A DNA stretch of 64,000 bases from Lachnospiraceae bacterium (GTDB taxonomy: Bacteria; Bacillota; Clostridia; Lachnospirales; Lachnospiraceae). A program made the translations under genes and the position numbers. This document shows, piece by piece, positions 1 through 64,000 of this stretch. Every line of letters starts with the position of its first letter. Within the stretch, counting starts at the first letter, position 1. The notes beneath the pieces were generated by a model, which saw only the letters and a program-made list of their open reading frames with translations, was not told the DNA's origin and made no database searches. The stretch covers positions 124,001 through 188,000 of the forward strand of contig JAETOL010000001.1 in assembly GCA_021771755.1 (NCBI GenBank), in the 5' to 3' direction.

Positions 1-845
1 GCCATGTCAAACGGCTCTGTTATATGAATCACCTGGTAGCCATAAGTATCGGTAAGGATTTTTTCCAGATAGTCGCCTACTCCAACAATGGTATCTGTGA
101 TTTCTCCTTCTCTGGAATCTACAAACGCTTCCTGCGTATGACTGTGATAAATGAGAATCTGAGGATGAGCAGAATCCTTTGCTATGGTAAGATCCTTTGC
201 CAAAAATTTTTCTGCATTCAGCTGTTCTGCGTTTGTGGCAGTACTCTCATCTACAATAAAAAAATGATTCAAAAGATAATCATAATCCGCAAGAATCTCC
301 GGTGACAGATCGATCACCGGAGCCGGCTGGATCTGAGCCAGCGCCGCTGCGGCTTCTTCCGGTACTGCTGAAATTGCAGGCGCTTTTGTAATCTCAGGAG
401 CTTCTGTAATCTCAGGCGTTTCTGTAATCTCAGGTGCTTTTGTAATCTCAGGCGTTTCTGTAATCTCAGGTGCTTTTGTGATTTCAGGTGCTTTTGTGAT
501 TGAAGGAATTGCCGTGGTTTCCGGTTTCCCTGTACTTTCCGCCGGAGAAACGGTATCTTCTTGTTCCTGTAATAGCCTGTCCTGATTTTCTGCCACGATA
601 TCCAGGTTCCTGTTTTCTTTCTCCATCTGTTTTGCCAGATATGCAGCATTCCCTTCCATCAGTTTCTCATAGGTTTCCGGATCTTCTCTCTCTGGAACAC
701 TTCTGGCTTTTTTCTCCAGAAAACAATAAAGAGGAAACTGCCTGTATGCATTTCCTCTCATAAAAAAGGGGCCTGGCATTACAGCCAGAACTGCCCAAAA
801 ACATAAACTCATAATAATACAGCATGCTTTCTGGAGCTTTGTCAT
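1..845 (-). CDS. spoIIP: Stage II sporulation protein P, C-terminal end cut by window edge
   Basis: SpoIIP is a membrane-anchored amidase/endopeptidase that, with SpoIID, thins septal peptidoglycan so that the mother-cell membrane can engulf the forespore. Translation from the ATG at 845 (ribosome site GAGGTGAT just upstream) gives a short cytoplasmic N-terminus, a membrane segment at about residues 8-27, a charged region, a repeated Thr/Pro/Ile linker (about residues 114-155) and then the catalytic start, where IYHSHTQEAF carries the first zinc-ligand histidine. About 280 residues lie in the window; the rest of the catalytic domain runs off the left edge. It lies 56 bp downstream of gpr in the same direction, the usual clostridial gpr-spoIIP pair, which suggests expression in sporulating cells. 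Product assignment is firm; the repeated linker is unusual. Confidence 0.93.
   Translation of the reverse strand, partial: MTKLQKACCIIMSLCFWAVLAVMPGPFFMRGNAYRQFPLYCFLEKKARSVPEREDPETYEKLMEGNAAYLAKQMEKENRNLDIVAENQDRLLQEQEDTVSPAESTGKPETTAIPSITKAPEITKAPEITETPEITKAPEITETPEITEAPEITKAPAISAVPEEAAAALAQIQPAPVIDLSPEILADYDYLLNHFFIVDESTATNAEQLNAEKFLAKDLTIAKDSAHPQILIYHSHTQEAFVDSREGEITDTIVGVGDYLEKILTDTYGYQVIHITEPFDM
383..506 (-). repeat. Seven 18-bp tandem repeats inside spoIIP
   Basis: Seven near-identical 18-bp units follow one another and encode a six-residue repeat of the type ITKAPE/ITETPE. They form the linker between the membrane anchor and the catalytic domain of SpoIIP. Units differ at one to three positions and stay in frame, so copy number could change by slippage without breaking the gene. 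Confidence 0.9.
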
Positions 846-901
846 AGGATCACCTCTTTCAAAGTATCCTATGACACAAGAACAATGATTATGACCATCC
901 T

Positions 902-1804
902 TTAGGAAAATGCTATATTCAGCCCTTCTGATATGGTAAAGCTCAGGTATTTCACTGTCTCGTCCACATCTTTCGGCGTAACAAACATGCTGTACAGATT
1001 CGGCGATATCATTTCCTCCAGAAATTCTTTCTGTTCCTGTTCTTCCAGGGCGTCCAAAAGGTGAGCCATGGAATCATGAACGATCGTTGCCGCATCCACT
1101 ACTGTAGGAACTCCTATACCGATTACCTTTACCTGAAGATTCTCTTCTGTAAGTCCGTTTCTGTGATTTCCCACGCCGGAACCGGGATGAATCCCTGTAT
1201 CTGTGATCTGAACCGTCCGGTTCAGCCTTCGGACACTGCGGGCAGCCAGAGCATCTACTGCAATGACTACATCCGGTTTTGTTTCTGCCGTCACTCCCTG
1301 GATAATCTCTGAAGTTTCCATTCCTGTCTGTGCCATTACCCCGGGTATGATCCCGCTGACCCGGTGCAGAATTTCCTTCCCACTGCTTTTCAGCCCATAT
1401 TCCCGAATGATATGCCGCGTCATACGAAGATTATCGATCACAAGGGGGCCCAGTGAATCGGCGGTGATTCCCTGGTTCCCCAGTCCCACTACAAGAACCG
1501 AAGTCTCCCGATCCAGATCAATCAGCCGATGGAGGTGCTTTGCGATTTCCTCTGATATTTCCCTGTGATAATCTTCATCGGAAGCTGACAGATCAGGTGC
1601 TTCTATGGTAATATAATTTCCCTGAGGACGTCCCATGGCCTTCGCTCCATTTTCTGTGGTGATTTTTACTATCGTTGTACGGATGTCCTTTTCTTCGTTA
1701 TAATCTTCCTGAATCTCCACACCTCGAAGCTCCGTGTCCCGTTCTGCAAAGCTTTCTGTAGCTTCCAGTGCCAGGTCCGTTCTGATTCTGCTGTTACCCA
1801 ACAT
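902..1804 (-). CDS. gpr: GPR germination endopeptidase
   Basis: GPR is the spore protease that starts degradation of small acid-soluble spore proteins during germination (peptidase family A25). The 300-residue product has the typical RTDLALEA segment near the N-terminus that marks the autoprocessing region, the VVGLGNQGITADSLGP segment at about 105-120 and the IGIGVPTVVDA segment near 225-235. The length is slightly below the Bacillus protein (about 370) and normal for Lachnospiraceae. The ATG at 1804 has a GGAGGAG ribosome site. It is divergent from rpsT and followed by spoIIP; a sigma-G promoter is expected from the family but I could not pick one out confidently. Confidence 0.95.
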   Translation of the reverse strand: MLGNSRIRTDLALEATESFAERDTELRGVEIQEDYNEEKDIRTTIVKITTENGAKAMGRPQGNYITIEAPDLSASDEDYHREISEEIAKHLHRLIDLDRETSVLVVGLGNQGITADSLGPLVIDNLRMTRHIIREYGLKSSGKEILHRVSGIIPGVMAQTGMETSEIIQGVTAETKPDVVIAVDALAARSVRRLNRTVQITDTGIHPGSGVGNHRNGLTEENLQVKVIGIGVPTVVDAATIVHDSMAHLLDALEEQEQKEFLEEMISPNLYSMFVTPKDVDETVKYLSFTISEGLNIAFS

Positions 1805-1864
1805 TCTTTTCTCCTCCGGATTGTCTTTTTATGTAGGATTTGTCTTTTTTATAGGAATTATGTA

Positions 1865-1893
1865 TTGACATTCAAAGATATGTGTAATAAAAT
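1865..1893 (+). promoter_or_regulatory. Sigma-A type promoter of rpsT
   Basis: TTGACA at 1865-1870 and TAAAAT at 1888-1893 are separated by exactly 17 bp on the plus strand. Transcription would begin near 1900, leaving a leader of about 70 nt before the TTG start of rpsT. Confidence 0.75.
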
Positions 1894-1971
1894 ATATAAG
1901 CATGTTCACAGAAGCGCCCGTGTCTGTTTCTGGAACAGATCATCAAAAACTCGAAATGGAGGTGTATCACA

Positions 1972-2235
1972 TTGGCTAACATTAAATCCGCAAAGAAAAG
2001 AATTTTAGTAAACAGAACTAAAGCTGCGAGAAACAAGTCTATCCGCTCTGCTGTTAAAACTTCCATCAAAAAGGTAGAAGCTGCAGTTCAGAACAACGAT
2101 AAGGCTGCTGCACAGGTAGCGCTCAACGAAGCAATCGCTACTATCAGCAAAGCAACATCCAAGGGTGTTTACCACAAAAACAACTGTGCAAGAAAAGTTT
2201 CCCGTTTGACAAAAGCCGTTAACAACATCGGCTAA
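1972..2235 (+). CDS. rpsT: 30S ribosomal protein S20
   Basis: S20 binds 16S rRNA early in small-subunit assembly. The 87-residue, lysine-rich product begins MANIKSAKKRILVNRTKAA and ends with the usual SRLTKAVN segment, full length for the family. Translation starts at TTG (1972), with GGAGG at 1959-1963 as ribosome site; no ATG in frame fits better. S20 of Escherichia coli also starts with a rare UUG, which is linked to autoregulation, so the rare codon here may matter. It is a single-gene unit with its own promoter and a strong terminator, divergent from gpr. Confidence 0.97.
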   Translation: MANIKSAKKRILVNRTKAARNKSIRSAVKTSIKKVEAAVQNNDKAAAQVALNEAIATISKATSKGVYHKNNCARKVSRLTKAVNNIG

Positions 2236-2250
2236 TAGAAAACGAACTTG

Positions 2251-2312
2251 TTTTTAATTATAAGCTTATAATTAAAAAAGACAGTCACAACCGTCATGTG
2301 ACTGTCTTTTTT
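2251..2312 (+). terminator. Terminator after rpsT, with an adjacent A/T palindrome
   Basis: A 14-bp perfect stem (AAAAGACAGTCACA and its complement, loop of 7) ends in a run of T at 2307-2312, giving an intrinsic terminator that could serve both rpsT and the convergent nadA. Just before it, 2251-2278 is a perfect 28-bp A/T palindrome centred on AAGCTT. Confidence 0.9.
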
Positions 2313-2324
2313 CTATTTTGCTGA

Positions 2325-3239
2325 TCACCCCAGCTCAACCATTCTTCTGATACATTTTTCTGCCCCATCCATCACATTCTGAGGAAGCTGGATTTCTTCT
2401 CCTCCCTGTCCCTTCAGACAGTTATAAATATCCATCAGCGTCGTAACCTTCATATCCATACAGGTCAGAGATACGGAAAGAGGATAAAATCTTTTTTCCG
2501 GGTAGGAAAACTGCAGATGCTCCACAATACTGTTCTCTGTTCCGATAATAAATTCCTCTGCCTCTGATTTTTCTACATAAGCCATGATTCCAGTAGTTGA
2601 ACCGATATAATCTGCGTGTTTTACAACCTCCGGACGGCACTCCGGATGTACCAGAAGAAGGGCTCCCGGATGAGCCGCTTTTGCCTTTTCCGCCTCATCT
2701 CCGGTAACTGCCGCATGACGCGGACATCCTCCATTATAAAAAGCAAACGTCTTTTCCGGGATCTGCTCTGCCACAAAATGTCCCAGATTAGGATCCGGAA
2801 TAAAAAGAATCTTGTCATGATCCAGACGGCGGCAGATCTCCACTGCGGAAGCAGAGGTCACGCACACATCACACTCTGTTTTCAGTTCCGACGTTGTGTT
2901 GATATAAGCCACAACCGCATAACCTGGATATTGCTTTTTCAGTTCTCTCAGTTCATCTATTGTAAGCTGTTCAGCCATAGGACATCCTGCTGCAGAATTC
3001 GGAAGCCATACTTTTTTATCCGGGCTTAAGATCTTACATGTCTCCGCCATAAACCGCACGCCGCACATGAGGATACCTTCACAGTCACTTTTGGAAGCCT
3101 GCACGCTTAATCCATAAGAATCTCCTGTGTAATCAGCCACCTCCAGGATCTCATGTCCCTGATAGGCATGTGCCAGGATACAGATATTCTTTTCCTTTTT
3201 CAGACGGAGGATCTCCTCCTGTATCTCTGCAATCTTCAT
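2325..3239 (-). CDS. nadA: Quinolinate synthase
   Basis: NadA condenses iminoaspartate, made by NadB, with dihydroxyacetone phosphate to give quinolinate, the precursor of NAD; it needs a [4Fe-4S] cluster. Cluster cysteines are visible in LMCGVRFMAE (about residue 75), HPECRPEV (about 200) and SLTCMDMKV (near 265). The 304-residue length is normal. I start it at the ATG at 3239, which has GAGGAG upstream and overlaps the niaR stop in an ATGA arrangement; a longer frame to 3272 lies inside niaR. It is the last gene of the nadB-nadC-niaR-nadA operon, an unusual place because nadA more often precedes nadB. Confidence 0.95.
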   Translation of the reverse strand: MKIAEIQEEILRLKKEKNICILAHAYQGHEILEVADYTGDSYGLSVQASKSDCEGILMCGVRFMAETCKILSPDKKVWLPNSAAGCPMAEQLTIDELRELKKQYPGYAVVAYINTTSELKTECDVCVTSASAVEICRRLDHDKILFIPDPNLGHFVAEQIPEKTFAFYNGGCPRHAAVTGDEAEKAKAAHPGALLLVHPECRPEVVKHADYIGSTTGIMAYVEKSEAEEFIIGTENSIVEHLQFSYPEKRFYPLSVSLTCMDMKVTTLMDIYNCLKGQGGEEIQLPQNVMDGAEKCIRRMVELG

Positions 3240-3784
3240 AATTTGTTCTCCTCTTTTTCTTTCTTTTCCCATGGCTGCAAAGGCGCCAGAAACCCCGCTT
3301 TTTCAAGCTGCTGTCCGATCAGATCCAGACGGTCCTGGCTGGATGCCTCCACAAGATGATAATGATAACCTGAAGTAGCGTTGCTCAGGACTGTAGAATG
3401 ACTGCTGTTTAAAGCCTCTACAAACTCTGTCACATCATGTCTGGACCGGATATCCATTTCTGCAGATACACGACCATATACTCGGTGACTGATACTGATA
3501 TTTTTTACATGCCCGCCACAGTCTACGATCAGGTTCAATTCTTCTGCTGCCTGCTCCTGTCTGTGACGTACCTTAAATTCTCTGGTAAAACTGGTGTCCT
3601 GCTGGATGGCATATCCCTTTGTAGTGGAAAGGATGCCCGGTGTAGACGCGCGGATCACCGCCATATCCTGAACGATCACCTGACGGCTTACCCCGAATTT
3701 TGCCGCAAGCTCTCTGGCCGCAACCGGGATTTCCGTTCCCTGAAGGATCCGCAGGATCTCCTTTCTCCTCTCAGAGGTGTTCAT
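3236..3784 (-). CDS. niaR: NiaR (YrxA) niacin-responsive repressor of NAD synthesis
   Basis: NiaR represses NAD synthesis or niacin uptake genes when nicotinic acid is plentiful. The 182-residue product has an N-terminal winged helix (RRKEILRILQ to FGVSRQVIVQDMAVIRA, residues 6-45) and a C-terminal 3H domain whose histidines (for example GGHVKNISISHRVYG and YHYHLVEAS) bind metal and ligand. It sits between nadC and nadA, overlapping nadA by 4 bp, so it should repress its own operon through the palindrome found upstream of nadB. Confidence 0.92.
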   Translation of the reverse strand: MNTSERRKEILRILQGTEIPVAARELAAKFGVSRQVIVQDMAVIRASTPGILSTTKGYAIQQDTSFTREFKVRHRQEQAAEELNLIVDCGGHVKNISISHRVYGRVSAEMDIRSRHDVTEFVEALNSSHSTVLSNATSGYHYHLVEASSQDRLDLIGQQLEKAGFLAPLQPWEKKEKEENKL

Positions 3785-3797
3785 GATATGCCTCCTC

Positions 3798-4649
3798 TCA
3801 GACTGCGTGAAGATTTTTCATGGAAATATCAAGGATCGGTGCCGAATGGGTCAGTGCACCGCTGGAAACATAATCCACACCAACGTCACGGATCTTTGCG
3901 ATGTTCTCTTTTGTCACATTTCCAGAGCACTCTGTCTCTGCTCTTCCGTCAATAAGGGCAACTGCCTCCTTCATCTGTTCTGGTGTCATATTATCCAGCA
4001 TGATGATGTCTGCGCCTGCTTCTACGGCCTCTTTTACCTGCTCCAGAGATTCCACCTCGATCTCGATCTTCCGTACAAAAGGTGCGTATGCCTTTGCCAT
4101 AGCCACAGCCTTTGCTACGCTTCCGGCAGCTCCAATATGATTATCCTTCAAAAGTACTCCGTCTGAAAGATTATAACGATGGTTACAGCCTCCGCCTACG
4201 CGTACGGCATACTTTTCAAATACACGACAGTTTGGTGTTGTCTTTCTTGTATCCAGAAGAGTCAGGCTGCTGCCTTCCAGAAGTCCTGCCACTTCTCTTG
4301 TATAAGTAGCGATCCCGCTCATTCTCTGAAGATAATTAAGCGCTACCCGCTCACCGGAAAGAAGCACACGGATGTCTCCGTTTACTTTTGCCAGAAGCTG
4401 TCCGTTCTTTACCTGATCTCCATCCTTACAGAAAAATTCAATTTCAGTCTTATCATCAAGAAGGGTAAATACTCTTGCATAAACCTGAAGTCCGGCGATC
4501 ACTCCGTCCTCCTTGGCAATCAGATCTACTGTTCCCTGCTGTGCCTCCGGCATTACAGCGTTGGTAGAAACGTCCTCACTTGTAATATCTTCTCTCAGAG
4601 CCATCATGATCAGCTCATCTGCCTGCATTTTCATTGTAATCTCATTCAT
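3798..4649 (-). CDS. nadC: Nicotinate-nucleotide pyrophosphorylase (carboxylating)
   Basis: NadC converts quinolinate and PRPP to nicotinate mononucleotide with release of CO2, the step after NadA. The 283-residue product shows the family landmarks LLDTRKTTPNCR, HRYNLSDGVLLKDNH and IEIEVESLEQ followed by IIMLDNM, which line the PRPP and quinolinate site. It overlaps the end of nadB by 8 bp and is followed 13 bp later by niaR, so translation is probably coupled. Confidence 0.96.
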   Translation of the reverse strand: MNEITMKMQADELIMMALREDITSEDVSTNAVMPEAQQGTVDLIAKEDGVIAGLQVYARVFTLLDDKTEIEFFCKDGDQVKNGQLLAKVNGDIRVLLSGERVALNYLQRMSGIATYTREVAGLLEGSSLTLLDTRKTTPNCRVFEKYAVRVGGGCNHRYNLSDGVLLKDNHIGAAGSVAKAVAMAKAYAPFVRKIEIEVESLEQVKEAVEAGADIIMLDNMTPEQMKEAVALIDGRAETECSGNVTKENIAKIRDVGVDYVSSGALTHSAPILDISMKNLHAV

Positions 4650-5931
4650 GACTGTTTTTCATCCTTTCGATTTCATTTAATACGTTTTTCCGATAGCCTG
4701 CCATCAGAGATTCCCGGTCTTCATAACATTTCCGGTCAATAGCGCCTGCACGGCATAGCTCCGGTTTCTTCCCAAATAATATATCATCCGCTGCTCTTCT
4801 TGCAAATACCAGAGATTCCAGAAGAGAATTACTTGCCAGACGATTTTTTCCGTGAACCCCGTTGCAGCTTGTCTCTCCACAGGCATAAAGCCCCTCCATG
4901 GAGGTTCTGCTTCCCAGATCCACCCGGATGCCTCCCATAAAATAGTGCTGAGCAGGAACTACCGGAATCGGTTCTTTCCGCACATCATAGCCTTCTTCCA
5001 GACAACGTCTGAAGATATTCGGAAAGTGTCTCATGATGGTATCCTCCCCCAACGGACGCATATCCTCCCACACATATTCTGTGTCCTGCTTTTCCATCTG
5101 GTCAAAAATCGCCTGACTCAGAAGATCTCTGGGCTGCAGCTCATTGGTAAAACGCTGTCCGTTTTTGTCACAAAGATGTGCCCCTTCCCCCCGTACAGAT
5201 TCTGAAATCAAAAATCTCCTGCCCGGCTTTTTGGAATAAAGGGTAGTCGGATGGATCTGTATGTAATCCAGATGCTCCAGGGCAACCTGGTGTTTCATGG
5301 CAATCCCAAGCGCATCTCCTGTAATATGAGGAAAATTGGTGGAATTTTTATAAAGTCCGCCAAGCCCTCCACAGGCCAGGACTACATAAGGCGCACGAAT
5401 ATCATAGATTTCATCCTGCTCATCCATGACCACCACACCACCGCAGATATTATCCTGAGAAATCAGATCCACCATAGTCATATATTCACAAATTTCTATA
5501 TTTTCTCTTTTCTGCGCCTGCTCAAGAAGTCTGGAAGTGATTTCTTTCCCTGTAATATCCTTATGAAAAAGAATTCTGGGCTGGGAATGTGCCCCTTCTC
5601 TGGTAAACAGAAGATCTCCTTCCTCACTTCGTTCAAAGTCCACATTTCTCATAAGAAGATCGCGAATAATACTGTTAGAACTTCGAATCATTAAGTCTAC
5701 CGCTTTTTTATTATTCTCATAATGACCGGCACGCATGGTATCCTCAAAATAATCATCGTAGTCAGCCTCTCCCCGAAGCATGCAGATTCCACCCTGAGCC
5801 AGAAAAGAATCCGACTGATCTGCTTCTTTTTTAGTGATCATCAGGATCTTCTTCCTATCCGGAAGATTCAGGGCACAGTACAGACCTGCGGCGCCTGTTC
5901 CCACAACGATCACGTCATAATGTTCTTTCAT
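4642..5931 (-). CDS. nadB: L-aspartate oxidase, short clostridial form
   Basis: NadB oxidises L-aspartate to iminoaspartate with FAD, the first step of de novo NAD synthesis. The N-terminal FAD site VVGTGAAGLYCALNL is at residues 9-23, SFLAQGGI is near 42-49, and RGEGAHLCD and RLASNSLLESLVF mark the active site and C-terminal FAD contacts. At 429 residues it lacks most of the C-terminal helical domain of the roughly 530-residue enterobacterial protein; this short form is common in clostridia. First gene of the operon, with the promoter and NiaR operator 30-70 bp upstream. Confidence 0.95.
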   Translation of the reverse strand: MKEHYDVIVVGTGAAGLYCALNLPDRKKILMITKKEADQSDSFLAQGGICMLRGEADYDDYFEDTMRAGHYENNKKAVDLMIRSSNSIIRDLLMRNVDFERSEEGDLLFTREGAHSQPRILFHKDITGKEITSRLLEQAQKRENIEICEYMTMVDLISQDNICGGVVVMDEQDEIYDIRAPYVVLACGGLGGLYKNSTNFPHITGDALGIAMKHQVALEHLDYIQIHPTTLYSKKPGRRFLISESVRGEGAHLCDKNGQRFTNELQPRDLLSQAIFDQMEKQDTEYVWEDMRPLGEDTIMRHFPNIFRRCLEEGYDVRKEPIPVVPAQHYFMGGIRVDLGSRTSMEGLYACGETSCNGVHGKNRLASNSLLESLVFARRAADDILFGKKPELCRAGAIDRKCYEDRESLMAGYRKNVLNEIERMKNSHE

Positions 5932-5964
5932 GTTTTCTCCTCATATTCTTAACATTTTTTTGCA

Positions 5965-6002
5965 AGTATACCACCAGACTTAACAGGTGTCAAGACACCT
6001 GT
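5965..6002 (-). promoter_or_regulatory. nad operon promoter overlapped by a NiaR operator
   Basis: On the minus strand TTGACA (5993-5988) and TATACT (5970-5965) are 17 bp apart. The -35 box lies inside a perfect 20-bp palindrome, ACAGGTGTCAAGACACCTGT (5983-6002), that matches the kind of palindrome described for NiaR. A bound dimer would cover the -35 box. Because niaR is in the operon, this gives negative autoregulation by niacin. Confidence 0.87.
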
Positions 6003-6043
6003 AATGATAAGAGTAAAGTTGAGGAGACAAAAAATACCGGAAT

Positions 6044-7027
6044 TTATCTGGCGGAACTATATTTCACGATCAGCAGTTCCACACTGAGTACATCCTGAAG
6101 CCGTCCGGTTTTTACCGCTTCTTCTGCATCAACAAAATCTTCTTCTGCTCTATGAAGTTCTTCCGAACTATAAGATCGGGCACAGGCTGCGATATTTCTG
6201 GCCACAAAAGAAGGAACGCCCAGGCGGGAGGCAATCTCTGGCTGAGCCACTCCTTCCTCAGCCATTTTTTTTGCCAGAAAAAGCTGATGGAACTGTTTTG
6301 CAAGGAGAAACAGGATTCTCATCGGAGGTTCCTTCAAAGTCAAAAGGTCGTAGTAGAGGTCCAAAGCTCGCTTTTGATTTTTTTCTGTTACAGCACGTAC
6401 CATATCAAAAATCTTATTTGCTGTTTGTGTTGTACAGACTGCCTCAATATCCTGAGCAGTCACAATGTCTCTGCCTTCTGTATAAGTAATCAGTTTTTCC
6501 AGTTCCATGCGGATATTCCCCATATCTGTACCGGTTTTTGTAAGAAAAAGCTCCATATCAGAAGTTTTGATCTTACGTCCTTCTCTTCCAAGGATTCCGG
6601 CAGCCCAGCGCATCAGAGATTTTTCATCCTGGCGGGCAAATTCTGTTACCCGCCCCATACTTTTTACCGACTTATACATCCTGCTTCGCTTATCTACTTC
6701 TTCCTCTACAAAAATCATCCTTACATAGTCAGGAAGTGTTTTCATATAATCAGCAAGTTCTTCACATTTATTTTTAAAAAAGCCGGAGTTTTCCACAAGA
6801 ATCACCCTGTGATCCGCAAAAAAAGGCAACGTCTCGCAGAGATCGATCATCTCTCTTACCTCGATCCCTTTTCCCTCATACCGGCTGAAATTCATTGTAT
6901 CCCCATCTGGATTGAAAGCTTTTAACAGCTTATCCTTATACTGCTGTCTAAGATAAGCTTCCTCTCCATATAAAAGATATGCTGTTTTAAAATTTCCTGT
7001 TTTTAAATCTTCCTGTAAGCTTTTCAA
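6044..7027 (-). CDS. holA: DNA polymerase III delta subunit
   Basis: HolA (delta) is the clamp-loader subunit that opens the beta sliding clamp. The product has the N-terminal AAA-like fold beginning KTAYLLYGEEAYLRQQY, the clamp-contact region near LPFFADHRVILVEN and the helical C-terminal collar domain. I start it at TTG 7027 (LKSLQEDL, 327 aa), because AAAGGGAG lies 7-8 nt upstream; a longer frame reaches 7144 but its first 39 residues do not resemble the family. It follows comEC, as in many Firmicutes, with 118 bp between them. Confidence 0.88.
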   Translation of the reverse strand: MKSLQEDLKTGNFKTAYLLYGEEAYLRQQYKDKLLKAFNPDGDTMNFSRYEGKGIEVREMIDLCETLPFFADHRVILVENSGFFKNKCEELADYMKTLPDYVRMIFVEEEVDKRSRMYKSVKSMGRVTEFARQDEKSLMRWAAGILGREGRKIKTSDMELFLTKTGTDMGNIRMELEKLITYTEGRDIVTAQDIEAVCTTQTANKIFDMVRAVTEKNQKRALDLYYDLLTLKEPPMRILFLLAKQFHQLFLAKKMAEEGVAQPEIASRLGVPSFVARNIAACARSYSSEELHRAEEDFVDAEEAVKTGRLQDVLSVELLIVKYSSAR

Positions 7028-7145
7028 GTTCAAACTCCCTTTGTCGTTTCTTTTTATTTTTCTATTATACAAAGATTCATTGCCTCCCGCAAGACAATTC
7101 CCCTGCTCTTGCTTCTCCCTTCCGCCTGTTTCGCTGCCGTTCAAA

Positions 7146-8766
7146 CTACTTGTTCGCTATCTTCTGCCCATCCTGTTCTTTTATAAAGCCTTCTGTCCAT
7201 ATGTGGATTCCGTCTGTATACAAAATGACGGCACCGTTTTTCATGGTATATTCTACTTTTATCCCGTTCTTTTTCATCCGAAGAGTAGTTTCCGGCGAGG
7301 GATGTCCATAGGTATTGGAGTCGGAGCAGGATATAACTGCCAGTTCCGGCTTTACCCGATCCAGAAACTCCTGGCAGGTGGAATATCTTGATCCATGATG
7401 GGCTGTCTTTAAAAAGTCCACATCCGAAAACTCTGGCAGCAGTTTTTTCTCTGTATTCATGCCAATATCGCCGGTAAAAAGCCCCTGAAACTCTCCGTAC
7501 TCTACTTCTATTACCATGCCGTCCTCATTTACATTCTCTCCCGAAGTATTCTTCAAAGGAGCAAGGATTCGAAATTTTACTTTTCCACTGGAAAAAACAT
7601 CTCCATTTTCAATATGGAGCACCTGGACTTCTGCTTTTTTTGCCAGGTTTTCAAGGAGCTGATAAGCTTCCGGCTTTTCTCTCCACCGTGGCAGCATTAA
7701 TGTTCCTGCTTTTACTGAAGTCAGTCCCTGCGCCATATACTCCAAAAGTTCCTGTATACCGCTGATATGATCAATATCTGTATGCGAGACAAAGATTCCG
7801 TCTATATAGGATATTCCTCTGCTTTTTAAATATGGAAGAAGCTGGTATGCTGCTGTGTTTTTCTTATTGCTGCTTCCGCAATCCATAAGAAATACTCCTT
7901 TTTCCGGCAGTTCCAGAACAATCCCATCTCCCTGGCCGATATCCAGACAGGTAATACGAAGCTTGTTTTGAGGATGCCAGGAAAGGATAAGGATTCCGGC
8001 CAATATCACAATACTGCATAAAAAAATCCTTCCGGTTCTCTTCTTTTTTTCCCTTATCCGCAGTCCCCAGAATATCCCCAGGGTCATCAGCCCATAATAC
8101 ATCACCCACTGCCAGACTTCCGGTTTTCCTCCAATCCAGGTACAGAAAGGCAGTTTTCCTGCCAGCATACCCAGTTCCTCATAAAACCATAGAAGCACTC
8201 TTCCGGGAACAACAGCCACAGCTGCAGCCTCCCGGTTTATAAAGCCAACTATGCTGCAGCATAACCCGCTGAGCAATACCCCGCCTACCGTAGGAAGTAC
8301 TGCCAGGTTCAAAAAAATACCGGCAACGGAAACCTCGCCAAAGGATGTCAGCATAATCGGAAGTGTAGAGAGCTGTACCGCTGCAGACCCTGCCAGAGCT
8401 TTGCCCACCCGGCTTCGTATCCTCATGATTTTTGTCAGGCAGGGCAGCACAAAAGCCACGCCCACCACTGCCCCAAAAGACAGCAAAAAGCTGCTGCTGT
8501 ATAAATACGCAGGGGAATCCAGAAGAAGCAAAATTGCGGATACCGCCAGCGCAGTAAGGATATCATAGGTCCTTCCCAGAATCTTCGCGCCCACCGAAAG
8601 CACAAACATACATACCGCTCTCATAGAAGAAACACTCCCTCCGGTAAATATCCCATACTGGAGCATTACCATAAGGGATAAAAAACCAGCCGTTCCATTT
8701 CCCAATCTCATTTTTTTCATCAGGGAAAAAAGACCCATTCCAAGAATACTGATATGCAGCCCCGTT
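7146..8766 (-). pseudogene. comEC: comEC/rec2 lacking its 5' end (DNA uptake channel)
   Basis: ComEC forms the inner-membrane channel for transforming DNA. The readable frame (MGLFSLMKK onward, 530 aa) has the Competence-domain membrane helices and the C-terminal beta-lactamase-like domain with DIGQGDGIVLELP, SHTDIDHISGI, FTGDIG and TAHHGSRYST. The frame continues upstream of the first ATG (8738) through GLHISILG, which belongs to the conserved SGLH membrane motif, and then hits TAA at about 8767. The normal N-terminal 170-250 residues (OB domain and first helices) are missing and no comEA is present. I infer that a mobile element broke the gene at this point. A truncated product from 8738 would probably not be a working channel. 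Confidence 0.85.
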
Positions 8767-8820
8767 TAACCTCACTCTCGGTACACATTATAAAGAAACT
8801 CTTTTATATAGAAAGAATTT

Positions 8821-8860
8821 TACCCCCTTACCCCACTTTCAAAAGGGGGATAAGGGGGTA
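8821..8860. repeat. GC-rich inverted repeat at the comEC/mobile element junction
   Basis: TACCCCCTTA (8821-8830) pairs perfectly with TAAGGGGGTA (8851-8860), and four further C-G pairs extend the stem with one bulge; the loop is about 10 nt. It lies 55 bp from the comEC break and 7 bp from the next gene. It may be a terminator for the 8867 gene or part of an element end; I cannot tell which. Confidence 0.7.
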
Positions 8861-8866
8861 AACGCT

Positions 8867-9070
8867 TTATTCCATCTTTCCTTCCGGTGCATAGATAGCC
8901 ATAATTTCTTCTTCATTTTCTTTGTGATCTACTCTAATCCAAAAATCTCTGATCCAAAATCCTACCCTATGGTTACCTATCGCATATAATTCATTTGTTG
9001 CGAAATCCACAATAAATACTTCAGGAAGTCGGCCATTCTCATCACTCCACTCCATTTCTTCTTTGTACAT
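8867..9070 (-). CDS. Small acidic protein of unknown function
   Basis: I do not recognise this 67-residue protein (MYKEEMEWSDENGRL onward). It is acidic, has no signal peptide or membrane segment, and contains a central WIRDFWIRVDHKEN stretch. Its start at ATG 9070 (or GTG 9079) overlaps or abuts the stop codon that the neighbouring lipoprotein gene would have had before the IS3 insertion (TGA at 9074-9072), so the two probably formed a translationally coupled pair. The IS element now separates it from that promoter. Confidence 0.5.
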   Translation of the reverse strand: MYKEEMEWSDENGRLPEVFIVDFATNELYAIGNHRVGFWIRDFWIRVDHKENEEEIMAIYAPEGKME

Positions 9071-9194
9071 CTCACACACTTTGTCTAAACATTTTTGACA
9101 TTGGTGCTAGAATATAAATAGTACAAGCCAAAATGAGAAATTCCAAATACACATAAGCATGGTACAATAGAAACATGCTGAAGGAGGATCTCAT

Positions 9195-9479
9195 ATGGCA
9201 AAGCAACATGACAAACAATTTAAACTTGATGCAATCCAGTACTATCAGGATCACAAAGATCTCGGAGTACGTGGATGTGCTGAAAATCTTGGCATCGGCT
9301 ACAGTACATTAACAAAGTGGCTGAAAGACTTCCGGGAATCAGGTGATATTCCTGTTCGTGGTTCTGGTAATTATGCATCTGATGAGCAGAAGGAAATTGC
9401 CCGTCTCAGACGTGAATTACGTGATGCCCAAGATGCACTTGATGTGTTAAAAAAAGCAATCAACATTCTGGGAAAATGA
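9195..9479 (+). CDS. IS3-family transposase OrfA
   Basis: OrfA supplies the DNA-binding half of the transposase. The 94-residue protein has a helix-turn-helix (GVRGCAENLGIGYSTLTKW, about 23-41) and a leucine-zipper-like coiled coil (ARLRRELRDAQDALDVLKKA) at its C-terminus. Start ATG 9195 has AAGGAGG upstream. Near the end, TTA AAA AAA GCA gives a run of seven A where -1 slippage would fuse it to OrfB through SNQHSGKMTEA. It overlaps orfB by 4 bp. Confidence 0.93.
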   Translation: MAKQHDKQFKLDAIQYYQDHKDLGVRGCAENLGIGYSTLTKWLKDFRESGDIPVRGSGNYASDEQKEIARLRRELRDAQDALDVLKKAINILGK

Positions 9480-10390
9480 CGGAAGCCATTTATCTCGAAG
9501 TGTCTGAGAAGACGGAAGCTGCCAAAAAGGCTGGACGCCGGGTTTCCGTCTCCGGAATGTTGAAATTTTTAGGTGTCTCTCGCTCAGGGTATCTTGCATG
9601 GCTCCACCACGTACCTTCTGATGCAGAAAAACGTCGTGAAGCTGTAAAAGCAAAAATACAGGATATTTATGATGATTCCAAGCAGAACTACGGTGCTCCA
9701 AAAATCACTGTAGAACTTCGAAAAACGGGTGAAGTCATTTCGGAAAGAACCGTTGGTACATATATGCGCCAAATGGGGATCCGTGCTCAGTGGAGCAAAC
9801 CATGGACCATCACCACAAAAGATTCTGATTTCAGCACAGAATTACAAAATATCCTTGATGAACAGTTTAATCCTGACCGCCCGAATGCTGTCTGGTGTTC
9901 GGATATCACCTACATCTGGACAATAGACGGATTTGTCTATCTGACCAGTATTATGGATTTATTTTCCAGAAAAATCATAGCCTGGACACTTTCAGAAACA
10001 CTGGAAGTATCCTGCGCGATTGATACTATAAACAAAGCCAAAGCTCGCCGAAATATTGATCAACCATTAATTATCCATTCGGATCGTGGCAGCCAATATG
10101 TTGCAAAAGAATATAAAAAAGCAACCGAAAATATGCAGCGTAGCTACTCGAAGAAAGCTTTTCCGTGGGATAATGCATGCATTGAATCCTTTCATTCTGT
10201 TATCAAACGTGAATGGCTCAATCGCTTTAAAATTCGTGATTATAAGCAGGCATACCAGTTGATTTTTGAATATCTGGAAGCTTTCTACAATACGAAACGA
10301 ATTCATAGCCATTGCAACTATATGTCGCCAAACGAATTCGAACGAGTGTATGAAAGAACGCACACTGAGGCGGAGCTTCTGGCAGGTTAA
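9476..10390 (+). CDS. IS3-family transposase OrfB (DDE catalytic domain)
   Basis: This is the rve-type catalytic part of the transposase, active as an OrfAB fusion made by -1 frameshifting. The DDE triad is visible as WCSDITYIW (D about 142), IIHSDRGSQY (D about 202) and ACIESFHSVIKREW (E about 238), with normal spacing for the IS3 family. The 304-residue length is full. The ATG at 9476 lies in the overlap with orfA, so a separate OrfB can also be made. Intact, so the element may still be active. Confidence 0.95.
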   Translation: MTEAIYLEVSEKTEAAKKAGRRVSVSGMLKFLGVSRSGYLAWLHHVPSDAEKRREAVKAKIQDIYDDSKQNYGAPKITVELRKTGEVISERTVGTYMRQMGIRAQWSKPWTITTKDSDFSTELQNILDEQFNPDRPNAVWCSDITYIWTIDGFVYLTSIMDLFSRKIIAWTLSETLEVSCAIDTINKAKARRNIDQPLIIHSDRGSQYVAKEYKKATENMQRSYSKKAFPWDNACIESFHSVIKREWLNRFKIRDYKQAYQLIFEYLEAFYNTKRIHSHCNYMSPNEFERVYERTHTEAELLAG

Positions 10391-10411
10391 AGTGGGGAGA
10401 AATTTCTCATT

Positions 10412-10897
10412 TTAACTTGTACTAAATCTTGACATAGGACCACATAGAAATTGCTTTGCCTTATCAAAGTCCAATCCACTACCATCGTCATAAGTAACAC
10501 TTGCTTCGAATATCCCTCGTCCCGGCATACCAGAAATATGGAACATACACTCTCCATCACCATGTCCACTTGTCATAATCCCCATTGTACCGTTCTCCAG
10601 AACTTCTGTACCGTCATCAGAATAAGCTCTCGTATCCAAATTGCTAATATCCATTGTATTAAGGCACACCAATCCTATCATTCCACTTTTTCTGAAATAT
10701 GGCATTAAACTATTTTCATTGTCACCACAAATGTAACAGTCTCCTTTTAATTCAGAATCAACCTGAATACTATAATCTTTTTCTTCTATGCTTTCAGAAA
10801 GAACTCTATCCTTAAAATCGGATTGGGTTGCTTTTTCTGTACATCCAGACAACACACACATTGATGCCAATAGTAACGGAATTACTAATTTTTTCAT
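10412..10897 (-). CDS. Lipoprotein with 3' end replaced by IS3 sequence
   Basis: The 161-residue product begins with a lipoprotein signal (MKKLVIPLLLASMCVLSGC, lipidated Cys 19), so it would sit on the outer face of the membrane. The rest has no family I recognise; it contains several Cys and Gly-Asp motifs (GDCYICGDNE, SGHGDGECMF). The last residues (MSRFSTS) are read from the IS end. Without the IS the frame would run on as MSKMFRQSV and stop. The change is small, so the protein may still work. It is followed after the IS by the 8867-9070 gene. Confidence 0.7.
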   Translation of the reverse strand: MKKLVIPLLLASMCVLSGCTEKATQSDFKDRVLSESIEEKDYSIQVDSELKGDCYICGDNENSLMPYFRKSGMIGLVCLNTMDISNLDTRAYSDDGTEVLENGTMGIMTSGHGDGECMFHISGMPGRGIFEASVTYDDGSGLDFDKAKQFLCGPMSRFSTS

Positions 10898-10916
10898 AAA
10901 CTCCTACCTTTCAGGG

Positions 10917-10961
10917 CAAAAAAAGAACAGCCCATAGTGTTTTCACTTATGAACTGTCCTA
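10917..10961 (-). terminator. Terminator after the first XRE gene
   Basis: On the minus strand, stem pieces GGACAG and CTGTTC and the inner CATAAGTG/CACTATG close on an AAAA loop and are followed by seven T. It ends the 10959-11282 transcript before the lipoprotein gene. Confidence 0.75.
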
Positions 10962-11282
10962 CTTTTTCTGTAAACTCCGCACGAAGGTAAGTAATATCTC
11001 CCTCTCTTTATCATCCAAATACTCCCAAGTTTCTACCAGTTCCAGTTGACCTGCTGATAAGTCAGGGCGGATTCCGTCTTTGGTAAAAAACTGTGCCAGC
11101 GTAATTCCAAATGCATCACATATCTTTTCTATAGTTGGAATCGTTGGGATACTTTCTTTTGAAACAATTTTCCCCAATGCTGTCTGTGACATTCCAGTCA
11201 ATTGAGAGAGACGGTATCTTGAAATTTTATGCTTTTCACACAACTCAATAATCCTCAATGCAACATAGTCTTCTGTAAGCAA
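10959..11282 (-). CDS. XRE-family repressor-like protein, copy 1
   Basis: A 107-residue cytoplasmic DNA-binding protein. The XRE helix-turn-helix covers about residues 18-60 (ISRYRLSQLTGMSQTALGKIV) and is followed by IEKICDAFGITLAQFF and a short C-terminal helix. The start is TTG (11282) with GGAGAGG upstream. It is about 60 percent identical by eye to the next gene, with which it also shares start codon, leader arrangement and operator-like sequence. Targets are unknown; self- or cross-regulation is likely. Confidence 0.85.
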   Translation of the reverse strand: MLTEDYVALRIIELCEKHKISRYRLSQLTGMSQTALGKIVSKESIPTIPTIEKICDAFGITLAQFFTKDGIRPDLSAGQLELVETWEYLDDKEREILLTFVRSLQKK

Positions 11283-11360
11283 GTAATCTACACCTCTCCT
11301 CTGATACTAGATGTATTTATTTTATCCCGTTATCAGAGGTTTGATTAGAACCGTAATAGT

Positions 11361-11375
11361 TTAGTATTTTACTAA
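11361..11375. promoter_or_regulatory. Operator-like palindrome upstream of XRE copy 1
   Basis: TTAGTATTTTACTAA is a 6-bp inverted repeat with a 3-bp spacer. A close relative, TTTAGTATTTACT at 11913-11925, lies at the matching place upstream of XRE copy 2, and both are followed by a shared TTCTAAT-type stretch. This suggests a common operator for the two paralogous regulators. Confidence 0.5.
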
Positions 11376-11474
11376 CTTATAGATTAGTATTGGTACAAAA
11401 AAAATTATATGGATAGTTCATAAGTATATCGTTCTTCTTAATTCAATAATCGCTATCCTGTTTCGCTTTCGTAT

Positions 11475-11517
11475 AAAAAAAGAAACAGTCCAATATTTTC
11501 TTAGAACTGTCCCTCTT
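11475..11517 (-). terminator. Terminator after XRE copy 2
   Basis: On the minus strand GGACAGT (from 11510) pairs with ACTGTTTC and runs into seven T at 11475-11481. It closely resembles the terminator of copy 1, a further sign that the two units arose by duplication. Confidence 0.7.
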
Positions 11518-11836
11518 ATTTCTTCAGTCCACGAATCATTGTCATGAATACCTTCCGTTCCTCAACATCCAACGAATCCCATATCATAAGGATTTCTCTT
11601 TGAGTCTCTGTCAAATTTGGATGACTCTCCTCATTCGAAAAAAACTGCGCTAATGTAATGCCGAAGGCACTGCATAACTTTTCAAGAGTTGGTATGGTCG
11701 GAATACTCTCTTTTGATATTATGCTTCCAATTGCAGTTTGGGACATTCCGGTCAGTTGAGCAAGACGATACTTTGTCAATCCACGCTTTTCACATAAATC
11801 AACAAGACGATCAGCTATGTAGTCCTCTGCACACAA
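11516..11836 (-). CDS. XRE-family repressor-like protein, copy 2
   Basis: A 106-residue paralog of the 10959-11282 gene. The helix-turn-helix (LTKYRLAQLTGMSQTAIGSII, about 20-40) and the SKESIPTIPTLEKLCSAFGITLAQFF segment are nearly the same, while the C-terminal 35 residues diverge. It starts at TTG 11836 behind a GAGAGGTG ribosome site. The helix-turn-helix is conserved while the C-terminus is not, which fits two regulators sharing operators but answering to different signals; that is inference. Confidence 0.85.
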   Translation of the reverse strand: MCAEDYIADRLVDLCEKRGLTKYRLAQLTGMSQTAIGSIISKESIPTIPTLEKLCSAFGITLAQFFSNEESHPNLTETQREILMIWDSLDVEERKVFMTMIRGLKK

Positions 11837-11962
11837 GTAAATACACCTCTCTTCCGATATACGTTACTTTCATTTTAAACGTAAATCGAAAGATTTATTA
11901 GAACCATATTTCTTTAGTATTTACTCAACTGCACTTGACTATACAGGCAAAAAAATAAGATG

Positions 11963-12175
11963 CTATTGTGCATTCTCCAGTTCTATCAGACGATTATCCA
12001 GTCTGTTATACTCTCTTTGAGTTTCTTCAATTTTAGCATACATCTTTAAAATTGTCGAACCTTTTACAAAGACTCTTTTTTCGCAGTAGCGGTATAACTT
12101 CTCCTTTAACTTTCTTAAATGTAATCCACATTTTTGAAGCTCTTTCAAAAGCATTTCTTCTTCATATTCTGACAA
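11963..12175 (-). CDS. Small coiled-coil protein of unknown function
   Basis: A 70-residue, charged, mostly helical protein (MSEYEEEMLLKELQKCG onward) with heptad-like spacing of Leu and Tyr over its whole length. No family recognised. It is divergent from the XRE gene at 12395, and the two share a 219-bp control region that holds a palindrome at 12312-12325. The ribosome site is GGGAGGTGGAA just upstream of ATG 12175. Confidence 0.55.
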   Translation of the reverse strand: MSEYEEEMLLKELQKCGLHLRKLKEKLYRYCEKRVFVKGSTILKMYAKIEETQREYNRLDNRLIELENAQ

Positions 12176-12311
12176 TTATTCCACCTCCCTTTCGCTACGA
12201 TAATACCATTTGAAGACAAATTCCGCAATAAAAATCCATCGACGAAATTCCCTTTATTCCGACATCTTCTCGTTATTTTTAACATGTGCTATACTCCTCT
12301 TTAGTGTAGTA

Positions 12312-12325
12312 TGTACTTTTGTACA
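12312..12325. promoter_or_regulatory. Palindrome in the 12176-12394 divergent control region
   Basis: TGTACTTTTGTACA is a perfect 5-bp inverted repeat around TTTT, 70 bp before the XRE gene at 12395. A TATACT hexamer lies about 20 bp to its left. It is a good candidate for autoregulation by the adjacent XRE protein. The rest of the gap shows nothing else I can name. Confidence 0.5.
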
Positions 12326-12394
12326 ATTCACCTTTAAAAGCCGGGAGCAGATTTCCAAATAGAACTTGCTCAAACGGCGAAAGGAGGTGATAAC

Positions 12395-12784
12395 ATGCCT
12401 ATAAACTATCCATTAATTGGTATCCGCATCAAAGAAATCCGAAATCAGCAAGGAATCTCTGCGGAAGAATTAGCTGAACTGGCAGATTTATCTTCTGTTT
12501 ATATCAGCTACATTGAAAATGCCAAGCGGAAACCCAGTTTAGAATCTCTTGTCAAAATCTGCAATGCACTGGGAATTACGTTGGATGAATTGCTCTATGG
12601 AAATCTGCTTTACAATCCTACAGAATATCAAACAGATATTGATCTGCTTATGGCAGACTGTTCCAAAAACGAAAAGCGTTTCATCTTCCTGATTCTTTCT
12701 GCGGTAAAAGATATTCTTCGGAGCAATGATTGGTCTTTAATTGAAAAAATACTTCTAAAGGACAGCAATTTAAAAGACCTATAA
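12395..12784 (+). CDS. XRE-family transcriptional regulator
   Basis: A 129-residue protein with an N-terminal XRE helix-turn-helix (RIKEIRNQQGISAEELAELADLSSVYISYIE, residues 11-41) followed by LVKICNALGITLDELLYG. The C-terminal half is helical with no known domain and may mediate dimerisation. It is followed by a terminator at 12812-12853, then by the serine recombinase operon in the same direction, so it may control that operon. Confidence 0.88.
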   Translation: MPINYPLIGIRIKEIRNQQGISAEELAELADLSSVYISYIENAKRKPSLESLVKICNALGITLDELLYGNLLYNPTEYQTDIDLLMADCSKNEKRFIFLILSAVKDILRSNDWSLIEKILLKDSNLKDL

Positions 12785-12811
12785 TTGAATCACAAATCCA
12801 TTTCACTTTAT

Positions 12812-12853
12812 ATAAACCATCCGTTATTCAATTAACTGGTGGTTTATGTCTTT
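12812..12853 (+). terminator. Terminator after the 12395 XRE gene
   Basis: ATAAACCA (12812-12819) pairs with TGGTTTAT (12840-12847), followed by a T-rich stretch. A TATAAT hexamer at 12869-12874, without a clear -35 partner, could begin the recombinase operon. Confidence 0.7.
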
Positions 12854-12907
12854 TTCTCACAAAAAAATTATAATGAAAATAAATCGCAATACAAGGAATG
12901 ATAACCT

Positions 12908-14776
12908 ATGAAAGAATATGAAGAAAGAACTGAAACAATCGAACAACAAAAAGCCCTTATTCGTGAACGTTATAAAGGAATAAATCCCGATGAGCTTGAT
13001 GTCATTCCTGCGCTCCCAAAACCGGATATATTTAAAACATCTTCCATGTTAAGAGTAGCAGTTTATGCTAGAGTTTCCACTGACGATCCTCGGCAGACAT
13101 CCTCATACGAGCTTCAAAAAAATCATTATCAAGACGTGGTAGATCGTAACCCCAACTGGAATCTTGTGAAAATATATGCCGATGAAGGAATTTCCGGTAC
13201 ATCTCTGCAACATAGAGAAGCCTTCAAGCAGATGGTACAAGACTGCGAAGATGGCAAAATTGATCTTATACTCACAAAAAGTGTATCTCGATTTGCTCGT
13301 AATGTTGTGGACTGTATCGGTTATGTCCGAGAGCTTCTTTCTCTCCGTCCTCCGGTCGGTGTATTTTTTGAAACCGAACATTTAAATACCCTTGATCCCA
13401 AAAGCGAAATGATTCTTTCCTTCATGTCTACCCTTGCACAAGAGGAAAGTCATACAAAAAGTGAAATCATGAATGCCTCTATTGAGATGCGTTTTCGCCG
13501 AGGAATATTCCTGACACCCCCTTTGCTTGGATATGATCAAGACGAAAACGGAGAATTAAAAATTAATGAACACGAGGCGAAAATCGTAAAGCTGATTTTT
13601 TATATGTATTTGAACGGAAATACCTGTCAGGAAATTGCCGATACGCTTACGGAACTTGGTTGTAAAACAAAAAAGAATAATGAAGTATGGTCTTCCGGTT
13701 CTGTTCTCCAGATTTTACAAAACGAAAGACATTGTGGTGATGTGCTTGCCCGTAAAACATGGACACCAAATTATCTTGATCATAAATCCCGAAAAAACAA
13801 TCAAGACCGTAATCAATATAGAAAACGTGAACATCATGAAGCCATTATTTCACGAGATGATTTCATTGCAGTTCAAAAACTGATCAGTAATGCTAAATAC
13901 GGAAACAAAGCCTTGCTTCCTGAACTTCATGTGATTCCAGACGGAGCACTAAAAGGATTCATCACGGTTAACCCCCGTTGGGCCGGATTCAAACCAGATG
14001 ATTATCGTGCTGCTTCATCCAGTATTCCCGATTCAGAAATCACGCTTTCGGATACAATCCCTATTACTGCGCAACTTGGTTCTTTTGACTTAAGAGGATA
14101 TGAAATCGCACATGGTCAGTTTTTTGAAACTACTGGAAAAATATCAGCGACTCTATCTTATGAAAAACTCAATTTTAGTACGGAAGCACTCAGAAAATTT
14201 GGGGAAATTAAAACCGTAGAACTGCTGATACATCCAAGTTCCTACCTTCTCGCTGTACGGCCTTGCACACTTGAAGATAATCGAAATAAAGTCCAATGGG
14301 CGCGCCTGCGAAATGGAGTTCTCGTTCCTCGCTATATATATGGAGCAGCCTTCCTACCTACACTTTACGAATTGTTTGGCTGGAATCCAAACTGCAAATA
14401 CCGTGTTCTCGGAGTGGCACATCAAAAGGGATCTGAAAATGTCCTGATTTTTAATATGAAAGAAACCGAAGTACGCATTCCGAATGAAGCACCTGCAACA
14501 ACGGACAAAGATTCCCCTAATAAATCAACAGAAGCTTCCTCCACCCCCAAAACTATCCTCGGTTATCCGGCAGAATGGATGAATAGCTTTGGAAACAATT
14601 ATTATAGTCAAACTCATGCACGGGAACTGGCTGCTTTTACAAATAATAAGAATTGGCAAACCACCTCTGAAGGACAGCCCTATAAGGAATCAGAACTGCA
14701 TACCACGCCCAAAGCGGATCTCACGAAAGGAATCGTGGAAATTATGGAAGAAATAAAGGAGAATCGTAATGACTGA
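12908..14776 (+). CDS. Large serine recombinase with a novel C-terminal domain
   Basis: Serine recombinases cut and rejoin DNA through a covalent phosphoserine. The resolvase domain starts at residue 48 with the catalytic serine in YARVS (Ser57) and the SRFARN segment at 127-132; the recombinase domain runs about 205-330 and ends in ALKGF. The zinc ribbon usual in large serine recombinases is absent. Instead residues about 390-562 form a separate domain with LAVRPC (448-453), GWNPNCKYRVLG (491-502) and YPAEW.N.FG (553-562), which recurs in the next protein and in reduced form in the third. First gene of a five-gene operon with overlapping ends. Role in integration, excision or another inversion is not decided by the sequence. 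Confidence 0.9.
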   Translation: MKEYEERTETIEQQKALIRERYKGINPDELDVIPALPKPDIFKTSSMLRVAVYARVSTDDPRQTSSYELQKNHYQDVVDRNPNWNLVKIYADEGISGTSLQHREAFKQMVQDCEDGKIDLILTKSVSRFARNVVDCIGYVRELLSLRPPVGVFFETEHLNTLDPKSEMILSFMSTLAQEESHTKSEIMNASIEMRFRRGIFLTPPLLGYDQDENGELKINEHEAKIVKLIFYMYLNGNTCQEIADTLTELGCKTKKNNEVWSSGSVLQILQNERHCGDVLARKTWTPNYLDHKSRKNNQDRNQYRKREHHEAIISRDDFIAVQKLISNAKYGNKALLPELHVIPDGALKGFITVNPRWAGFKPDDYRAASSSIPDSEITLSDTIPITAQLGSFDLRGYEIAHGQFFETTGKISATLSYEKLNFSTEALRKFGEIKTVELLIHPSSYLLAVRPCTLEDNRNKVQWARLRNGVLVPRYIYGAAFLPTLYELFGWNPNCKYRVLGVAHQKGSENVLIFNMKETEVRIPNEAPATTDKDSPNKSTEASSTPKTILGYPAEWMNSFGNNYYSQTHARELAAFTNNKNWQTTSEGQPYKESELHTTPKADLTKGIVEIMEEIKENRND

Positions 14777-15554
14777 CACACCTGTAAACACATGGAAACT
14801 GGCACAAAATATTCCCGAAGATATGAGCAAACCTCAAAATCCCCTGCCAGTAACTATCACACCGGGAAAGGATGGACAATCCGACATCATTGAAGACATG
14901 GATTTCAGCTTTGATGGATATCAAGTTGTCCGTGGCGAATTTTTCGCCCATACATTTGAGCCTTCCTTTACATTTAACAATTACAAAGTATCTGTAAATA
15001 TGGCCTGTATAAAAAAACTTCCTTCTGTAGAATATGTGCAGATACTCGTAAACCCAGAAGAAAAAAAGCTTGCTGTAAGGCCATGCCGTGAAGAAGAAAA
15101 AGACTCTTTTCGTTGGTGTTCCGCAGGAAAAAAGAAAAATCCAAAACAGATCACCTGCCGGATATTCTTTGCAAAAGTTATCTCTTTGATGAACTGGAAT
15201 CCTAACTATCGTTACAAACTTTTAGGAAAACTCATCCGATCCGGTGATGAAGTATTATTCATTTTTGACCTGACAACCCCGGAAATATTCATGCGCACTT
15301 CCAAAGAGGGAGAAAAGCCAAGAGTATCTCGAACTGCAAGCTATCCTTCTGAGTGGCAGAATCAATTCGGAGTTCCTGTCGAAGAGCATCAAAATGCCCT
15401 GCAGATCAATATTTTTGATGGATATGCAGTATTTGATGTCCATGAAAAAAAGAAAACACAGTCTCCTATGCAGGAGCAGATACCAGTCCCAAACGAAAGT
15501 GAGGTGCTAGATGATGAGTCGAGAAAATCTATGTCAACCCATCCTGAGTATTGA
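14769..15554 (+). CDS. Stand-alone copy of the recombinase C-terminal domain
   Basis: The 261-residue protein has no catalytic serine. Residues about 45-215 match the C-terminal domain of the upstream recombinase: GYQVVRGEFF against GYEIAHGQFF, KLAVRPC against LLAVRPC, MNWNPNYRYKLLG against FGWNPNCKYRVLG, and YPSEWQNQFG against YPAEWMNSFG. The start overlaps the recombinase stop by 8 bp, so it is probably made in step with it. I infer a DNA-binding or structural partner of the recombinase. No function has been assigned to the domain to my knowledge. Confidence 0.8.
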   Translation: MTDTPVNTWKLAQNIPEDMSKPQNPLPVTITPGKDGQSDIIEDMDFSFDGYQVVRGEFFAHTFEPSFTFNNYKVSVNMACIKKLPSVEYVQILVNPEEKKLAVRPCREEEKDSFRWCSAGKKKNPKQITCRIFFAKVISLMNWNPNYRYKLLGKLIRSGDEVLFIFDLTTPEIFMRTSKEGEKPRVSRTASYPSEWQNQFGVPVEEHQNALQINIFDGYAVFDVHEKKKTQSPMQEQIPVPNESEVLDDESRKSMSTHPEY

Positions 15555-15912
15555 TTTAAAAAAGAGTCTTATTCGTATTCATCGTAATACACTACGGCTT
15601 CTCGGCGATCCTGATTATATTCAACTACTGATTAATCCCAATTCCAAAATGATAGCAATAAAGGCTGGCGATAAACGGGATTATCTCGCACATAAAGTTA
15701 GAAAATATCGTTTTGAAACAGGATACAGTTATGAATTATACTGTAAAGATTTATTACAAACCATGATGACTGTAGACTGTGGGTGGGAATATGGAAATAT
15801 TTTCCGCTTATATGGGCAATTTAATTCCAAAGCAGGAGTTATACAGTTTTCCATGTCGGAAACGTCCCCTTCTATGCAACAGAATACTGAATGGAGTGAA
15901 CAAACATTATGA
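15511..15912 (+). CDS. Reduced copy of the recombinase accessory domain
   Basis: A 133-residue protein that matches the core of the accessory domain only: DYIQLLINPNSKMIAIKAG against EYVQILVNPEEKKLAVRPC, then a later GWEYGNIFRLYGQF against NWNPNYRYKLLGKL and GVIQFSM against LFIFDL. It lacks the YPxEW motif. ATG 15511 (or 15514) has GAGGTG upstream and lies 44 bp inside the previous gene. The third member of a domain family in one operon; function unknown. Confidence 0.7.
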   Translation: MMSRENLCQPILSIDLKKSLIRIHRNTLRLLGDPDYIQLLINPNSKMIAIKAGDKRDYLAHKVRKYRFETGYSYELYCKDLLQTMMTVDCGWEYGNIFRLYGQFNSKAGVIQFSMSETSPSMQQNTEWSEQTL

Positions 15913-16862
15913 GCAGCTATAATAACTATACCCTTAAATTTGATCCGGAATTTACGAATCTCATTCAGCCATTAGAAGATCGCGAACATAAATCACTGGA
16001 ACGAAAAATAAGCTCCCACGCATACAGTGAGCCGATTTACACTTGGAATGGATTGATTGTGGATGGAGTTGAAGCATATCAAATCTGTCATAAACGAGGA
16101 ATCAAATTTCGTATCAAACGCATGTATTTTTTAAGCCGGGAGGATGCAGTCTCATGGATCTGCACACAGCAACTTAAACGTGAAGACCTTACAGAAGCCA
16201 ACCGCAAATATGTGATTGGGAAGAAATACGATGCCGTAAAAGCGATTACTGCCCGTCTTTCATCTGAAAATTCCACTACCGGAAAAGGCAGTCATACATA
16301 TCATATAGAAAAGAAAATTCCTTGCAGGCATATTTCCGCAACACAGATAGCATCTGAATGCAACACATCTCCTGCTTCCGTGTACAAATACAATGAATAT
16401 AGTCGTGCATTGGATAATATTTGTGAGAAAACTCCCCAAATGGTAGAACGAATCCGTTCCGGTAAGCTTCGCATTTCTCACGCCAATATTATTGAACTTT
16501 CCCGACTGCCTCATTATGAACTCAAAAAATTATATGATTACATGATTGAAAAAGGCATTGAACATCTAAGCTATCCTGATATGAAGCGTGAACTTCAATG
16601 GAGAAAAGTTGTTGCTCCAACCCAAAAGGAAAAAAGCGTAGAACCGAAACCCGTCATCAAGCAAATGCCAAAATTTGATCCCGATGCCGAGCTTTCCAGT
16701 CTTTCTCTCACAATTCCTTCTTGGTGCAGTTCCATCGAACGGGTAATGAATGTGACTGATTTCCAACGTTCTTCTAAAGAAGGAAAAAAGCGTTTAAAAG
16801 TACAACTGAGTAATCTAATGACTGTAATTGATAAAATTACAAAGATTTTGGAGGAAGTATGA
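15909..16862 (+). CDS. ParB-like nuclease/partition-fold protein
   Basis: A 317-residue protein that resembles chromosome- or plasmid-partition ParB proteins without a ParA partner. Residues about 38-75 (YTWNGLIVDGVEAYQIC) look like the ParB/sulfiredoxin domain; REDLTEANRKYVIGKKYDA (about 90-108) and the helix-turn-helix around QIASECNTSPASVYKYNEYS (about 147-166) follow the ParB order; HANIIELSRLP lies in the next helix. The last 50 residues are a predicted coiled coil. It overlaps both neighbours by ATGA. It may mark or bridge DNA for the recombinase; that is inference. Confidence 0.75.
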   Translation: MSSYNNYTLKFDPEFTNLIQPLEDREHKSLERKISSHAYSEPIYTWNGLIVDGVEAYQICHKRGIKFRIKRMYFLSREDAVSWICTQQLKREDLTEANRKYVIGKKYDAVKAITARLSSENSTTGKGSHTYHIEKKIPCRHISATQIASECNTSPASVYKYNEYSRALDNICEKTPQMVERIRSGKLRISHANIIELSRLPHYELKKLYDYMIEKGIEHLSYPDMKRELQWRKVVAPTQKEKSVEPKPVIKQMPKFDPDAELSSLSLTIPSWCSSIERVMNVTDFQRSSKEGKKRLKVQLSNLMTVIDKITKILEEV

Positions 16863-17788
16863 TTATGGAAGAAAATATTGAAGAATTACAAAGATATGTC
16901 CCAAACGTTCATTTTGAACAGATACCTATCAAAAACCTTGTTTCAGACCAAAATTATCAAAGAAACCTATCTTTGCGCCATGTTGAAAAAGCAGCTGCAA
17001 ACTTCGATCTGTATCAAATCAATCCTGTAAAGGTAAGCCGTAGGAATGGCATTAATTATGTGTTTAATGGACAGCATACTATTGAAATCGTGGCATTGGT
17101 ATCCGGTTCCCGTGAAACTCCTGTCTGGTGTATGATCTATGATGATTTAAATTATACTCAGGAAGCAGATATCTTTGCTAACCAGATGAAATATGTAAAG
17201 CCTCTGCTGCCTTATGAAATCTTCATGGCTAACATCGAGGCTGGAAGCGAAAAAGAATTGATTATCAAGGATTTAGTGGAATCCTATGATTTATCTATCA
17301 CATCCTCTTCTCACCCCGGCGGAATCTGTGCGGTATCAACTTTGGTAAATATATATGACAAATATGGTTTCCATACTCTTGACCGTGTACTCCGCTTATG
17401 CGTGGCCACTTGGGAAGGCGCACCTATGTCCTTCAGTTCCAATATGCTGAACGCAGTCGCAAGGTTAGATAATGCTTTCGGAGATAAAATGAGTGATACC
17501 ACTTTCAAAGAAAGGGTTGGTCGTGTTTCTGTCCGTGAAATCGGACGTCAGGCAAGAGAACGCCGTGGAGGATCTCTTGGATTTGCAGAAGCGATTCTGA
17601 TTGCCTATAACAAAAAATCAAAACACCCTCTCCGCATGGATACCCTCTACGCTCATAAAACTCCACGAGGAAAAAAGGCGGATATTGAAACATCAGAAAA
17701 TACCGATGTATTCGAAGATGATATGGTTGATGGACAGCTCGCAATTTTTACAGAAGAAACTGAAGAAAATATGGCTCTGTTGGAATAA
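16859..17788 (+). CDS. ParB/sulfiredoxin-fold protein (DUF6551-like)
   Basis: A 309-residue protein starting with a ParB-like fold: IPIKNLVSDQNYQR (about 22-35) and NYVFNGQHTIEIVAL (about 63-77), in which GQH replaces the GERR of classical ParB. The middle and C-terminal parts are unique and helical. It resembles proteins now labelled DUF6551, known only from mobile elements. Last gene of the recombinase operon; its stop is 9 bp from the stop of the convergent recombinase at 17798. Function unknown. Confidence 0.72.
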   Translation: MIMEENIEELQRYVPNVHFEQIPIKNLVSDQNYQRNLSLRHVEKAAANFDLYQINPVKVSRRNGINYVFNGQHTIEIVALVSGSRETPVWCMIYDDLNYTQEADIFANQMKYVKPLLPYEIFMANIEAGSEKELIIKDLVESYDLSITSSSHPGGICAVSTLVNIYDKYGFHTLDRVLRLCVATWEGAPMSFSSNMLNAVARLDNAFGDKMSDTTFKERVGRVSVREIGRQARERRGGSLGFAEAILIAYNKKSKHPLRMDTLYAHKTPRGKKADIETSENTDVFEDDMVDGQLAIFTEETEENMALLE

Positions 17789-17797
17789 CCTCAGAGC

Positions 17798-19195
17798 CTA
17801 TATCTTTACCTTAATCTCCGTGCCATCCAAAAATCGAATCACCATTATTTCTTTTCCCTGTACAATTACCCTTTCCAAAACCATCTGTCCAAGTTCTGGC
17901 AGCATCTTTGTAAGAGGCGGTTGCAACGTCAATCCTATCATTTGTTCCGCACGAAGTCTTTCTAATGGATTTCCGTCTTTCTTGTTTTTCTCCCATTTGG
18001 GAAGATATTGTTCTCTTTCCGCAACAATCTGGTTCCACGCCGTAATAAAACCCTTAAGTAAGTTTTCATGCGGGAGATTCTCACTGGCACATCCTTTCAC
18101 TCCATGATTTTTACTTCTGTTATTACATTGCCAAAACTCTACTCCCCTGCTTTTCCAACTTTTCTTTCCACAAACTGCACCACACTTTCCACAGACTACC
18201 CTGCAAGAAAACGGATTGACCTCCGAGCCATATCCATAGAAAGTCAAGCCCAATTCCTGCATGTAGGAATCCCTTCTTTCCAATTCAAGTTGTGCCGCTT
18301 CCCATTGTTCTTTTGGAATGATTGCTTCGTGGCTCTCTTTTACATAAAACTGCTCCACTTCCCCATGATTCTTTTTTACTTTCTTGGTAAGGAAATCTGC
18401 TGTATAAGTTTTTTGCAAAAGGGCATCACCCATATATTTTTCATTTTTCAGAATCGCCCTTACAGATGCACTTCTCCATTCTTCCCTGCCTGTACCAGTC
18501 TTGATATGATCCTCCATCAGCATTTTTGCAATAGCAGCCGGATTATAGCCATTCAAAAACTCCCGATAAATTCGCTTCACTATTTTTGCCTGTTCCTTAT
18601 TTACAATCAGCTTCCCATCATCGCCTTTATCATATCCGAGAAATTTTGTACAATCCACCTGCGGAATTCCCTTTTTAAACTTGCTTCGTATTCCCCATTT
18701 ACAGTTCTCCGAAATATTTCTTGATTCGTCCTGAGCCAGCGAAGATAATATGGTAAACAATAATTCTCCTGATGCATCTAAAGTGTTGATGTGCTCTTTT
18801 TCAAAAAATATTCCGATTCCAAGATTCTTTAACCTTCTGCTATATTCCAAACAATCCTGCGTGTTACGAGCAAATCTTGATATGGATTTTGTAATGACCA
18901 AGTCGATTTTCCCTTCTTCACAGTCACGAATCATACGTTTAAATTCCTCACGCTTTTTGGTATTTGTGCCGGAAATTCCCTCATCCGCATAAATGCCTGC
19001 CATCTGATACAATGGATTATCCTGAATATATTTTGTGTAATACTCCACTTGATTTTCAAAACTGTTCAGCTGTTCTTCCTGATCTGTAGAAACCCTGCAA
19101 TATGCCGCTACCCGAAGGTTTCTCGTTTTCTGCTGAGTCCTGCCACCCACTCTATAAGGCTGACTCGCTGGTATAACTGTAATGCTTCTCGCCAT
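17798..19195 (-). CDS. Large serine recombinase, second of an overlapping pair
   Basis: The 465-residue protein has a resolvase domain with catalytic Ser36 in AAYCRVSTDQ, SRFARN, a recombinase domain, and one zinc ribbon beginning CGKCGAVCG and closing near KGCAS, then a coiled-coil tail. I start it at ATG 19195 because GGAAAGGAAG lies 7 nt upstream; a longer frame reaches 19231. Its first 43 bp overlap the end of the recombinase upstream, so the two are translated together. Such pairs occur in clostridial phages and integrative elements and may act as a hetero-complex. Confidence 0.93.
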   Translation of the reverse strand: MARSITVIPASQPYRVGGRTQQKTRNLRVAAYCRVSTDQEEQLNSFENQVEYYTKYIQDNPLYQMAGIYADEGISGTNTKKREEFKRMIRDCEEGKIDLVITKSISRFARNTQDCLEYSRRLKNLGIGIFFEKEHINTLDASGELLFTILSSLAQDESRNISENCKWGIRSKFKKGIPQVDCTKFLGYDKGDDGKLIVNKEQAKIVKRIYREFLNGYNPAAIAKMLMEDHIKTGTGREEWRSASVRAILKNEKYMGDALLQKTYTADFLTKKVKKNHGEVEQFYVKESHEAIIPKEQWEAAQLELERRDSYMQELGLTFYGYGSEVNPFSCRVVCGKCGAVCGKKSWKSRGVEFWQCNNRSKNHGVKGCASENLPHENLLKGFITAWNQIVAEREQYLPKWEKNKKDGNPLERLRAEQMIGLTLQPPLTKMLPELGQMVLERVIVQGKEIMVIRFLDGTEIKVKI

Positions 19196-20648
19196 TTTTA
19201 TCTTCCTTTCCCATAATATATATTTTGCCATCAGGCAGATTCCATCCCTTTATAATTTCATCGGGAATACGGACTCCCGGACATTTTGCCTGCCCCTTTC
19301 TTTTATAGCTCGAACATATCCATCTTACTGTTCCATGTGAAATATACCGTCCGAGCCTACTTCCGCATCTTGCACAATACAATCGTTTATAGTACGGATA
19401 ATTTTCCTCATTTAATTCTGGATATAGCTCTTTGTGATTGAATTTTTTCTTTTTATGCTTATTCTTCCATGTTCTCTCACCTACATGCTTTAAATGTACC
19501 TCTCCATACTTATCTACGGTTTCTGAAAAATATCTGTTTCCTTCAATCTCCATTTTCCGTAAATCGTTATCCAAAACGTGAATGCCTGTACAGAATTTTT
19601 TTGTCCCTCTCTTCTGTCCGGAGCAATCCCAAGAAAGCCGATGCCCATGACTGTACACCCGTGGCTTCAAAGGCCATCCACATTTTGCACAAAAAATATG
19701 ATTCATGTAAGGATAATTTTCTTCCGTGAATTCCTGAATCACAGAGTGTTCGGCTCTTTCTGCCCTCATGTCTTCCAGCTTCCGCTGTGCTTTTTCCCAT
19801 GTTTTTTCCGATACAATCGGCGGATGATTATCTTTTGCATAGTACATGGCTTTTTCTCCGCGATTCTGCACTTGGTGTCTTTTCCCATCTATAAAAGTTT
19901 TCTGCATCAGAACATCACCCTTGTAAATTTCATTTTCCACAATGCGGAAAACGGTACTCGCTGTCCACTCTGCCCCCTGAACGGTCTGAATATTTCTCGC
20001 ATTCAATACTCTTGCAATGTTCGTGCAGTTCACGCCCTGAATTACCAAATCGTAAATTTCCCTGATAACGGACGCTTCTGGTTCTTTTGCCCGATATTCT
20101 CCATTTTCATCTTTTTCATATCCATAAGATCTTTCCAAATAAGCTACGACTTCGCCATTCTCAATGCGGTGTAAATAAGCCATCTTGGAACTCTCACTTG
20201 CAGATTCACTTTCTGCTTGTGCAAATGCTGCCAATATGGTAAGCAGCAATTCTCCCGCTTCCGTAAGTGTATTGATGTTTTGTAGTTCAAAAAAAATACC
20301 GACATTTCGTTCCTTCAGCTCTCTGGAAGCCTTCAGAACGATTGCGGTATTTCTGGCAAACCGTGATACGGATTTCGTAATAATCAAATCAATCTTTCCA
20401 TTTTTCGCATCCTGCATCATTTTCTGAAACTGAGGGCGGCTTTCCTTAAAACCGGAAATTCCAAAATCTGCATAAACGCCTGCGAACTCATAAGCTGGAT
20501 TGGACTGAATCATCTCTGTATAATGAGACACTTGATTTTCCAATGAATTTTCTTGCTCAGATGCTTCCGTGGATACTCTCGCATATGCACAGACTTTTAA
20601 ACGTTTTTTCTCTTTTCCCATATCAGCTTTTCTAACTTCAATTTGCAT
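19152..20648 (-). CDS. Large serine recombinase with two zinc ribbons, first of the pair
   Basis: The 498-residue protein carries Ser26 in AYARVSTEAS, SRFARN near 95 and a recombinase domain to about 300. It then has two zinc ribbons: IFCAKCGWPLKP closing at WDCSGQKRGTKKFC, and LYCARCGSRLGR closing at WICSSYKRKGQAKC. Most large serine recombinases have one, so the second looks like an internal duplication. It starts at ATG 20648 behind GGAGGAG and has the conserved leader motif (20662-20693) directly upstream. Together with the 17798 gene it is a strong candidate for the prophage integrase/excisionase. Confidence 0.93.
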   Translation of the reverse strand: MQIEVRKADMGKEKKRLKVCAYARVSTEASEQENSLENQVSHYTEMIQSNPAYEFAGVYADFGISGFKESRPQFQKMMQDAKNGKIDLIITKSVSRFARNTAIVLKASRELKERNVGIFFELQNINTLTEAGELLLTILAAFAQAESESASESSKMAYLHRIENGEVVAYLERSYGYEKDENGEYRAKEPEASVIREIYDLVIQGVNCTNIARVLNARNIQTVQGAEWTASTVFRIVENEIYKGDVLMQKTFIDGKRHQVQNRGEKAMYYAKDNHPPIVSEKTWEKAQRKLEDMRAERAEHSVIQEFTEENYPYMNHIFCAKCGWPLKPRVYSHGHRLSWDCSGQKRGTKKFCTGIHVLDNDLRKMEIEGNRYFSETVDKYGEVHLKHVGERTWKNKHKKKKFNHKELYPELNEENYPYYKRLYCARCGSRLGRYISHGTVRWICSSYKRKGQAKCPGVRIPDEIIKGWNLPDGKIYIMGKEDKNGEKHYSYTSESAL

Positions 20649-20661
20649 ACTGGTCTCCTCC

Positions 20662-20693
20662 CTTCTTTTTTGGTAGTCTATATATCACTCTAA
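20662..20693 (-). promoter_or_regulatory. Conserved upstream motif, copy 1 (serine recombinase)
   Basis: Minus-strand TTAGAGTGATATATAGAC followed by TACC and a run of A ending in an AAGGGAGG ribosome site. The same block precedes the amidoligase gene (43067-43096) and the amidoligase-like gene (43953-43984). It probably holds a -10 region (TATATA) and a shared regulatory site. Confidence 0.65.
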
Positions 20694-20753
20694 CCCCCAA
20701 GAATAGCAAGTCTTTTTTTCGATACCGTTTGTTTTCTATGATGGAAAATAACG

Positions 20754-20800
20754 TAAAAAAATTCTGCCGGACAGCATTTTACCGCCCGGCAGAATTTTAT
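20754..20800 (-). terminator. Terminator at the end of the late (structural/lysis) operon
   Basis: Directly after the endolysin stop codon the minus strand reads AATTCTGCCGG, a 15-nt loop, CCGGCAGAATT and then seven T. The stem of 11 perfect pairs is one of the strongest in the window and separates the late genes from the recombinases. Confidence 0.93.
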
Positions 20801-21759
20801 AATCTCTTTACATAATCAAGTGAAATCCAGCCTGCACTGGATTTCAGTTTTCCCCATCCTTTATTGGAGCCTGTACCAGCTCGTTCTTCAGTAATAGTAA
20901 AAACTCCTTTTCCCGTAAATTTCCCAGTTTTTCCATAATTTGTTCCCGGACCTTTACGGATATTTAAATCCGTTGCGGTAACTTCCACTAGATATGGCGA
21001 AAAATCAGCTTTTGGATAAACCTGTTTTCCAGATTCATTAAACACGGCATATCCTTTATTCGCATCTGCACACTTCTTCGCATTTTCCAGTTCATGAAAT
21101 GCTCCTTTTTGTGAAGCGGCATCTCCCCAAGACTTACGGACACGATACATTTCCTTTGTTTCATCCGGTTTTACAGTTCCTCCCTGCATCCTTTCCTTTA
21201 CATCTTTACGGAAAGTATTCATGGTATATCCCATTCCAAGACCATTCCATAAGTGTTCCGGATCTCCGTGATTTGACGCAATACCTCTGGTATGCCCTTC
21301 CCTATGGCTGATAATTACGCCATCGGCAGTTGGGTTGAGACCATAAAGTTTACAAAGATATGCAAACAGATCTACTGCCGCTTCATAGGTTTTCTTCACC
21401 GAAGCCCTTGCCGCCGACAGATTCAAACAGGTAAAGCTGGAACCTCCTGTGTAACGGATACTGGCAGGCTCACACATTTCTACACCGATATGGGTATTAT
21501 TTCCGCTTCCTTTTGGACCAGATGCACAATGCCATCCCCTATGATTCCACGGAAGCGTCTGATATACCGTACCATCATTTCCGTCAATAAAGCCATGTAC
21601 GCAGGCTGTTCCATAAGATGGCGTATTCCAATTTTTAATAAACACCGATGCATTCGGCTGCGGACATCCCACGGAATGCAGCATTAATCCTTTTACTGTA
21701 ATCTTTCTTCCTGCTGTATAGCATGGATTTTTAGTCATGATACTCTGTACTAACTTCAT
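20797..21759 (-). CDS. Endolysin, N-acetylmuramoyl-L-alanine amidase with SH3b domain
   Basis: The endolysin cleaves the amide bond between muramic acid and the stem peptide to lyse the host. The Amidase_2 fold begins with GLMLHSVGCPQPN (zinc His about 27) and includes HCASGPKGSGNNTHIGVEMCE and ISHREGHTRGIASNHGDPEH with further zinc ligands. The last 65 residues (VTATDLNIRKGPGTNYGKTG) are a bacterial SH3 wall-binding domain. I start at ATG 21759 after GGAGGAATCT (320 aa); a longer frame to 21813 is unlikely. It follows the holin by 31 bp. Confidence 0.95.
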   Translation of the reverse strand: MKLVQSIMTKNPCYTAGRKITVKGLMLHSVGCPQPNASVFIKNWNTPSYGTACVHGFIDGNDGTVYQTLPWNHRGWHCASGPKGSGNNTHIGVEMCEPASIRYTGGSSFTCLNLSAARASVKKTYEAAVDLFAYLCKLYGLNPTADGVIISHREGHTRGIASNHGDPEHLWNGLGMGYTMNTFRKDVKERMQGGTVKPDETKEMYRVRKSWGDAASQKGAFHELENAKKCADANKGYAVFNESGKQVYPKADFSPYLVEVTATDLNIRKGPGTNYGKTGKFTGKGVFTITEERAGTGSNKGWGKLKSSAGWISLDYVKRL

Positions 21760-21790
21760 AGATTCCTCCATTTCCCGAAAAAAGCACCGT

Positions 21791-22204
21791 CTACTCACGG
21801 TGCTCTTCGTCATCCTCTTTTAACTGTTCCAACACATTCTTCAGCTTCTGTGGTACCGGAAGACCGATTCTTGTCGCATTTTCCAAAATAGAAATTCCTT
21901 CATTAGATAAATAGAAGAAAATTACTGCTGTACGGACAACGCTTCCATCACAAATAATCTGTGTGTCCACGATATGGCCGACTGCTACCAAACAAAAAAT
22001 CACGACTTTTTTCACGATTCCGTGAAAACCAACCTCACTGGAAACTTCTTTATTGATGACTGCTGCCATAAGTCCCGTGATGTAATCCACTACCACAAAG
22101 ACAATCAGGGCATACAAAAATCCATCAAAGCCTCCAAGAACTGCTCCGATTGCTCCTCCCATTGCTGCAAAAACACATTGCATGGTTGTTACGAATTGTT
22201 TCAT
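21791..22204 (-). CDS. Phage holin (toxin secretion/lysis family)
   Basis: Holins open the membrane so that the endolysin reaches the wall. The 137-residue protein has hydrophobic segments at about 11-24, 27-48, 64-80 and 86-100 (including FLYALIVFVVVDYITGLMAA) and a charged C-terminal tail ending in EQLKEDDEEHRE, the usual pattern of the Phage_holin_4 family. It lies immediately upstream of the endolysin, making the lysis cassette. Confidence 0.93.
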   Translation of the reverse strand: MKQFVTTMQCVFAAMGGAIGAVLGGFDGFLYALIVFVVVDYITGLMAAVINKEVSSEVGFHGIVKKVVIFCLVAVGHIVDTQIICDGSVVRTAVIFFYLSNEGISILENATRIGLPVPQKLKNVLEQLKEDDEEHRE

Positions 22205-22266
22205 AGTCTTTCCCTCTCTTTCTCCCTTTCGGGTATTAAAAAAACAGCCTGTCGGCTGTCATTTCC

Positions 22267-24177
22267 TTATGCTGTACGTTTCCACATATAGCAGACAATA
22301 TATGGCTGTAAATTCGAATGGGAAGCACCGCCACCTGTACTTGCGATCGTCCCCTTTGGTGTCAGGGAATGCGTATGACTTCCGGCATTGCTTGTCGGTG
22401 CTGTTGCATCTGCTCCCGATACACCGCTTCCATGCACAGTATATCTGCTGCTCCCTGCACCTCCGTCTGTATCACGTCCAATGTTGTGTGTATGACCTCC
22501 GGCACTTCCTGTTGTTGTGGCGTTTCCTGTAAAAGTATGCGTGTGGGAGGGCATTTGATTTGCAGTAAGTGTTACCACAGAAGAACCGCCTGTTTTTTCC
22601 ACAGTATTAAAATTCCCATCACCAGTGTTGATACCTACAGGGACTCTTCCTGCTCCCCATGCCACCCAAGTTCCACCAAAAAATTGGCTCGGATTTGTAT
22701 TAACCACACTCATATAAATACTTCCAACCGGATAGATTGTTTTCGCAAACTGTTGGATATAATCCTTAAGAAGTTTTCCATAAACCCGCACATCCCAGTC
22801 TTCTGACACTTCAAACACATTTTCATCCTCTGCAACTTTACCAACAGCTACTCCTTTGCCGCCACGTTTAAAATCCATTACTACTGCTGCTGTAGAAATG
22901 ATCTCTTGTATTGAAACAGAAGAAAACGTATCTTTCAGTGTATAACGAACATCAAAGGAATATTCTGTAGAAATATTTCCCCCGCCAAAAACAACAGCCA
23001 CTCCTGATACAAATGCCCCTGCTGCTATCCATGACTCTGCTGTTGTTCTTTTATAATGAATTGTTCCAGATGCAGTATTCTTTCCCCCACATGATGCAAA
23101 TTTAAAATTTATCACGCTTCGTACATAAGTCCCGTCCTCATTGACCGCCCCATTACTCAAACATCTTTGCGATGTTGAATTGATAAAAGACGGAGGCGAA
23201 TAGGGAACTACCGTAATCGATACTGTCTTCTCATCTGAAGTTCTTCCCCTAGAATCCGTAACAACAGCAGAGAATGTGATCGTACCTTCCGTATTCAGAA
23301 ACCCTGTTGTAAAGCTGGATGCCGTGCTGGTATAACCTCCGCCTGTTATGGAATATGCAGTAATACTCGATCCGTAGCTACCTGCTGCACCATTGATTTT
23401 TAAGGTTGCTTTTGATTTTGTCTGTACATAAATGCCCCATGCAGATGGCACTTCTCCATCCACCCTCGCTGCAGTCAGACTGGTAATAGATGGCTTAATG
23501 GAGGCCGGAACGCTCAACGTCAATGTACATGTCTTACTTCCAATATTTGTGCTTCCGTTATAGGTCGTGCAGGTAATCGTACAGGTTCCCGTAACCGCTT
23601 TTGGTATCTGATTTGCCAATGAAAGTGGCGTGTTCCATGAAACTGAGGTGGACGCTGTTTTTGAAACAATCGTCCCTGTCGCACTGCCAAAAGCATATGT
23701 CAGTGTATGGGTAAATGAGGAAGATGCACGAGAGATTTGTATCACGGACGCCTTCCCCAACTCCGCATTTGAAGCCGTCACGGAAGATGCTCTTGGAATG
23801 GAATCCAAAGTTACGGTTGTATTTGCCGTAATAGAATCGTAAAAAGTTCCTGATAATGTTGCCTGAATCTTAAACACAACACTCATGGAAATTGCCTTCC
23901 CACCGTCACTTCCATGCATGACTTTCTGAGATACCGTTCCCAACAAATGTGTTCCTGTTGAACCGATGGAAGGGGATGTGAAATTCTGCGCCTTTCCATC
24001 AATCGTCATCGTATTGTTATTTCTGCTGTTAATCGACAATGACCAGTCATTAACAAGATAAATCCTGCAGGTAATTGTAGATGTATTCTCCGACACATTC
24101 TTCGTCTGCGTCCAATCTACTCGCACCGCATAATGTCCATCACGAATAGATCCCGAAAAACTTCCACTGGATGCCAA
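22267..24177 (-). CDS. Tail fibre / receptor-binding protein with collar domain
   Basis: The 636-residue protein combines a beta-rich N-terminal part of the DUF859 type found in minor structural proteins of Gram-positive phages, several Ig-like Ser/Thr-rich modules, the FKRGGKGVAVGKVAED segment (about 465-480), and a C-terminal tail-collar domain with FFGGTWVAWGAGRVPVG and the histidine motifs MPSHTHTF, GGHTHN and AGSHTHSL. It probably contacts the host surface. I start at TTG 24177 (LASSGSFSG) behind GAAGGTGAG; a longer frame to 24303 overlaps the previous gene. Confidence 0.83.
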   Translation of the reverse strand: MASSGSFSGSIRDGHYAVRVDWTQTKNVSENTSTITCRIYLVNDWSLSINSRNNNTMTIDGKAQNFTSPSIGSTGTHLLGTVSQKVMHGSDGGKAISMSVVFKIQATLSGTFYDSITANTTVTLDSIPRASSVTASNAELGKASVIQISRASSSFTHTLTYAFGSATGTIVSKTASTSVSWNTPLSLANQIPKAVTGTCTITCTTYNGSTNIGSKTCTLTLSVPASIKPSITSLTAARVDGEVPSAWGIYVQTKSKATLKINGAAGSYGSSITAYSITGGGYTSTASSFTTGFLNTEGTITFSAVVTDSRGRTSDEKTVSITVVPYSPPSFINSTSQRCLSNGAVNEDGTYVRSVINFKFASCGGKNTASGTIHYKRTTAESWIAAGAFVSGVAVVFGGGNISTEYSFDVRYTLKDTFSSVSIQEIISTAAVVMDFKRGGKGVAVGKVAEDENVFEVSEDWDVRVYGKLLKDYIQQFAKTIYPVGSIYMSVVNTNPSQFFGGTWVAWGAGRVPVGINTGDGNFNTVEKTGGSSVVTLTANQMPSHTHTFTGNATTTGSAGGHTHNIGRDTDGGAGSSRYTVHGSGVSGADATAPTSNAGSHTHSLTPKGTIASTGGGASHSNLQPYIVCYMWKRTA

Positions 24178-24193
24178 CTTTCTCACCTTCTTT

Positions 24194-24748
24194 CTAAGAC
24201 GGATCACGCCATTTGATTGACAAATTTCCTGTGCTTCTCGGTATAAAATCAAACCATCCCCGGACTTCATTGCCCAGAGACAGTTTGTTTCGGATTTCTG
24301 CATTGGTTATGACGAGAATCTGATTGGAAATATAAGCAATTTTCTGCCCATTCTCCTTAAATGAGAGTTCTTCATTGGATAATTCCGCTGTAAATGCATT
24401 CCCGACTTTTCCTAATTCAATCAATGCTCCCTTGAAACGAATGTATTCTTCCAAAAGTGTTTGATTGGCAGAAACATTATTAATGATTTCATTTGTTATC
24501 TTTGTGAAGTCCATTCGAATTTCTGAACTGTTCTGTGTAATGCTTGCCTGAAAGTCTTTCTGGATTGTTTCCAATTCGGATTTCGTAAGATACGTTTCCC
24601 TGACTGTATGCTGAATCTGTTCCGAAGTTTTACTGATTTCAGAATAACACTCACGGATATTCTCTTTTAACGACTCCACATCATCCTTGACATCCTCATA
24701 GTCTTTCATGCTCTGGAAACTGGCTTGGCACGTTGTCAATAATGCCAT
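24194..24748 (-). CDS. Phage tail-associated coiled-coil protein
   Basis: A 184-residue protein with a long predicted coiled coil in the first half (KDYEDVKDDVESLKENIREC onward) and a more globular C-terminus (LSFKENGQKIAYISNQILV and RGWFDFIPRSTGNLSIKW) of the sort seen in minor structural proteins. It lies between two fibre genes, 11 bp after the Ig-like protein and 16 bp before the receptor-binding protein. A likely trimeric linker or fibre stalk. Confidence 0.7.
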   Translation of the reverse strand: MALLTTCQASFQSMKDYEDVKDDVESLKENIRECYSEISKTSEQIQHTVRETYLTKSELETIQKDFQASITQNSSEIRMDFTKITNEIINNVSANQTLLEEYIRFKGALIELGKVGNAFTAELSNEELSFKENGQKIAYISNQILVITNAEIRNKLSLGNEVRGWFDFIPRSTGNLSIKWRDPS

Positions 24749-24759
24749 TAGGCCACCTC

Positions 24760-26577
24760 CTATCCTTTGGACACGTCACATTGCAGGGTTACAAGACTGT
24801 CAATATCCTTTGCGGATAAATAGATCACTTTTCCACTCTTTTCAAAAGTAATCTCTTTTCCATCTTTATCCTGCATATACCATGTATAGGTCAGAGTCTG
24901 CTTTTCCGTAGCATTTTTCCACTCTGCGCCATCATACTTCATTAAAACAACACTTTGGGCAGTATGATCCACCTTGTACCAGAAATCTCCTGATTTTGGA
25001 CTTGACGGAGCAGCTTCCCCAATGTTTCCAAGCAGAGCATCCACTTCTTTCTGATTCGTCCGCACAATCACATATGGAACAACTCCGCCTAAATTATTCT
25101 TTACCGTAAATCCTCCGATGGACAGCATTTCTGACACATAGGGATCTGACTTATCTTCCACGGTTATCACATCCGCATAGCTTTTTCCGCCATACGTCAT
25201 CGTACAACGGTAAGATTGAATGTTGACAATATCCGCTCCCGATACGGTAAGGGAAGAAGATGTCGCACCGCTGATATTATTCCATGTGCCTCCTACATAT
25301 TTTGCCCACTGATAGGTAGCACTTGTAATTGCTGTCGAACCGCTATAGGCAGATGTTGAAAGAAGTAATGTCCCCGACTGATTTAGCACCACAGTTCCAT
25401 TTGGTGCATATACAGAAAACACGACTGCACTCGCTCCTGCATTTCCTTTATTGGATTTTGACCACGAAAACTGTTTTATTACCTTTTTCCCTGAAATTGT
25501 AAAAGTTAATTCTATCGTTCCATTTAATACAGAGGCTCCGCCCAATGTTGCATTTGCCGCAAACAAAAGGGACAGCTTACCAGCTATCGTTGCCGTGGCT
25601 GCCGTGTTTGTTTTCACCGTAACACCATCCGGCAATGTTCCTACCGTACATGTACAGGGAGTCTGTTCAATTCCGACATATCCGGTAAAAGGAATGTTTA
25701 CAAGCACTTCCGCCGCTACAGCTCCATTTGCTGTACAAGCAATGGACTGTGTTTCATTTCCTAAAATAACCGAAAGGCCACCTTTTCCATCACCGCCAGC
25801 AGCACCCGGATCACCTTTTTCTCCATCATAAATTTTCGTAATGGTTACCGTATCATAAACATCCACATCATCTGTCAATAATTTAATCTGAGCTACATTA
25901 TTAAAGAAAACGGAATGTGTCGGTTTAACCACCAACGTTCCACCAGTAATACTGCCATTATCAGAAGTAGTCGGATAATCCACCCAGTTTCCAGAACTAT
26001 TTTTATACTGCCATTTGCTGATAGACACTCCCTGTACCTGTGCGGTAAGCGTAGCCTGTGCCGCCCCTACTAAAGAAGAACCCGCATCATATTTAAATAC
26101 ATGGGTATCTGCCGTCACGGATGCCAACTTAGCATTTTGTGCATTCTTAACCAGCGTATAGGTAATATCTGAAGAAATGTTAACGGTGTTTTTTGTTTCT
26201 GAATCGTAGTAACTGATATAACAAATGTAAGTGATCATCCCCGAAGATGACGTAGCAAGATTATCCTTATTTACGGTAAGGATTCCTCCTGCCACGGTTT
26301 CTCCTGCGATCAATGCACTTTCCGCCCCTGTTCCATCTTTTCGTTTCCAATTAATAGATAATCCTGACGCACCTAATGAAAGATTCGTCTGATCCAGAAA
26401 AATAACAGGAGTTAACTTCAGATTCGTAACCGCCCAGCTTGGAGCATAGGTATGTGGCAGCACGTTTGGATTTTCACTCTGCGTCTTCGGCAGATTGGAC
26501 GTGATATACGCTGATAGTTTTCTTTGATCTGTAATGTCAACGAATGTCTGCTGACTGGAAGTTAAAATTGTAGCCAT
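24760..26577 (-). CDS. Ig-like domain tail fibre protein with collagen-like patch
   Basis: The 605-residue protein is beta-rich with several Ig-like stretches (SATYQWAKYVGGTWNNISGA, QSYRCTMTYGGKSYADVI) and a short collagen-like GDPGAAGGDGKGG at about 247-259. It is of the structural type that decorates tail tips and may bind surface glycans. Small in-frame repeats such as the TYQW/SKWQYKNSSGNW modules suggest module exchange. Position between tail spike and receptor-binding protein fits a baseplate fibre. Confidence 0.75.
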   Translation of the reverse strand: MATILTSSQQTFVDITDQRKLSAYITSNLPKTQSENPNVLPHTYAPSWAVTNLKLTPVIFLDQTNLSLGASGLSINWKRKDGTGAESALIAGETVAGGILTVNKDNLATSSSGMITYICYISYYDSETKNTVNISSDITYTLVKNAQNAKLASVTADTHVFKYDAGSSLVGAAQATLTAQVQGVSISKWQYKNSSGNWVDYPTTSDNGSITGGTLVVKPTHSVFFNNVAQIKLLTDDVDVYDTVTITKIYDGEKGDPGAAGGDGKGGLSVILGNETQSIACTANGAVAAEVLVNIPFTGYVGIEQTPCTCTVGTLPDGVTVKTNTAATATIAGKLSLLFAANATLGGASVLNGTIELTFTISGKKVIKQFSWSKSNKGNAGASAVVFSVYAPNGTVVLNQSGTLLLSTSAYSGSTAITSATYQWAKYVGGTWNNISGATSSSLTVSGADIVNIQSYRCTMTYGGKSYADVITVEDKSDPYVSEMLSIGGFTVKNNLGGVVPYVIVRTNQKEVDALLGNIGEAAPSSPKSGDFWYKVDHTAQSVVLMKYDGAEWKNATEKQTLTYTWYMQDKDGKEITFEKSGKVIYLSAKDIDSLVTLQCDVSKG

Positions 26578-26589
26578 ATAAAATTCCTC

Positions 26590-28047
26590 CTAAATCTTAA
26601 TCTCACAATAAAAGGATGCATTATCCTGCACATCTTCTGTCGTGATTACAATCGATTTCCTTCCTGCATGAAGCCGATCCCAATCCGCATCTGTTTCCTC
26701 ATTTCCAGAGTTACGATGCCAACAGAATGCAGACGCATCCAATGTATCCGTTATCTCTTTATCCCAAGAATATACCCGGCACCTTATGGTGCTTTTCTGT
26801 CCCCGGTCTTTGAAAATATTTACTCCCTCCACCAATAGTTCTGTCCGATACATCTTTGAAGATTGTATTTCTTCTACTTTCCCCGACATATCTTCCAATT
26901 TGGAATCTTGATCCATGATATCTTTTTCCAATGTATTCAGATTCCCATGTTGTTTCGCTGATAAGGAAGTCAGCGTTATGCTGGACGCACCGATTGTGAT
27001 GGTGTTTCCCGATGGGTTCAGATAATCCCTTGTTTTACTCACGCAAAGGTATCTTCCATCAATTCCATGCGGCGGAGATAAACAGTCCACGTATTGTCTG
27101 GCATGAATATCCATAATATCAACACCTGCATCCGATTCATCCACAATGGAAAGTTCCATGCTTGTGATACCTTTTGCCAATTCTGCCACCCGGCTTTTCG
27201 CTTTTCTAAGAAGATTCCCCGGCTCGGTTACGTCATCCCAAACTTCTACTGTCCAAATCCACCCTATCTCTTTTAATGCTTTTTCATCATAAACATACTC
27301 TACTCCTTCATTTACGCCTGTAATGGTCACTCTTTTTCCAGTTTCCACTTCATTCCCGTCTTCATCCATTTCTTTAATTTTTGCTCCAAGTGGAATCAAA
27401 ACCGTGATTCTCTCCGTATGGTCCTGAGTAATTTTTACATCTAAAAGATTCTTCCCATACTCCACTTTTTGTAAAGAAAAGGCTGTGAAATCTTCTAGAT
27501 AATCCAACATTTTCCCTTCTCGTGTATATCGTACCTGTAAGTAACCGCCATGCGTTTTCATCAGTTTCTCCTGTATTGCGTCCAACGTTATGGAATATTC
27601 AGAGCTGCTATAAGAAATATAATCATTGTTATCCTTCACAGTCACATTTCCTATATGAAACTGTTTCTTTTTTTCTACCCGCTTGTTATGCTCTGTCAGA
27701 AACAGTTCCAAAAGCCCCTTTAAATTTCCTTTATATGAATACGGCGGCTGCATGGAATCTTTCAGATACGCAAGTGCTGATTCACAAGTCCATGTATGGG
27801 TATTATAAAAATCAATCCCGTCATCCAGCGCCCTGCCTTCAAATACAGTATTCTCTCCTTTTTTACACACGATTTCAGAAGACATCGGTTTCATATCCTT
27901 CAGATACGGATGGTTATAAGGTGCAGACAATATCAAACTGTCAATGTTTTCTGCATCTTCTTTTACCTGTGCCTGAGTGATGGCAAGACGAGAAAAATGT
28001 GGATGGTAGAACAACTTTCCATCCACATAAACACGAAATAATTTCAT
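26590..28047 (-). CDS. Phage tail spike / tail-associated endopeptidase-like protein
   Basis: The 485-residue protein resembles the Tal/gp18 group of Gram-positive siphophages. It starts with the typical N-terminal beta barrel (MKLFRVYVDGKLFYHP) and contains the GYLQVRYTREGKMLDYLED and HTERITVLIPLGAKI segments of the family. After about residue 380 comes a coiled coil (LNTLEKDIMDQDSKLEDMSG) and a C-terminal Ig-like fibre module. It overlaps the Dit gene by 4 bp, the standard order Dit-Tal. Confidence 0.85.
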   Translation of the reverse strand: MKLFRVYVDGKLFYHPHFSRLAITQAQVKEDAENIDSLILSAPYNHPYLKDMKPMSSEIVCKKGENTVFEGRALDDGIDFYNTHTWTCESALAYLKDSMQPPYSYKGNLKGLLELFLTEHNKRVEKKKQFHIGNVTVKDNNDYISYSSSEYSITLDAIQEKLMKTHGGYLQVRYTREGKMLDYLEDFTAFSLQKVEYGKNLLDVKITQDHTERITVLIPLGAKIKEMDEDGNEVETGKRVTITGVNEGVEYVYDEKALKEIGWIWTVEVWDDVTEPGNLLRKAKSRVAELAKGITSMELSIVDESDAGVDIMDIHARQYVDCLSPPHGIDGRYLCVSKTRDYLNPSGNTITIGASSITLTSLSAKQHGNLNTLEKDIMDQDSKLEDMSGKVEEIQSSKMYRTELLVEGVNIFKDRGQKSTIRCRVYSWDKEITDTLDASAFCWHRNSGNEETDADWDRLHAGRKSIVITTEDVQDNASFYCEIKI

Positions 28048-28694
28048 AATCTCCCCTCCCGATAGCGGAATGTTGTGACACCCTCTCCCTTAACACTCAG
28101 GCGGTTTTCCCCTGCTCCAAGTTCCATTTCCGGGAACTCCCATGTTCCGGCACTTACGGATTTTTCATAGGTATCTTCTCCTATTCTCCAAGAAAATGCG
28201 GTCTCCCCTGTGGTGATCACTACCGGAACCACAGGCATAAAATCGTTTTGAAGTGTAACCGTGCCACTTCCAGAAATCACGACTTCGCTTTCCTTCACAT
28301 GGTAAAAATAGGAATCTCCATCCGTACACTCCAACGTGATTGTGCCTTTTCTAAGCAGCGGATCATATACAGGGACAAACTCTACAGTCCCAAGTGCATA
28401 TACATCGGTTTCTTCAGAACGGATTACCTTAATCAGCTTTCCAGCATATTGATTCACAAGTTCGGAAACCTTCTGATCATATTGCTTTCTGGTACCTAGC
28501 ATTGACAAAACAATGGTAAAACTCCGTGGCTGATACGATACCCTTCCTAACGCTTCTGTATATCGGATTGGAGAATTTCTTCCCGGAACAACGATTGTAT
28601 TCGTTTGGGACTGTGGTGTCGGAAAATCAATATTTTCCCGAATCCATCCCATCTCACGAACAGATTTTCCATTTAATTTCACATCAGGGATCAT
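28044..28694 (-). CDS. Distal tail protein (Dit)
   Basis: Dit forms the hexameric hub joining tail tube and baseplate. The 216-residue protein has the family N-terminus (ENIDFPTPQSQTNTIVVPGRNSPI) and a C-terminal galectin-like half with SGSGTVTLQNDFMP. It overlaps the tape measure gene and the tail spike gene by 4 bp each, so these three are translationally coupled. Confidence 0.87.
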   Translation of the reverse strand: MIPDVKLNGKSVREMGWIRENIDFPTPQSQTNTIVVPGRNSPIRYTEALGRVSYQPRSFTIVLSMLGTRKQYDQKVSELVNQYAGKLIKVIRSEETDVYALGTVEFVPVYDPLLRKGTITLECTDGDSYFYHVKESEVVISGSGTVTLQNDFMPVVPVVITTGETAFSWRIGEDTYEKSVSAGTWEFPEMELGAGENRLSVKGEGVTTFRYREGRL

Positions 28695-31681
28695 AAACTC
28701 AACCTCCTGTTCAACTTCTGTGCCTGTCCCAAACGACTGTCAATAGCCGGAAGCAGATGTCCCACCAATGTTCCATCTTCCAAATAAATGCCCTTACTGC
28801 TGTTATTGGCGATTACGGCAAGATACTGCTCCATTTTTCCCGTATTCATCCGGCTTGATAAAATATGCTCTAACTGATCATAAAACCCTTTCAATGGAAG
28901 AACCGCTTCCTTACCTGCTTCTCCTCCTGCCATTAAGCTGCTTCCATTCATCCCAAAAACAGTAGGCTTGGTTAAAATACCACCTTCCTTATACCAATCA
29001 ATGGAAAGATGCGGTACACTCGGAGGCGAAAGTGACAACTTTCCTGAAATCTTAAAATGTGGCAGCTTGATTTTAGGAAGTTCCAGTTTCATACCGGAAA
29101 AGAATCCTGTAATTTTATCTATGATTCCCTTCACCGCATTTTTTGCCGCTTCCACTGGTTTTATAATCGCATCTTTGATTCCATTCCAAACGGAAGTAGC
29201 TGTACTTTTAATCCCGTTGAAGATAGAAGTAACCGTGCTTTTCACGCCATTGAATACGGAACTGACCTTACTTTTTATGCCATCCACCACCGAAGAAATT
29301 ACGGATTTGATTCCATTCCATATCGATGATGCCACGGATTTCACAGCATTAAATACTGTTGATACCGTAGTTTTTATGGTATTTAAAACAGATAAGACCT
29401 TACTGCTTATTGCATTCCATACTGTAGAAATCACATTTTTTATCGCTCCCATCACAGATGAGATTGTACTGGAAACTGCATGGATTGCAGATGACACAAC
29501 AGATTTAATGCCCTCCCATACGGAAGAAACAATTCCTTTACAGTTCTCCCAAATCATCTGGAACGGTAACGTTATAATATCCACCGCACCCTGAATAATA
29601 GAACCAAGCAGCATGACCGCCGTCTGTACCACATTACATATTCCTTCCCATACAGACTGCAAGTGCGTCCACAAATTTGAAAACCATGCTTTTAGGGAAT
29701 CTACCATTGCACCAATTCCGGTACAGATGGTATTCCACAGCTCTCCGAACCATTGTGTAATCGCACCCCAATTTTGTATAATCGCAATAATTCCGGCAAT
29801 CGCTGCTGCCACCGCTGCAATGACCGCAATAATTGGAAGCATAGAAATATTCAAAGCCCCCATCGCCACGGAAATAGCTGCAATAACCGGAGTAAGGGCT
29901 GTGAATGCCGCCAGCAATGCCCCTAAAATAATGACGAAATTTTGAACCGGTCCCGGTAATCTCTCAAACCATCCTCCAATCATGGTAATCACGGATACCA
30001 ATGGTGGAAGGATTGCATTTGCCAATTCCGCCAGTTTTTCTCCTAACGGTACTAATGCCTGCTGTAATTTTCTTGTATTGGACTCCATCTGCTGCATCGG
30101 TGTTGTTGTCGCATCGAACATCCCCTGTGCAGATCCTTTTACACTGTCATAGGTGCTTCCTACAGAAGTCAGGGAAGTAATGAATTTTAAGTTTCCATCT
30201 TCCGCCATTGTTCCAAATGCTAAAGCAGCAAGGTTTAACGCTTCCTGTTGATTCGTACAGTTTCCGATATCTGCCACAATAGAATCAATGACCTGCTTCT
30301 GTGTTGCCCCTCCATTCTGCCATGAAGTAAATAATTCCTGTGTTTTTGTAGAAAAAGAACCTATGGACTCTCCAATTGTTCCATCCACAAGACGGGTAGT
30401 CACTTCATTGATGGCATCGTTTACCTTGTCAAGATTATACGCACCATTCTTCAAGCCATTGTCCAGCAATTGGAAATACTCCGATGCCGAATATCCCGCC
30501 TGAGAAAACTTTCCTGCATATTCACTCAGGTTATCTCCTAACTCATTCGTTTTATCCAAGCCATTCTGTGTGCCAACTACGATATAATCCATCGCTTCCT
30601 GTGCGGTTAAACCATACTGCTGCATTAAGGAATTCACACCACGAAGCGTTTCATTCATATCAATTCCATACAATTCGTCCAATGTAATGGCCTGCTGTGT
30701 CAAATTAGTAAGGTCTGTTTCACTCAGATCACCCAAGTTCTTTTTTACCATAAGGACGGCATCTGCCACGCTGTCCATGCTTTCTCCAACGCCATCCGAA
30801 TACACAGATTTAATAACATTGGCCGATTCTTCTGCTGCCTGTCCGGTTTCTCCAAAATACGCATTTACTTTTGTGACCGCGTTCTCTGTTTCCGAATAAG
30901 CATCCATTGCTTTTGTTCCGATGTCCTGAATTTTATCTCCTACAGCAGAAAGCTGATCTGCTGTCTGCATCAAGGCAGCACCTTTTGTATTTTCCGCAAT
31001 CTGCCCCACATCCTCGGCAGTATCCTGAGCTGCATCCCCTGCCTGCTTTAATTCTTCAATCAGATTACGGATAGCTTCTCCATCATCAACCGTATCTAAC
31101 GCATCGGTCAATTGACGGATATCTGCTTTCCCGCCTGTTGCAGACTTTCCAATTTTCTCGATGGCTGTCTTCATTTGATCTGAATTGGCAGTTCCATTTT
31201 TAATCGCAGATACTAATTTACTTCCAAGAACATCTGCATAATCATCCACTTGTGTTCCTGTCGAAGAAAATAATTTTTCCAATCTTGCCGTATTGGAAGA
31301 AAGACGGTCTTGTTCCGTTTGGAGAGAGGATAAATCATTTTTATACTGATTCAGCTTTCCTCGTGTTTCCTCTATCTCTCTTTGAAATGCCTGATATTTG
31401 TCCTGACCTATATCCCCCCTTTGAAAAGCTGCCGTAACCTGCTCCTGTGCAGATTCCAATGCTTCCAATTTGTCACTTGTCTGACTGACCGCTTGCGAAA
31501 GTAACTGCTGCTTCTGAGCCACCAATACAGTATTTGATGGATCGAGTTTCAACAATTTATTTACATCATTGAGGGCAGACTGTGTCTTGTTGATTGAAGA
31601 ATTCACACCACGTAATGCTTTATCAAGACCTGTGGTATCTCCTCCGATTTCAACTGTGATTCCCTTAATCCTGTTTCCCAT
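28691..31681 (-). CDS. Tape measure protein
   Basis: The tape measure sets tail length and passes into the host membrane at DNA entry. The 996-residue protein starts at ATG 31681 behind GGGAGGAGGTG. It has an N-terminal coiled coil (about 20-230), a PhageMin_Tail domain (about 250-560), a hydrophobic block (residues about 590-660, FVIILGALLAAFTALTP onward) and then a series of 11-residue amphipathic repeats of the type SSVWNGIKSVI (about 735-880). By the roughly 1.5 angstrom per residue rule this predicts a tail near 150 nm. Confidence 0.94.
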   Translation of the reverse strand: MGNRIKGITVEIGGDTTGLDKALRGVNSSINKTQSALNDVNKLLKLDPSNTVLVAQKQQLLSQAVSQTSDKLEALESAQEQVTAAFQRGDIGQDKYQAFQREIEETRGKLNQYKNDLSSLQTEQDRLSSNTARLEKLFSSTGTQVDDYADVLGSKLVSAIKNGTANSDQMKTAIEKIGKSATGGKADIRQLTDALDTVDDGEAIRNLIEELKQAGDAAQDTAEDVGQIAENTKGAALMQTADQLSAVGDKIQDIGTKAMDAYSETENAVTKVNAYFGETGQAAEESANVIKSVYSDGVGESMDSVADAVLMVKKNLGDLSETDLTNLTQQAITLDELYGIDMNETLRGVNSLMQQYGLTAQEAMDYIVVGTQNGLDKTNELGDNLSEYAGKFSQAGYSASEYFQLLDNGLKNGAYNLDKVNDAINEVTTRLVDGTIGESIGSFSTKTQELFTSWQNGGATQKQVIDSIVADIGNCTNQQEALNLAALAFGTMAEDGNLKFITSLTSVGSTYDSVKGSAQGMFDATTTPMQQMESNTRKLQQALVPLGEKLAELANAILPPLVSVITMIGGWFERLPGPVQNFVIILGALLAAFTALTPVIAAISVAMGALNISMLPIIAVIAAVAAAIAGIIAIIQNWGAITQWFGELWNTICTGIGAMVDSLKAWFSNLWTHLQSVWEGICNVVQTAVMLLGSIIQGAVDIITLPFQMIWENCKGIVSSVWEGIKSVVSSAIHAVSSTISSVMGAIKNVISTVWNAISSKVLSVLNTIKTTVSTVFNAVKSVASSIWNGIKSVISSVVDGIKSKVSSVFNGVKSTVTSIFNGIKSTATSVWNGIKDAIIKPVEAAKNAVKGIIDKITGFFSGMKLELPKIKLPHFKISGKLSLSPPSVPHLSIDWYKEGGILTKPTVFGMNGSSLMAGGEAGKEAVLPLKGFYDQLEHILSSRMNTGKMEQYLAVIANNSSKGIYLEDGTLVGHLLPAIDSRLGQAQKLNRRLSL

Positions 31682-31714
31682 GTCTGCACCTCCTCCCAAA
31701 AAGACATAAAGAAA

Positions 31715-31768
31715 GCCCGGATTTCTCCGAGCATGAAAAAAGCACCGATTCTTTTTCTGAACCGATGC
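31715..31768 (-). terminator. Double terminator between the moron cassette and the tape measure gene
   Basis: On the minus strand, GCATCGGTTC and GAATCGGTGC (31768-31742) form 10 pairs closed by a 7-nt loop and are followed by six T at 31741-31736. Then GCTCGGA-GAAA-TCCGGGC (31732-31715) forms a 7-bp stem with a GAAA tetraloop and TTTCTTT. Both lie between the stop of the 31785 gene and the tape measure start, inside the late operon. Confidence 0.8.
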
Positions 31769-31784
31769 CATCCCACTATTTTAT

Positions 31785-32120
31785 TTATTTCTTTTTACAT
31801 ATCAAATCATAACTTTCCGCAATCATGCGTTTAATATCAGTATCCGGTATTGTCCCATCTAATATAATAGAATTCCAGTGTTCTTTATTTTGATGATATG
31901 CCGGAATTACTGAGGAATATGTATTTCTCCAAAAATCTCGCCATTCCGGATCTACCTTTACATTTACCCATATATGTCCTTCCCTTTCATAAGTCCATGC
32001 AAAAGCTCTTTTATTTTTTTCATACCTTAGCAATACCCAGTTTGGATCATGAAATGGAGTATCTACATATACGTCTGAAAATGTTAAACCATACTTTAAA
32101 ATTTCCTCTCTTTTAAGCAC
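31785..32120 (-). CDS. MmcQ/YjbR-family protein (moron)
   Basis: The 111-residue protein matches the MmcQ/YjbR double-winged-helix-like fold: LKYGLTFSDVYVDTPFHDPNWVLLRY at the N-terminus and VNVKVDPEWRDFWRNTYSSVIPAYHQNKEHWNS further on. The biochemical role of the family is not settled. It lies in a segment between tail chaperone and tape measure genes that is more A/T rich than its neighbours and has its own terminators, so it is cargo rather than a tail gene. Confidence 0.83.
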   Translation of the reverse strand: MLKREEILKYGLTFSDVYVDTPFHDPNWVLLRYEKNKRAFAWTYEREGHIWVNVKVDPEWRDFWRNTYSSVIPAYHQNKEHWNSIILDGTIPDTDIKRMIAESYDLICKKK

Positions 32121-32233
32121 TCTGACCTCTCCTATTTCACCTAAAATAAATTAATTTGCATCCAAATCATAAAATCCATTTTCTTAACTGAACCAATTCA
32201 TATTTTTTTTGATTTTTAGTTCATCGACTGTTT

Positions 32234-32488
32234 CTAAAGAAAACGCCTATTCAGTTCTTGAAGTAATTCTTTTGTTAACTTATACTCATTATTCACCGTT
32301 TCAGGTATTACCGAATCAATTCCACAAAATGGACATACAGCCGTCTGTCCATTTTCATCATCTATCCATTCATGAATTTTTTCCGCATCAAAAATGCGAT
32401 TACAATAGAAGCATCCACATCTCTTCACCGATTTTATCTTTCTATAATTCTCAAATGAATAATCATGAATTCTACTTAAATTTAGCAT
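32234..32488 (-). CDS. Zinc-ribbon protein of unknown function (moron)
   Basis: An 84-residue protein starting at ATG 32488 (GAGGG upstream). CGCFYCNRIFD and CPFCGIDSVIPE form a four-cysteine zinc ribbon, preceded by a helix (LSRIHDYSFENYRKIKSVKR) and followed by a helical tail. The same arrangement occurs in small cytoplasmic proteins found near toxin-immunity genes in Firmicutes; I recall this only loosely and do not claim a function. It lies 14 bp downstream of the 32503 gene. Confidence 0.7.
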   Translation of the reverse strand: MLNLSRIHDYSFENYRKIKSVKRCGCFYCNRIFDAEKIHEWIDDENGQTAVCPFCGIDSVIPETVNNEYKLTKELLQELNRRFL

Positions 32489-32502
32489 ATATCCCTCTTT
32501 TT

Positions 32503-32859
32503 TCAATAACAATGTTCACACACTTCCAACCAATCTTGCAAATCTATTCCCTCTATACTATATATAATAACTTTATCCCAACGTTCTTTCAAAGATTTTC
32601 CATTAAAAACACATGCGTCTACCAGTTCTTTTGCTGTTGCAAATTCACATCCATCTTCTACGTCACAATATCCAATCCAATAAGGTTTTTCAAATTGCGG
32701 TAAATATCCTAATATGTGCTCCCTCTCGTCTTCGTCATCACTAAAATAAAAACAAGTTTCGTCAATATTCTTTCCTGCTTTTAATTGTCTATAGAAAAAT
32801 TCCCACTCCATCTCGCTCCTATATAATTTGTAATTACAATTGAATTCATAGTTTTTCAT
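32503..32859 (-). CDS. Unknown acidic protein, possibly immunity-like (moron)
   Basis: The 118-residue protein has no family I recognise. It is acidic and rich in Trp, Tyr and Cys (YFSDDEDEREHILGYLPQFE, KPYWIGYCDVEDGCEFATAK), the look of a polymorphic-toxin immunity or superinfection-exclusion protein. A stretch FATAKELVDACVFNGKSLKERW is likely helical. First gene of the three-gene moron cassette, 40 bp after the tail chaperone. Function inferred from look and place only. Confidence 0.6.
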   Translation of the reverse strand: MKNYEFNCNYKLYRSEMEWEFFYRQLKAGKNIDETCFYFSDDEDEREHILGYLPQFEKPYWIGYCDVEDGCEFATAKELVDACVFNGKSLKERWDKVIIYSIEGIDLQDWLEVCEHCY

Positions 32860-32899
32860 AAAAAGTATATCAAGAAAAAACTATGAATTCAATAATTCT

Positions 32900-33093
32900 C
32901 TAAAACTTATCGAAGTCTTCCTGACTGGCCAAGCGCTTATATTTCACACTATCATTGGCTCTTTCTGTCCACATATCAATCACCAAACCAATCGTCAAAA
33001 AATCTAAATCCACAATAGAAATTCCTATTTCCGTACATCGCAGAAGGAACAGGGGTGTTGTCATCTCCCGCTCACTTCTGCCAAGCCTTTTTT
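32900..33093 (-). CDS. Frameshift extension of the tail assembly chaperone (gpT-like part)
   Basis: This frame has no good start of its own. It joins the 33061-33435 gene by a -1 shift at the A7 run (33088-33094): the shifted reading continues as RLGRSEREMTTPLFLLRCTE and ends with ASQEDFDKF at 32900. In lambda-like phages the same trick makes gpGT, needed to load the tape measure protein. The extension adds about 63 residues. Confidence 0.85.
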
Positions 33094-33435
33094 TGCTTTG
33101 ATATCCGTAGCCACATTGTCTCCCCATAATTCCAAAATTTGTGGCAGTACTTCATAAATAGAAAACATATCAAACTGATCAAGCCATTCTTCTATTGTAG
33201 AAGGTATACTGTTATCCGCATGATATGCCATGATATACGCCACATTTTCAAAAATTTCCAGATCATCAATCTGAAATTCTGCGCCATCTTTTTGTGTTCC
33301 AACATACGATTTTTCTAATTTACTCAAATCTTTAAAAATATCTCTTTTGAATTTTGCCCTGTATAATCGGGGAATTGTTGCTGAAGAACGAAAAGGAATC
33401 TTTTTTCCGCATATTTCTATTTCTCTTTTAATCAT
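33061..33435 (-). CDS. Tail assembly chaperone (gpG-like)
   Basis: The 124-residue protein (MIKREIEICGKKIPFRSSA onward) has the size, position and acidic helical content of the tail chaperones that hold the tape measure before tube assembly. Codons GCA AAA AAA GGC near the 3' end make an A7 slippery run where a -1 shift gives the longer form. Its ATG overlaps the stop of the major tail gene (ATGA). Confidence 0.87.
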   Translation of the reverse strand: MIKREIEICGKKIPFRSSATIPRLYRAKFKRDIFKDLSKLEKSYVGTQKDGAEFQIDDLEIFENVAYIMAYHADNSIPSTIEEWLDQFDMFSIYEVLPQILELWGDNVATDIKAKKGLAEVSGR

Positions 33436-34019
33436 GCCATTCCGCCTCCTTCTTCCGTTGGTGTGTACACCGTTTTATACCATTCTTTATAGGTGGTCTC
33501 ATCTGTAGTATCGCCTGTTCGTGCTTTTACCAATCCGTCAGACCGTGGATCTGCCGTAATAGACAAGGTTTCCGTTCCCGGTTCAATTGTATCTTCTTTT
33601 GTTTCAGATTCAATAGATGGTCGTGAAGCACTGCAATTATAAAGAACGTGCCTAATCGCATTAATATCCCCATCAAATTCAAATAACAAGGCAAATTTTA
33701 CACTTTCTGCAACGGAACTGTTCTCTACCAACACTCCCTTTGCATCCAGTTTTTCCTGCAAGATTTCTGTTCTAAACCATTCTGGAATCAACGCCATTTC
33801 TAAGTCTCCGCTATAACCATTGTTTGTCACAGAACGGAAATATACGATTCCATCTGCATAAAACGGACTGGATTCTCCTTCTGCGTCCAGACTGATACTG
33901 ACAGCTCCCGGAATAGCCTTTGGTTCGCCATATTCAAATTTTGTACTTCCCCCTTCTTCCTTTTCTGTCAGTTTTGCAGCATGAACATTTTTCAAGTTGA
34001 ATTTTACTTTATTTCCCAT
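33432..34019 (-). CDS. Major tail protein
   Basis: The 195-residue beta-rich protein (MGNKVKFNLKNVHAAKL onward) is of the phi13-type major tail family; EWFRTEILQEKLDAKGVLVE and KFALLFEFDGD are typical landmarks. It lies between the tail terminator and the chaperone genes, the standard place. Start ATG 34019 is preceded by GGAGGTATAG. Confidence 0.87.
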   Translation of the reverse strand: MGNKVKFNLKNVHAAKLTEKEEGGSTKFEYGEPKAIPGAVSISLDAEGESSPFYADGIVYFRSVTNNGYSGDLEMALIPEWFRTEILQEKLDAKGVLVENSSVAESVKFALLFEFDGDINAIRHVLYNCSASRPSIESETKEDTIEPGTETLSITADPRSDGLVKARTGDTTDETTYKEWYKTVYTPTEEGGGMA

Positions 34020-34021
34020 TG

Positions 34022-34339
34022 CTATACCTCCAATTCATACAACACTTCATACAGTTTTTCTGATTTGATATATGTTTCTGTCTTGTTATAGAAAATCCCC
34101 TGTGCATCCAAAATCTTCTCCAATTCTTCTTCAAGTGCAATATCTTTTTTATCCGTGTACAATTCCACATCTAACTGCTTTACTTTAAAGTACACCATTC
34201 CATCTGCTGAGAAATTATGGCTTCCCGGAGTCAAATAAATTAAAAATGGCGGTTCTGGAGATTCTCCTTCTGCAAAGTGATGATATGCGATAGGAATTCC
34301 AAGACCACCTAATAACTTCATAATATTTTTTAGTTCCAT
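34022..34339 (-). CDS. Tail terminator / minor capsid-type protein
   Basis: The 105-residue protein has a short N-terminal helix and a beta segment PPFLIYLTPGSHNFSADGMVYFKV followed by LDVELYTDKKDIALEEELEKIL, the order seen in tail-completion proteins that cap the tube before joining to the head. It is 2 bp before the major tail gene and overlaps the HK97-gp10-like gene by 1 bp. Confidence 0.78.
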   Translation of the reverse strand: MELKNIMKLLGGLGIPIAYHHFAEGESPEPPFLIYLTPGSHNFSADGMVYFKVKQLDVELYTDKKDIALEEELEKILDAQGIFYNKTETYIKSEKLYEVLYELEV

Positions 34340-34716
34340 TATTTCAATCCTTTCACGATCTTATCTTCAAGCTGTAATATGGCATAGGATTCCGCTGGTG
34401 CAATATGCACTTTTGCTTCTACCCTGCCCCCTCCTCGCTTTGCATGGCCTTTCTCCAATAAATGAGTTAGTCCGGGTTTGCTGCGATTATAAACGACAAC
34501 CTCTGTTTTACTTGCAGAATCTTTCATCTTTTTCGCAGTCCACCCTTTCTTGTACCCGCCACTATCTGTGGGGGAAGCAGATTGTACCATTTTCTTTGTT
34601 TCTTCAGAAACTGTATTGACCGCCTGCTTTACAACATCATCCGTCACTTCTTTGTACTCTTTCAAAGCATTCATGATCTCTGATGCCAATTGATTAGATG
34701 TCACCCGTCTGCTCAT
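34339..34716 (-). CDS. HK97 gp10-family head-tail protein
   Basis: A 125-residue basic protein starting at ATG 34716 behind GAGGTGG. SPTDSGGYKKGWTAKKM (about 50-66) and the KPGLTHLLEKGHAKRGGGRVEAKVHIAPA segment (about 84-112) are diagnostic of the HK97-gp10 family involved in head-tail joining. It overlaps the end of the head closure gene. Confidence 0.92.
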   Translation of the reverse strand: MSRRVTSNQLASEIMNALKEYKEVTDDVVKQAVNTVSEETKKMVQSASPTDSGGYKKGWTAKKMKDSASKTEVVVYNRSKPGLTHLLEKGHAKRGGGRVEAKVHIAPAESYAILQLEDKIVKGLK

Positions 34717-35056
34717 TCTTTCCACCTCGTATCTCCCGAACTGCTGTCAGTTTTAATTTTTTATGCGTAAACTGCACATCATCCACACAAATGATGTTAT
34801 AAACCTCATTTTCAAACAAAATCCGATATTGTTTTTTATTGATTTCTCTCAATTTTTCACACCAGCGTAATATAAACACCAATGTATCTTCCGATAGCGT
34901 TTCTATATCCGTAACATTTTCTTTTCCAGACGCAAGATTTACATAAGCAAAACATGAATAAAATTTCTCCCACTGGGACTGATGGTTTCCGATTTCGTCT
35001 GTGTGTAATATATGCTTTTGAAGAATAATCCGTTGTCGCATTGAACCAATATCCAT
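34694..35056 (-). CDS. Head closure protein (head-tail adaptor)
   Basis: The 120-residue protein starts IGSMRQRIILQKHILHTDEIGN and continues QSQWEKFYSCFAYVNLASGKE, the SPP1 gp16-like stopper pattern. The last strand VQFTHKKLKLTAVREI is also typical. It plugs the connector after packaging. It lies between the connector and gp10-like genes with short overlaps. Confidence 0.9.
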   Translation of the reverse strand: MDIGSMRQRIILQKHILHTDEIGNHQSQWEKFYSCFAYVNLASGKENVTDIETLSEDTLVFILRWCEKLREINKKQYRILFENEVYNIICVDDVQFTHKKLKLTAVREIRGGKNEQTGDI

Positions 35057-35325
35057 CAGAACACCTCCTCACGATTGGAAGAAAGAATATTTTTCAATGT
35101 AGGAATCATTTTTTCCGTTTCTTCATTCGTGCCACGGTTTTCAAACATCACACCAACCGCATATAATACAGCAGTTTTTACGGCAGCATCCTCCGGCAGA
35201 ATATCACGCCGTATAATATCTCTACACAGTATTTCGGAAGAATCGATCAGCGTTTGAATCAGGGTGTCTTCATCCTCATATTCCACCTTCAAATATTCTT
35301 TCGCTTCTTCTAGTGTAATCAGCAT
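35056..35325 (-). CDS. Head-tail connector protein (gp6-like)
   Basis: An 89-residue helical protein (MLITLEEAKEYLKVEYEDEDTLIQTLIDSSE) of the HK97 gp6/SPP1 gp15 adaptor type that extends the portal. Length and position after the capsid gene are standard. It overlaps the head closure gene by 1 bp. Confidence 0.92.
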   Translation of the reverse strand: MLITLEEAKEYLKVEYEDEDTLIQTLIDSSEILCRDIIRRDILPEDAAVKTAVLYAVGVMFENRGTNEETEKMIPTLKNILSSNREEVF

Positions 35326-35342
35326 GCAGACACCCCTCCTTC

Positions 35343-36545
35343 CTATCTCGCTTCTTTCAGTTTCATCGTTTTTACTGCTTCTGGAAGAATTAATTTTCCG
35401 TCTACCCTCTGGCTTGCAAGAAAACCAACCTGTCCGGTTGCCGCAAATAACTCATTCAGGCGTTTAAAGGAACGTCCCTGCCTGTCCGCAATCCAGTAAT
35501 AGGAAAAATCCCCAAATGCCATAATCTTCTGTCCGGCTGCAATTTCCGGTACAAATGAAGACGTAAAATATGGTCGGTTCAAAATCATGTCCGGCACTCC
35601 TGCCTGCACGGACGGCTGCCAAATATAATTCCCGTTCCCATCTTTTAATTTACGCAACGCTTTTACGGTGCTGTCATTGAGCATCCATACCGCTTTTTTA
35701 CGATATGGGGAACGCAGAGAGTAAAATAAATCCATAACATCGTCAAACGTAATGCTTGCGCCTGCGGTCGTGACTCCATCAGAAGCTCCGCCTGTAGCAT
35801 TAAAGATTCCTGTCGGTTTTCCCTTGCCATCTCCGGTAAAAAATGCTTCTTCTTCCTTCGTTCCGATTCTTCGTCCGAATTCTTTAGAAATATAGGCTTC
35901 CAAATTAAACACGTTATCGTTTAACAACTCATCCGAAACTTTAATCATGGTCGCAACCTTATATGCACTAATGGAAATCTGTCCAAAGCTGTCATCAGAT
36001 TCTGGATATGCCGCTTCTTCATCAATCCACTTTGCTTCTCCTTTGGATGCCACGATAGGAATTTTACGATCTCCGCTAGAGGTCTGAATCACGGTTGCCA
36101 GACTGCGGAAAAAGTTTTCTTCTTCCAACGCTTCCACCAGAGTTCTTTCATATTCATCGGGAACCAAATAACCTCCTTCTGAATCTGTTCCAACCTGAAG
36201 AGCGTTCTGAATATCAAGATAATTTTTCTTTCTCATCGCATTCCAAAATGCAGTTTTATAAGCCGCTGAGGCTCTTCCTGTTTTTTCTTCTCCACCATTA
36301 CCTTTCCCCGGCTGATTTGTAATCGGATGACTAGTAGGCTTATTCAGTTCTGCATCAATAGCTGCCTGTCTTTCTAAACGCTCGATCTCTTTTCCAAGAT
36401 TAACCACATCCGCTTCCATACGGTCATAAGTGGCCGTATCTTCTGCTGAAAGCAACCCGTCCGTTCCTCGTTTAGATTCTAAAAATGCCTTTGCTGCCTC
36501 CCACGCTTTTGCTCTTTTCTCTCTTAATGCTAAAATCTGATTCAT
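35343..36545 (-). CDS. HK97-type major capsid protein
   Basis: The 400-residue protein has an N-terminal coiled coil (about 1-65, the delta domain that acts as internal scaffold) and then the HK97 fold with FRSLATVIQTSSGDRKIPIV, ISAYKVATMIKVSDELLND and EEEAFFTGDGKGKPTGIF. Processing by the adjacent protease would remove about 100 residues, near the G/T-rich linker around NQPGKGNGGEEK. The gene lies directly after the protease gene. Confidence 0.95.
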   Translation of the reverse strand: MNQILALREKRAKAWEAAKAFLESKRGTDGLLSAEDTATYDRMEADVVNLGKEIERLERQAAIDAELNKPTSHPITNQPGKGNGGEEKTGRASAAYKTAFWNAMRKKNYLDIQNALQVGTDSEGGYLVPDEYERTLVEALEEENFFRSLATVIQTSSGDRKIPIVASKGEAKWIDEEAAYPESDDSFGQISISAYKVATMIKVSDELLNDNVFNLEAYISKEFGRRIGTKEEEAFFTGDGKGKPTGIFNATGGASDGVTTAGASITFDDVMDLFYSLRSPYRKKAVWMLNDSTVKALRKLKDGNGNYIWQPSVQAGVPDMILNRPYFTSSFVPEIAAGQKIMAFGDFSYYWIADRQGRSFKRLNELFAATGQVGFLASQRVDGKLILPEAVKTMKLKEAR

Positions 36546-36563
36546 ATTAAAAATCCTCCTCTT

Positions 36564-37271
36564 TTAATGTGCCAAGAGACTAAGTCTCTTTTCTAACTGT
36601 TCAATGGGTGTCTTTTTTTCTGGTTTGGAAATCAATTTTGACATCAGCGAATTCGTCACTGCTTTTCGTGAAAACATTACTGCTTCCATTTCCAACTCTT
36701 TTTCTTCTTCCGCTTCGGTTTCCTCTTTAGAAAAAAGGAGCTTATCTGCAAAGCCAAGTTCTACAGCTTTCTTTGCATTGAACCAGCTTTCCGCATCCAT
36801 CAAATGTGAAATTCTCGATCTTGATAGTCCTGTTTTAATTTCATAAGCATTCATAATGGATTCCTTTACTTCATCCAACATATCGATTGCCTTTTTCATT
36901 TCTGAAGAATCACCGATAGCGATGGTCGCAGGATTATGAATCATCATCATTGCCACGGGAGACATCTGCACCTCCGTTCCCGCCATTGCAATCACGGATG
37001 CTGCTGAAGCAGCCAGCCCATCAATTTTTACGGTCACATTCCCTTTGTAATCCATCAGCATGTTATAAATCTGTGCTGCCGCGAATACATCTCCTCCCGG
37101 ACTATTGATCCATACCGTGATATCTCCTTCTCCATCTTGCAATTCTTCTTTGAACATTTTTGGAGTCACTTCATCTCCATACCATGTTTCATCGGAAATC
37201 TCTCCGTTTAGAAACAGGGTTCTGCTCTCATCATTTTCATTCCTTACCCAGTTCCAAAACTTCCGTTTCAT
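36564..37271 (-). CDS. ClpP-like head maturation protease
   Basis: The 235-residue serine protease trims the capsid protein scaffold. The ClpP fold is visible: NSPGGDVFAAAQIYNML (about 65-82), the nucleophile in GLAASAASVIAMAG (Ser near 105) and the catalytic His in MMMIHNPATI. The Glu/Lys-rich tail EETEAEEEKELEME is removed or binds the capsid. ATG 37271 has AGGAGGGACAG upstream; a longer frame to 37319 lies in the terminator region. Confidence 0.94.
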   Translation of the reverse strand: MKRKFWNWVRNENDESRTLFLNGEISDETWYGDEVTPKMFKEELQDGEGDITVWINSPGGDVFAAAQIYNMLMDYKGNVTVKIDGLAASAASVIAMAGTEVQMSPVAMMMIHNPATIAIGDSSEMKKAIDMLDEVKESIMNAYEIKTGLSRSRISHLMDAESWFNAKKAVELGFADKLLFSKEETEAEEEKELEMEAVMFSRKAVTNSLMSKLISKPEKKTPIEQLEKRLSLLAH

Positions 37272-37299
37272 CCTGTCCCTCCTTTTACGACTGTGTTTT

Positions 37300-37351
37300 A
37301 AGCACACAAAAAGGACCACAACCAGATACTCTGTTTCTGGTTATCGTCCTT
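37300..37351 (-). terminator. Terminator-like hairpin between portal and protease genes
   Basis: On the minus strand AAGGAC and AACCAGA pair with TCTGGTT and GTCCTT, with matched 3-nt internal loops, followed by TTT. The outer TGTGTTTTAAG/CTTAAAACACA (37292-37302 and 37349-37359) can extend the structure. It lies inside the late operon, 30 bp before the protease start, so read-through or processing is needed. Confidence 0.75.
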
Positions 37352-37359
37352 AAAACACA

Positions 37360-37568
37360 CTTTATTATTTTTGATATTTTCATCTAATTTTGGATTTATC
37401 CTCCACTTTCAAAAGAAAAAGCCTTCTATTTTTTATTATATTCCGCTTGTTCTGCTTCAATTCTCCACTTTCATGGGATCTTCTGCTTTTTACTCCTGTC
37501 ACCAAACAGTAGCATATTGTTCCGCTACGCAACATAGTGTTGCTCAAGTCCAGTTGAGCATAAATCTT
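37360..37568 (-). other. Structured A/T-rich spacer between portal and protease
   Basis: About 210 bp with no recognised gene. Just after the portal stop the minus strand has two adjoining hairpins that share bases, TGCTCAA/TTGAGCA and GCAACA/TGTTGC, which could be alternatives to one another. A 51-codon frame (37535-37380, MLRSGTICYCLVTGVKS onward) is open and basic but has no good ribosome site. It may be a small RNA, a regulatory spacer or a degraded moron. Confidence 0.45.
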
Positions 37569-38828
37569 TTAAACCTGTGGCATATTACCTCCTGCCTTTC
37601 CCGCAAAGGCTCCTGCATCCGCCAGCTTTGTCATGCTTCCATTCACAAGATATAAATTTCCTCCATCTTCCTCTGGAATCGGATTCTGATCTTCCATTTC
37701 CCGGATATCATTTGCTGACAGCCATCCATTCTGCCGGCCTACAGCATACCCATTCATTCGGCTGGCATAATCCCCTCGTAATAATCCATCCACATTTAGT
37801 TTTATAAAATACTCATTCTTTTCCTGTGGCAATAACAATGCTTTCTGCAAAGCCTGTTCCCACCTGACTACCCACGGGTCTAATGTGTATTTCACAAACT
37901 CCAAAGACTGCTGCTCTATGTTAGAAAAACTGGATTTCTCCAAGTCTCCTACCATATGTGGCGGAATACGATACATCCTTGCAATCTCATTGATTTGAAA
38001 TTTCCTTGTTTCCAAGAACTGTGCTTCTTCCGGTGGAATCCCTATCTGCTGATATTTCATCCCTTCTTCCAGAACCGCCACTTTTCCTGCATTTCTTGAA
38101 CCCCCATACACCTTGTGCCAGCTATCCCTTACCTTTGCGGGATCTTTTAAAACGCCCGGATGTTCCAAAACACCACCCGGTGTCGCTCCATTTGCAAAAA
38201 ATGATGCACCGTATTCTTCACAGGCAAGTGTCATTCCTACTGCATTTTTAGCCATAGCAATCGGAGAATATCCCACTAGACCATCAAATCCTAATCCCGG
38301 TATATGCAGCACATCTTCCCTGCGAAGATAGATCCGTCCATAGTCATTAAAATTTGGATTCTCTTCTGTGTTCCGTGTGTAAATATAATAAAGTTCTCCA
38401 TTTTCCGCACGGTCAACTTCCATTTTATCCGGAAGAAGCGGATACAATCCTAATACCTGCCCTCTTCCATCACGGATTATCTGCGCATAGGCATTTCCCC
38501 ATATCAGTAAATGGCTCATCAAGACTTCCCGGAATACGAAAGACGTCATTTCTTCATTTGGTTCATCGTGAAGAATATGATAGAGCGGATGGTCAAATAC
38601 TCTTTCTTTTCCTTTATCCGTATAACGATACAAGTGAAGGGGAAGAGAAGCTATTGCTTCTGCAAGAATTCTGACACAGGAATATACTGCTGTTGTCTGC
38701 ATGGCGGTTCTTTCATTTACGGAAATACCGCTTGTGCTTCTTCCAAATAAAAAAGATACTCCTGAATTATAACTATTTGTCGGTTTGTCCCTTGCTCCCC
38801 TTAAACCAAATAATTCCCGTAATCCCAT
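37569..38828 (-). CDS. Phage portal protein (HK97 gp3 family)
   Basis: The portal is the 12-fold ring through which DNA enters the head. The 419-residue protein shows the family segments AVYSCVRILAEAIASLPLHLY, HPLYHILHDEPNEEMT, LLIWGNAYAQIIRD and RIPPHMVGDLEKSSFSNIEQQ. ATG 38828 has TAGGAGGCAG upstream. It follows the large terminase by 18 bp. Confidence 0.95.
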   Translation of the reverse strand: MGLRELFGLRGARDKPTNSYNSGVSFLFGRSTSGISVNERTAMQTTAVYSCVRILAEAIASLPLHLYRYTDKGKERVFDHPLYHILHDEPNEEMTSFVFREVLMSHLLIWGNAYAQIIRDGRGQVLGLYPLLPDKMEVDRAENGELYYIYTRNTEENPNFNDYGRIYLRREDVLHIPGLGFDGLVGYSPIAMAKNAVGMTLACEEYGASFFANGATPGGVLEHPGVLKDPAKVRDSWHKVYGGSRNAGKVAVLEEGMKYQQIGIPPEEAQFLETRKFQINEIARMYRIPPHMVGDLEKSSFSNIEQQSLEFVKYTLDPWVVRWEQALQKALLLPQEKNEYFIKLNVDGLLRGDYASRMNGYAVGRQNGWLSANDIREMEDQNPIPEEDGGNLYLVNGSMTKLADAGAFAGKAGGNMPQV

Positions 38829-38846
38829 ACTCTGCCTCCTATTTTA

Positions 38847-40394
38847 TCAAAATGAAATGATACCGCGCTCGTCATAAACACTTCCTGTTGTACCTTCATT
38901 ACGAATCGCACGGTCAAGTGCCATAACGGTTGCAACTGCCCCATCTATTTTTTCTGTAGATTTTTCCTTATCCATCTTAATATTTCCTGCCGGATCTTGA
39001 CGGACAAAAACATTATCCATCATCCATCTGAGAACCGGATGACCGCCATGTGCCAGTTTTTTCTCCAATGTCAGCTTCATTAATTCTTTCGTTGGCGGGC
39101 TCATATCTTTATATCCCTGCCCGAAAGGTACAACAGTAAACCCCATTCCTTCAAGATTTTGTACCATCTGAACTGCTCCCCAACGGTCAAATGCAATTTC
39201 CAAAATATGATATTTCATTCCCAAATCCTCGATGAATTTTTCAATGAAACCATAATGAATCACGTTTCCTTCCGTCATCTGAAGCTGCCCCTGCTTTTCC
39301 CACACGTCATAAGGAACATGATCTCTCCTCACACGAAGTTGTAAATTTTCTTCCGGTATCCAAAAAAATGGCAGTATGCTATATTTTTCTTCCTCCGTTC
39401 TCGGCGGAAACACTAATACAAACGCTGTAATGTCCGAAGTACTGGAAAGGTCGAGTCCGGCGTAACATTCTCTTCCAAGCAGACTATCTTGATCCACTTC
39501 AAAGTCACATTCATCCCACCGATCCATAGGCATCCATCTGGTAGACTGTTTTACCCATTGATTCAATCGGAGCTGCCGAAAAATATTTTCTTCTGCTGGA
39601 TTTTCTTTTGCACTCTGATAAGCATTCTGCACCTTTTCCAACGCAATCGTATGCCCCAAAGAAGGATTTGCCTTATACCAGCTTTCTTCGCTTCCCCAAT
39701 CATCATCGTCCGCAATACCATAAATCACGGGATAAAAAGTCGGATCAATCTTTCTTCCCATAAGAATGTCTTCTGCTTTTTGGTGCTGTTCAAAGCAAAT
39801 GGAATTGCGATCCGTTCCGGCGGTCGTAATCAAAAAATACAATGGCTGTGTTCTTGCATCACCTGAACCCTTTGTCATGACATCGAATAACTCCCGATTC
39901 GGCTGCGCATGAAGTTCATCAAAAATTACTGCGTGTACATTCAAGCCGTGCTTGGTATATGCTTCAGCAGAAAGTACCTGATAGAAACTGTTTGTCGGCT
40001 GATATACTAACCGCTTTACAGACATGATTGGCTTAATTCTTTTCTTCAGGGCTGGACATTGATCCACCATATCAACTGCCACATCAAATACGATCGAAGC
40101 CTGCTGACGGTCAGAAGCACATCCGTAGACTTCCGCCCCCCATTCTCCGTCACCACAGGTCATCAGCAGAGCCACCGCAGCAGCCAGTTCTGATTTTCCA
40201 TTTTTCTTTGGAATCTCCACATATGCAGTATTATATTGACGATAGCCATTTTCTTTTACCGTTCCAAAAATATCACGGATGATTTTATCCTGCCACGGAA
40301 GCAGCTCAAACGGGACACCTCTCCATTGCCCTTTCGTGTGTTTCAAACAATTAATAAAATTTACGGCATGATCCGCTTTTGTTTGATCATACAC
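38847..40394 (-). CDS. terL: Terminase large subunit
   Basis: TerL drives DNA into the prohead with ATP and cuts it. The ATPase part has Walker A EIPKKNGKSELAAA (about 62-75) and Walker B VIFDELHA (about 155-162), with the coupling motif ITTAGT near 190. The nuclease part has GLDLSSTSDITAF (about 315) and EKIDGAVATVMA (about 485). The start is GTG 40394, 1 bp overlapping the small subunit stop, with GGGAGGTGG upstream; there is no ATG in frame near it. Terminase_1 type, 515 aa. Confidence 0.95.
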   Translation of the reverse strand: MYDQTKADHAVNFINCLKHTKGQWRGVPFELLPWQDKIIRDIFGTVKENGYRQYNTAYVEIPKKNGKSELAAAVALLMTCGDGEWGAEVYGCASDRQQASIVFDVAVDMVDQCPALKKRIKPIMSVKRLVYQPTNSFYQVLSAEAYTKHGLNVHAVIFDELHAQPNRELFDVMTKGSGDARTQPLYFLITTAGTDRNSICFEQHQKAEDILMGRKIDPTFYPVIYGIADDDDWGSEESWYKANPSLGHTIALEKVQNAYQSAKENPAEENIFRQLRLNQWVKQSTRWMPMDRWDECDFEVDQDSLLGRECYAGLDLSSTSDITAFVLVFPPRTEEEKYSILPFFWIPEENLQLRVRRDHVPYDVWEKQGQLQMTEGNVIHYGFIEKFIEDLGMKYHILEIAFDRWGAVQMVQNLEGMGFTVVPFGQGYKDMSPPTKELMKLTLEKKLAHGGHPVLRWMMDNVFVRQDPAGNIKMDKEKSTEKIDGAVATVMALDRAIRNEGTTGSVYDERGIISF

Positions 40395-40873
40395 TATCCA
40401 CCACCTCCCTTTATCAGCAGAAGTTCCATTGCATCGCTTTCTTTATCATCACCATTGTCCGTAACAATCCTGCTTCTTGCAGAAGGTGTCAGTCCAAACT
40501 GCTCACAGAATTTATTCATGATTTTCAGATAGGTCTGGGCAATGGACACCTGTGGAACCTGCTGCCAATAACCGGATGGTGTCTTTACGATTGTTCCATG
40601 CTGAGTAATAAATTCCTCCGCTTCTTTCCATCGCGCATACGCCTGACAGTAACCTGCAAAAGCAGCCATATCAATTTCTGTCAGAATACCCAACTGCTCC
40701 ATCTGTTTTGCCATCCGCTTCCATTCCTTCTTTGCCTCATCTTCCAGCCACGCAGGACATCTCGGTGCTTTCTTCACAGGCTTCGGCTCGTTTGTATTCA
40801 GACTTCTTTTCCCCGGATTACCTTCCAATACTTTTACTGCCGTAGGCTTAGGTTTTCTTCCTCTCTGTGCCAT
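40394..40873 (-). CDS. terS: Terminase small subunit (P27 family)
   Basis: TerS recognises the packaging site. The 159-residue protein has the P27 N-terminus RGRKPKPTAVKVLEGNPGKR and the middle segment ILTEIDMAAFAGYCQAYARW. It starts at ATG 40873 behind AAGGAGGTGAG and directly precedes terL. Confidence 0.94.
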   Translation of the reverse strand: MAQRGRKPKPTAVKVLEGNPGKRSLNTNEPKPVKKAPRCPAWLEDEAKKEWKRMAKQMEQLGILTEIDMAAFAGYCQAYARWKEAEEFITQHGTIVKTPSGYWQQVPQVSIAQTYLKIMNKFCEQFGLTPSARSRIVTDNGDDKESDAMELLLIKGGGG

Positions 40874-40949
40874 TGCTCTCACCTCCTTCCAAAACATCAC
40901 TAAAAAAAGACCTCCGAAGAAGTCTTTTTTATCTCAGCACCTTTCGTTT

Positions 40950-41129
40950 TTACTTGAAAAGTTCATCGATTTTTACTTTTGCTGCTTTCACAGCATTGTA
41001 ATCATAAAAATATGAATCTTCACTTGTAATTATTTTCCCATTGTCCGGCGGGGTAATAATAAAATCATATCCTGTAGTTTCACTATTCCAAGCGATTGTA
41101 ATTTGATACCCTCTGTATGTTTCTCCCAT
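40950..41129 (-). CDS. Small phage protein of unknown function
   Basis: A 59-residue protein starting at ATG 41129 with ACAGGAG upstream (MGETYRGYQITIAWNSETTG). Beta-rich first half and a C-terminal helix (NAVKAAKVKIDELF). A longer frame to 41246 that adds a CADCG motif is possible but overlaps the previous gene and lacks a ribosome site. No function known. Confidence 0.6.
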   Translation of the reverse strand: MGETYRGYQITIAWNSETTGYDFIITPPDNGKIITSEDSYFYDYNAVKAAKVKIDELFK

Positions 41130-41221
41130 AATAATTCTCCTGTTCTTTTTGTACACACATGTTACCTCCGACTCTTGTTTATATCCAGCAATATCCGTAC
41201 CACAATCTGCACAAATTTTCT

Positions 41222-41617
41222 TTAGACGTCTTCTCCATCCGTACAAAAGTCCAATCCCATTTTTAACTCATTATATATCTTCATGTATCGGCTCTGTTCA
41301 CTCCCTTCACTTTCCAAAATTGCCTGAAAGAAAAATTCTTCTGCTTTCTCCCTCGAATACCACTCCTCTGTCTTTCCATAACAAACAGTTCTGACTATGG
41401 GTATCTTTTTTACACAATCTTCCCCATAAATCACATTCAGTCCTGATCCATTATCCCAATGCATCAGAAGGGATGCCGTGTCATCCACTCCGAGAACGGT
41501 CCCTGTCATGCCAACTGGCGGTGCCTGTTTATCATTCATTCTTACAAGTTCTACTCTGGTACCGACTGGATATTCTCTACGAATATTCTCCACAATTTTT
41601 CTATTCGGAAATACCAT
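41222..41617 (-). CDS. DUF4314-type phage protein with extra C-terminal half
   Basis: The first 70 residues (YPVGTRVELVRMNDKQAPPVG, GTVLGVDDTASLLMHWDNGS, LNVIYGEDCVKKIP) match the DUF4314 beta-barrel domain that occurs with methylase and amidoligase genes in phages. The last 60 residues form an added helical region (REKAEEFFFQAILESEGSEQ). It overlaps the cyclotransferase gene by 17 bp, which suggests coupled translation. Function unknown. Confidence 0.78.
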   Translation of the reverse strand: MVFPNRKIVENIRREYPVGTRVELVRMNDKQAPPVGMTGTVLGVDDTASLLMHWDNGSGLNVIYGEDCVKKIPIVRTVCYGKTEEWYSREKAEEFFFQAILESEGSEQSRYMKIYNELKMGLDFCTDGEDV

Positions 41618-42059
41618 GCTGCACCTCCTTGATTGAATTTTTCAAAGCCTGCTTCAGAACATCTTCCTCAAACCCAAACTTTTCATATGCCTGTTCCAAA
41701 GTCCGATAATATCCTGCACTTGGTACTCCTATTTTCCTTTGCTCATCCATAATATACACCATCGCACTTTTTATTTTCCCCTTGATTTGCACCTCCAACA
41801 TCTTCTTATAGTAAAAATTCGGATATCCTTCATAATAGTCAAGTCTTCTTTCATCCATTTGACCGATTTCCCAAACCAATACCGGAACGATGCTTCCCTC
41901 CTTTGGTTCTATCGTAGCATACGAACCTGTTCGTGAACCTTTGAATATTAACTTATACCCTTCCACGATTGCTGTTCCTACTAAAGTTGCAGTCGGGCAT
42001 CGGAATGCCATCTGCTCCTCATCCATGTTACTGCCATAGGCAATATACAACTTCTTCAT
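41601..42059 (-). CDS. Gamma-glutamylcyclotransferase/AIG2-fold protein
   Basis: The 152-residue protein starts at ATG 42059 (MKKLYIAYGSNMDEEQM). YGSN is the conserved substrate loop of the gamma-glutamylcyclotransferase fold, and the catalytic Glu is likely in DYYEGYPNFYYKK. The family cuts gamma-glutamyl bonds by internal cyclisation to 5-oxoproline. Comparative studies of amidoligases (Iyer and colleagues) noted that phage amidoligases often lie beside such proteins, and here the amidoligase is 96 bp upstream. A ligase/lyase pair acting on a peptide tag is plausible. Confidence 0.85.
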   Translation of the reverse strand: MKKLYIAYGSNMDEEQMAFRCPTATLVGTAIVEGYKLIFKGSRTGSYATIEPKEGSIVPVLVWEIGQMDERRLDYYEGYPNFYYKKMLEVQIKGKIKSAMVYIMDEQRKIGVPSAGYYRTLEQAYEKFGFEEDVLKQALKNSIKEVQHGISE

Positions 42060-42155
42060 ATTCGTTTCATCCTTTCTCTGTTGATAGTGAGGTCTCCCTC
42101 CTACCACCTCAAGACGGTCTCTCGACCGCCATTGGTGGGGCTGTGCCTATTCCCT

Positions 42156-43046
42156 TCAAGCAGCATGTCTCCATGCCGAATTTCCTTCCAAATGTTTCAG
42201 AAAATGAAACCTGCAGGTTTTGAATTCATCCCCGTTCAATCCCAACCGGAGCATCCAACACCGGAATGCGTATTTTTCATTGTCTGTAACTGTTCTTCTG
42301 GCACTCGCTTTCTTTTGCGTCAATGCCTGATGGCTGACTGCAAGGCAGAATTGTATGTATGCTTTGATTTCCCCTGCATGCGTAGTGCTGTTAAACAATC
42401 GGAACTCTACCGTTCCTTTTGTGAAAGTCGCATGAAGATTTAAATCGTGGTATCTGGTATCGTTGTAATGGTCTGTCCTTCTTCTATGACTCCCCTCATA
42501 CCATATGTCTTTTAATTCTTCCATCGTTTTGGGTTTTCTTTTATTAATCGTTTGAATCAACTGTTCATTTGTCTTTTTACACCATCGAAGCCTGGCCGGA
42601 TCAATTTGTAAAGCTTTATATAAAATGTCCTCTTTGCTAGCGATGATATTTACTAGATTGCGTAAAGTCTGAGGTGTATATCTGCTTGCATCCACGTGGA
42701 TATGAATGCCGCATTGGTCACTTGCGAATGCTCCCTTATGCCGAAGCTGACGAACAATTTCCTGCAAATCTTCCAAGTCTTCATATTCTAAAATCGGACT
42801 AACAATTTCACATTTATATTCTTCCGAGGCAGGCTCCCTTCTTCCACCCTTTTTTCTCTGTGCAATAATACTGGAGTCAAATGTTGCTTTCCACGTTCTT
42901 CCTTTACGGTCTTTTGCCCCGTAAGTTTGATAATACGTCCCGATATAAAATTTCTCTGTTCCGAAATATTCTGCGATAATATCTGCCGCTTTTTTTCTGG
43001 TGATTCCAGTTAATTCAATTTCAATCCCGAACTTCTGTGTTTTCAT
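42156..43046 (-). CDS. Amidoligase (glutamine-synthetase-like COOH-NH2 ligase)
   Basis: The 296-residue enzyme begins KFGIEIELTGITRKKA, with the ExE metal-binding motif typical of amidoligase family 2, and has CGIHIHVDASRY (about 128-139) with the conserved His pair, ARLRWC, and NEKYAFRCWMLRLGLNG near the end. Such enzymes join a carboxylate to an amine using ATP. Predicted substrates of the phage members are peptide or wall components. ATG 43046 is behind TAGGAGGCGC and the conserved leader motif (43067-43096). Confidence 0.88.
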   Translation of the reverse strand: MKTQKFGIEIELTGITRKKAADIIAEYFGTEKFYIGTYYQTYGAKDRKGRTWKATFDSSIIAQRKKGGRREPASEEYKCEIVSPILEYEDLEDLQEIVRQLRHKGAFASDQCGIHIHVDASRYTPQTLRNLVNIIASKEDILYKALQIDPARLRWCKKTNEQLIQTINKRKPKTMEELKDIWYEGSHRRRTDHYNDTRYHDLNLHATFTKGTVEFRLFNSTTHAGEIKAYIQFCLAVSHQALTQKKASARRTVTDNEKYAFRCWMLRLGLNGDEFKTCRFHFLKHLEGNSAWRHAA

Positions 43047-43066
43047 TTTGATGCGCCTCCTATGTG

Positions 43067-43096
43067 CTTTTTTTCGTAGTCTATATATCACTCTAA
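43067..43096 (-). promoter_or_regulatory. Conserved upstream motif, copy 2 (amidoligase)
   Basis: TTTAGAGTGATATATAGAC on the minus strand followed by TACG, a run of A and the ribosome site of the amidoligase gene. It differs from copy 1 (20662-20693) at only a few positions. Confidence 0.65.
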
Positions 43097-43173
43097 AAGC
43101 ACATATTATCCAGTCATTTCAAACAATAATGTACACAAAAATTCAGGAGAGAAATTGTGTATTTTACAGATAA

Positions 43174-43939
43174 CTATTCCTGTTTTGCTTTCCGTTCAGC
43201 AGCTCTCTGTCGGTTGCGCTCTTTTGCACGTTCCTTTTCTTCTTCCGTCCGAAAAGCCGTATTCCCTTTCAGATTCTTCAAGAGAAGATCCCTTGTTTTC
43301 TTTCCGCCCTTTCCTCCAAGTCCAAGACGAATCAGCCAGATGCGCATATAGTATTTTTCATTTGCCTCAATTGTCTCCGCAGGATTAATCCACTTCATCT
43401 CTTTTGCACGTTCTGCCATCATGCAGGTTAATTCCGCAAAAGAAATTGTACTTTCTGCTTCCATCGGAAATCCGTTAAAAACAATTTTATCAGCCACAAA
43501 ATCCAACCCAAAGCAATGTACTTTTTCTTCTGCAAAAATCTCCATTACCTTATTCATATCCGCATCTTTTTCTTCTGATAATCTCTCAATCAGACGCTCA
43601 CTCATGTGCAGTACTTCCATACCGACAGCCCGCTTCAAAAGATACTGTTTACTATGAATCATAAAAATAAGATTTCGTATGCTCTCAGCGGTATGACCTT
43701 CTATCGGAATCTGTAAATTTAATCCTTCCTGATTGTTTTCAATGAATCCCCTTCGCTGCAGTTCTTTCTGAAGCATTTCGCCATCCTCTGTTTCAATGTT
43801 TCCATCACGATCCACAATTGCACCCCCCTATCCGGTACCCAAAACTTGGTGGTCCTAAATATCTTGAAGGTTCTCCCAATATTTCTGCCACCGCTTTTAC
43901 CAGTTCTTTTCTGTTTTCACAGATTGTTTCAATTCTCAT
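43174..43939 (-). pseudogene. Amidoligase-like (virulence-related) protein, frameshifted in a G6 run
   Basis: The gene starts at ATG 43939 (MRIETICENRKELVKAVAE, AAGGGAG upstream) and reads to GYRIGG, where a run of six G (43828-43823) puts it out of frame; the rest (AIVDRDGNIETEDGEML onward to 43174) lies in the next frame. Removing one G gives one 254-residue protein. The C-terminal half matches the adjacent amidoligase: ESIRNLIFMIHSKQYLLKRA against QTLRNLVNIIASKEDILYKA, and NEKYYMRIWLIRLGLGG against NEKYAFRCWMLRLGLNG. The His pair and ExE motif are missing, so it is a non-catalytic paralog. It could be dead, a phase-variable gene or a sequencing error. Confidence 0.75.
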
Positions 43940-43952
43940 GTATGCAGTCTCC

Positions 43953-43984
43953 CTTCTTTTTTGGTACTACATACATCACTCTAA
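43953..43984 (-). promoter_or_regulatory. Conserved upstream motif, copy 3 (amidoligase-like gene)
   Basis: TTTAGAGTGATGTATGTAG on the minus strand, then TACC, a run of A and AAGGGAG. TTGACT lies 19 bp before the TGTATG, so a promoter may be included. Shares the block found at 20662-20693 and 43067-43096. Confidence 0.6.
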
Positions 43985-44005
43985 ACGCCCATAAAGTCAA
44001 GCATT

Positions 44006-45283
44006 TTAACCATCTTTCTGACTTTCTGGAAGACACATGGCCAATGCATACGCAACCGTCGCTGTTACGGCATTTCCCGCCTGCTTATACAACTGTGAAT
44101 CAGAATTCACGGAAGCGGCACGCTCGTATAATTCATCCGGAAACCCCTGCAATCGAAAGCATTCTTTTGGTGTCAATCTCCGGATTCTTCCACATCTCAT
44201 CAATGTCCCCATCTGGCATCCTGTATCTAATGTCTGTGAACATCCTTTTCCGACTCTTCCACGGCGGGTATCACTATTCGGATATGCAAGTACAATTCCA
44301 TCTCCTAGATGAGCTTCTTCATATCCAGTTTTTGTTGCATTTTTCACTTTCACGGATTTAACGGGTTTCTCACAAAAATACACACCGTGGCGATCTTGGG
44401 AGGTCAGCGTAAACATTGGCTCTCCATCTTCTTTCATTCGTCTTCCATTCTGACGTTTTTCCATCCGCTCCGGTGTCAAAACAGGATGCACTTCCATAAC
44501 CGCAGAATTCATTGCCGTATGATTTACCATTCCCGCTGTGTATCTTGCGGTCAAGCATCTTGCAGTATCCGTAATCTTCGGTGCAACTTTGCTTTGATCT
44601 ATAAAATAAAGTCCTGTCTTCGCTCCCATTCCCCCTGCATTTCCAATCAATGTAGTTGAAACTCCCTGAGAATCATATACTCTGTATCCCTGCATTCCGC
44701 CTATAATCTGATTAAGAGCTGCTTTGTTTTTTCCTCTGAGAGATAATATTTCTCGTCTACCTCGGCTTCTAAGATTTGCGATAATGAACACGCGCTCTCT
44801 GTTTTGTGGAACTCCGTAGTCTTTTGAGTTAAGCACCTGCCAGCGACAGTCATACCCTGCTTCTCCCATTTCAGACAAAACCGTGGCAAAATCGAATCCT
44901 GCATTAATTGATAGCAGGTTCTTAACGTTTTCAACAAAAAGGTATGTGGGCTTATCACTTTCTTCTTTGCCTTTGAGGAGGTCAATAATGTTAAAATATA
45001 TTCCACTTCTTTTTCCGACCAGTCCCCGCTGCTTTCCTGCAACTGAAATATCCTGACAGGGGAATCCAAAGCACCAGATGTCTGCTCTTGGCACATCGGA
45101 TGGTTTAAGTTTTGTGACATCATCCGCTTTCCACTCTCCTTCCGTATCATACATTGCTTCGTATGAAGCTCTTGCAAATTTATCATATTCACAATATCCC
45201 ACACACTTATGACCGGCAGATTCCAAACCTAAACGGAACCCGCCAATACCTGAGCATAAATCAAGGAAGGTCAACTGCGTCAT
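44006..45283 (-). CDS. DNA (cytosine-5) methyltransferase
   Basis: The 425-residue enzyme transfers a methyl group from S-adenosylmethionine to C5 of cytosine. Motif I DLCSGIGGFRLGLE (about 7-20), motif IV GFPCQDISVAG with the catalytic Cys, motif VI FVENVKNLL, motif VIII QNRERVFIIA and motif X QAGNAVTATVAYA are all present. The target-recognition region between VIII and X is long, with STTLIGNAGGMGAKTGLYF. No partner endonuclease is adjacent, so it is probably an orphan phage enzyme for self-protection. It overlaps the next methylase by 23 bp. Confidence 0.94.
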   Translation of the reverse strand: MTQLTFLDLCSGIGGFRLGLESAGHKCVGYCEYDKFARASYEAMYDTEGEWKADDVTKLKPSDVPRADIWCFGFPCQDISVAGKQRGLVGKRSGIYFNIIDLLKGKEESDKPTYLFVENVKNLLSINAGFDFATVLSEMGEAGYDCRWQVLNSKDYGVPQNRERVFIIANLRSRGRREILSLRGKNKAALNQIIGGMQGYRVYDSQGVSTTLIGNAGGMGAKTGLYFIDQSKVAPKITDTARCLTARYTAGMVNHTAMNSAVMEVHPVLTPERMEKRQNGRRMKEDGEPMFTLTSQDRHGVYFCEKPVKSVKVKNATKTGYEEAHLGDGIVLAYPNSDTRRGRVGKGCSQTLDTGCQMGTLMRCGRIRRLTPKECFRLQGFPDELYERAASVNSDSQLYKQAGNAVTATVAYALAMCLPESQKDG

Positions 45284-46517
45284 GCGTGTCACCTTCCTTC
45301 ATTAGCTCTGAATATTTTATTTTCTTCCCATCCCGTATTACATATACATCTTCTGCACTTCCCACAAATTCCATATAACGATGTACTATCACATCCGCAT
45401 ATTTTTCATCCAATTCTATCGTCCTGCAAATACGCCCTGTCTGTTCACAGGCAATCATCGTAGAACCGCTTCCACCAAATGGATCTAAGACAATGCAATT
45501 ACTCATACTGGAGTTACGGATTGGATATGCCACCAGTTCCACAGGTTTCATAGTCGGATGCATATCATTTTTCTTCGGACGGTCATATTCCCATATGGTA
45601 GACTGCTTTCTGTCTGAATACCACATATGCTTTCCACCCAACTTCCATCCAAATAAAATCGGCTCATGCTGCCATTGATAGGGACTTCTTCCTAAAACCA
45701 ATGACTGCTTTTTCCAAATGCATGTACCGGAAAGATAAAATCCTGCTGCTTTAAACGCCCTGCGGAAGTTTAATCCCTCAGTATCCGCATGGAACACATA
45801 AATGGAAGCATCACGTTCCATGTTCTGTTCCATATTCACGAAAGCGGCAAACAGAAAATTATAGAATTTATCGTCTTCCAAATTATCATTTTGGATTTTC
45901 CCTGCACTTCCTTCATAATTTACATTATATGGCGGATCAGTTACTACAAGATTAGCTTTCTTTCCTTCCATAAGTTTTTCATAAGTCTCAGGTAAAGTGG
46001 AATCCCCACACACCAGTCGGTGCATTCCAAGCATCCACACATCTCCCTGCTTTGTCATGGCAGGTTTCTTCAACTCAGCATCCACATCAAAATCATCTTC
46101 TTTGATTTTTTTATCATGAACCTTATTAAATAACTGCTCAATTTCCGGCGGTTCAAATCCGGTAAATCCAACATCAAAATCTGATTTTTGCAAATCTTCA
46201 ATCAAATCTGCTAAAAGTTCCTGATTCCATTCTCCTGTAATTTTATTCAGGGCAATATTCAGCGCTTTCTCTTTTGTTTTATCAATTTCAATGACAATAC
46301 AATCAATTTCATCATACCCTAATGTTTGAAGAACCGTGGCTCTCTGATGTCCACCGATAATCGTCATATCTGAATTCACAATAATCGGCTCAACATATCC
46401 GAACTCCGTAATACTGTTTTTTATTTTTTCAAATTCCTTATCTCCCGGCTTGAGTTTCTTTCTCGGATTATATGATGCCGGAATCAAATCCCTAATCCGC
46501 AGCTTTCTGAACTCCAT
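45261..46517 (-). CDS. ParB-nuclease-like / DNA N6-adenine or N4-cytosine methyltransferase fusion
   Basis: Residues about 1-90 are a ParB-like domain (RIRDLIPASYNPRK, IIGGHQRATVLQTLG). From about 150 on is a beta-class amino-methyltransferase with catalytic VVTDPPYNV (about 193-201) and the later AdoMet motif VLDPFGGSGSTMIACEQTG (about 345). TMKPVELVAY lies between. Such fusions are common in phages of Firmicutes. It is translated with the m5C enzyme (23-bp overlap), so the phage probably has two methylation marks. Target unknown. Confidence 0.93.
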   Translation of the reverse strand: MEFRKLRIRDLIPASYNPRKKLKPGDKEFEKIKNSITEFGYVEPIIVNSDMTIIGGHQRATVLQTLGYDEIDCIVIEIDKTKEKALNIALNKITGEWNQELLADLIEDLQKSDFDVGFTGFEPPEIEQLFNKVHDKKIKEDDFDVDAELKKPAMTKQGDVWMLGMHRLVCGDSTLPETYEKLMEGKKANLVVTDPPYNVNYEGSAGKIQNDNLEDDKFYNFLFAAFVNMEQNMERDASIYVFHADTEGLNFRRAFKAAGFYLSGTCIWKKQSLVLGRSPYQWQHEPILFGWKLGGKHMWYSDRKQSTIWEYDRPKKNDMHPTMKPVELVAYPIRNSSMSNCIVLDPFGGSGSTMIACEQTGRICRTIELDEKYADVIVHRYMEFVGSAEDVYVIRDGKKIKYSELMKEGDTHDAVDLP

Positions 46518-46947
46518 CTTCCAATCCCTCCCAAAATCGTGCTTTTATATAACAGTCATGACTACAATACTTTCTATTCTTATTTCCATAACTTGTGAAT
46601 TCTTTGCCGCATCTTGCACAAGTCATGGTGTAAATTGCCGTGTCCTTCCGATGCAGTTTTTCAGGGTGTGCTTTCCACCACTCCCGCCTGCACTTATCTG
46701 AGCAAAACTTCTTCGGTCTGCCTGTAGACGGTTGTATCAGTTCTGCTCCACAATACAAACACGCCTTTCCTAACATCATCTGCTCCTGAATGTTTTTTGT
46801 AAGCGCAGAGGCATAGCCGTCCATACCATGCGCCCTACAAAAATTCCTGACAATGTCACGAGACAACCCCACCACGGAAGCGATGGCACGATATCCCACT
46901 CCCTGCGTCCGCATTTTCCTAATCTGTTCGGCTTGTAATTCTGTCAT
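46492..46947 (-). CDS. HTH and double zinc-finger phage protein
   Basis: A 151-residue protein with a sigma-like helix-turn-helix (GVGYRAIASVVGLSRDIVRNFC) and two Cys4 zinc fingers, CLYCGAELIQ/FCSDKCRREWW and CARCGKEFTS/YCSHDCYIKARFW. Homologs are often labelled sigma-70-like. Start ATG 46947 (GGTGAG upstream) or ATG 46959. It overlaps the ParB-methylase by 26 bp. Probably binds DNA, perhaps in packaging or late control. Confidence 0.75.
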   Translation of the reverse strand: MTELQAEQIRKMRTQGVGYRAIASVVGLSRDIVRNFCRAHGMDGYASALTKNIQEQMMLGKACLYCGAELIQPSTGRPKKFCSDKCRREWWKAHPEKLHRKDTAIYTMTCARCGKEFTSYGNKNRKYCSHDCYIKARFWEGLEDGVQKAAD

Positions 46948-47235
46948 GCCTCTCACCATCCTTCCTGTTTCCAGACATAAAAACAGGTCAAAACGCAGCC
47001 GTTTTTACTGCATTTTAACCCTTATAATTCCTATTTTTCCTAACTTTTTAACGAAATACACATACCCCATTTTGCGAATAACTGCTTGTTTTACAACACA
47101 TTCTACGAAAACTCTTGTCCTCTTTTCCTATCCCCCCTGTTTAATTCTGCGAAAATTCACGTTTGAGGGGGCGGCGGTCAATGTTCAACAAATTTGTAGA
47201 GATTTAATCCCCCCACCTTTGTCTAGTATTTCCAA
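46948..47235. other. Non-coding gap with G/C blocks, candidate packaging (cos) site
   Basis: No gene is seen in these 290 bp. In an otherwise A/T-rich setting, 47126-47135, 47163-47175 and 47208-47216 carry runs of C or G, the middle one containing GAGGGGGCGGCGG. The gap follows the HNH gene, whose relatives assist cos cleavage together with terminase. This is a guess from position and composition. Confidence 0.35.
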
Positions 47236-47589
47236 TCAATATCGATATTCCTGATACCGATCTTCCGTCATGGTTTTTACATCATGGTGATGTTTGCATA
47301 AAGGCTGCCAATTCTCTTCATTCCAAAAGAGGATTGGATCACCACGATGCGGTTTAATATGATCCACAATCGTTGCTCTTACATATTTTCCTTCTTTCTC
47401 GCATTTACAACACAGCGGATGCTCCTTTAAGAATCTTTTCCTCGCCCGCTGCCACTTACTGTTGTAACCACGTCCCGCCGCACTCTCCCGTTCTCCACGG
47501 TGTAACGCTTCATGTTCTTCACAATATCTTCCCTCTGTCAATTTCGGACAGCCGGGATGACAGCATGGTTTCATTGGCTTTCTCGGCAT
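47236..47589 (-). CDS. HNH endonuclease
   Basis: The 117-residue protein has the HNH fold: CCHPGCPKLTEGRYCEEHEA and HPLCCKCEKEGKYV zinc sites, VDHIKPHRGDP (first catalytic His), NWQPLCKHHHDVKT at the end. In HK97-like phages this nuclease lies near the terminase and is needed for cos cutting; here it is 6 kb upstream of terS but in the same operon. First gene after the late promoter. Confidence 0.93.
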   Translation of the reverse strand: MPRKPMKPCCHPGCPKLTEGRYCEEHEALHRGERESAAGRGYNSKWQRARKRFLKEHPLCCKCEKEGKYVRATIVDHIKPHRGDPILFWNEENWQPLCKHHHDVKTMTEDRYQEYRY

Positions 47590-47653
47590 ACTGATTTCCC
47601 CTTTCCTTTATGTACGCAGCGTGGGAAAGGATGTAAAGCCACGCTCCGACAGA

Positions 47654-47697
47654 AAAAAAGACCAAAAGCAAATGCTTTCAGTCCCGTTTCTTTTTTC
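47654..47697. terminator. Hairpin between the late promoter and the HNH gene
   Basis: GAC..AAAGCA and TGCTTT..GTC form a stem with a two-base loop, flanked by seven A on the left and six T on the right, so it could end transcription in either direction. It lies about 45 bp downstream of the -10 box of the late promoter. If the late promoter is real, this hairpin would be an attenuator or an antitermination target. Confidence 0.65.
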
Positions 47698-47706
47698 CGC
47701 ATCTTA

Positions 47707-47762
47707 AGAATAACACAAAAGAAATGTAATGTCAGTCTACTCTTAGTCTACTTTCAGTCTAC
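47707..47762 (-). promoter_or_regulatory. Late promoter with three 11-bp phased activator repeats
   Basis: On the minus strand CTGACA (47735-47730) and TATTCT (47712-47707) are 17 bp apart. Immediately upstream, GTAGACT occurs three times at 47762-47756, 47751-47745 and 47740-47734, each exactly 11 bp from the next and the last touching the -35 box. One repeat per helical turn upstream of -35 is the layout of an activator site. It faces the HNH-to-endolysin late operon. Confidence 0.75.
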
Positions 47763-47795
47763 CAAATTAATACTGTTTTCTATTCTAATATGGCG

Positions 47796-47896
47796 GAGGG
47801 GAATGATCCCCTCTTTACAATCGCCCGTGCATGGTTACAGGTTACGCCATCTGTCCACCCGTGTAGCTTTGCAGCCATGCGCATACAGCACGGGGG
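47796..47896 (-). ncRNA. Candidate structured RNA after the early operon
   Basis: Directly after the stop of the 47906 gene the sequence folds into nested stems: CCCGTGC/GCACGGG (47888-47894 with 47824-47830), GCATGG/CCATGC (47829-47834 with 47875-47880, sharing two bases), ACAG/CTGT, and a perfect GAGGGGA-loop-TCCCCTC hairpin (47796-47813). The G/C content is far above the neighbouring non-coding DNA. No open frame fits it. I could not match it to a named RNA family. Confidence 0.55.
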
Positions 47897-47905
47897 ATTT
47901 TTCCA

Positions 47906-48181
47906 TTACAACACTTCTTTCAAACGAATATAAGTTTCTGTCAATATCTTCCGAAAATCTCGTTCCTTTTCTATTTCATTTCCCGGTTCATCCACATTTA
48001 TAATACAACAGTCAGGTATTGTTTCAGAAAATATCTTATAAAAAGAAGTCTCTACAATCAAATGACAATGCTGAGAGTAAAATGGCTCTGCCATAGCTTC
48101 ATATTCCTCTTTTGTAATTTCTCCATCCAAATATTCCCATATTTGCCCTAAAAGTATTCTTTTAACTTTTTCTTGATTCAT
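47906..48181 (-). CDS. Small acidic protein next to the secreted nuclease, unknown
   Basis: A 91-residue acidic protein (MNQEKVKRILLGQIWEYLDG onward) with two Cys-containing strands (HCHLIVETSFYKIF, DCCIINVDEPG). No family recognised. Size, acidity and position 15 bp after a nuclease gene resemble an immunity protein, but a lipoprotein nuclease acting outside the cell may not need one. Last gene before the structured RNA. Confidence 0.6.
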   Translation of the reverse strand: MNQEKVKRILLGQIWEYLDGEITKEEYEAMAEPFYSQHCHLIVETSFYKIFSETIPDCCIINVDEPGNEIEKERDFRKILTETYIRLKEVL

Positions 48182-48196
48182 ATTCTATCTCTTTCT

Positions 48197-49186
48197 TTAT
48201 GGATTACACCTTTTGCAAGGTTCATATCCCTGTTGGATTAATTCATCTCTAGTCCCCGTAAATTCTCCTTTATTACTTTCGTTCATTTGATTTAAACTGG
48301 AACAGCTTGGTCGATGAAATTTCTTTGTATTGGTATTCAGCACATACGAAGATTCTGTTGTCTGTTCATTTCCCGCTTCGATATTCCCTTCCGTACTTCC
48401 TTCTGAAGAACCATCATCATTGGAAAGCTGACTTTCCCCTGTAGCGTAATCAATAGAAACACCCGGTTGTACATTGTAGCAATACACATTAAAAAGAATT
48501 CCTTCCCCGTTATCTTCCACGGACTTAGCTTCCATCTGTACACCGCTCGCTACCAGATTATCCCCTTCATAAATTGGTGTTACCCGATATAGCACATGGT
48601 TTCCAGTTTCTTTTATGTAATCTGCCACCATATTTTCAAATGGCAGCATCCCTTCCACGTTTAAATATCTGGTTCCTGTGATCAGGTTCTTTGTGTTGGC
48701 ATTCTCAGCAGTTAATTGAAATCCAATCAGATGGCAACGGTTATAAAGATACTTTCCATCTACACAATCGTATTTTACGGTATGCCATCCAGAAGGTTTG
48801 ACCTGCCCGATAGAACCTCTGTCTTCTGTTGGCATTAAATCCTGACCGATATTGGCATAGGCTATACCGCATCTTCCCATCGAATCCAAATCACTATATG
48901 TTTCAAATGATTCCGTTTTTAATTCTGAATCTGTAAAGTTCGGAATATTATTTGCAATCGTGACATAGGCTTTTCCAGAATACTCCGGTATTTCACCCAT
49001 ATTTATTGTAGGTTCGCTTTCATCTATAATTTCCCAATCTTCTTGTTCCACAGTTTCCTGTTGTTGCTCCGTAACTGTCTGATCTTTCGATGGCTGTGAT
49101 TCTTCCTGAACATCTGCACCACATCCACTAAGCATCAGCATCAAAGCCATAAAAATCGGAATCCATCTTTTTTTCCACTTATTCAT
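48197..49186 (-). CDS. Secreted lipoprotein DNA/RNA non-specific nuclease
   Basis: The protein has a lipoprotein signal (MNKWKKRWIPIFMALMLMLSGC, Cys about 22), an acidic linker, and a beta-beta-alpha-metal nuclease domain of the NUC1/EndA-like type: EDRGSIGQVKPSGWHTVKYD and YNRCHLIGFQLTAENAN, where RCHLIGFQL carries the catalytic His, then NLITGTRYLNVEGMLPFE. The C-terminal NTKKFHRPSC and YEPCKRCNP form an Ada-like four-residue metal site. Related genes are widespread on Firmicutes mobile elements. Start ATG 49186 fits GGAGG spacing better than ATG 49192. Role could be degrading foreign DNA or rival phage DNA at the surface. Confidence 0.87.
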   Translation of the reverse strand: MNKWKKRWIPIFMALMLMLSGCGADVQEESQPSKDQTVTEQQQETVEQEDWEIIDESEPTINMGEIPEYSGKAYVTIANNIPNFTDSELKTESFETYSDLDSMGRCGIAYANIGQDLMPTEDRGSIGQVKPSGWHTVKYDCVDGKYLYNRCHLIGFQLTAENANTKNLITGTRYLNVEGMLPFENMVADYIKETGNHVLYRVTPIYEGDNLVASGVQMEAKSVEDNGEGILFNVYCYNVQPGVSIDYATGESQLSNDDGSSEGSTEGNIEAGNEQTTESSYVLNTNTKKFHRPSCSSLNQMNESNKGEFTGTRDELIQQGYEPCKRCNP

Positions 49187-49598
49187 GCTCATATACCTCC
49201 AACGTTATTTTCTCATGAGAGCTTCCTGAAAATTCTTCCACATCTATTAGTTTCCAATTTCCATCATTCACATCAATAGTAAAGAAGAAATCTCCCGGAT
49301 ACTTGCGATTCCATTTACACAATATTATTTTTTCAATCTTATCACGGAAATTCTCAATCTCCAAATTTTCAACGAAGCAGTAATCCTTTTCTCCTGCTTT
49401 CGCCAAAAAGTCCTCTGCTTCCTGAATCTGTTCTGTAGCTTCAAAATCCACAAATTGTTTATGCGAATACGCATTCATCCACAGCTTTCCATTTTTTGTC
49501 ATGGAAAGTATCCGTTCCCTCAATCGTTTATCTTGACTCTGTCTCCGATGATTAAATGTCATGCCATTCCTGTCATCTACCGCAACAATTAAAATCAT
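49179..49598 (-). CDS. Conserved mobile-element protein of unknown function
   Basis: The 139-residue protein starts MILIVAVDDRNGMTFNHRRQ, a strongly patterned segment, and has KLWMNAYSHKQFVDF and RKYPGDFFFTIDVND. Homologs regularly accompany the nuclease lipoprotein and are sometimes mislabelled ribonuclease Z. The alternating strands and helices suggest a Rossmann- or dihydrofolate-reductase-like fold, since VAVDDRNGM resembles the start of DHFR; this is speculation. It overlaps the nuclease gene by 8-14 bp. Confidence 0.68.
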   Translation of the reverse strand: MILIVAVDDRNGMTFNHRRQSQDKRLRERILSMTKNGKLWMNAYSHKQFVDFEATEQIQEAEDFLAKAGEKDYCFVENLEIENFRDKIEKIILCKWNRKYPGDFFFTIDVNDGNWKLIDVEEFSGSSHEKITLEVYEHE

Positions 49599-49603
49599 AT
49601 TCT

Positions 49604-49915
49604 CTACACCTTCTCTCCCAGCATCTGAAGTTTCAGCTTCTCACAAAAAGCAGGGTAGTCATGATGCCCCATTAACAGCATTTTTTTCTCCAATTCATCT
49701 AATGCCTTTAGGAAATTTTTCTCATCTTTTTTTCTTACTTTACAAAAAATAATCAGGTAATCATTTCCCTTTTTTCCAAATTCTTTTCCAAAAGAAACCT
49801 CAACTTTCTGCTGAATAAATAACTGATCTCCAAGATATTCTTCAGTATCTACAAACGCATAGCATTTATAAAACAATGAAAAACGCCGTAATCTCCAATA
49901 ATTTTTTCCTTCCAT
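49604..49915 (-). CDS. Small basic protein of unknown function in the nuclease cassette
   Basis: A 103-residue protein starting at ATG 49915 (GGAGGAG upstream): MEGKNYWRLRRFSLFYKCYAF, then VSFGKEFGKKGNDYLIIFCKV and a C-terminal helical region. No family recognised. It lies 5 bp before the 49179 gene and appears to be part of the same cassette of three or four genes. Confidence 0.6.
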   Translation of the reverse strand: MEGKNYWRLRRFSLFYKCYAFVDTEEYLGDQLFIQQKVEVSFGKEFGKKGNDYLIIFCKVRKKDEKNFLKALDELEKKMLLMGHHDYPAFCEKLKLQMLGEKV

Positions 49916-49984
49916 CCTTCTCCTCCCCATTTATCTAATTATAACACGAACAGCGGTATCTACATAGACCCGCTGTTACATTCG

Positions 49985-50350
49985 TCAATTATATTCTGCA
50001 TAAACCCCTATCTGTATCTGAAGGGCAATCGTAATCTGCTGCATGACCATCTCATCGTAAACCTCTCCCAACTTCTCCAGTAATTGATTCTTATCCAAAG
50101 TCTCCACCTGTTCAGCTAATGCCATGCTTGGTTTTGATAATCCAACACTTGCTTTTAATGGTATCTGTACGTGGGTTGGAAGATATTTTTTCTTCCACAC
50201 CCTCGCAGTCAATGGTACAACCGTTACCACCGGAGAGTTTTCATTTGCCCTGTTATTGCTCACGACCAGAGCTGGACGGACACCACACTGTTTATACGAA
50301 TTTTCATTATTTCCAAAATCCACATTATAAATTTCGCCTCGTCTGCACAT
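49985..50350 (-). CDS. MazF/PemK-type endoribonuclease toxin without visible antitoxin
   Basis: The 121-residue protein has the PemK-like fold: CRRGEIYNVDFGN, GVRPALVVSNNRANENSPVVTVVPLTA, THVQIPLKASVGLSKPSMALAEQVETLD. MazF enzymes cut mRNA at short sequences. The conserved Arg in the RPALVV segment and the Ser/Thr in TVVPLTA are intact. No MazE-like gene lies next to it; the upstream gene is a sigma-like regulator. Such solitary copies are frequent in Lachnospiraceae phages and may have another role. Confidence 0.9.
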   Translation of the reverse strand: MCRRGEIYNVDFGNNENSYKQCGVRPALVVSNNRANENSPVVTVVPLTARVWKKKYLPTHVQIPLKASVGLSKPSMALAEQVETLDKNQLLEKLGEVYDEMVMQQITIALQIQIGVYAEYN

Positions 50351-50365
50351 TTCTTTATGTCCTCC

Positions 50366-50854
50366 TTATCCCAAAATAAAGGCTTCCGTCTGTTTATCAC
50401 GAAGCTCGTACAAAAAATCCAGTTCCTTCATTGCTGCTTTCCTGTATTTTCCAATCATGGCATGACTTACATTATATTTTTGTTCCATTGTTTCCCATGT
50501 AAGCTCTCCTCGTACCAGATCCATTACCAGTTCCGGCAGAATCCCATCCAAACTTGCAACGCTATGTTCAAAAAATTTCAGTTCTTCTACAACTGCCTGA
50601 TATCTGTTCCAAAGAAACTCAAACCATTCATCATTTTCCCGATCCATCACACTTTTATAATTTATTGCAACGGATGCGGTTTTATCTGATCGATTGCTTG
50701 TCTGTACCCTGTCATTGTCATCAGCATGACCGAACATCATGGAATCGATAACATCTGATTCCTCAATCCCGCTGAATTGTTCCAACTGAAAAAGTAAAAT
50801 TCCCTGTTCCTTCTTCAAATTCTTATATTCCTTAAACATCCTTTCTGCTGTCAT
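50366..50854 (-). CDS. ArpU/sigma-like phage regulator, candidate late activator
   Basis: A 162-residue protein starting at ATG 50854 behind GGAGGAATG. The N-terminal half is a coiled coil (ERMFKEYKNLKKEQGILLFQ); the C-terminus has a sigma-4-like helix-turn-helix, VRGELTWETMEQKYNVSHAMIGKYRKAAMKEL. Proteins of this type (DUF1492/ArpU group) control late genes in Gram-positive phages. It is the only such gene in the early operon, so it is my candidate for binding the GTAGACT repeats at 47734-47762. It starts 1 bp after the helicase stop. Confidence 0.75.
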   Translation of the reverse strand: MTAERMFKEYKNLKKEQGILLFQLEQFSGIEESDVIDSMMFGHADDNDRVQTSNRSDKTASVAINYKSVMDRENDEWFEFLWNRYQAVVEELKFFEHSVASLDGILPELVMDLVRGELTWETMEQKYNVSHAMIGKYRKAAMKELDFLYELRDKQTEAFILG

Positions 50855-50855
50855 G

Positions 50856-52202
50856 TCACATTCCTCCAATCCTCGCCCGTACTGCATGGATCAATGCGGA
50901 CTGTCCAGTTTCCTTCTTCTCCAACGCTTTCATGACATCTTCATCGTGTGTTCCCTTTGTAATCAGATGATGTATAACCACGGTATGCTTCTGCCCCTGT
51001 CTCCAAAGTCTGGCATTCATCTGCTGATATAATTCCAACGACCATGTCAATCCAAACCACACAATAGTACATCCTCCTTCCTGAAGATTCAGTCCGTGTC
51101 CGGCTGATGCGGGATGAATCAATCCAATCGCAATTTCCCCATGATTCCAATCCGTTATGTCCCTTGAAGTGTCAATCACTCTTGCTTCTGGAAAACGCTT
51201 CTGTATTCTCGCAAGATCATGCTTATACCAGTAAGCTACCAATATCGGTTTCCCATTTGCTGCTTCCACCAAATCTTCCAAAGCATCCAATTTCCTGTCA
51301 TGAATGAAAATCACTTTTTTATCTTCTCCATAAACAGCACCATTTGCCATCTGTAATAATTTATTGGAAAGTGCCGCTGCATTCACGGCATCCAGTTCTT
51401 CCTCGCCTATGGAAAGAACCATATCTCTTTCAAATGACTGATACATTTTTTCTTCTTTGGCATTCATACTCACTTCCACACGATTCTCTATCCGATCCGG
51501 CATATTCAGATAATCGGCTGCCTTCATGGAAATACAAATATCACTAATAAGATCATAGATTTTGTCTTCCGCACCCTGTTTCGGTTTATACGAATAAATA
51601 ATCTCACGATTTCTTTTGTCCGGTAAAAAGAAGCGTTCTCTATAACCGCCTATATATCTTCCAAGTCTCTGTCCCATATCCAGCAAATACATTTGTGGCC
51701 ATAAATCCAACAAGCCATTCGGAGATGGGGTTCCTGTCAATCCGATTACTCGGGAAACTTGTGGTCTCACATGTTTCAATGCCTTAAATCTATGAGCCTT
51801 ACTGGATTTAAAAGAAGACAGTTCATCAATTACTACAGTACTGAAATCCCAACGATAATTCTCTACCAGCCACACCACATTTTCCCTATTGATAATATAA
51901 ATATCGGCAGCTTCTGCCAATGCATGTTCTCTCTGCTTTTTTGTTCCCATTACCAGACTTGCTTTCATCCCTATAAGATGTTCCCATTTCTTTAATTCTT
52001 TCGGCCAAGTATCTTCCGCTACCCTTTTAGGTGCTATGACAAGAATTTTTCCCGCCGTAAAATAATCCAATGCCAATGCAAATAATGCGGTAAGCGTGAT
52101 CACTGTCTTTCCAAGTCCCATGTCTAAAATCAATCCACAATAAGGATGTTCTAAAATAAACCTTGAAGCATACGATTGATATTCATAAGGTTCGTATTTC
52201 AT
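50856..52202 (-). CDS. SNF2-family DEAD/DEAH helicase
   Basis: The 448-residue superfamily 2 ATPase has Walker A LILDMGLGKTVITL (about 29-42), motif II VVIDELSSFKS, motif III GLTGTPSPNGLLDLW, and in the C-terminal lobe SAGHGLNLQEGG and the motif VI QMNARLWRQGQ. Found in nearly all phages of this type beside VRR-NUC and VapE genes, where it probably works in replication or recombination. ATG 52202 has GGAGGAG upstream; it overlaps the VRR-NUC gene by 20 bp. Confidence 0.94.
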   Translation of the reverse strand: MKYEPYEYQSYASRFILEHPYCGLILDMGLGKTVITLTALFALALDYFTAGKILVIAPKRVAEDTWPKELKKWEHLIGMKASLVMGTKKQREHALAEAADIYIINRENVVWLVENYRWDFSTVVIDELSSFKSSKAHRFKALKHVRPQVSRVIGLTGTPSPNGLLDLWPQMYLLDMGQRLGRYIGGYRERFFLPDKRNREIIYSYKPKQGAEDKIYDLISDICISMKAADYLNMPDRIENRVEVSMNAKEEKMYQSFERDMVLSIGEEELDAVNAAALSNKLLQMANGAVYGEDKKVIFIHDRKLDALEDLVEAANGKPILVAYWYKHDLARIQKRFPEARVIDTSRDITDWNHGEIAIGLIHPASAGHGLNLQEGGCTIVWFGLTWSLELYQQMNARLWRQGQKHTVVIHHLITKGTHDEDVMKALEKKETGQSALIHAVRARIGGM

Positions 52203-52467
52203 GCAGCACTCCTCCAATCATTTCCTTACTATCCACGCAGAATACCAAAAATCCCAATTCTTCTAATGTCCGCTTTCTCTTCTCCTGAAGCGGTCTCATC
52301 TTTTTCCCCGGTGCTTTCAATTCCACAAATCCCAACTTTCCTCCGGGGAACAATACCAAGCGGTCGGGCATCCCATCCAAACCGGGAGAGCTGAACTTTA
52401 CCGCCCAGCCTCCCATCTTTTTTGTCTCCGTTCTCAACTTCTGTTCTATACTTTTTTCTGATACCAT
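52183..52467 (-). CDS. VRR-NUC domain nuclease
   Basis: A 94-residue PD-(D/E)XK nuclease of the VRR-NUC family that in eukaryotes includes FAN1. Motifs: SSPGLDGMPDRLVLFPGGK (catalytic PD) and LGFVELKAPGKK (ExK). Start ATG 52467 (GGAG upstream); a longer frame to 52521 is less likely. It probably resolves branched replication products with the SNF2 helicase whose gene it overlaps. Confidence 0.93.
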   Translation of the reverse strand: MVSEKSIEQKLRTETKKMGGWAVKFSSPGLDGMPDRLVLFPGGKLGFVELKAPGKKMRPLQEKRKRTLEELGFLVFCVDSKEMIGGVLHEIRTL

Positions 52468-52575
52468 TTTTACTCCGTTTCCGAATATCCCTATTTCGCG
52501 CGTATATGACGCAACACGCATTTTACACGCACATACAAGGCGATATTCTATAATTTTTATTATTTAAGATACTAT

Positions 52576-52721
52576 CGGCAACATAGGAAACTTCTGTCTT
52601 TTTTCCTCATAAACTCTAAGATTTTTTATGTTTCCATTCCTCTCTTTTTTCGGATACCTCATCGGCAATGGCAACTTCCATAAAGTGCTACATATTGCCG
52701 ATTGTTTCCGATAAATTGCCG
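52576..52721. repeat. Four CGGCAA sites after the VapE gene
   Basis: CGGCAA occurs at 52576 and 52663 on the plus strand and at 52700 and 52721 on the minus strand. ATCGGCAAT at 52661-52669 and ATTGCCGAT at 52694-52702 form a 9-bp inverted pair. The 254-bp gap between VapE and VRR-NUC has no gene otherwise. The cluster could be a protein-binding or replication-start region. Confidence 0.55.
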
Positions 52722-55073
52722 TTATTCTTCCTCACGGACATAACCCTTCACGACTCCGTAAATAGAAAAACGCAGCTTTCCTTCCGGGCGTTTCCACCCC
52801 TCGATATTACTCATAATCGCAGCAATCTCATTCGCATCCTGACGTTTCAAATTGCCGCGTTCTTTTCCAAAACACTCACACCAAATTTCCATATTACAGA
52901 CACGGGTTCTCCGATTCACTCCCACCTTATGGCTTCCTTCAAATTCCGAACCATTGATAAAATTCCGGCGCTCATACAAAGTCATGGAATCCCAACCTTC
53001 CGGCAGAAGCATATCCAAATAATCACGGATCGTTCCCTCTCTCTCATCCTGTTCCATCGCTTCTTTCTGTTCATGGACTGCGATTGGTTCCAGCTCTTTC
53101 GGAAGATGAATGGTTTCTCCATCTTTGTAGTAGTGCAACGCTTCTGCCCAGATCTGTTCCACTTCATCTTTAGTAATCTCCCAAGAACCCCTTCCAGTTC
53201 CTCCCGGTGTTTTTACCGGCCAAAATCTTCGGTTACCCGTAATATCCCTAAGATAAGTGTCCGCATTCGTTGTCCCGATAAACACACATTGTCTTGGATG
53301 TGGAGTTGCCCTGCGCCCAAAAGCGGCACGGTAAATATCGTTTTGTCTTGACAAAAATCCTCTCAGCGTTTCAATGTCCGTTTTCTTTAATCCTGCGAGT
53401 TCCCCAATTTCCAAAATCCAATATCCCTGTAGTTTCTCTGCTGCAGTCTTGTCCTTTGTGTCTGAAAGAAGAAGGGAATCGTTGAACCACTCTCCACAAA
53501 GTTTTGCAATCAACGTGGATTTTCCTTTCCCTTGCGGTCCGGACAACACGAGCATCGTGTCAAACTTACATCCCGGATTCATTACCCTTGCTATCGCCGC
53601 CACCAATGTTTTCCTTGTAACCGCACGAACATAGGCATTGTCGGCTGCTCCAAGAAAATCCACCAATAAAGTATCCACTCTCGGAATTTCATCCCACTCC
53701 GGCAAAGCCGCTAAAAATTCTTTAATGGGATGATAGGAACGATCATCAGTTACTTTTGAAACCGCAATGTCATAATTTCTTGCAGAAAAGTTTCCATAAT
53801 TCAAATCAATATAGGAAATTAACTGTGCATCATCCGCATCTCTCCAAAATTTTGACGGATGATTCCACGGAACTTCCCCTTTAATTTCCATTCCATCCGA
53901 TAACTGATTAAATACAATTGATTTCAACTTTTCGTCATTATTTAAAATTAACAACAAATTTCTCAGATTATTCACTACAATTCCCTGTCGGTTATACTCC
54001 AACTGCATCTTCCAATCTTCTTCCGCAAAATCTAACCGTGCTGATTCTTCCCGTTCTTTAGATAAAGTCTGGCGTACCGCTTCATTTTCTGATGCAAAAT
54101 CCTGCATAGCCTTAAAAGAAGGGAGTTTGGTAGTTTCTATTTCTTCCGTCACTTTTGCATCTAAATTTCCAAACTTATGAATCCTTACTACATCAAACGC
54201 ATTCATAAGTTTTCCGCATGCCGGATCAGTAGCATGATGACTATACGCAAACACATCATCATAAATCACCACTCCCGCAGAAGAATCCGCCGGAATGTAA
54301 TCATATCTTCCTGCCATCTCGCTCGGCTGATATACATCTGGAATGAAAATATCAATTGCCTGCTGAATGGTAAATGTCCGGTTGAATGCCCCAATAATGC
54401 CTCTCTTTTCCAATGGATTCTCTTGTTTTTTGAGACTTTTCTGAACAATTATCCTTTGGCGGTTAGATACCGGCCATGAACTGACATCTTTCCAATCTGT
54501 ATATAAAGCCAATACGTCTTCTGGTTTCAAAAGCTCACCCTTAATTTCCCGAAATATAAACTCTCCATCGGAAGATGTGGATGGCCAATACATCAATCGG
54601 CTTGGTTCATACGTTGTATCATCAAACAGCTCCATTCCAATTTGTTCAGCCACCTTCCGGCTGACAGCCATATATTCATCCGGCGATACTTCGTGGGACA
54701 ATGGAATAATCAAACGAAGTCTTGGTTTTTCCGATGTATGTTTATGGGTGGAATACAGATAGCATTGAAATGAAAAAAACAATTCCAACTGATCCCCAAT
54801 ATCTGCAACTGCATAATCCATATCCAACGTCAAAGCGGATCTGGAAATTACACAATCCTTCTTTCTTCTCCCGCCTTTTAATCTTCCAAGCACAAAACCG
54901 CCTACATCTTTAATATCGTCCTGTTGCGACTTCTTCATTTTCCGATACTGTTCTATTGTTTCCGCAGTACGTTGTGTCTTGGAAATCCGTTCTCTAAAAT
55001 CCTCAAGTTCCATTTCTGTCAGATTCCATTTTTTATCCATACGGGAGTTTCCCGTAGACACCGCAATCTTCAT
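52722..55073 (-). CDS. VapE-type primase/superfamily 3 helicase
   Basis: The 783-residue replication protein has an N-terminal archaeo-eukaryotic-like primase/polymerase region (LTLDMDYAVADI, PRLRLIIPLSHEV, YEPSRLMYWPS) and a C-terminal virulence-associated-E helicase: Walker A LSGPQGKGKSTLIAKLCG (about 510), Walker B WILEIGELAG, and the sensor FIGTTNADTYLRDITGNRRFWPV. Start ATG 55073 after AGGAGGAGATG. It probably primes and opens the phage origin. It follows the DNA polymerase by 13 bp. Confidence 0.93.
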   Translation of the reverse strand: MKIAVSTGNSRMDKKWNLTEMELEDFRERISKTQRTAETIEQYRKMKKSQQDDIKDVGGFVLGRLKGGRRKKDCVISRSALTLDMDYAVADIGDQLELFFSFQCYLYSTHKHTSEKPRLRLIIPLSHEVSPDEYMAVSRKVAEQIGMELFDDTTYEPSRLMYWPSTSSDGEFIFREIKGELLKPEDVLALYTDWKDVSSWPVSNRQRIIVQKSLKKQENPLEKRGIIGAFNRTFTIQQAIDIFIPDVYQPSEMAGRYDYIPADSSAGVVIYDDVFAYSHHATDPACGKLMNAFDVVRIHKFGNLDAKVTEEIETTKLPSFKAMQDFASENEAVRQTLSKEREESARLDFAEEDWKMQLEYNRQGIVVNNLRNLLLILNNDEKLKSIVFNQLSDGMEIKGEVPWNHPSKFWRDADDAQLISYIDLNYGNFSARNYDIAVSKVTDDRSYHPIKEFLAALPEWDEIPRVDTLLVDFLGAADNAYVRAVTRKTLVAAIARVMNPGCKFDTMLVLSGPQGKGKSTLIAKLCGEWFNDSLLLSDTKDKTAAEKLQGYWILEIGELAGLKKTDIETLRGFLSRQNDIYRAAFGRRATPHPRQCVFIGTTNADTYLRDITGNRRFWPVKTPGGTGRGSWEITKDEVEQIWAEALHYYKDGETIHLPKELEPIAVHEQKEAMEQDEREGTIRDYLDMLLPEGWDSMTLYERRNFINGSEFEGSHKVGVNRRTRVCNMEIWCECFGKERGNLKRQDANEIAAIMSNIEGWKRPEGKLRFSIYGVVKGYVREEE

Positions 55074-55086
55074 TCTGCATCTCCTC

Positions 55087-57027
55087 CTAATCCTTTTTAT
55101 AAAATGGACTTTCAAATCCTGCTGCTTTTAATGGAAGTCCTTCTGTCCATACTGGATTGACTGCCATGATTTCATTCACTTCTTCCACGGAAGATTTCCC
55201 ATCAGGCACTTCTAAAACCACCTCATCATGAACATGACATACAATGTCAAATCCCTCCTTTTCCAAGCGAAGCATCGCTTCCGCTAAAATATCCCTGCTT
55301 GCTGCCTGTACAATATTTTCGACTAGCTTTGGACCATATGTTTCCAAACGCATCCATTTCTTGGATTCCCCGATTCCCTCATATGTCAGTCCTTCCCTGC
55401 CGAATTTATTCTGCATCATCCGTGGCTTCACATAAGAAAGTTTTCGTCCTGACGGAAGCGTGACAAATAAAATCCCGCTTTTATATTCAAATGATACCCT
55501 TCCTACTTTGGATGGTTTTTTATCCCGTACTGCCGTTATCGCAGCCTCATCAACCGCCCACCAAAATGCTGTAATATGAGGATTCGCACTTCTCCATGTA
55601 CTTACAAGTCCCGGAAGTTCTTCTTCCGTCAGTCCCATTTTTAAAGCCCCCATCGATGTCAATGCTCCAACTGCACCCCCATATCCCAATGCAAGTTCGC
55701 TGATTTTTCCTTTCTGTCTGAGTGGTGAGGTTTTTGTAATTTCTTCTATCGGTACATGAAACATTGCTGATGCAGAAGCCTCGTATATTTTTCCATGTGT
55801 TTCAAATACCTGTAATCTCCATTCCTCTCCTGCAAGCCATGCCAGTACTCTGGCTTCAATCGCAGAATAGTCGCTGATAATAAATCTACATCCCGGCTTT
55901 GCCACAAAAGCAGTCCTGATTAGTTCCGACAGTACATTTGGAGTGCTTTCATAAAAAAGTTCCACTTCTTCATATCTTCCTTCTGATACCAACGCTCTCG
56001 CCAGTTCCAAATCCGGCAGATGATTCTGCGGAAGATTATGAATCTGCACCAACCGCCCTGCCCATCTGCCTGTCCGGTTTGCCCCATAAAACTGTAACAG
56101 TCCATGAACACGATTTTCTGCACACACAGAACGGTCAATCGCTTCATATTTTTTTACAGAAGTCTTAGATGTTGCCAGCCTAAGTTTTAACACTTCCTGC
56201 ACATCTCCCTCTGCTTTCATTGACAAATCTTTTACTGTATCTTTTGCGAGAGAATCTGCCTCCAGACCTTTTTCCTTAAGCCAAAATTTCAACTGTGACA
56301 CGCTGTTCGGATTCTCCAGTCCTGTTAATTCATAGGCTCTCGCTGTTGCGGTTTCTTTATATAAAAGATCGCAAGCAACCGCATGATTCACAAGATTACG
56401 ATCCACCATAATTCCACGGTCATTGATTCTCTGATCCAGACAGTAAATTTCCTGCTCCCTTTTCGGAATAGGAAATTTAGCCAGTCTCTGCCGTATCTGT
56501 TTTTCCACATCAACATCCCGAATACAATATGTTTTAAACTGTCTCCATTTTTCCGGTGCATCTTTCGGCAGATTTCTTGTTCTTCCTCCATTTGATTTTG
56601 TGGCTTTACACGGGCTGCAAAAATATTTAATCAATTCTTTTCCTTCCGTCATTTTCTGCTTGTCCAATCCGAGAACCGCACCTACTCCTTCCAATGAAAG
56701 AGGCAGGGCTAACATGGCCGCCTGTACCGCCGTACATCTCCACGCTTCTGGTCTGAATGAATGCTGATAATAATTTGAAAAGCAGGTTCTCTCAAAATTT
56801 GCATTAAACGCTGTTTTTGTCACGGTATCATCAAATAACATCTCAATAAATTCCTTCGGGGGTTCTTCTCCGTTCGCCACGTCAATGCAGACCGTTTCCT
56901 CATCATCTACGGAATATGCAATCAGCAAAATTTCAAAATGGGGAGAACTGCTGTACTTATATACACCGCAGGAAATCAGATCCACATCCGAATATGTTTC
57001 AATATCTATCGCTAACGTTCTACCCAT
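55087..57027 (-). CDS. Family A DNA polymerase with 3'-5' exonuclease
   Basis: The 646-residue polymerase has the proofreading exonuclease motifs AIDIETYSDVD (Asp/Glu at 7-9), FNANFERTCF and YCIRDVDVEKQI, and polymerase motifs FIISDYSAIEARVLAWLAGE (motif A), the O-helix region RQKGKISELALGYGGAVGA and HVHDEVVLEV (motif C). It lacks the 5'-3' exonuclease of cellular Pol I. Replicates the phage genome. It overlaps the NUMOD4 gene by 16 bp. Confidence 0.95.
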   Translation of the reverse strand: MGRTLAIDIETYSDVDLISCGVYKYSSSPHFEILLIAYSVDDEETVCIDVANGEEPPKEFIEMLFDDTVTKTAFNANFERTCFSNYYQHSFRPEAWRCTAVQAAMLALPLSLEGVGAVLGLDKQKMTEGKELIKYFCSPCKATKSNGGRTRNLPKDAPEKWRQFKTYCIRDVDVEKQIRQRLAKFPIPKREQEIYCLDQRINDRGIMVDRNLVNHAVACDLLYKETATARAYELTGLENPNSVSQLKFWLKEKGLEADSLAKDTVKDLSMKAEGDVQEVLKLRLATSKTSVKKYEAIDRSVCAENRVHGLLQFYGANRTGRWAGRLVQIHNLPQNHLPDLELARALVSEGRYEEVELFYESTPNVLSELIRTAFVAKPGCRFIISDYSAIEARVLAWLAGEEWRLQVFETHGKIYEASASAMFHVPIEEITKTSPLRQKGKISELALGYGGAVGALTSMGALKMGLTEEELPGLVSTWRSANPHITAFWWAVDEAAITAVRDKKPSKVGRVSFEYKSGILFVTLPSGRKLSYVKPRMMQNKFGREGLTYEGIGESKKWMRLETYGPKLVENIVQAASRDILAEAMLRLEKEGFDIVCHVHDEVVLEVPDGKSSVEEVNEIMAVNPVWTEGLPLKAAGFESPFYKKD

Positions 57028-57209
57028 GCATAAGACCTCCCGCTTTTGATTTTCTTTACCTCATCATAGGTGAGCTCCAATGTCTGCATTGGCAGTCTCC
57101 GCAGCGAGCCACTCTTCCCTTTTACATATCTTGGCATTCTTCTAAGTCTCCCTGTACTGCTGATCTGATACCGGCCTTCCTGCCCTTTTATGTCTTTCCA
57201 TATTTCCAT
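57012..57209 (-). CDS. NUMOD4-like protein, probable remnant of an HNH homing endonuclease
   Basis: A 65-residue protein (MEIWKDIKGQEGRYQISSTG) that carries the NUMOD4 motif, normally the N-terminal DNA-binding piece of HNH homing endonucleases, followed by a short tail LTYDEVKKIKSGRSYAWVER but no HNH domain. The ATG at 57209 has GGAGACGTAAGG upstream. It lies between the single-strand binding protein and the polymerase, a known homing site in phages. Either a stand-alone adaptor or a degraded nuclease. Confidence 0.75.
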   Translation of the reverse strand: MEIWKDIKGQEGRYQISSTGRLRRMPRYVKGKSGSLRRLPMQTLELTYDEVKKIKSGRSYAWVER

Positions 57210-57258
57210 CCTTACGTCTCCTTTTATGTAGGGGACGGAGATCCGCCCCCGTTTATTC

Positions 57259-57810
57259 TTAAGCCAGAAAATCATCCTCACCGTCTACTGCATCGAATTC
57301 ATCCTTTGCATTCATTCTGGAACCAAGTGGCTCTCCATCACGAACTTTCTGAATATTTCCGAGTCCTGCCGCAATTCCTTTATTTCCGTTACTGTTATAT
57401 GCGTAAAAAGTAACGGAAGCACGGATATAACATCCTGAATACAGCTCACTCTGATCCAAAATCGGCTGCACATTTCTATCCACTACCTGTGGTGCCTGTT
57501 TGCTATTCGCATTAATAAAATAGGCTCCTGCATAGGCTTCATCTTCCGGCCTGTCCAAATCTCCATCACGAAGTGGTAATTTCAGATTTGCAGGGATTTT
57601 ACCTCCCCATTTTGACTTTCCGTCTTCTTTTGCCTGTTCAACTGCTTTCTTGATCTTTGCAATCAAATCCGTGTCTTTTTTATCGATAATCAAACTAACG
57701 GAATATTTCGGATCAGATCCATTGATGGAATCCGGCTCAAATGCGTGAAGATAGGATGCTCTCGCTGAAATAATAACTTTCGTGTTGTTTACTCTCGTAC
57801 TCATAATCAT
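57259..57810 (-). CDS. DUF2815 single-stranded DNA-binding-like protein
   Basis: The 183-residue protein belongs to the DUF2815 family, related to T7 gp2.5-type single-strand binding proteins. Landmarks: KVIISARASYLHAFEPD, KYSVSLIIDKKDTD, YAGAYFINANSKQAPQVVD, ELYSGCYIRASVTFYAY, GIAAGLGNIQKV. The acidic C-terminal tail AVDGEDDFLA is the usual partner-binding tip. Its ATG follows the DUF2800 stop directly. Confidence 0.88.
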   Translation of the reverse strand: MIMSTRVNNTKVIISARASYLHAFEPDSINGSDPKYSVSLIIDKKDTDLIAKIKKAVEQAKEDGKSKWGGKIPANLKLPLRDGDLDRPEDEAYAGAYFINANSKQAPQVVDRNVQPILDQSELYSGCYIRASVTFYAYNSNGNKGIAAGLGNIQKVRDGEPLGSRMNAKDEFDAVDGEDDFLA

Positions 57811-58940
57811 TAATCCTCCTGACTAAAATCCGCTTCTGCGGTTGAAATATAAATTGCTTCTCTTTTATCTGAATCTGGTACCAATGTGACTTTTCCATCC
57901 GGCTTGTACACATAACTGCCCAAGATTTCATTAAATTTCTTTTTTCCCATCAGCTTTTCCATTTCTGTAATGCTAATAAGACTCGTCCGGTAAATATCGG
58001 TATAGCCCGCTGTCTTTGCAGCTTCCGCCACTTCCTCTTCATCGGTATATTTCCGGTTGCTTCTTCCAAGTACCAGTTTGAATCCTGGCCATTCTTTTCG
58101 ATTCGTGATTGCTTCGTTCTGCGCATAAGTGTAAATTTCTTCTGCCCACTTCTTTAGTGCATCCGCTTTTGACAACACTTCTGCAATTTCTTCATCTGAT
58201 AGTAACGCTGGCTGTGAAAATTCCATCTGTGCCAAATGAAGATACTCTTCTGCCCTTGCCCTGCATTGAAACCTCGCCTTGCAAAAACGACACCACTCCC
58301 CGGCTTTGTACTCTCCTTCTCCGTCCAACGCCATTTTCGCTTTCGGTTCAAATTCCTGTTCTGCCCATTGATGCAGTTCTTCTGCTGAGATTTCCCATGT
58401 GGAAAAATGGCTGATTCTCGGCTGAACGATGGTAAGTTCTATGGTCTCAATATCAAAAAGTATCTCCGCTATATCCAACATCCCCAAACCATAAATCATC
58501 AACTGCGTATTATTTTCAGCATCCACCTGTACGCCTTTTCCCAGTTTCAGATCGATAATATGAACCTTTTTATCCGTGACAATCACCATATCTGCCGTAC
58601 CAAAACAATCCTTTACATGAAAGCTCAAATCTACCTTCTGTTCCACAGAAAACACCGGATCAGAGCAGATATGCTTTGCTTCTTCTATCTGTTCAATCAC
58701 ATACTGAACATATCCATCTACAGCTTCCAAAAGTTCATCGCTATAGTAATCGGAAGTTGGTCTTCTGCTTCGAATCTTCAAATGTTTCTTTATTAGATGC
58801 TCCGCCAGCTTATGCCCTGCTGTGCCTTCAGCAGTATAAGGACTTTCTTCATCCGGGAACTGTTCCTCCAACAAAAGAGCTGGAGGACAATTCATATACC
58901 GATGCCCGCTGGATGGCGAGTATTTCGCATGTTTCCCCAT
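57810..58940 (-). CDS. DUF2800 Cas4/RecB-like nuclease
   Basis: The 376-residue protein has a PD-(D/E)XK nuclease core: EGTAGHKLAEHLI (motif I Glu/His), FGTADMVIVTD, HIIDLKLGKGVQV (D-x-K) and, near the C-terminus, EWCRFCKARFQC. Together with the N-terminal Cys in YMNCPPALLLE this gives four Cys for an Fe-S cluster as in Cas4 and AddB. It probably acts with the adjacent single-strand binding protein in phage recombination. The start overlaps the 58940 gene by 1 bp. Confidence 0.9.
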   Translation of the reverse strand: MGKHAKYSPSSGHRYMNCPPALLLEEQFPDEESPYTAEGTAGHKLAEHLIKKHLKIRSRRPTSDYYSDELLEAVDGYVQYVIEQIEEAKHICSDPVFSVEQKVDLSFHVKDCFGTADMVIVTDKKVHIIDLKLGKGVQVDAENNTQLMIYGLGMLDIAEILFDIETIELTIVQPRISHFSTWEISAEELHQWAEQEFEPKAKMALDGEGEYKAGEWCRFCKARFQCRARAEEYLHLAQMEFSQPALLSDEEIAEVLSKADALKKWAEEIYTYAQNEAITNRKEWPGFKLVLGRSNRKYTDEEEVAEAAKTAGYTDIYRTSLISITEMEKLMGKKKFNEILGSYVYKPDGKVTLVPDSDKREAIYISTAEADFSQED

Positions 58941-59242
58941 TACAGCACCTCCGCCCTTTTCATCAGTTCTTCATACCGTTCTTCCGGTACTGACGATAAC
59001 TTATCCGCACCGAACTCTTTCAATAACTGTTTGATTTCCTGCGTTTTTCCTGCACGGGATTTTTCTGCCATAACACCCCTGACCTCTGTAATAGAAATCT
59101 TTTTCTCCGGTGTATTTGATTTTTCCGGCTTTTCCTCTGTCTGAATATCTTTTGTAATTTCCAGACCTTCGGATGCCATTTTTCTATAACCTTCTGCTAC
59201 CATTGCAAAACCTTCTGCAATTTGTAATAATCCTTTATTCAT
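58940..59242 (-). CDS. Phage helical protein of unknown function
   Basis: A 100-residue protein with an N-terminal helix (LLQIAEGFAMVAEGYRKMA), a Lys/Glu-rich linker and a C-terminal region VRGVMAEKSRAGKTQEIKQL that resembles SAP or HeH-type nucleic-acid-binding helices seen in phage recombination modules. Often mislabelled as an rRNA biogenesis protein. First gene of the ssDNA/nuclease group, coupled with DUF2800. Perhaps a recombination accessory. Confidence 0.72.
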   Translation of the reverse strand: MNKGLLQIAEGFAMVAEGYRKMASEGLEITKDIQTEEKPEKSNTPEKKISITEVRGVMAEKSRAGKTQEIKQLLKEFGADKLSSVPEERYEELMKRAEVL

Positions 59243-59256
59243 AATCGTTATCCTTT

Positions 59257-59451
59257 CTATCGATGGATGAGCCTGACGTCTCTTGTCAGCACATCAATTT
59301 TGTTGATACTTTCTTTATACATCCCAACATCCACAAGAATGTGATACGGATACTCTTTCACTACCGTTACCTTCCGTTTTCTTTTTGCCCAGATGACCAT
59401 CAAGCGGTCACCCGGTTTCAGAAAGTAACAGTCATTTACCTGCCCTAACAT
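59257..59451 (-). CDS. Small basic beta-rich protein, unknown
   Basis: A 64-residue protein (MLGQVNDCYFLKPGDRLMVI) with alternating strands and a basic patch AKRKRKVTVVKEYPYH, like a small SH3- or KOW-type barrel. No family recognised. Start ATG 59451; 9 bp after the 59461 gene and 14 bp before 58940, so in the same operon. Confidence 0.65.
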   Translation of the reverse strand: MLGQVNDCYFLKPGDRLMVIWAKRKRKVTVVKEYPYHILVDVGMYKESINKIDVLTRDVRLIHR

Positions 59452-59460
59452 TTTCAGTAC

Positions 59461-59865
59461 CTACCGTACAAGTTTTAAACGATGAATGGCATCCCTGTAT
59501 TCTGGTGTCACTCGCTTATCTGCTTTAAGGGTCCTGAGATTGATACGGTTCATATGCATATCGTAGAGACGAACCGGAAGTTTCAATTCCCTTGCACAGT
59601 CCAGTTCCATTTTCATTCCTTCAGAAATATTAAAACCGAACAGCCATACCTCATCACAGCACTCCATAAGTGTTAATCCACAATCAATGCCTTCCAATCT
59701 CTCAGCTTCATCTTCTTCATTTAAAAAATGTGGAAAATACAAAGCAGTTGCAATCGGAACTGTGCCAGAACGAACAGCTACGGCTGCGACAAACTTCATA
59801 TTTTTTTCGTTATTCTCCCTGTCATCCCTAAATGGATGAATGATATATGCAATCTTTTTACGCAT
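59461..59865 (-). CDS. DUF4406/DUF7768-like nucleoside deoxyribosyltransferase-fold protein
   Basis: The 134-residue protein has the Rossmann-like fold of the nucleoside 2-deoxyribosyltransferase superfamily: KKIAYIIHPFRDD, AVRSGTVPIATALYFPHFLN, CCDEVWLFGFNISEGMKMELDCA. The ISEGM...E segment corresponds to the catalytic Glu region. It could make or recycle a nucleotide, or bind a nucleotide signal. First genes of the early operon. Confidence 0.75.
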   Translation of the reverse strand: MRKKIAYIIHPFRDDRENNEKNMKFVAAVAVRSGTVPIATALYFPHFLNEEDEAERLEGIDCGLTLMECCDEVWLFGFNISEGMKMELDCARELKLPVRLYDMHMNRINLRTLKADKRVTPEYRDAIHRLKLVR

Positions 59866-59942
59866 CTTCTTTTATCCTTTCTTCTCTATATGTCAATTTA
59901 CAGTTTCTACTTACGGACCACCAAGTCGTCACTAGGCTTGTC

Positions 59943-60278
59943 CTAAACAGCAGGACGGTACTTATTCGAGCCGTATTCACGGAGCATTTGGTCTAACACC
60001 TTCTTCTGTGCATCATCTGCTTTTTCCATTAACTGTTCCAAAACAAAAATCTGCTCTTGCGACATAATATTTTTATGTGGGTGATACCATTCGGCGATAC
60101 GGACACCGCCTCCGTTACCTCTATAAGTTTCCAGAGGATACTCAGCCGTAAGTGCTACGATATCATTTCGGATTGTTCTATCTGAAACGCCAAGCTCAGA
60201 CGCCAAAACCTGCATATTCTCTTGTCTTCGTGCGACCATGATTCTCATGATCTCTGATCTTCTTTCGTTTGCACTCAC
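59943..60278 (-). CDS. DeoR-type HTH regulator
   Basis: A 111-residue protein with an N-terminal winged helix (RRSEIMRIMVARRQENMQVL then ELGVSDRTIRNDIVALTAEY, residues 6-47) and RGNGGGVRIAEW in the wing, then a helical C-terminus. It has no sugar-sensor domain. Start GTG 60278 behind AAGGAGGTG. A perfect 10-bp inverted repeat lies 46 bp upstream, a likely operator for autoregulation. It may time the early operon. Confidence 0.85.
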   Translation of the reverse strand: MSANERRSEIMRIMVARRQENMQVLASELGVSDRTIRNDIVALTAEYPLETYRGNGGGVRIAEWYHPHKNIMSQEQIFVLEQLMEKADDAQKKVLDQMLREYGSNKYRPAV

Positions 60279-60323
60279 GGCTTTTCACCTCCTTCCCTTT
60301 CCGTCTGTCTGTAATATAGAACT

Positions 60324-60350
60324 CAAATAGGAAGGGTAATTTCCTATTTG
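60324..60350. promoter_or_regulatory. Inverted repeat upstream of the DeoR-type gene
   Basis: CAAATAGGAA and TTCCTATTTG form a perfect 10-bp inverted repeat with a 7-bp spacer. A TATATT hexamer (60318-60313, minus) is next to it. Position and symmetry suggest the operator of the DeoR-type regulator. The rest of the 60279-60510 gap holds the terminator below. Confidence 0.6.
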
Positions 60351-60423
60351 AAACTTTTTCGCAAAAGTTTTTCTATGTATTTATTCTCCGTTTCGCTTTT
60401 CAAAAAAGTAAAAACACATCGTG

Positions 60424-60470
60424 ATAAAAAAAATCGGAGCATGACTGTAAAATTACAATCTTGCTCCGAT
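60424..60470 (-). terminator. Terminator after the first early gene
   Basis: On the minus strand ATCGGAGCA and TGCTCCGAT pair perfectly over 9 bp around a 20-nt loop and are followed by eight T. It separates the 60511 gene from the DeoR-type regulator, so early genes further left need read-through or their own promoter. Confidence 0.85.
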
Positions 60471-60510
60471 CTTAATGGTGGTTATAATAAACCCCGACGA
60501 TCAGTCAGCT

Positions 60511-60705
60511 CTATCTTCTATTTTTGAGTCGCATTTGCGCTTTTGATTTTTCAGTCTTTCCAGTATCTAAATCCGCTTTATAAATATGTTTACATTTAGG
60601 ACACTGGACTGATATCGTTACTTTTCCTTTTCCATCGGCTAATGTTTCACTTCCTTCACACCACGGACACCGTAAGTGAATGCTCATCAGTTTCTCTTTC
60701 ATCAT
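60511..60705 (-). CDS. Small zinc-ribbon protein, first leftward gene
   Basis: A 64-residue protein (MMKEKLMSIHLRCPWCEGSE) with CPWC and CPKCKHIYKADLD forming a Cys4 zinc ribbon. Similar to small Com-like or ribbon proteins of phages and conjugative elements. It is the first gene behind the consensus leftward promoter at 60823-60851 and is followed by a terminator, so it could be a Cro- or antitermination-type early factor. Function unknown. Confidence 0.72.
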   Translation of the reverse strand: MMKEKLMSIHLRCPWCEGSETLADGKGKVTISVQCPKCKHIYKADLDTGKTEKSKAQMRLKNRR

Positions 60706-60822
60706 GTCACTCTCCTCTTGATTTTATTTGGAAATTTTTCCTTTTATTTCTTAACCATTTGGTAAGTATTGTGTAAAAAAAATAATTTCCTTTTTCTTCC
60801 ATTTCTTCATCTTATAAACCGA

Positions 60823-60851
60823 ATTATATTAAACAATCGGTAAATTGTCAA
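60823..60851 (-). promoter_or_regulatory. Consensus leftward (early) promoter
   Basis: On the minus strand TTGACA (60851-60846) and TATAAT (60828-60823) are both perfect consensus and exactly 17 bp apart. It drives the 60511 gene. GGTAAA on the plus strand (60839-60844) lies within the spacer, one of four GGTAAR sites in this region. Confidence 0.9.
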
Positions 60852-60923
60852 TCCTATTTTTAGTTTTGCATAATGCTAAATCGTGGTTTAGTACTACTTT
60901 TTCATGTATTTCATCTTTTTAGA

Positions 60924-60952
60924 TTGACACAAATGGTAAGTTATGATATATT
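60924..60952 (+). promoter_or_regulatory. Rightward (repressor) promoter
   Basis: TTGACA (60924-60929) and TATATT (60947-60952) on the plus strand are 17 bp apart and drive the XRE repressor at 61287 through a leader of about 330 nt. GGTAAG (60935-60940) sits in the spacer and GGTAAA (60956-60961) just after the -10. Another GGTAAG is at 60761. These four sites look like operators bound by the repressor. Confidence 0.85.
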
Positions 60953-61041
60953 TTTGGTAAATAGTTCAGTGTTCCTTTTTTATTTTTTATGATTAAAATT
61001 TTATATTATACTACACAAAAGAGAATGCAAGAAGTATTTGT

Positions 61042-61122
61042 ATGATTGCTGTAGTGCAAGGACAAAATGAGCCAGTCATAAGAGCAAGCCAGTTGGAGCT
61101 AAACGACCATCGGGAACGGTAA
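61042..61122 (+). CDS. Possible 26-residue leader peptide
   Basis: ATG 61042 opens a 26-codon frame (MIAVVQGQNEPVIRASQLEL) ending at TAA 61122 inside the long repressor leader. Upstream AAGAAG is a weak ribosome site. It could be chance, but the leader is too long to be an ordinary untranslated region. Confidence 0.25.
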   Translation: MIAVVQGQNEPVIRASQLELNDHRER

Positions 61123-61212
61123 TAGCACACTCCCAAATTGAATATATCTTTTCAATAAACTAAAGTGCTGACAAACAATATTCCCAAAAAACGAGAAGCC
61201 ATACACTGCAAA

Positions 61213-61269
61213 ATGCCAAAGACGCAAGAGCCGCAAGAGCCCTGCAGAGCATATGCAAATTCAATTTAG
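61213..61269 (+). CDS. Possible 18-residue leader peptide with 9-bp tandem repeat
   Basis: ATG 61213 opens an 18-codon frame (MPKTQEPQEPCRAYANSI) that stops 17 bp before the repressor ATG. It contains two tandem GCAAGAGCC units (61224-61241). No good ribosome site. Low confidence; recorded because short peptides control some phage switches. Confidence 0.2.
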   Translation: MPKTQEPQEPCRAYANSI

Positions 61270-61286
61270 AAAGAGGTAATTAAGAG

Positions 61287-61613
61287 ATGAATGAAAACAC
61301 ATTAGGAGGTAGGATTGCTGAACTATTAGAAAAAAATGGTTTGACTCAAAGAGAATTGGCTGAAAAAGTAGGTGTTACCGAAGTTTCCATGTCTCGCTAT
61401 ATCAGCAATGATCGTACCCCCAAAGGTCCTGTCATCGCTAATATTGCCACCGCATTACACACAACTTCCGACTATTTATTAGGTACAGAAGAAGTTGGCG
61501 ATTTTGAGAGTGAGTATTACAAAATCCACCGACTTATTGCACGTAACGCATCCCAGATGACTCGGAAACAAAGAAACGAACTGATTAATGCCCTTCTTGA
61601 GCCAGATGACTAA
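61287..61613 (+). CDS. XRE-family prophage repressor
   Basis: The 108-residue protein has a helix-turn-helix at residues 9-62 (LLEKNGLTQRELAEKVGVTEVSMSRYIS, then VIANIATALHTTSDYLLG) and a short C-terminal helical part without a LexA-type protease domain. It starts at ATG 61287 with AGAGGT upstream. It precedes an ImmA-like protease gene by 15 bp, the ImmR/ImmA layout known from ICEBs1, so repression is probably relieved by cleavage. It likely binds the GGTAAR sites between the two promoters. Confidence 0.9.
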   Translation: MNENTLGGRIAELLEKNGLTQRELAEKVGVTEVSMSRYISNDRTPKGPVIANIATALHTTSDYLLGTEEVGDFESEYYKIHRLIARNASQMTRKQRNELINALLEPDD

Positions 61614-61628
61614 GAAAGGACTGATTTT

Positions 61629-62189
61629 TTGTATCTGAGCGACTCTCAATATGAAAACATTAAAGAAAATGTAGTCGATATGTATGAAGAATGTGGATTA
61701 ACCGCATACCCCATCGACTGCATGGAAATTGCAAGAAGACTAAATTACCGGTTAGTTCCCTATTCTAAATTAAAGGGGAAAAAATTGGTAACCGCTATGA
61801 ACATCAGTATGGATGGCTTTCATATGTTAGTAGAGGATAAAGTCTCTGGTATGTTTATGTGGGTTATTTTTTATAATGATGAAAACAGCCATGAACGCCA
61901 ACGTTGGACAATCCTTCATGAAATTGGGCATATCCGGTTAGATCATACCCAAGAGAGCGAACTCGCAGAAGCGGAAGCAAACTTTTTTGCAAAATATAGT
62001 ATTGCGCCACCACCATTGATTCATTATGCACAATGCGACGATTATATTGATGTTGCAGTTAAATTTGACCTATCCATCCAAGCAGCATACTATTCCATGT
62101 GCTATTATCATAAGTGGCTACAATATGGTCCCGCTGATTACGAACCAGTCGAAATCCGAATGTTAGAATTATTTGGATTAGCTGCATAA
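61629..62189 (+). CDS. ImmA/IrrE-family metallopeptidase
   Basis: The 186-residue protein has the HExxH zinc motif in WTILHEIGHIRLDH (about residues 96-109) and a downstream Glu in ELAEAEANFFAKY as third ligand, as in ImmA of ICEBs1. ImmA cleaves its cognate XRE repressor to induce the element. Translation starts at TTG 61629 behind AAAGGACTG. The C-terminal LSIQAAYYSMCYYHKWL is typical of phage members. Together with the upstream repressor it forms the induction switch. Confidence 0.93.
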   Translation: MYLSDSQYENIKENVVDMYEECGLTAYPIDCMEIARRLNYRLVPYSKLKGKKLVTAMNISMDGFHMLVEDKVSGMFMWVIFYNDENSHERQRWTILHEIGHIRLDHTQESELAEAEANFFAKYSIAPPPLIHYAQCDDYIDVAVKFDLSIQAAYYSMCYYHKWLQYGPADYEPVEIRMLELFGLAA

Positions 62190-62288
62190 CAATTAACCCT
62201 TGAAACTCTATATATTGTGTATTATAATAATGTATGTCACAATATATAGGGTTTTTGACTCAACAAAGAAAAGAGGTGAATTTAGCGT

Positions 62289-62669
62289 ATGGAAGAATCC
62301 CGGATGATTATTAAAAAAACAAACGAAGAAGTCACATTTTCTATAAAAGTTATCCATGATGCCTTACATAAACTGGTATATGAAATTGTAGAAAATGTTA
62401 TTGATGAGCTTATTGATAAAGTCCATGAACATCTAATGAGCTTAATCGCTTTCATGCATGATTTCTTATATCACAGAACAAAGGAGGATCGACGCTCATC
62501 CTGCTGCTCCCTGCACGCATATATAAAAGCAGTTTTATTCATTCCTATCGCCAAGTCAGCCACCTTATCATTTCGGAATTATTCATATCGACTCCGAAAT
62601 GTGTATCTTCACCGTAACCAGATTCGTGGTCTGGATACCGATGATGCTGACAGTATGATATTCGCATAA
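62289..62669 (+). CDS. Unrecognised phage protein, possibly with altered 3' end
   Basis: ATG 62289 has AAGAGGTG 9 nt upstream. The first 65 residues (KKTNEEVTFSIKVIHDALHK, VYEIVENVIDELIDKVHEHL) are amphipathic and helical and look real. From about residue 68 on the composition changes (SSCCSLHAYIKAVLFIPIAK) and looks less like a natural protein, so a frameshift or a recombination joint at about 62490 is possible. Function unknown. Confidence 0.45.
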   Translation: MEESRMIIKKTNEEVTFSIKVIHDALHKLVYEIVENVIDELIDKVHEHLMSLIAFMHDFLYHRTKEDRRSSCCSLHAYIKAVLFIPIAKSATLSFRNYSYRLRNVYLHRNQIRGLDTDDADSMIFA

Positions 62670-62710
62670 CGTAACCCGCAAATATCACAGCAGCATTTGG
62701 AGGTATTAAA

Positions 62711-62977
62711 ATGCTTGAAGAATATATTAAAGATGCCATTGACGATGAAATGAAAGATTACCTGACTACCGAAACATACAAGCAACAAGGAGAAGAAATC
62801 GAAAAACTTCTATATTCTCTGCGTTCCGAATTGACCCCGGATCAAGTTTCAACCTTAAACAGATTAGTAAATGTCTTGGGACAACAACATAGTGATTTTG
62901 CTTCCGCCGCCTATCTTCGTGGTGTTGTAAGTGGAATTGCGTTAAAAAATAAAACACTGGGCAATAAAAGTGAATAG
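62711..62977 (+). CDS. Small phage helical protein, copy A of a convergent pair
   Basis: An 88-residue helical protein (MLEEYIKDAIDDEMKDYLTT) ending in AAYLRGVVSGIALKNK. It is clearly homologous to the 63026-63289 protein, with EEYIKDA(I/T)DDEM(K/S)DY, a Leu-rich middle and (A/S)AYL(R/Q)GVV(S/E)GIAL in common. Resembles the DUF6809 group of phage proteins. Good ribosome site (GGAGG). Function unknown. Confidence 0.8.
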   Translation: MLEEYIKDAIDDEMKDYLTTETYKQQGEEIEKLLYSLRSELTPDQVSTLNRLVNVLGQQHSDFASAAYLRGVVSGIALKNKTLGNKSE

Positions 62978-63025
62978 AAAAAAGCTGATGCACTACCTTC
63001 ATCAAGGTGTGCATCAGCTTTTCTT
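62977..63025. terminator. Bidirectional terminator between the two paralogs
   Basis: AAAAAAGCTGATGCAC and GTGCATCAGCTTTTCTTT form a 13-bp stem around a 15-nt loop, with A on the left and T on the right, so it can end transcription from both of the convergent genes. Confidence 0.9.
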
Positions 63026-63289
63026 TCAAACAGATCTAATCTTCTTTTTGCACAACGCAATTCCTTCAACAACGCCCTGCAAATACGCTTCTGATGCAAA
63101 TGCTCCATCACATACCGATATTGCATCCAATAGCTGATTCAGTAAAATCATTTTTTCTGATGAAAGATTTTCTCTCATGTTCCGTAATAAATCATTAATT
63201 TGTTTCTTGTGTTCTTTATACTTTTCAGATTTTATGTAATCACTCATTGCCTCATCCGTAGCATCTTTAATGTACTCTTCTAACTCCAT
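63026..63289 (-). CDS. Small phage helical protein, copy B, LexA-controlled
   Basis: An 87-residue paralog of the 62711-62977 gene (MELEEYIKDATDEAMSDYIK onward, ending GIALCKKKIRSV). ATG 63289 has GGAGGTG upstream. The promoter about 90-115 bp upstream holds a LexA box between perfect -35 and -10 boxes, so the gene should be off in healthy cells and on after DNA damage. Copy A has no such box. An SOS role such as delaying cell division or aiding induction is possible but not shown. Confidence 0.82.
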   Translation of the reverse strand: MELEEYIKDATDEAMSDYIKSEKYKEHKKQINDLLRNMRENLSSEKMILLNQLLDAISVCDGAFASEAYLQGVVEGIALCKKKIRSV

Positions 63290-63374
63290 TGTTAATTTAC
63301 ACCTCCAATACCGGAACTATATTGATTGGTCTGCTTAACAACTCCCTGCCTGGTATTTCTGTAGCGATACTTTT

Positions 63375-63403
63375 ATTATACGAACATACGTTCTTTTTGT
63401 CAA
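63375..63403 (-). promoter_or_regulatory. LexA-box promoter
   Basis: On the minus strand TTGACA (63403-63398) and TATAAT (63380-63375) are perfect and 17 bp apart. Within the spacer, 63381-63394 reads CGAACATACGTTCT, matching the Gram-positive LexA (DinR) consensus CGAACRNRYGTTYC at all but the last position. A bound repressor would block the polymerase. Confidence 0.85.
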
Positions 63404-63410
63404 TCCTTCA

Positions 63411-64000
63411 TCATAACATCAATTCACAAATATCCATATGTCTGCCCGTTAAATACAACTCATATAATCTGCCTGCCGGAATTTGTCGAATTTGTATGTT
63501 TTCTAATCCCAATCTTTCAAGCATAGCCATCTTTGCAATACCCTTTTTTACAATTTCATTATTCTCTGTTGGCATTAGGAAACAATTTCTCACTTTCGTA
63601 ATCCCATGTGCATCTATAAAATCTTTATACGCCAACTGATATAGATACTGTTTTGTAACATCCCCAACACTGGGATTCCCTCGAAGCGACTTTCCCTTCT
63701 CAAGTTGAATATTATAGTATTTTGCATCAAATATGATAAACCAATCTTTTCCATCTATACAAGGAATGCTAATCAAATCAGGAATCAATGTATCTGCTGC
63801 TTTAGCTTCTGTATCAATACCCTGCCATATTGGCTTTTCTATAATATCAATCAACTTTTGATGTCTTTCTTTTTTCCCTTGATACTGTTCCGCAAGTGGT
63901 ACTGTCATGTTCAACTGTCCTAGTATCGTATTAAGTTTATTATCAAATACTTCTGCACATGCTTTTTCCCATACTGCGTGATATGCTGTCGTTCCATACA
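63411..64000 (-). CDS. LlaJI-family restriction endonuclease, 5' end beyond window
   Basis: The last 196 residues of a protein that resembles the LlaJI restriction endonuclease. Landmarks: AYHAVWEKACAEVFDNKL, LIPDLISI and WFIIFDAKYYN (PD...D-x-K nuclease core), GNPSVGDVTKQYLYQLAYKD, RNCFLMPTENNEIVKKGIA and QIRQIPAGRLYELYL. LlaJI-type systems combine a McrB-like GTPase, this nuclease and m5C methylases and cut DNA at unmethylated asymmetric sites. The partner genes should lie to the right. The open frame runs through the window edge without a stop. Confidence 0.8.
   Translation of the reverse strand, partial: YGTTAYHAVWEKACAEVFDNKLNTILGQLNMTVPLAEQYQGKKERHQKLIDIIEKPIWQGIDTEAKAADTLIPDLISIPCIDGKDWFIIFDAKYYNIQLEKGKSLRGNPSVGDVTKQYLYQLAYKDFIDAHGITKVRNCFLMPTENNEIVKKGIAKMAMLERLGLENIQIRQIPAGRLYELYLTGRHMDICELML

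What the first reader, a model, noticed from the sequence alone, without database searches (positions are those of the whole stretch)
12908..17788. Five-gene recombinase operon with a triplicated unknown domain and two ParB-fold proteins
Sequence: a serine recombinase without zinc ribbon carries a C-terminal domain (LAVRPC, WNPN.KYR.LG, YPxEW.N.FG) that recurs as a stand-alone protein in the next gene and in reduced form in the third; two ParB-like proteins follow; every junction overlaps by 4-44 bp. Such tight coupling implies one complex. Inference: a recombination machine with its own DNA-bridging subunits, perhaps controlling directionality or inverting DNA. I know of no described function for the domain or the set.
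Basis: partly seen in the sequence, partly recalled or inferred. Interest (0 to 1): 0.85.

Follow-up and report, generated by a model that had tools for sequence, protein, structure and literature searches.

The report
Mobile-element recombinase with a new domain
A set of five tightly linked genes, built around a DNA-rearranging enzyme and a protein domain for which no solved relative was found, travels with viruses and other mobile DNA of gut bacteria, and what it does there is still unknown.

Summary
Window 12908-17788 carries five overlapping genes: a serine recombinase without zinc ribbon (REC), a stand-alone copy of its C-terminal domain (DOM), a reduced copy (dom3), an unclassified HTH/ParB-like protein (gene 4) and a DUF6551 ParB-fold protein (gene 5). 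Profile comparison confirms the three-copy domain (E 1e-42, 2e-14); its confident predicted fold has no solved match. The order is conserved: 130 of 173 DOM-bearing loci show all five genes in a row. The operon sits in a ~62-kb prophage that splits comEC. It is most likely not the integrase: a pair of zinc-ribbon recombinases lies beside it, and relatives of the operon occur in Tn554-type elements with tyrosine recombinases. REC's catalytic residues are invariant in 90 of 90 sequences. New here: a fixed-geometry 30-bp palindrome just before the operon, and a catalytically dead recombinase paralogue before REC in 45 loci. No sign of an inverting switch was found. Best reading: a second, non-integrating recombinase/ParB nucleoprotein complex, autoregulated at the palindrome. 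Function is inferred, not shown. Defence or exclusion is a serious rival.

The parts
12395..12784 (+). XRE-family regulator (129 aa) directly upstream of the operon
   Evidence: HTH_3 E 4e-18. In 61 of 155 loci with REC an XRE in this orientation is the next labelled gene upstream.
12815..12844 (.). 30-bp palindrome AACCATCCGTTATTC/AATTAACTGGTGGTT, 63 bp before the REC start; conserved fixed-geometry site RACYAnnnGtnnAnnnnTnnaCnnnTRGTY
   Evidence: Seed match in 51 of 149 upstream regions; one copy in the window at up to 3 mismatches, none in 100 shuffles.
12908..14776 (+). REC: serine recombinase, catalytic plus recombinase domains, no zinc ribbon, new C-terminal domain (about residues 390-580)
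   Evidence: S57, R55, D92, R128, R131 invariant in 90 of 90 aligned sequences (non-redundant choice from 143).
14769..15554 (+). DOM: stand-alone copy of the new domain (261 aa; ordered core about residues 45-215)
   Evidence: no PDB match by sequence or fold.
15511..15912 (+). dom3: reduced single copy of the domain (133 aa)
15909..16862 (+). gene 4: ParB-like (motif only) plus possible HTH, 317 aa
   Evidence: Weak resolvase-HTH hit E 0.0097, below the family's cut-off; no ParB profile hit in 27 members.
16859..17788 (+). gene 5: DUF6551 ParB-fold protein, 309 aa
   Evidence: E 6e-29; for nucleotide binding of the family.
17798..20648 (-). Two overlapping zinc-ribbon LSRs (17798-19231, 19152-20648): the prophage's likely integrases, convergent with the operon; context, not part of the module
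7146..8759 (-). C-terminal half of comEC; junction with the ~62-kb prophage near 8760. The N-terminal half lies beyond the window (Pfam match at contig C148 195128-195331, minus)

Best explanation
The operon is a conserved accessory module of mobile elements: a second, non-integrating site-specific recombinase complex. Shown: REC keeps every catalytic residue; its zinc-ribbon domain is absent and a new domain stands in its place that two partner proteins also carry; a 30-bp palindrome with fixed spacing lies just upstream of the first recombinase gene in many loci; the elements examined that carry the module have other, different recombinases. Inferred: REC, DOM and dom3 assemble through the shared domain; the HTH protein (gene 4) or REC binds the palindrome; the DUF6551 protein acts as a nucleotide-switched ParB-fold clamp that loads or bridges DNA; and the complex represses its own operon and licenses REC cleavage only in a defined nucleoprotein structure. 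The task is most likely rearrangement or maintenance of the element or of its variable, restriction-modification-bearing flank, not its insertion into the host. The dead recombinase paralogue in one branch would be a built-in brake or architectural partner. The recombination substrate is unknown.
For: Catalytic residues invariant in 90 of 90 REC; the upstream paralogue lacks the R.S and RxxR motif patterns in 45 of 45, near-copies included. Domain homology. Gene order in 130 of 173 loci, overlaps. Palindrome: 9 or more of 10 outer bases paired at even total lengths 26-42 in 32-43 of 149 upstream regions, at odd lengths 27-41 in 2-9; five sets of dinucleotide shuffles average 1.4-3.0. In 40 distinct sites the unseeded positions G9/C22 are kept in 40 and 39, A13/T18 in 35 and 35. 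PWM scan of held loci: 71 of 94 hits at 16 or more lie before REC or before the short paralogue; a mono-shuffled control gave 1 hit at 13 or more. Not the integrase: in Kineothrix the same comEC core (N side CMGG|TGT, C side ACGGG) is used although the operon lies at the other end, with cargo between it and the junction; in cpaF elements of three genomes a trio of tyrosine recombinases lies by the far end (domains, DUF6262 and TnpV checked in one), and in one of them no other LSR was found on the 475-kb contig at E 1e-3. Flank with many methyltransferases and other defence genes (no background set was scanned). DUF6551 ParB-fold proteins bound CTP or ATP in PMC12704722 (passages).
Against: No recombination product, no pair of matching sites and no strain difference caused by REC was found; the second site 929-989 bp upstream, in 12 loci and with scores from 24.9 down to 1.0, has a different centre, and the window shows none. 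The fold of the domain gives no function (BFVD match to KSY1 gp105). 42 of 100 loci with gene 4 have no site at PWM 14 or more. A T-rich tail after many palindromes keeps a terminator or attenuator open. A distant branch has a Fic protein in place of genes 4 and 5, which fits a toxin/effector system at least as well.
Confidence: 0.4

Rival explanations
1. A defence or superinfection-exclusion system: the REC-DOM-dom3 core recognises or processes incoming mobile DNA, and genes 4/5 (or a Fic protein in another branch) are interchangeable effectors.
For: The same kind of operon occurs in unrelated element types; its upstream flank holds many restriction-modification genes (of 134 proteins scanned: 8 C5 methylases, 5 AAA_5, 4 Eco57I, 2 MmeI, 2 HsdS-type); exchangeable third part, ParB pair or Fic; the XRE gene matches restriction control proteins, as many XRE proteins would.
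Against: None of the five proteins hits PADLOC-DB at E 0.01; no background was scanned for the flank counts; 15 of the 16 phage records nearest by terminase carry DOM, steadier than I would expect of defence cargo; no precedent known to me for a serine recombinase as defence effector.
Confidence: 0.22
2. A transcriptional or lysogeny-control complex in which recombinase catalysis is vestigial or rare: REC and gene 4 bind the palindrome(s) flanking the XRE regulators and set expression of the operon and its neighbours.
For: The palindrome sits at the operon start whether the XRE gene points towards or away from REC; second sites flank the divergent XRE pair in some loci; dead paralogue.
Against: Catalytic residues invariant in 90 of 90 argues against vestigial catalysis.
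Confidence: 0.2
3. A directionality factor or second integrase for the element's own insertion and excision.
For: In the five elements whose two ends were located (window, Kineothrix, three cpaF elements) the operon or its XRE gene lies about 0.5 to 8.3 kb from an end.
Against: Same comEC core used with the operon at either end of the prophage and cargo between; co-resident recombinases are serine in prophages, tyrosine in cpaF elements.
Confidence: 0.13
4. An invertible switch carrying the XRE regulators between two palindromic sites.
For: Two sites flank the XRE pair in 12 loci; the neighbouring XRE occurs in both orientations.
Against: Orientation is clade-stable, 6 changes against about 12 in shuffles; no inverted segments among close relatives; site centres differ.
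Confidence: 0.05

Closest known systems
Large serine recombinases (phage serine integrases, phiC31 integrase, CcrB)
   Same: Resolvase and Recombinase domains; REC aligns with serine integrase complexes 9y66 and 9dxd (the SPbeta system by recall) and with phiC31 integrase over these; best NCBIfam match CcrB E 2e-30, 106 bits against a cut-off of 900.
   Different: No zinc ribbon; new C-terminal domain shared with two separate proteins; most likely not the integrase of its element.
SCCmec CcrA/CcrB pairs and other multi-LSR integration systems (recalled)
   Same: Several serine recombinase genes in tandem.
   Different: Here the partners of REC are catalysis-free copies of its C-terminal domain, or a catalytically dead N-terminal domain.
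ParB-CTPase-fold orphan proteins of mobile elements (PMC12704722, passages), including DUF6551 and DndB/DGQHR
   Same: Gene 5 is DUF6551; weak DGQHR match E 0.0014; prophage setting.
   Different: Fixed operon with a serine recombinase; no ParA in the operon.
Ca. Heliusvirales gut phages (PMC9226167, passages; PV0364xx records)
   Same: Several records of this order match the window's DOM and terminase at 98-99.6%.
   Different: The paper's main text does not mention recombinase, integrase or ParB (word search); the five genes are 'hypothetical protein' in the one record viewed whole.

Membership tests
Large serine recombinase | Catalytic serine and arginines of the Resolvase domain | tested here: met
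   invariant in 90 of 90.
Large serine recombinase | Recombinase (RD) domain | tested here: met
   PF07508 E 3e-26.
Large serine recombinase | Zinc-ribbon domain with coiled coil | tested here: not met
   A C-terminal CxxC in 2 of 150 REC against 136 of 138 other LSRs; no zinc-ribbon hit. The coiled coil was not tested.
Large serine recombinase | Site-specific recombination between two sites | not testable with these tools
   No substrate found.
Prophage integrase at comEC | Gene lies by the attachment core | tested here: not met
   Two prophages: same core with the operon at either end and cargo between.
ParABS partition system | ParB-fold protein | tested here: met
   Gene 5 only, through DUF6551; gene 4 not confirmed.
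ParABS partition system | ParA ATPase in the operon | tested here: not met
   None of the five genes.
ParABS partition system | Centromere-like palindrome near the operon | tested here: inconclusive
   Palindrome found; score 14 or more in 58 of 100 loci with gene 4, 0 of 8 evaluable without and 1 of 9 not evaluable, but phylogeny confounds.
Invertible DNA switch | Both orientations among close relatives | tested here: not met
Known anti-phage defence system | Match to a catalogued defence protein | tested here: not met
   0 of the five proteins in PADLOC-DB 2.0.0 at E 0.01.

The most novel reading that the evidence does not exclude
A new class of multi-subunit serine recombinase machine: catalytic subunit, catalysis-free subunits sharing its C-terminal domain, a dead catalytic paralogue, and nucleotide-switched ParB-fold clamps assembled at a centromere-like palindrome, which rearranges or guards mobile elements independently of their integrases, with effector parts that can be exchanged (ParB pair or Fic).
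Probability: 0.25. Interest if true: 0.85.

Novelty: new variant of a known kind. Interest (0 to 1): 0.6.

Why it matters
It would show that serine recombinases, thought of as self-sufficient, can be built into NTP-switched multiprotein complexes, and it names a conserved module of human-gut phages and transposon-like elements whose job is open. The palindrome, the dead paralogue and the domain give concrete handles for biochemistry, and a recombinase without zinc ribbon could be of use as a tool.

Tried and rejected
Inversion switch: inverted repeats and minus-strand matches around the operon, XRE orientation on a REC tree: no support. REC as the comEC or cpaF integrase: judged unlikely after the element ends were defined. 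First reading put the cpaF junction too far right (homologous host cpaF was counted as element); corrected to about 475 bp after the gene-5 stop in L046. I first took Hungatella (G077) for an element without another serine recombinase because of a strict E limit; one search showed three. Sliding-clamp likeness of DOM (top PDB rows) rejected: TM 0.09, rmsd about 16 A, while the REC control gave TM 0.79 (by target) for 3g13_B. Co-variation of site letters with protein columns: no protein stood out, phylogeny dominates. Terminator reading of the palindrome: not excluded; against it stand the fixed even spacing, the conserved letters and its presence when the XRE gene points away. Profile search of genes 4, 5 and DOM in the PDB: no hit.
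Full report
What is there. REC has the Resolvase and Recombinase domains of large serine recombinases (LSRs) and nothing recognised beyond. DOM, dom3 and gene 4 match no Pfam or NCBIfam family with confidence (gene 4 has a PHROG hit of unknown function, E 3e-11). Gene 5 is DUF6551.

The domain. BLAST already links REC, DOM and dom3. With 90 REC and 107 DOM rows the profile comparison gives E 1e-42; dom3 (10 rows) against DOM gives E 2e-14. AlphaFold2 folds DOM with pLDDT of about 90 or more over residues 41-210 (mean of the whole 80.8). Foldseek found no PDB match (best rows sliding clamps with TM 0.09), whereas the same search with REC gave TM 0.79 (by target) to a C. difficile recombinase catalytic domain and E 6e-15 to a serine integrase complex, so the method worked. 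In BFVD the best match is KSY1 gp105 (E 4e-5, TM 0.57 by target), a protein without annotated function beside RNase HI.

Conservation. A DOM profile found 158 relatives in genome contigs (80 kept) and 105 in viral contigs (80 kept). In 173 loci with DOM, near-copies included, 130 have REC-DOM-dom3-gene4-gene5 in a row. By their titles the kept genome records are mostly Clostridia, with some Selenomonadales/Succiniclasticum, three Melainabacteria or Gastranaerophilales bins and one Mailhella bin; bins can be wrongly sorted. It is rare: 8 of 293 genomes of the class, six of them with a REC frame by DOM. The locus sample is conditioned on DOM, so it does not test how often DUF6551 or gene 4 occurs alone. 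Some distant loci show only the trio (for example L027, L031, L192-L197, some cut by contig ends), and others have a 700-822-aa Fic-domain protein after dom3 (L189, L238; a similar N-terminus in L033, L185, L235).

Setting. comEC is split: the C half ends at window 8759, the N half lies at contig 195128-195331, so a ~62-kb prophage holds the operon. Phage records nearly identical in DOM and terminase belong to Ca. Heliusvirales; 15 of the 16 records with terminase identity of 83% or more carry DOM; the exception, PV036455, has a contractile tail and three LSR-type genes at one end (read from the annotation, the first of the three only from its place and length). Two zinc-ribbon LSRs converge on the window's operon. 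In Kineothrix the same comEC core is used, but the operon and the LSR pair lie at opposite ends, 8.3 and 4.9 kb from the junctions. In Coprococcus comes, Blautia luti, Bilifractor porci and Faecalicatena contorta a relative of the operon lies at one end of an element at the same place in a cpaF/tadA-type ATPase gene (both ends seen in the first three). Those three elements of about 20-22 kb carry three large tyrosine-recombinase-like genes by the far end (domains, with DUF6262 and TnpV, checked in one of them), which I take as Tn554-type. A Hungatella contig has RecT, YqaJ and three further LSR genes near the operon. So the operon is most likely not the integrase, and it travels among unrelated element types. 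Its upstream flank holds many restriction-modification and other defence genes (134 proteins scanned of 161 gathered); the downstream flank fewer (116 scanned of 151). No background set was scanned, so 'enriched' is an impression.

The palindrome. About 46-65 bp before REC in most of the loci that have it lies a palindrome. Scoring paired outer arms at every total length gives 32-43 of 149 regions at even lengths from 26 to 42 and 2-9 at odd lengths between; dinucleotide shuffles average 1.4-3.0. A fixed centre is what a protein dimer site needs; a terminator loop need not keep it. In 40 distinct sites the unseeded letters G9, C22, A13 and T18 are conserved. A matrix scan of held loci puts 71 of 94 strong hits before REC or before the short paralogue. 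In 12 loci a weaker site lies 929-989 bp upstream, beyond the divergent XRE pair; the window has none. The site is found whichever way the XRE gene points. It scores 14 or more in 58 of 100 loci with gene 4 and in 0 of 8 evaluable loci without it, which suggests gene 4 as binder, but those 8 loci are mostly distant relatives.

The dead paralogue. In 45 loci, near-copies included, the gene before REC encodes about 200-250 aa related to the recombinase catalytic domain (Pfam Resolvase E 2e-4, just under its cut-off, for the one scanned) with both catalytic motif patterns missing in 45 of 45. REC itself keeps all catalytic residues in 90 of 90. Selection has thus kept one active and one inactive recombinase fold side by side.

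How it may work. The invariant catalytic site says that DNA cleavage matters. The fixed palindrome says that something binds there. DUF6551 ParB-fold proteins bound CTP or ATP in a published assay (PMC12704722, passages). I infer a nucleoprotein complex that represses its own operon and controls REC. The substrate is unknown; rearrangement or upkeep of the element or of its cargo flank is my first guess, exclusion or defence the second. Inversion of the regulators is not supported.

Literature. PMC9226167 was seen through the start of its abstract in the listing and passages; PMC12704722 through passages; other papers only in search listings. Searches for the phage name, DUF6551, recombinase with ParB in mobile elements, comEC with LSR, inactive serine recombinases and Tn554 with tadA listed nothing whose title or abstract concerns this operon; the library is open-access only.

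Noticed in passing
L238 8605-11073, L189 8313-10418, L235, L033, L185: In a distant branch the trio REC-DOM-dom3 is followed by a 700-822-aa Fic-domain protein (Fic hit in the two scanned) instead of genes 4 and 5.
   Followed up: partly
L092 7341-7967 and 44 other loci: Short gene before REC encodes a recombinase catalytic domain without its catalytic residues; L236 3685-4098 has a further small relative after dom3.
   Followed up: partly
L034 8594-9148: dom3-like copy followed by an HTH in one reading frame, in what looks like a decayed phage remnant.
   Followed up: no
window 9195-10390: IS3-type transposase pair (by eye) between the comEC junction and the operon, with 24-nt inverted ends at 9119-9142 and 10401-10424.
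   Followed up: no
L198, L199 (G061 C1 about 6217797-6220067 and 6283911-6284159): In Anaerocolumna the prophage sits at another point of comEC: a near-complete comEC lies beside the operon and an 82-aa comEC 3' fragment lies beyond the LSR end.
   Followed up: partly
L037 and L040 (IMGVR_UViG_2806310979_000001, 113553 bases): Two copies of the operon on one viral contig, possibly tandem prophages.
   Followed up: no
L072, L092, L157 and others: The convergent integrase block is often three LSR genes, the middle one only about 300 aa.
   Followed up: no
window 17798-20648 versus G064, G061: The comEC prophages share gene order as circles but are opened at different points, on the XRE side or the gene-5/LSR side, although the comEC core is the same in the window and Kineothrix.
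   Followed up: partly
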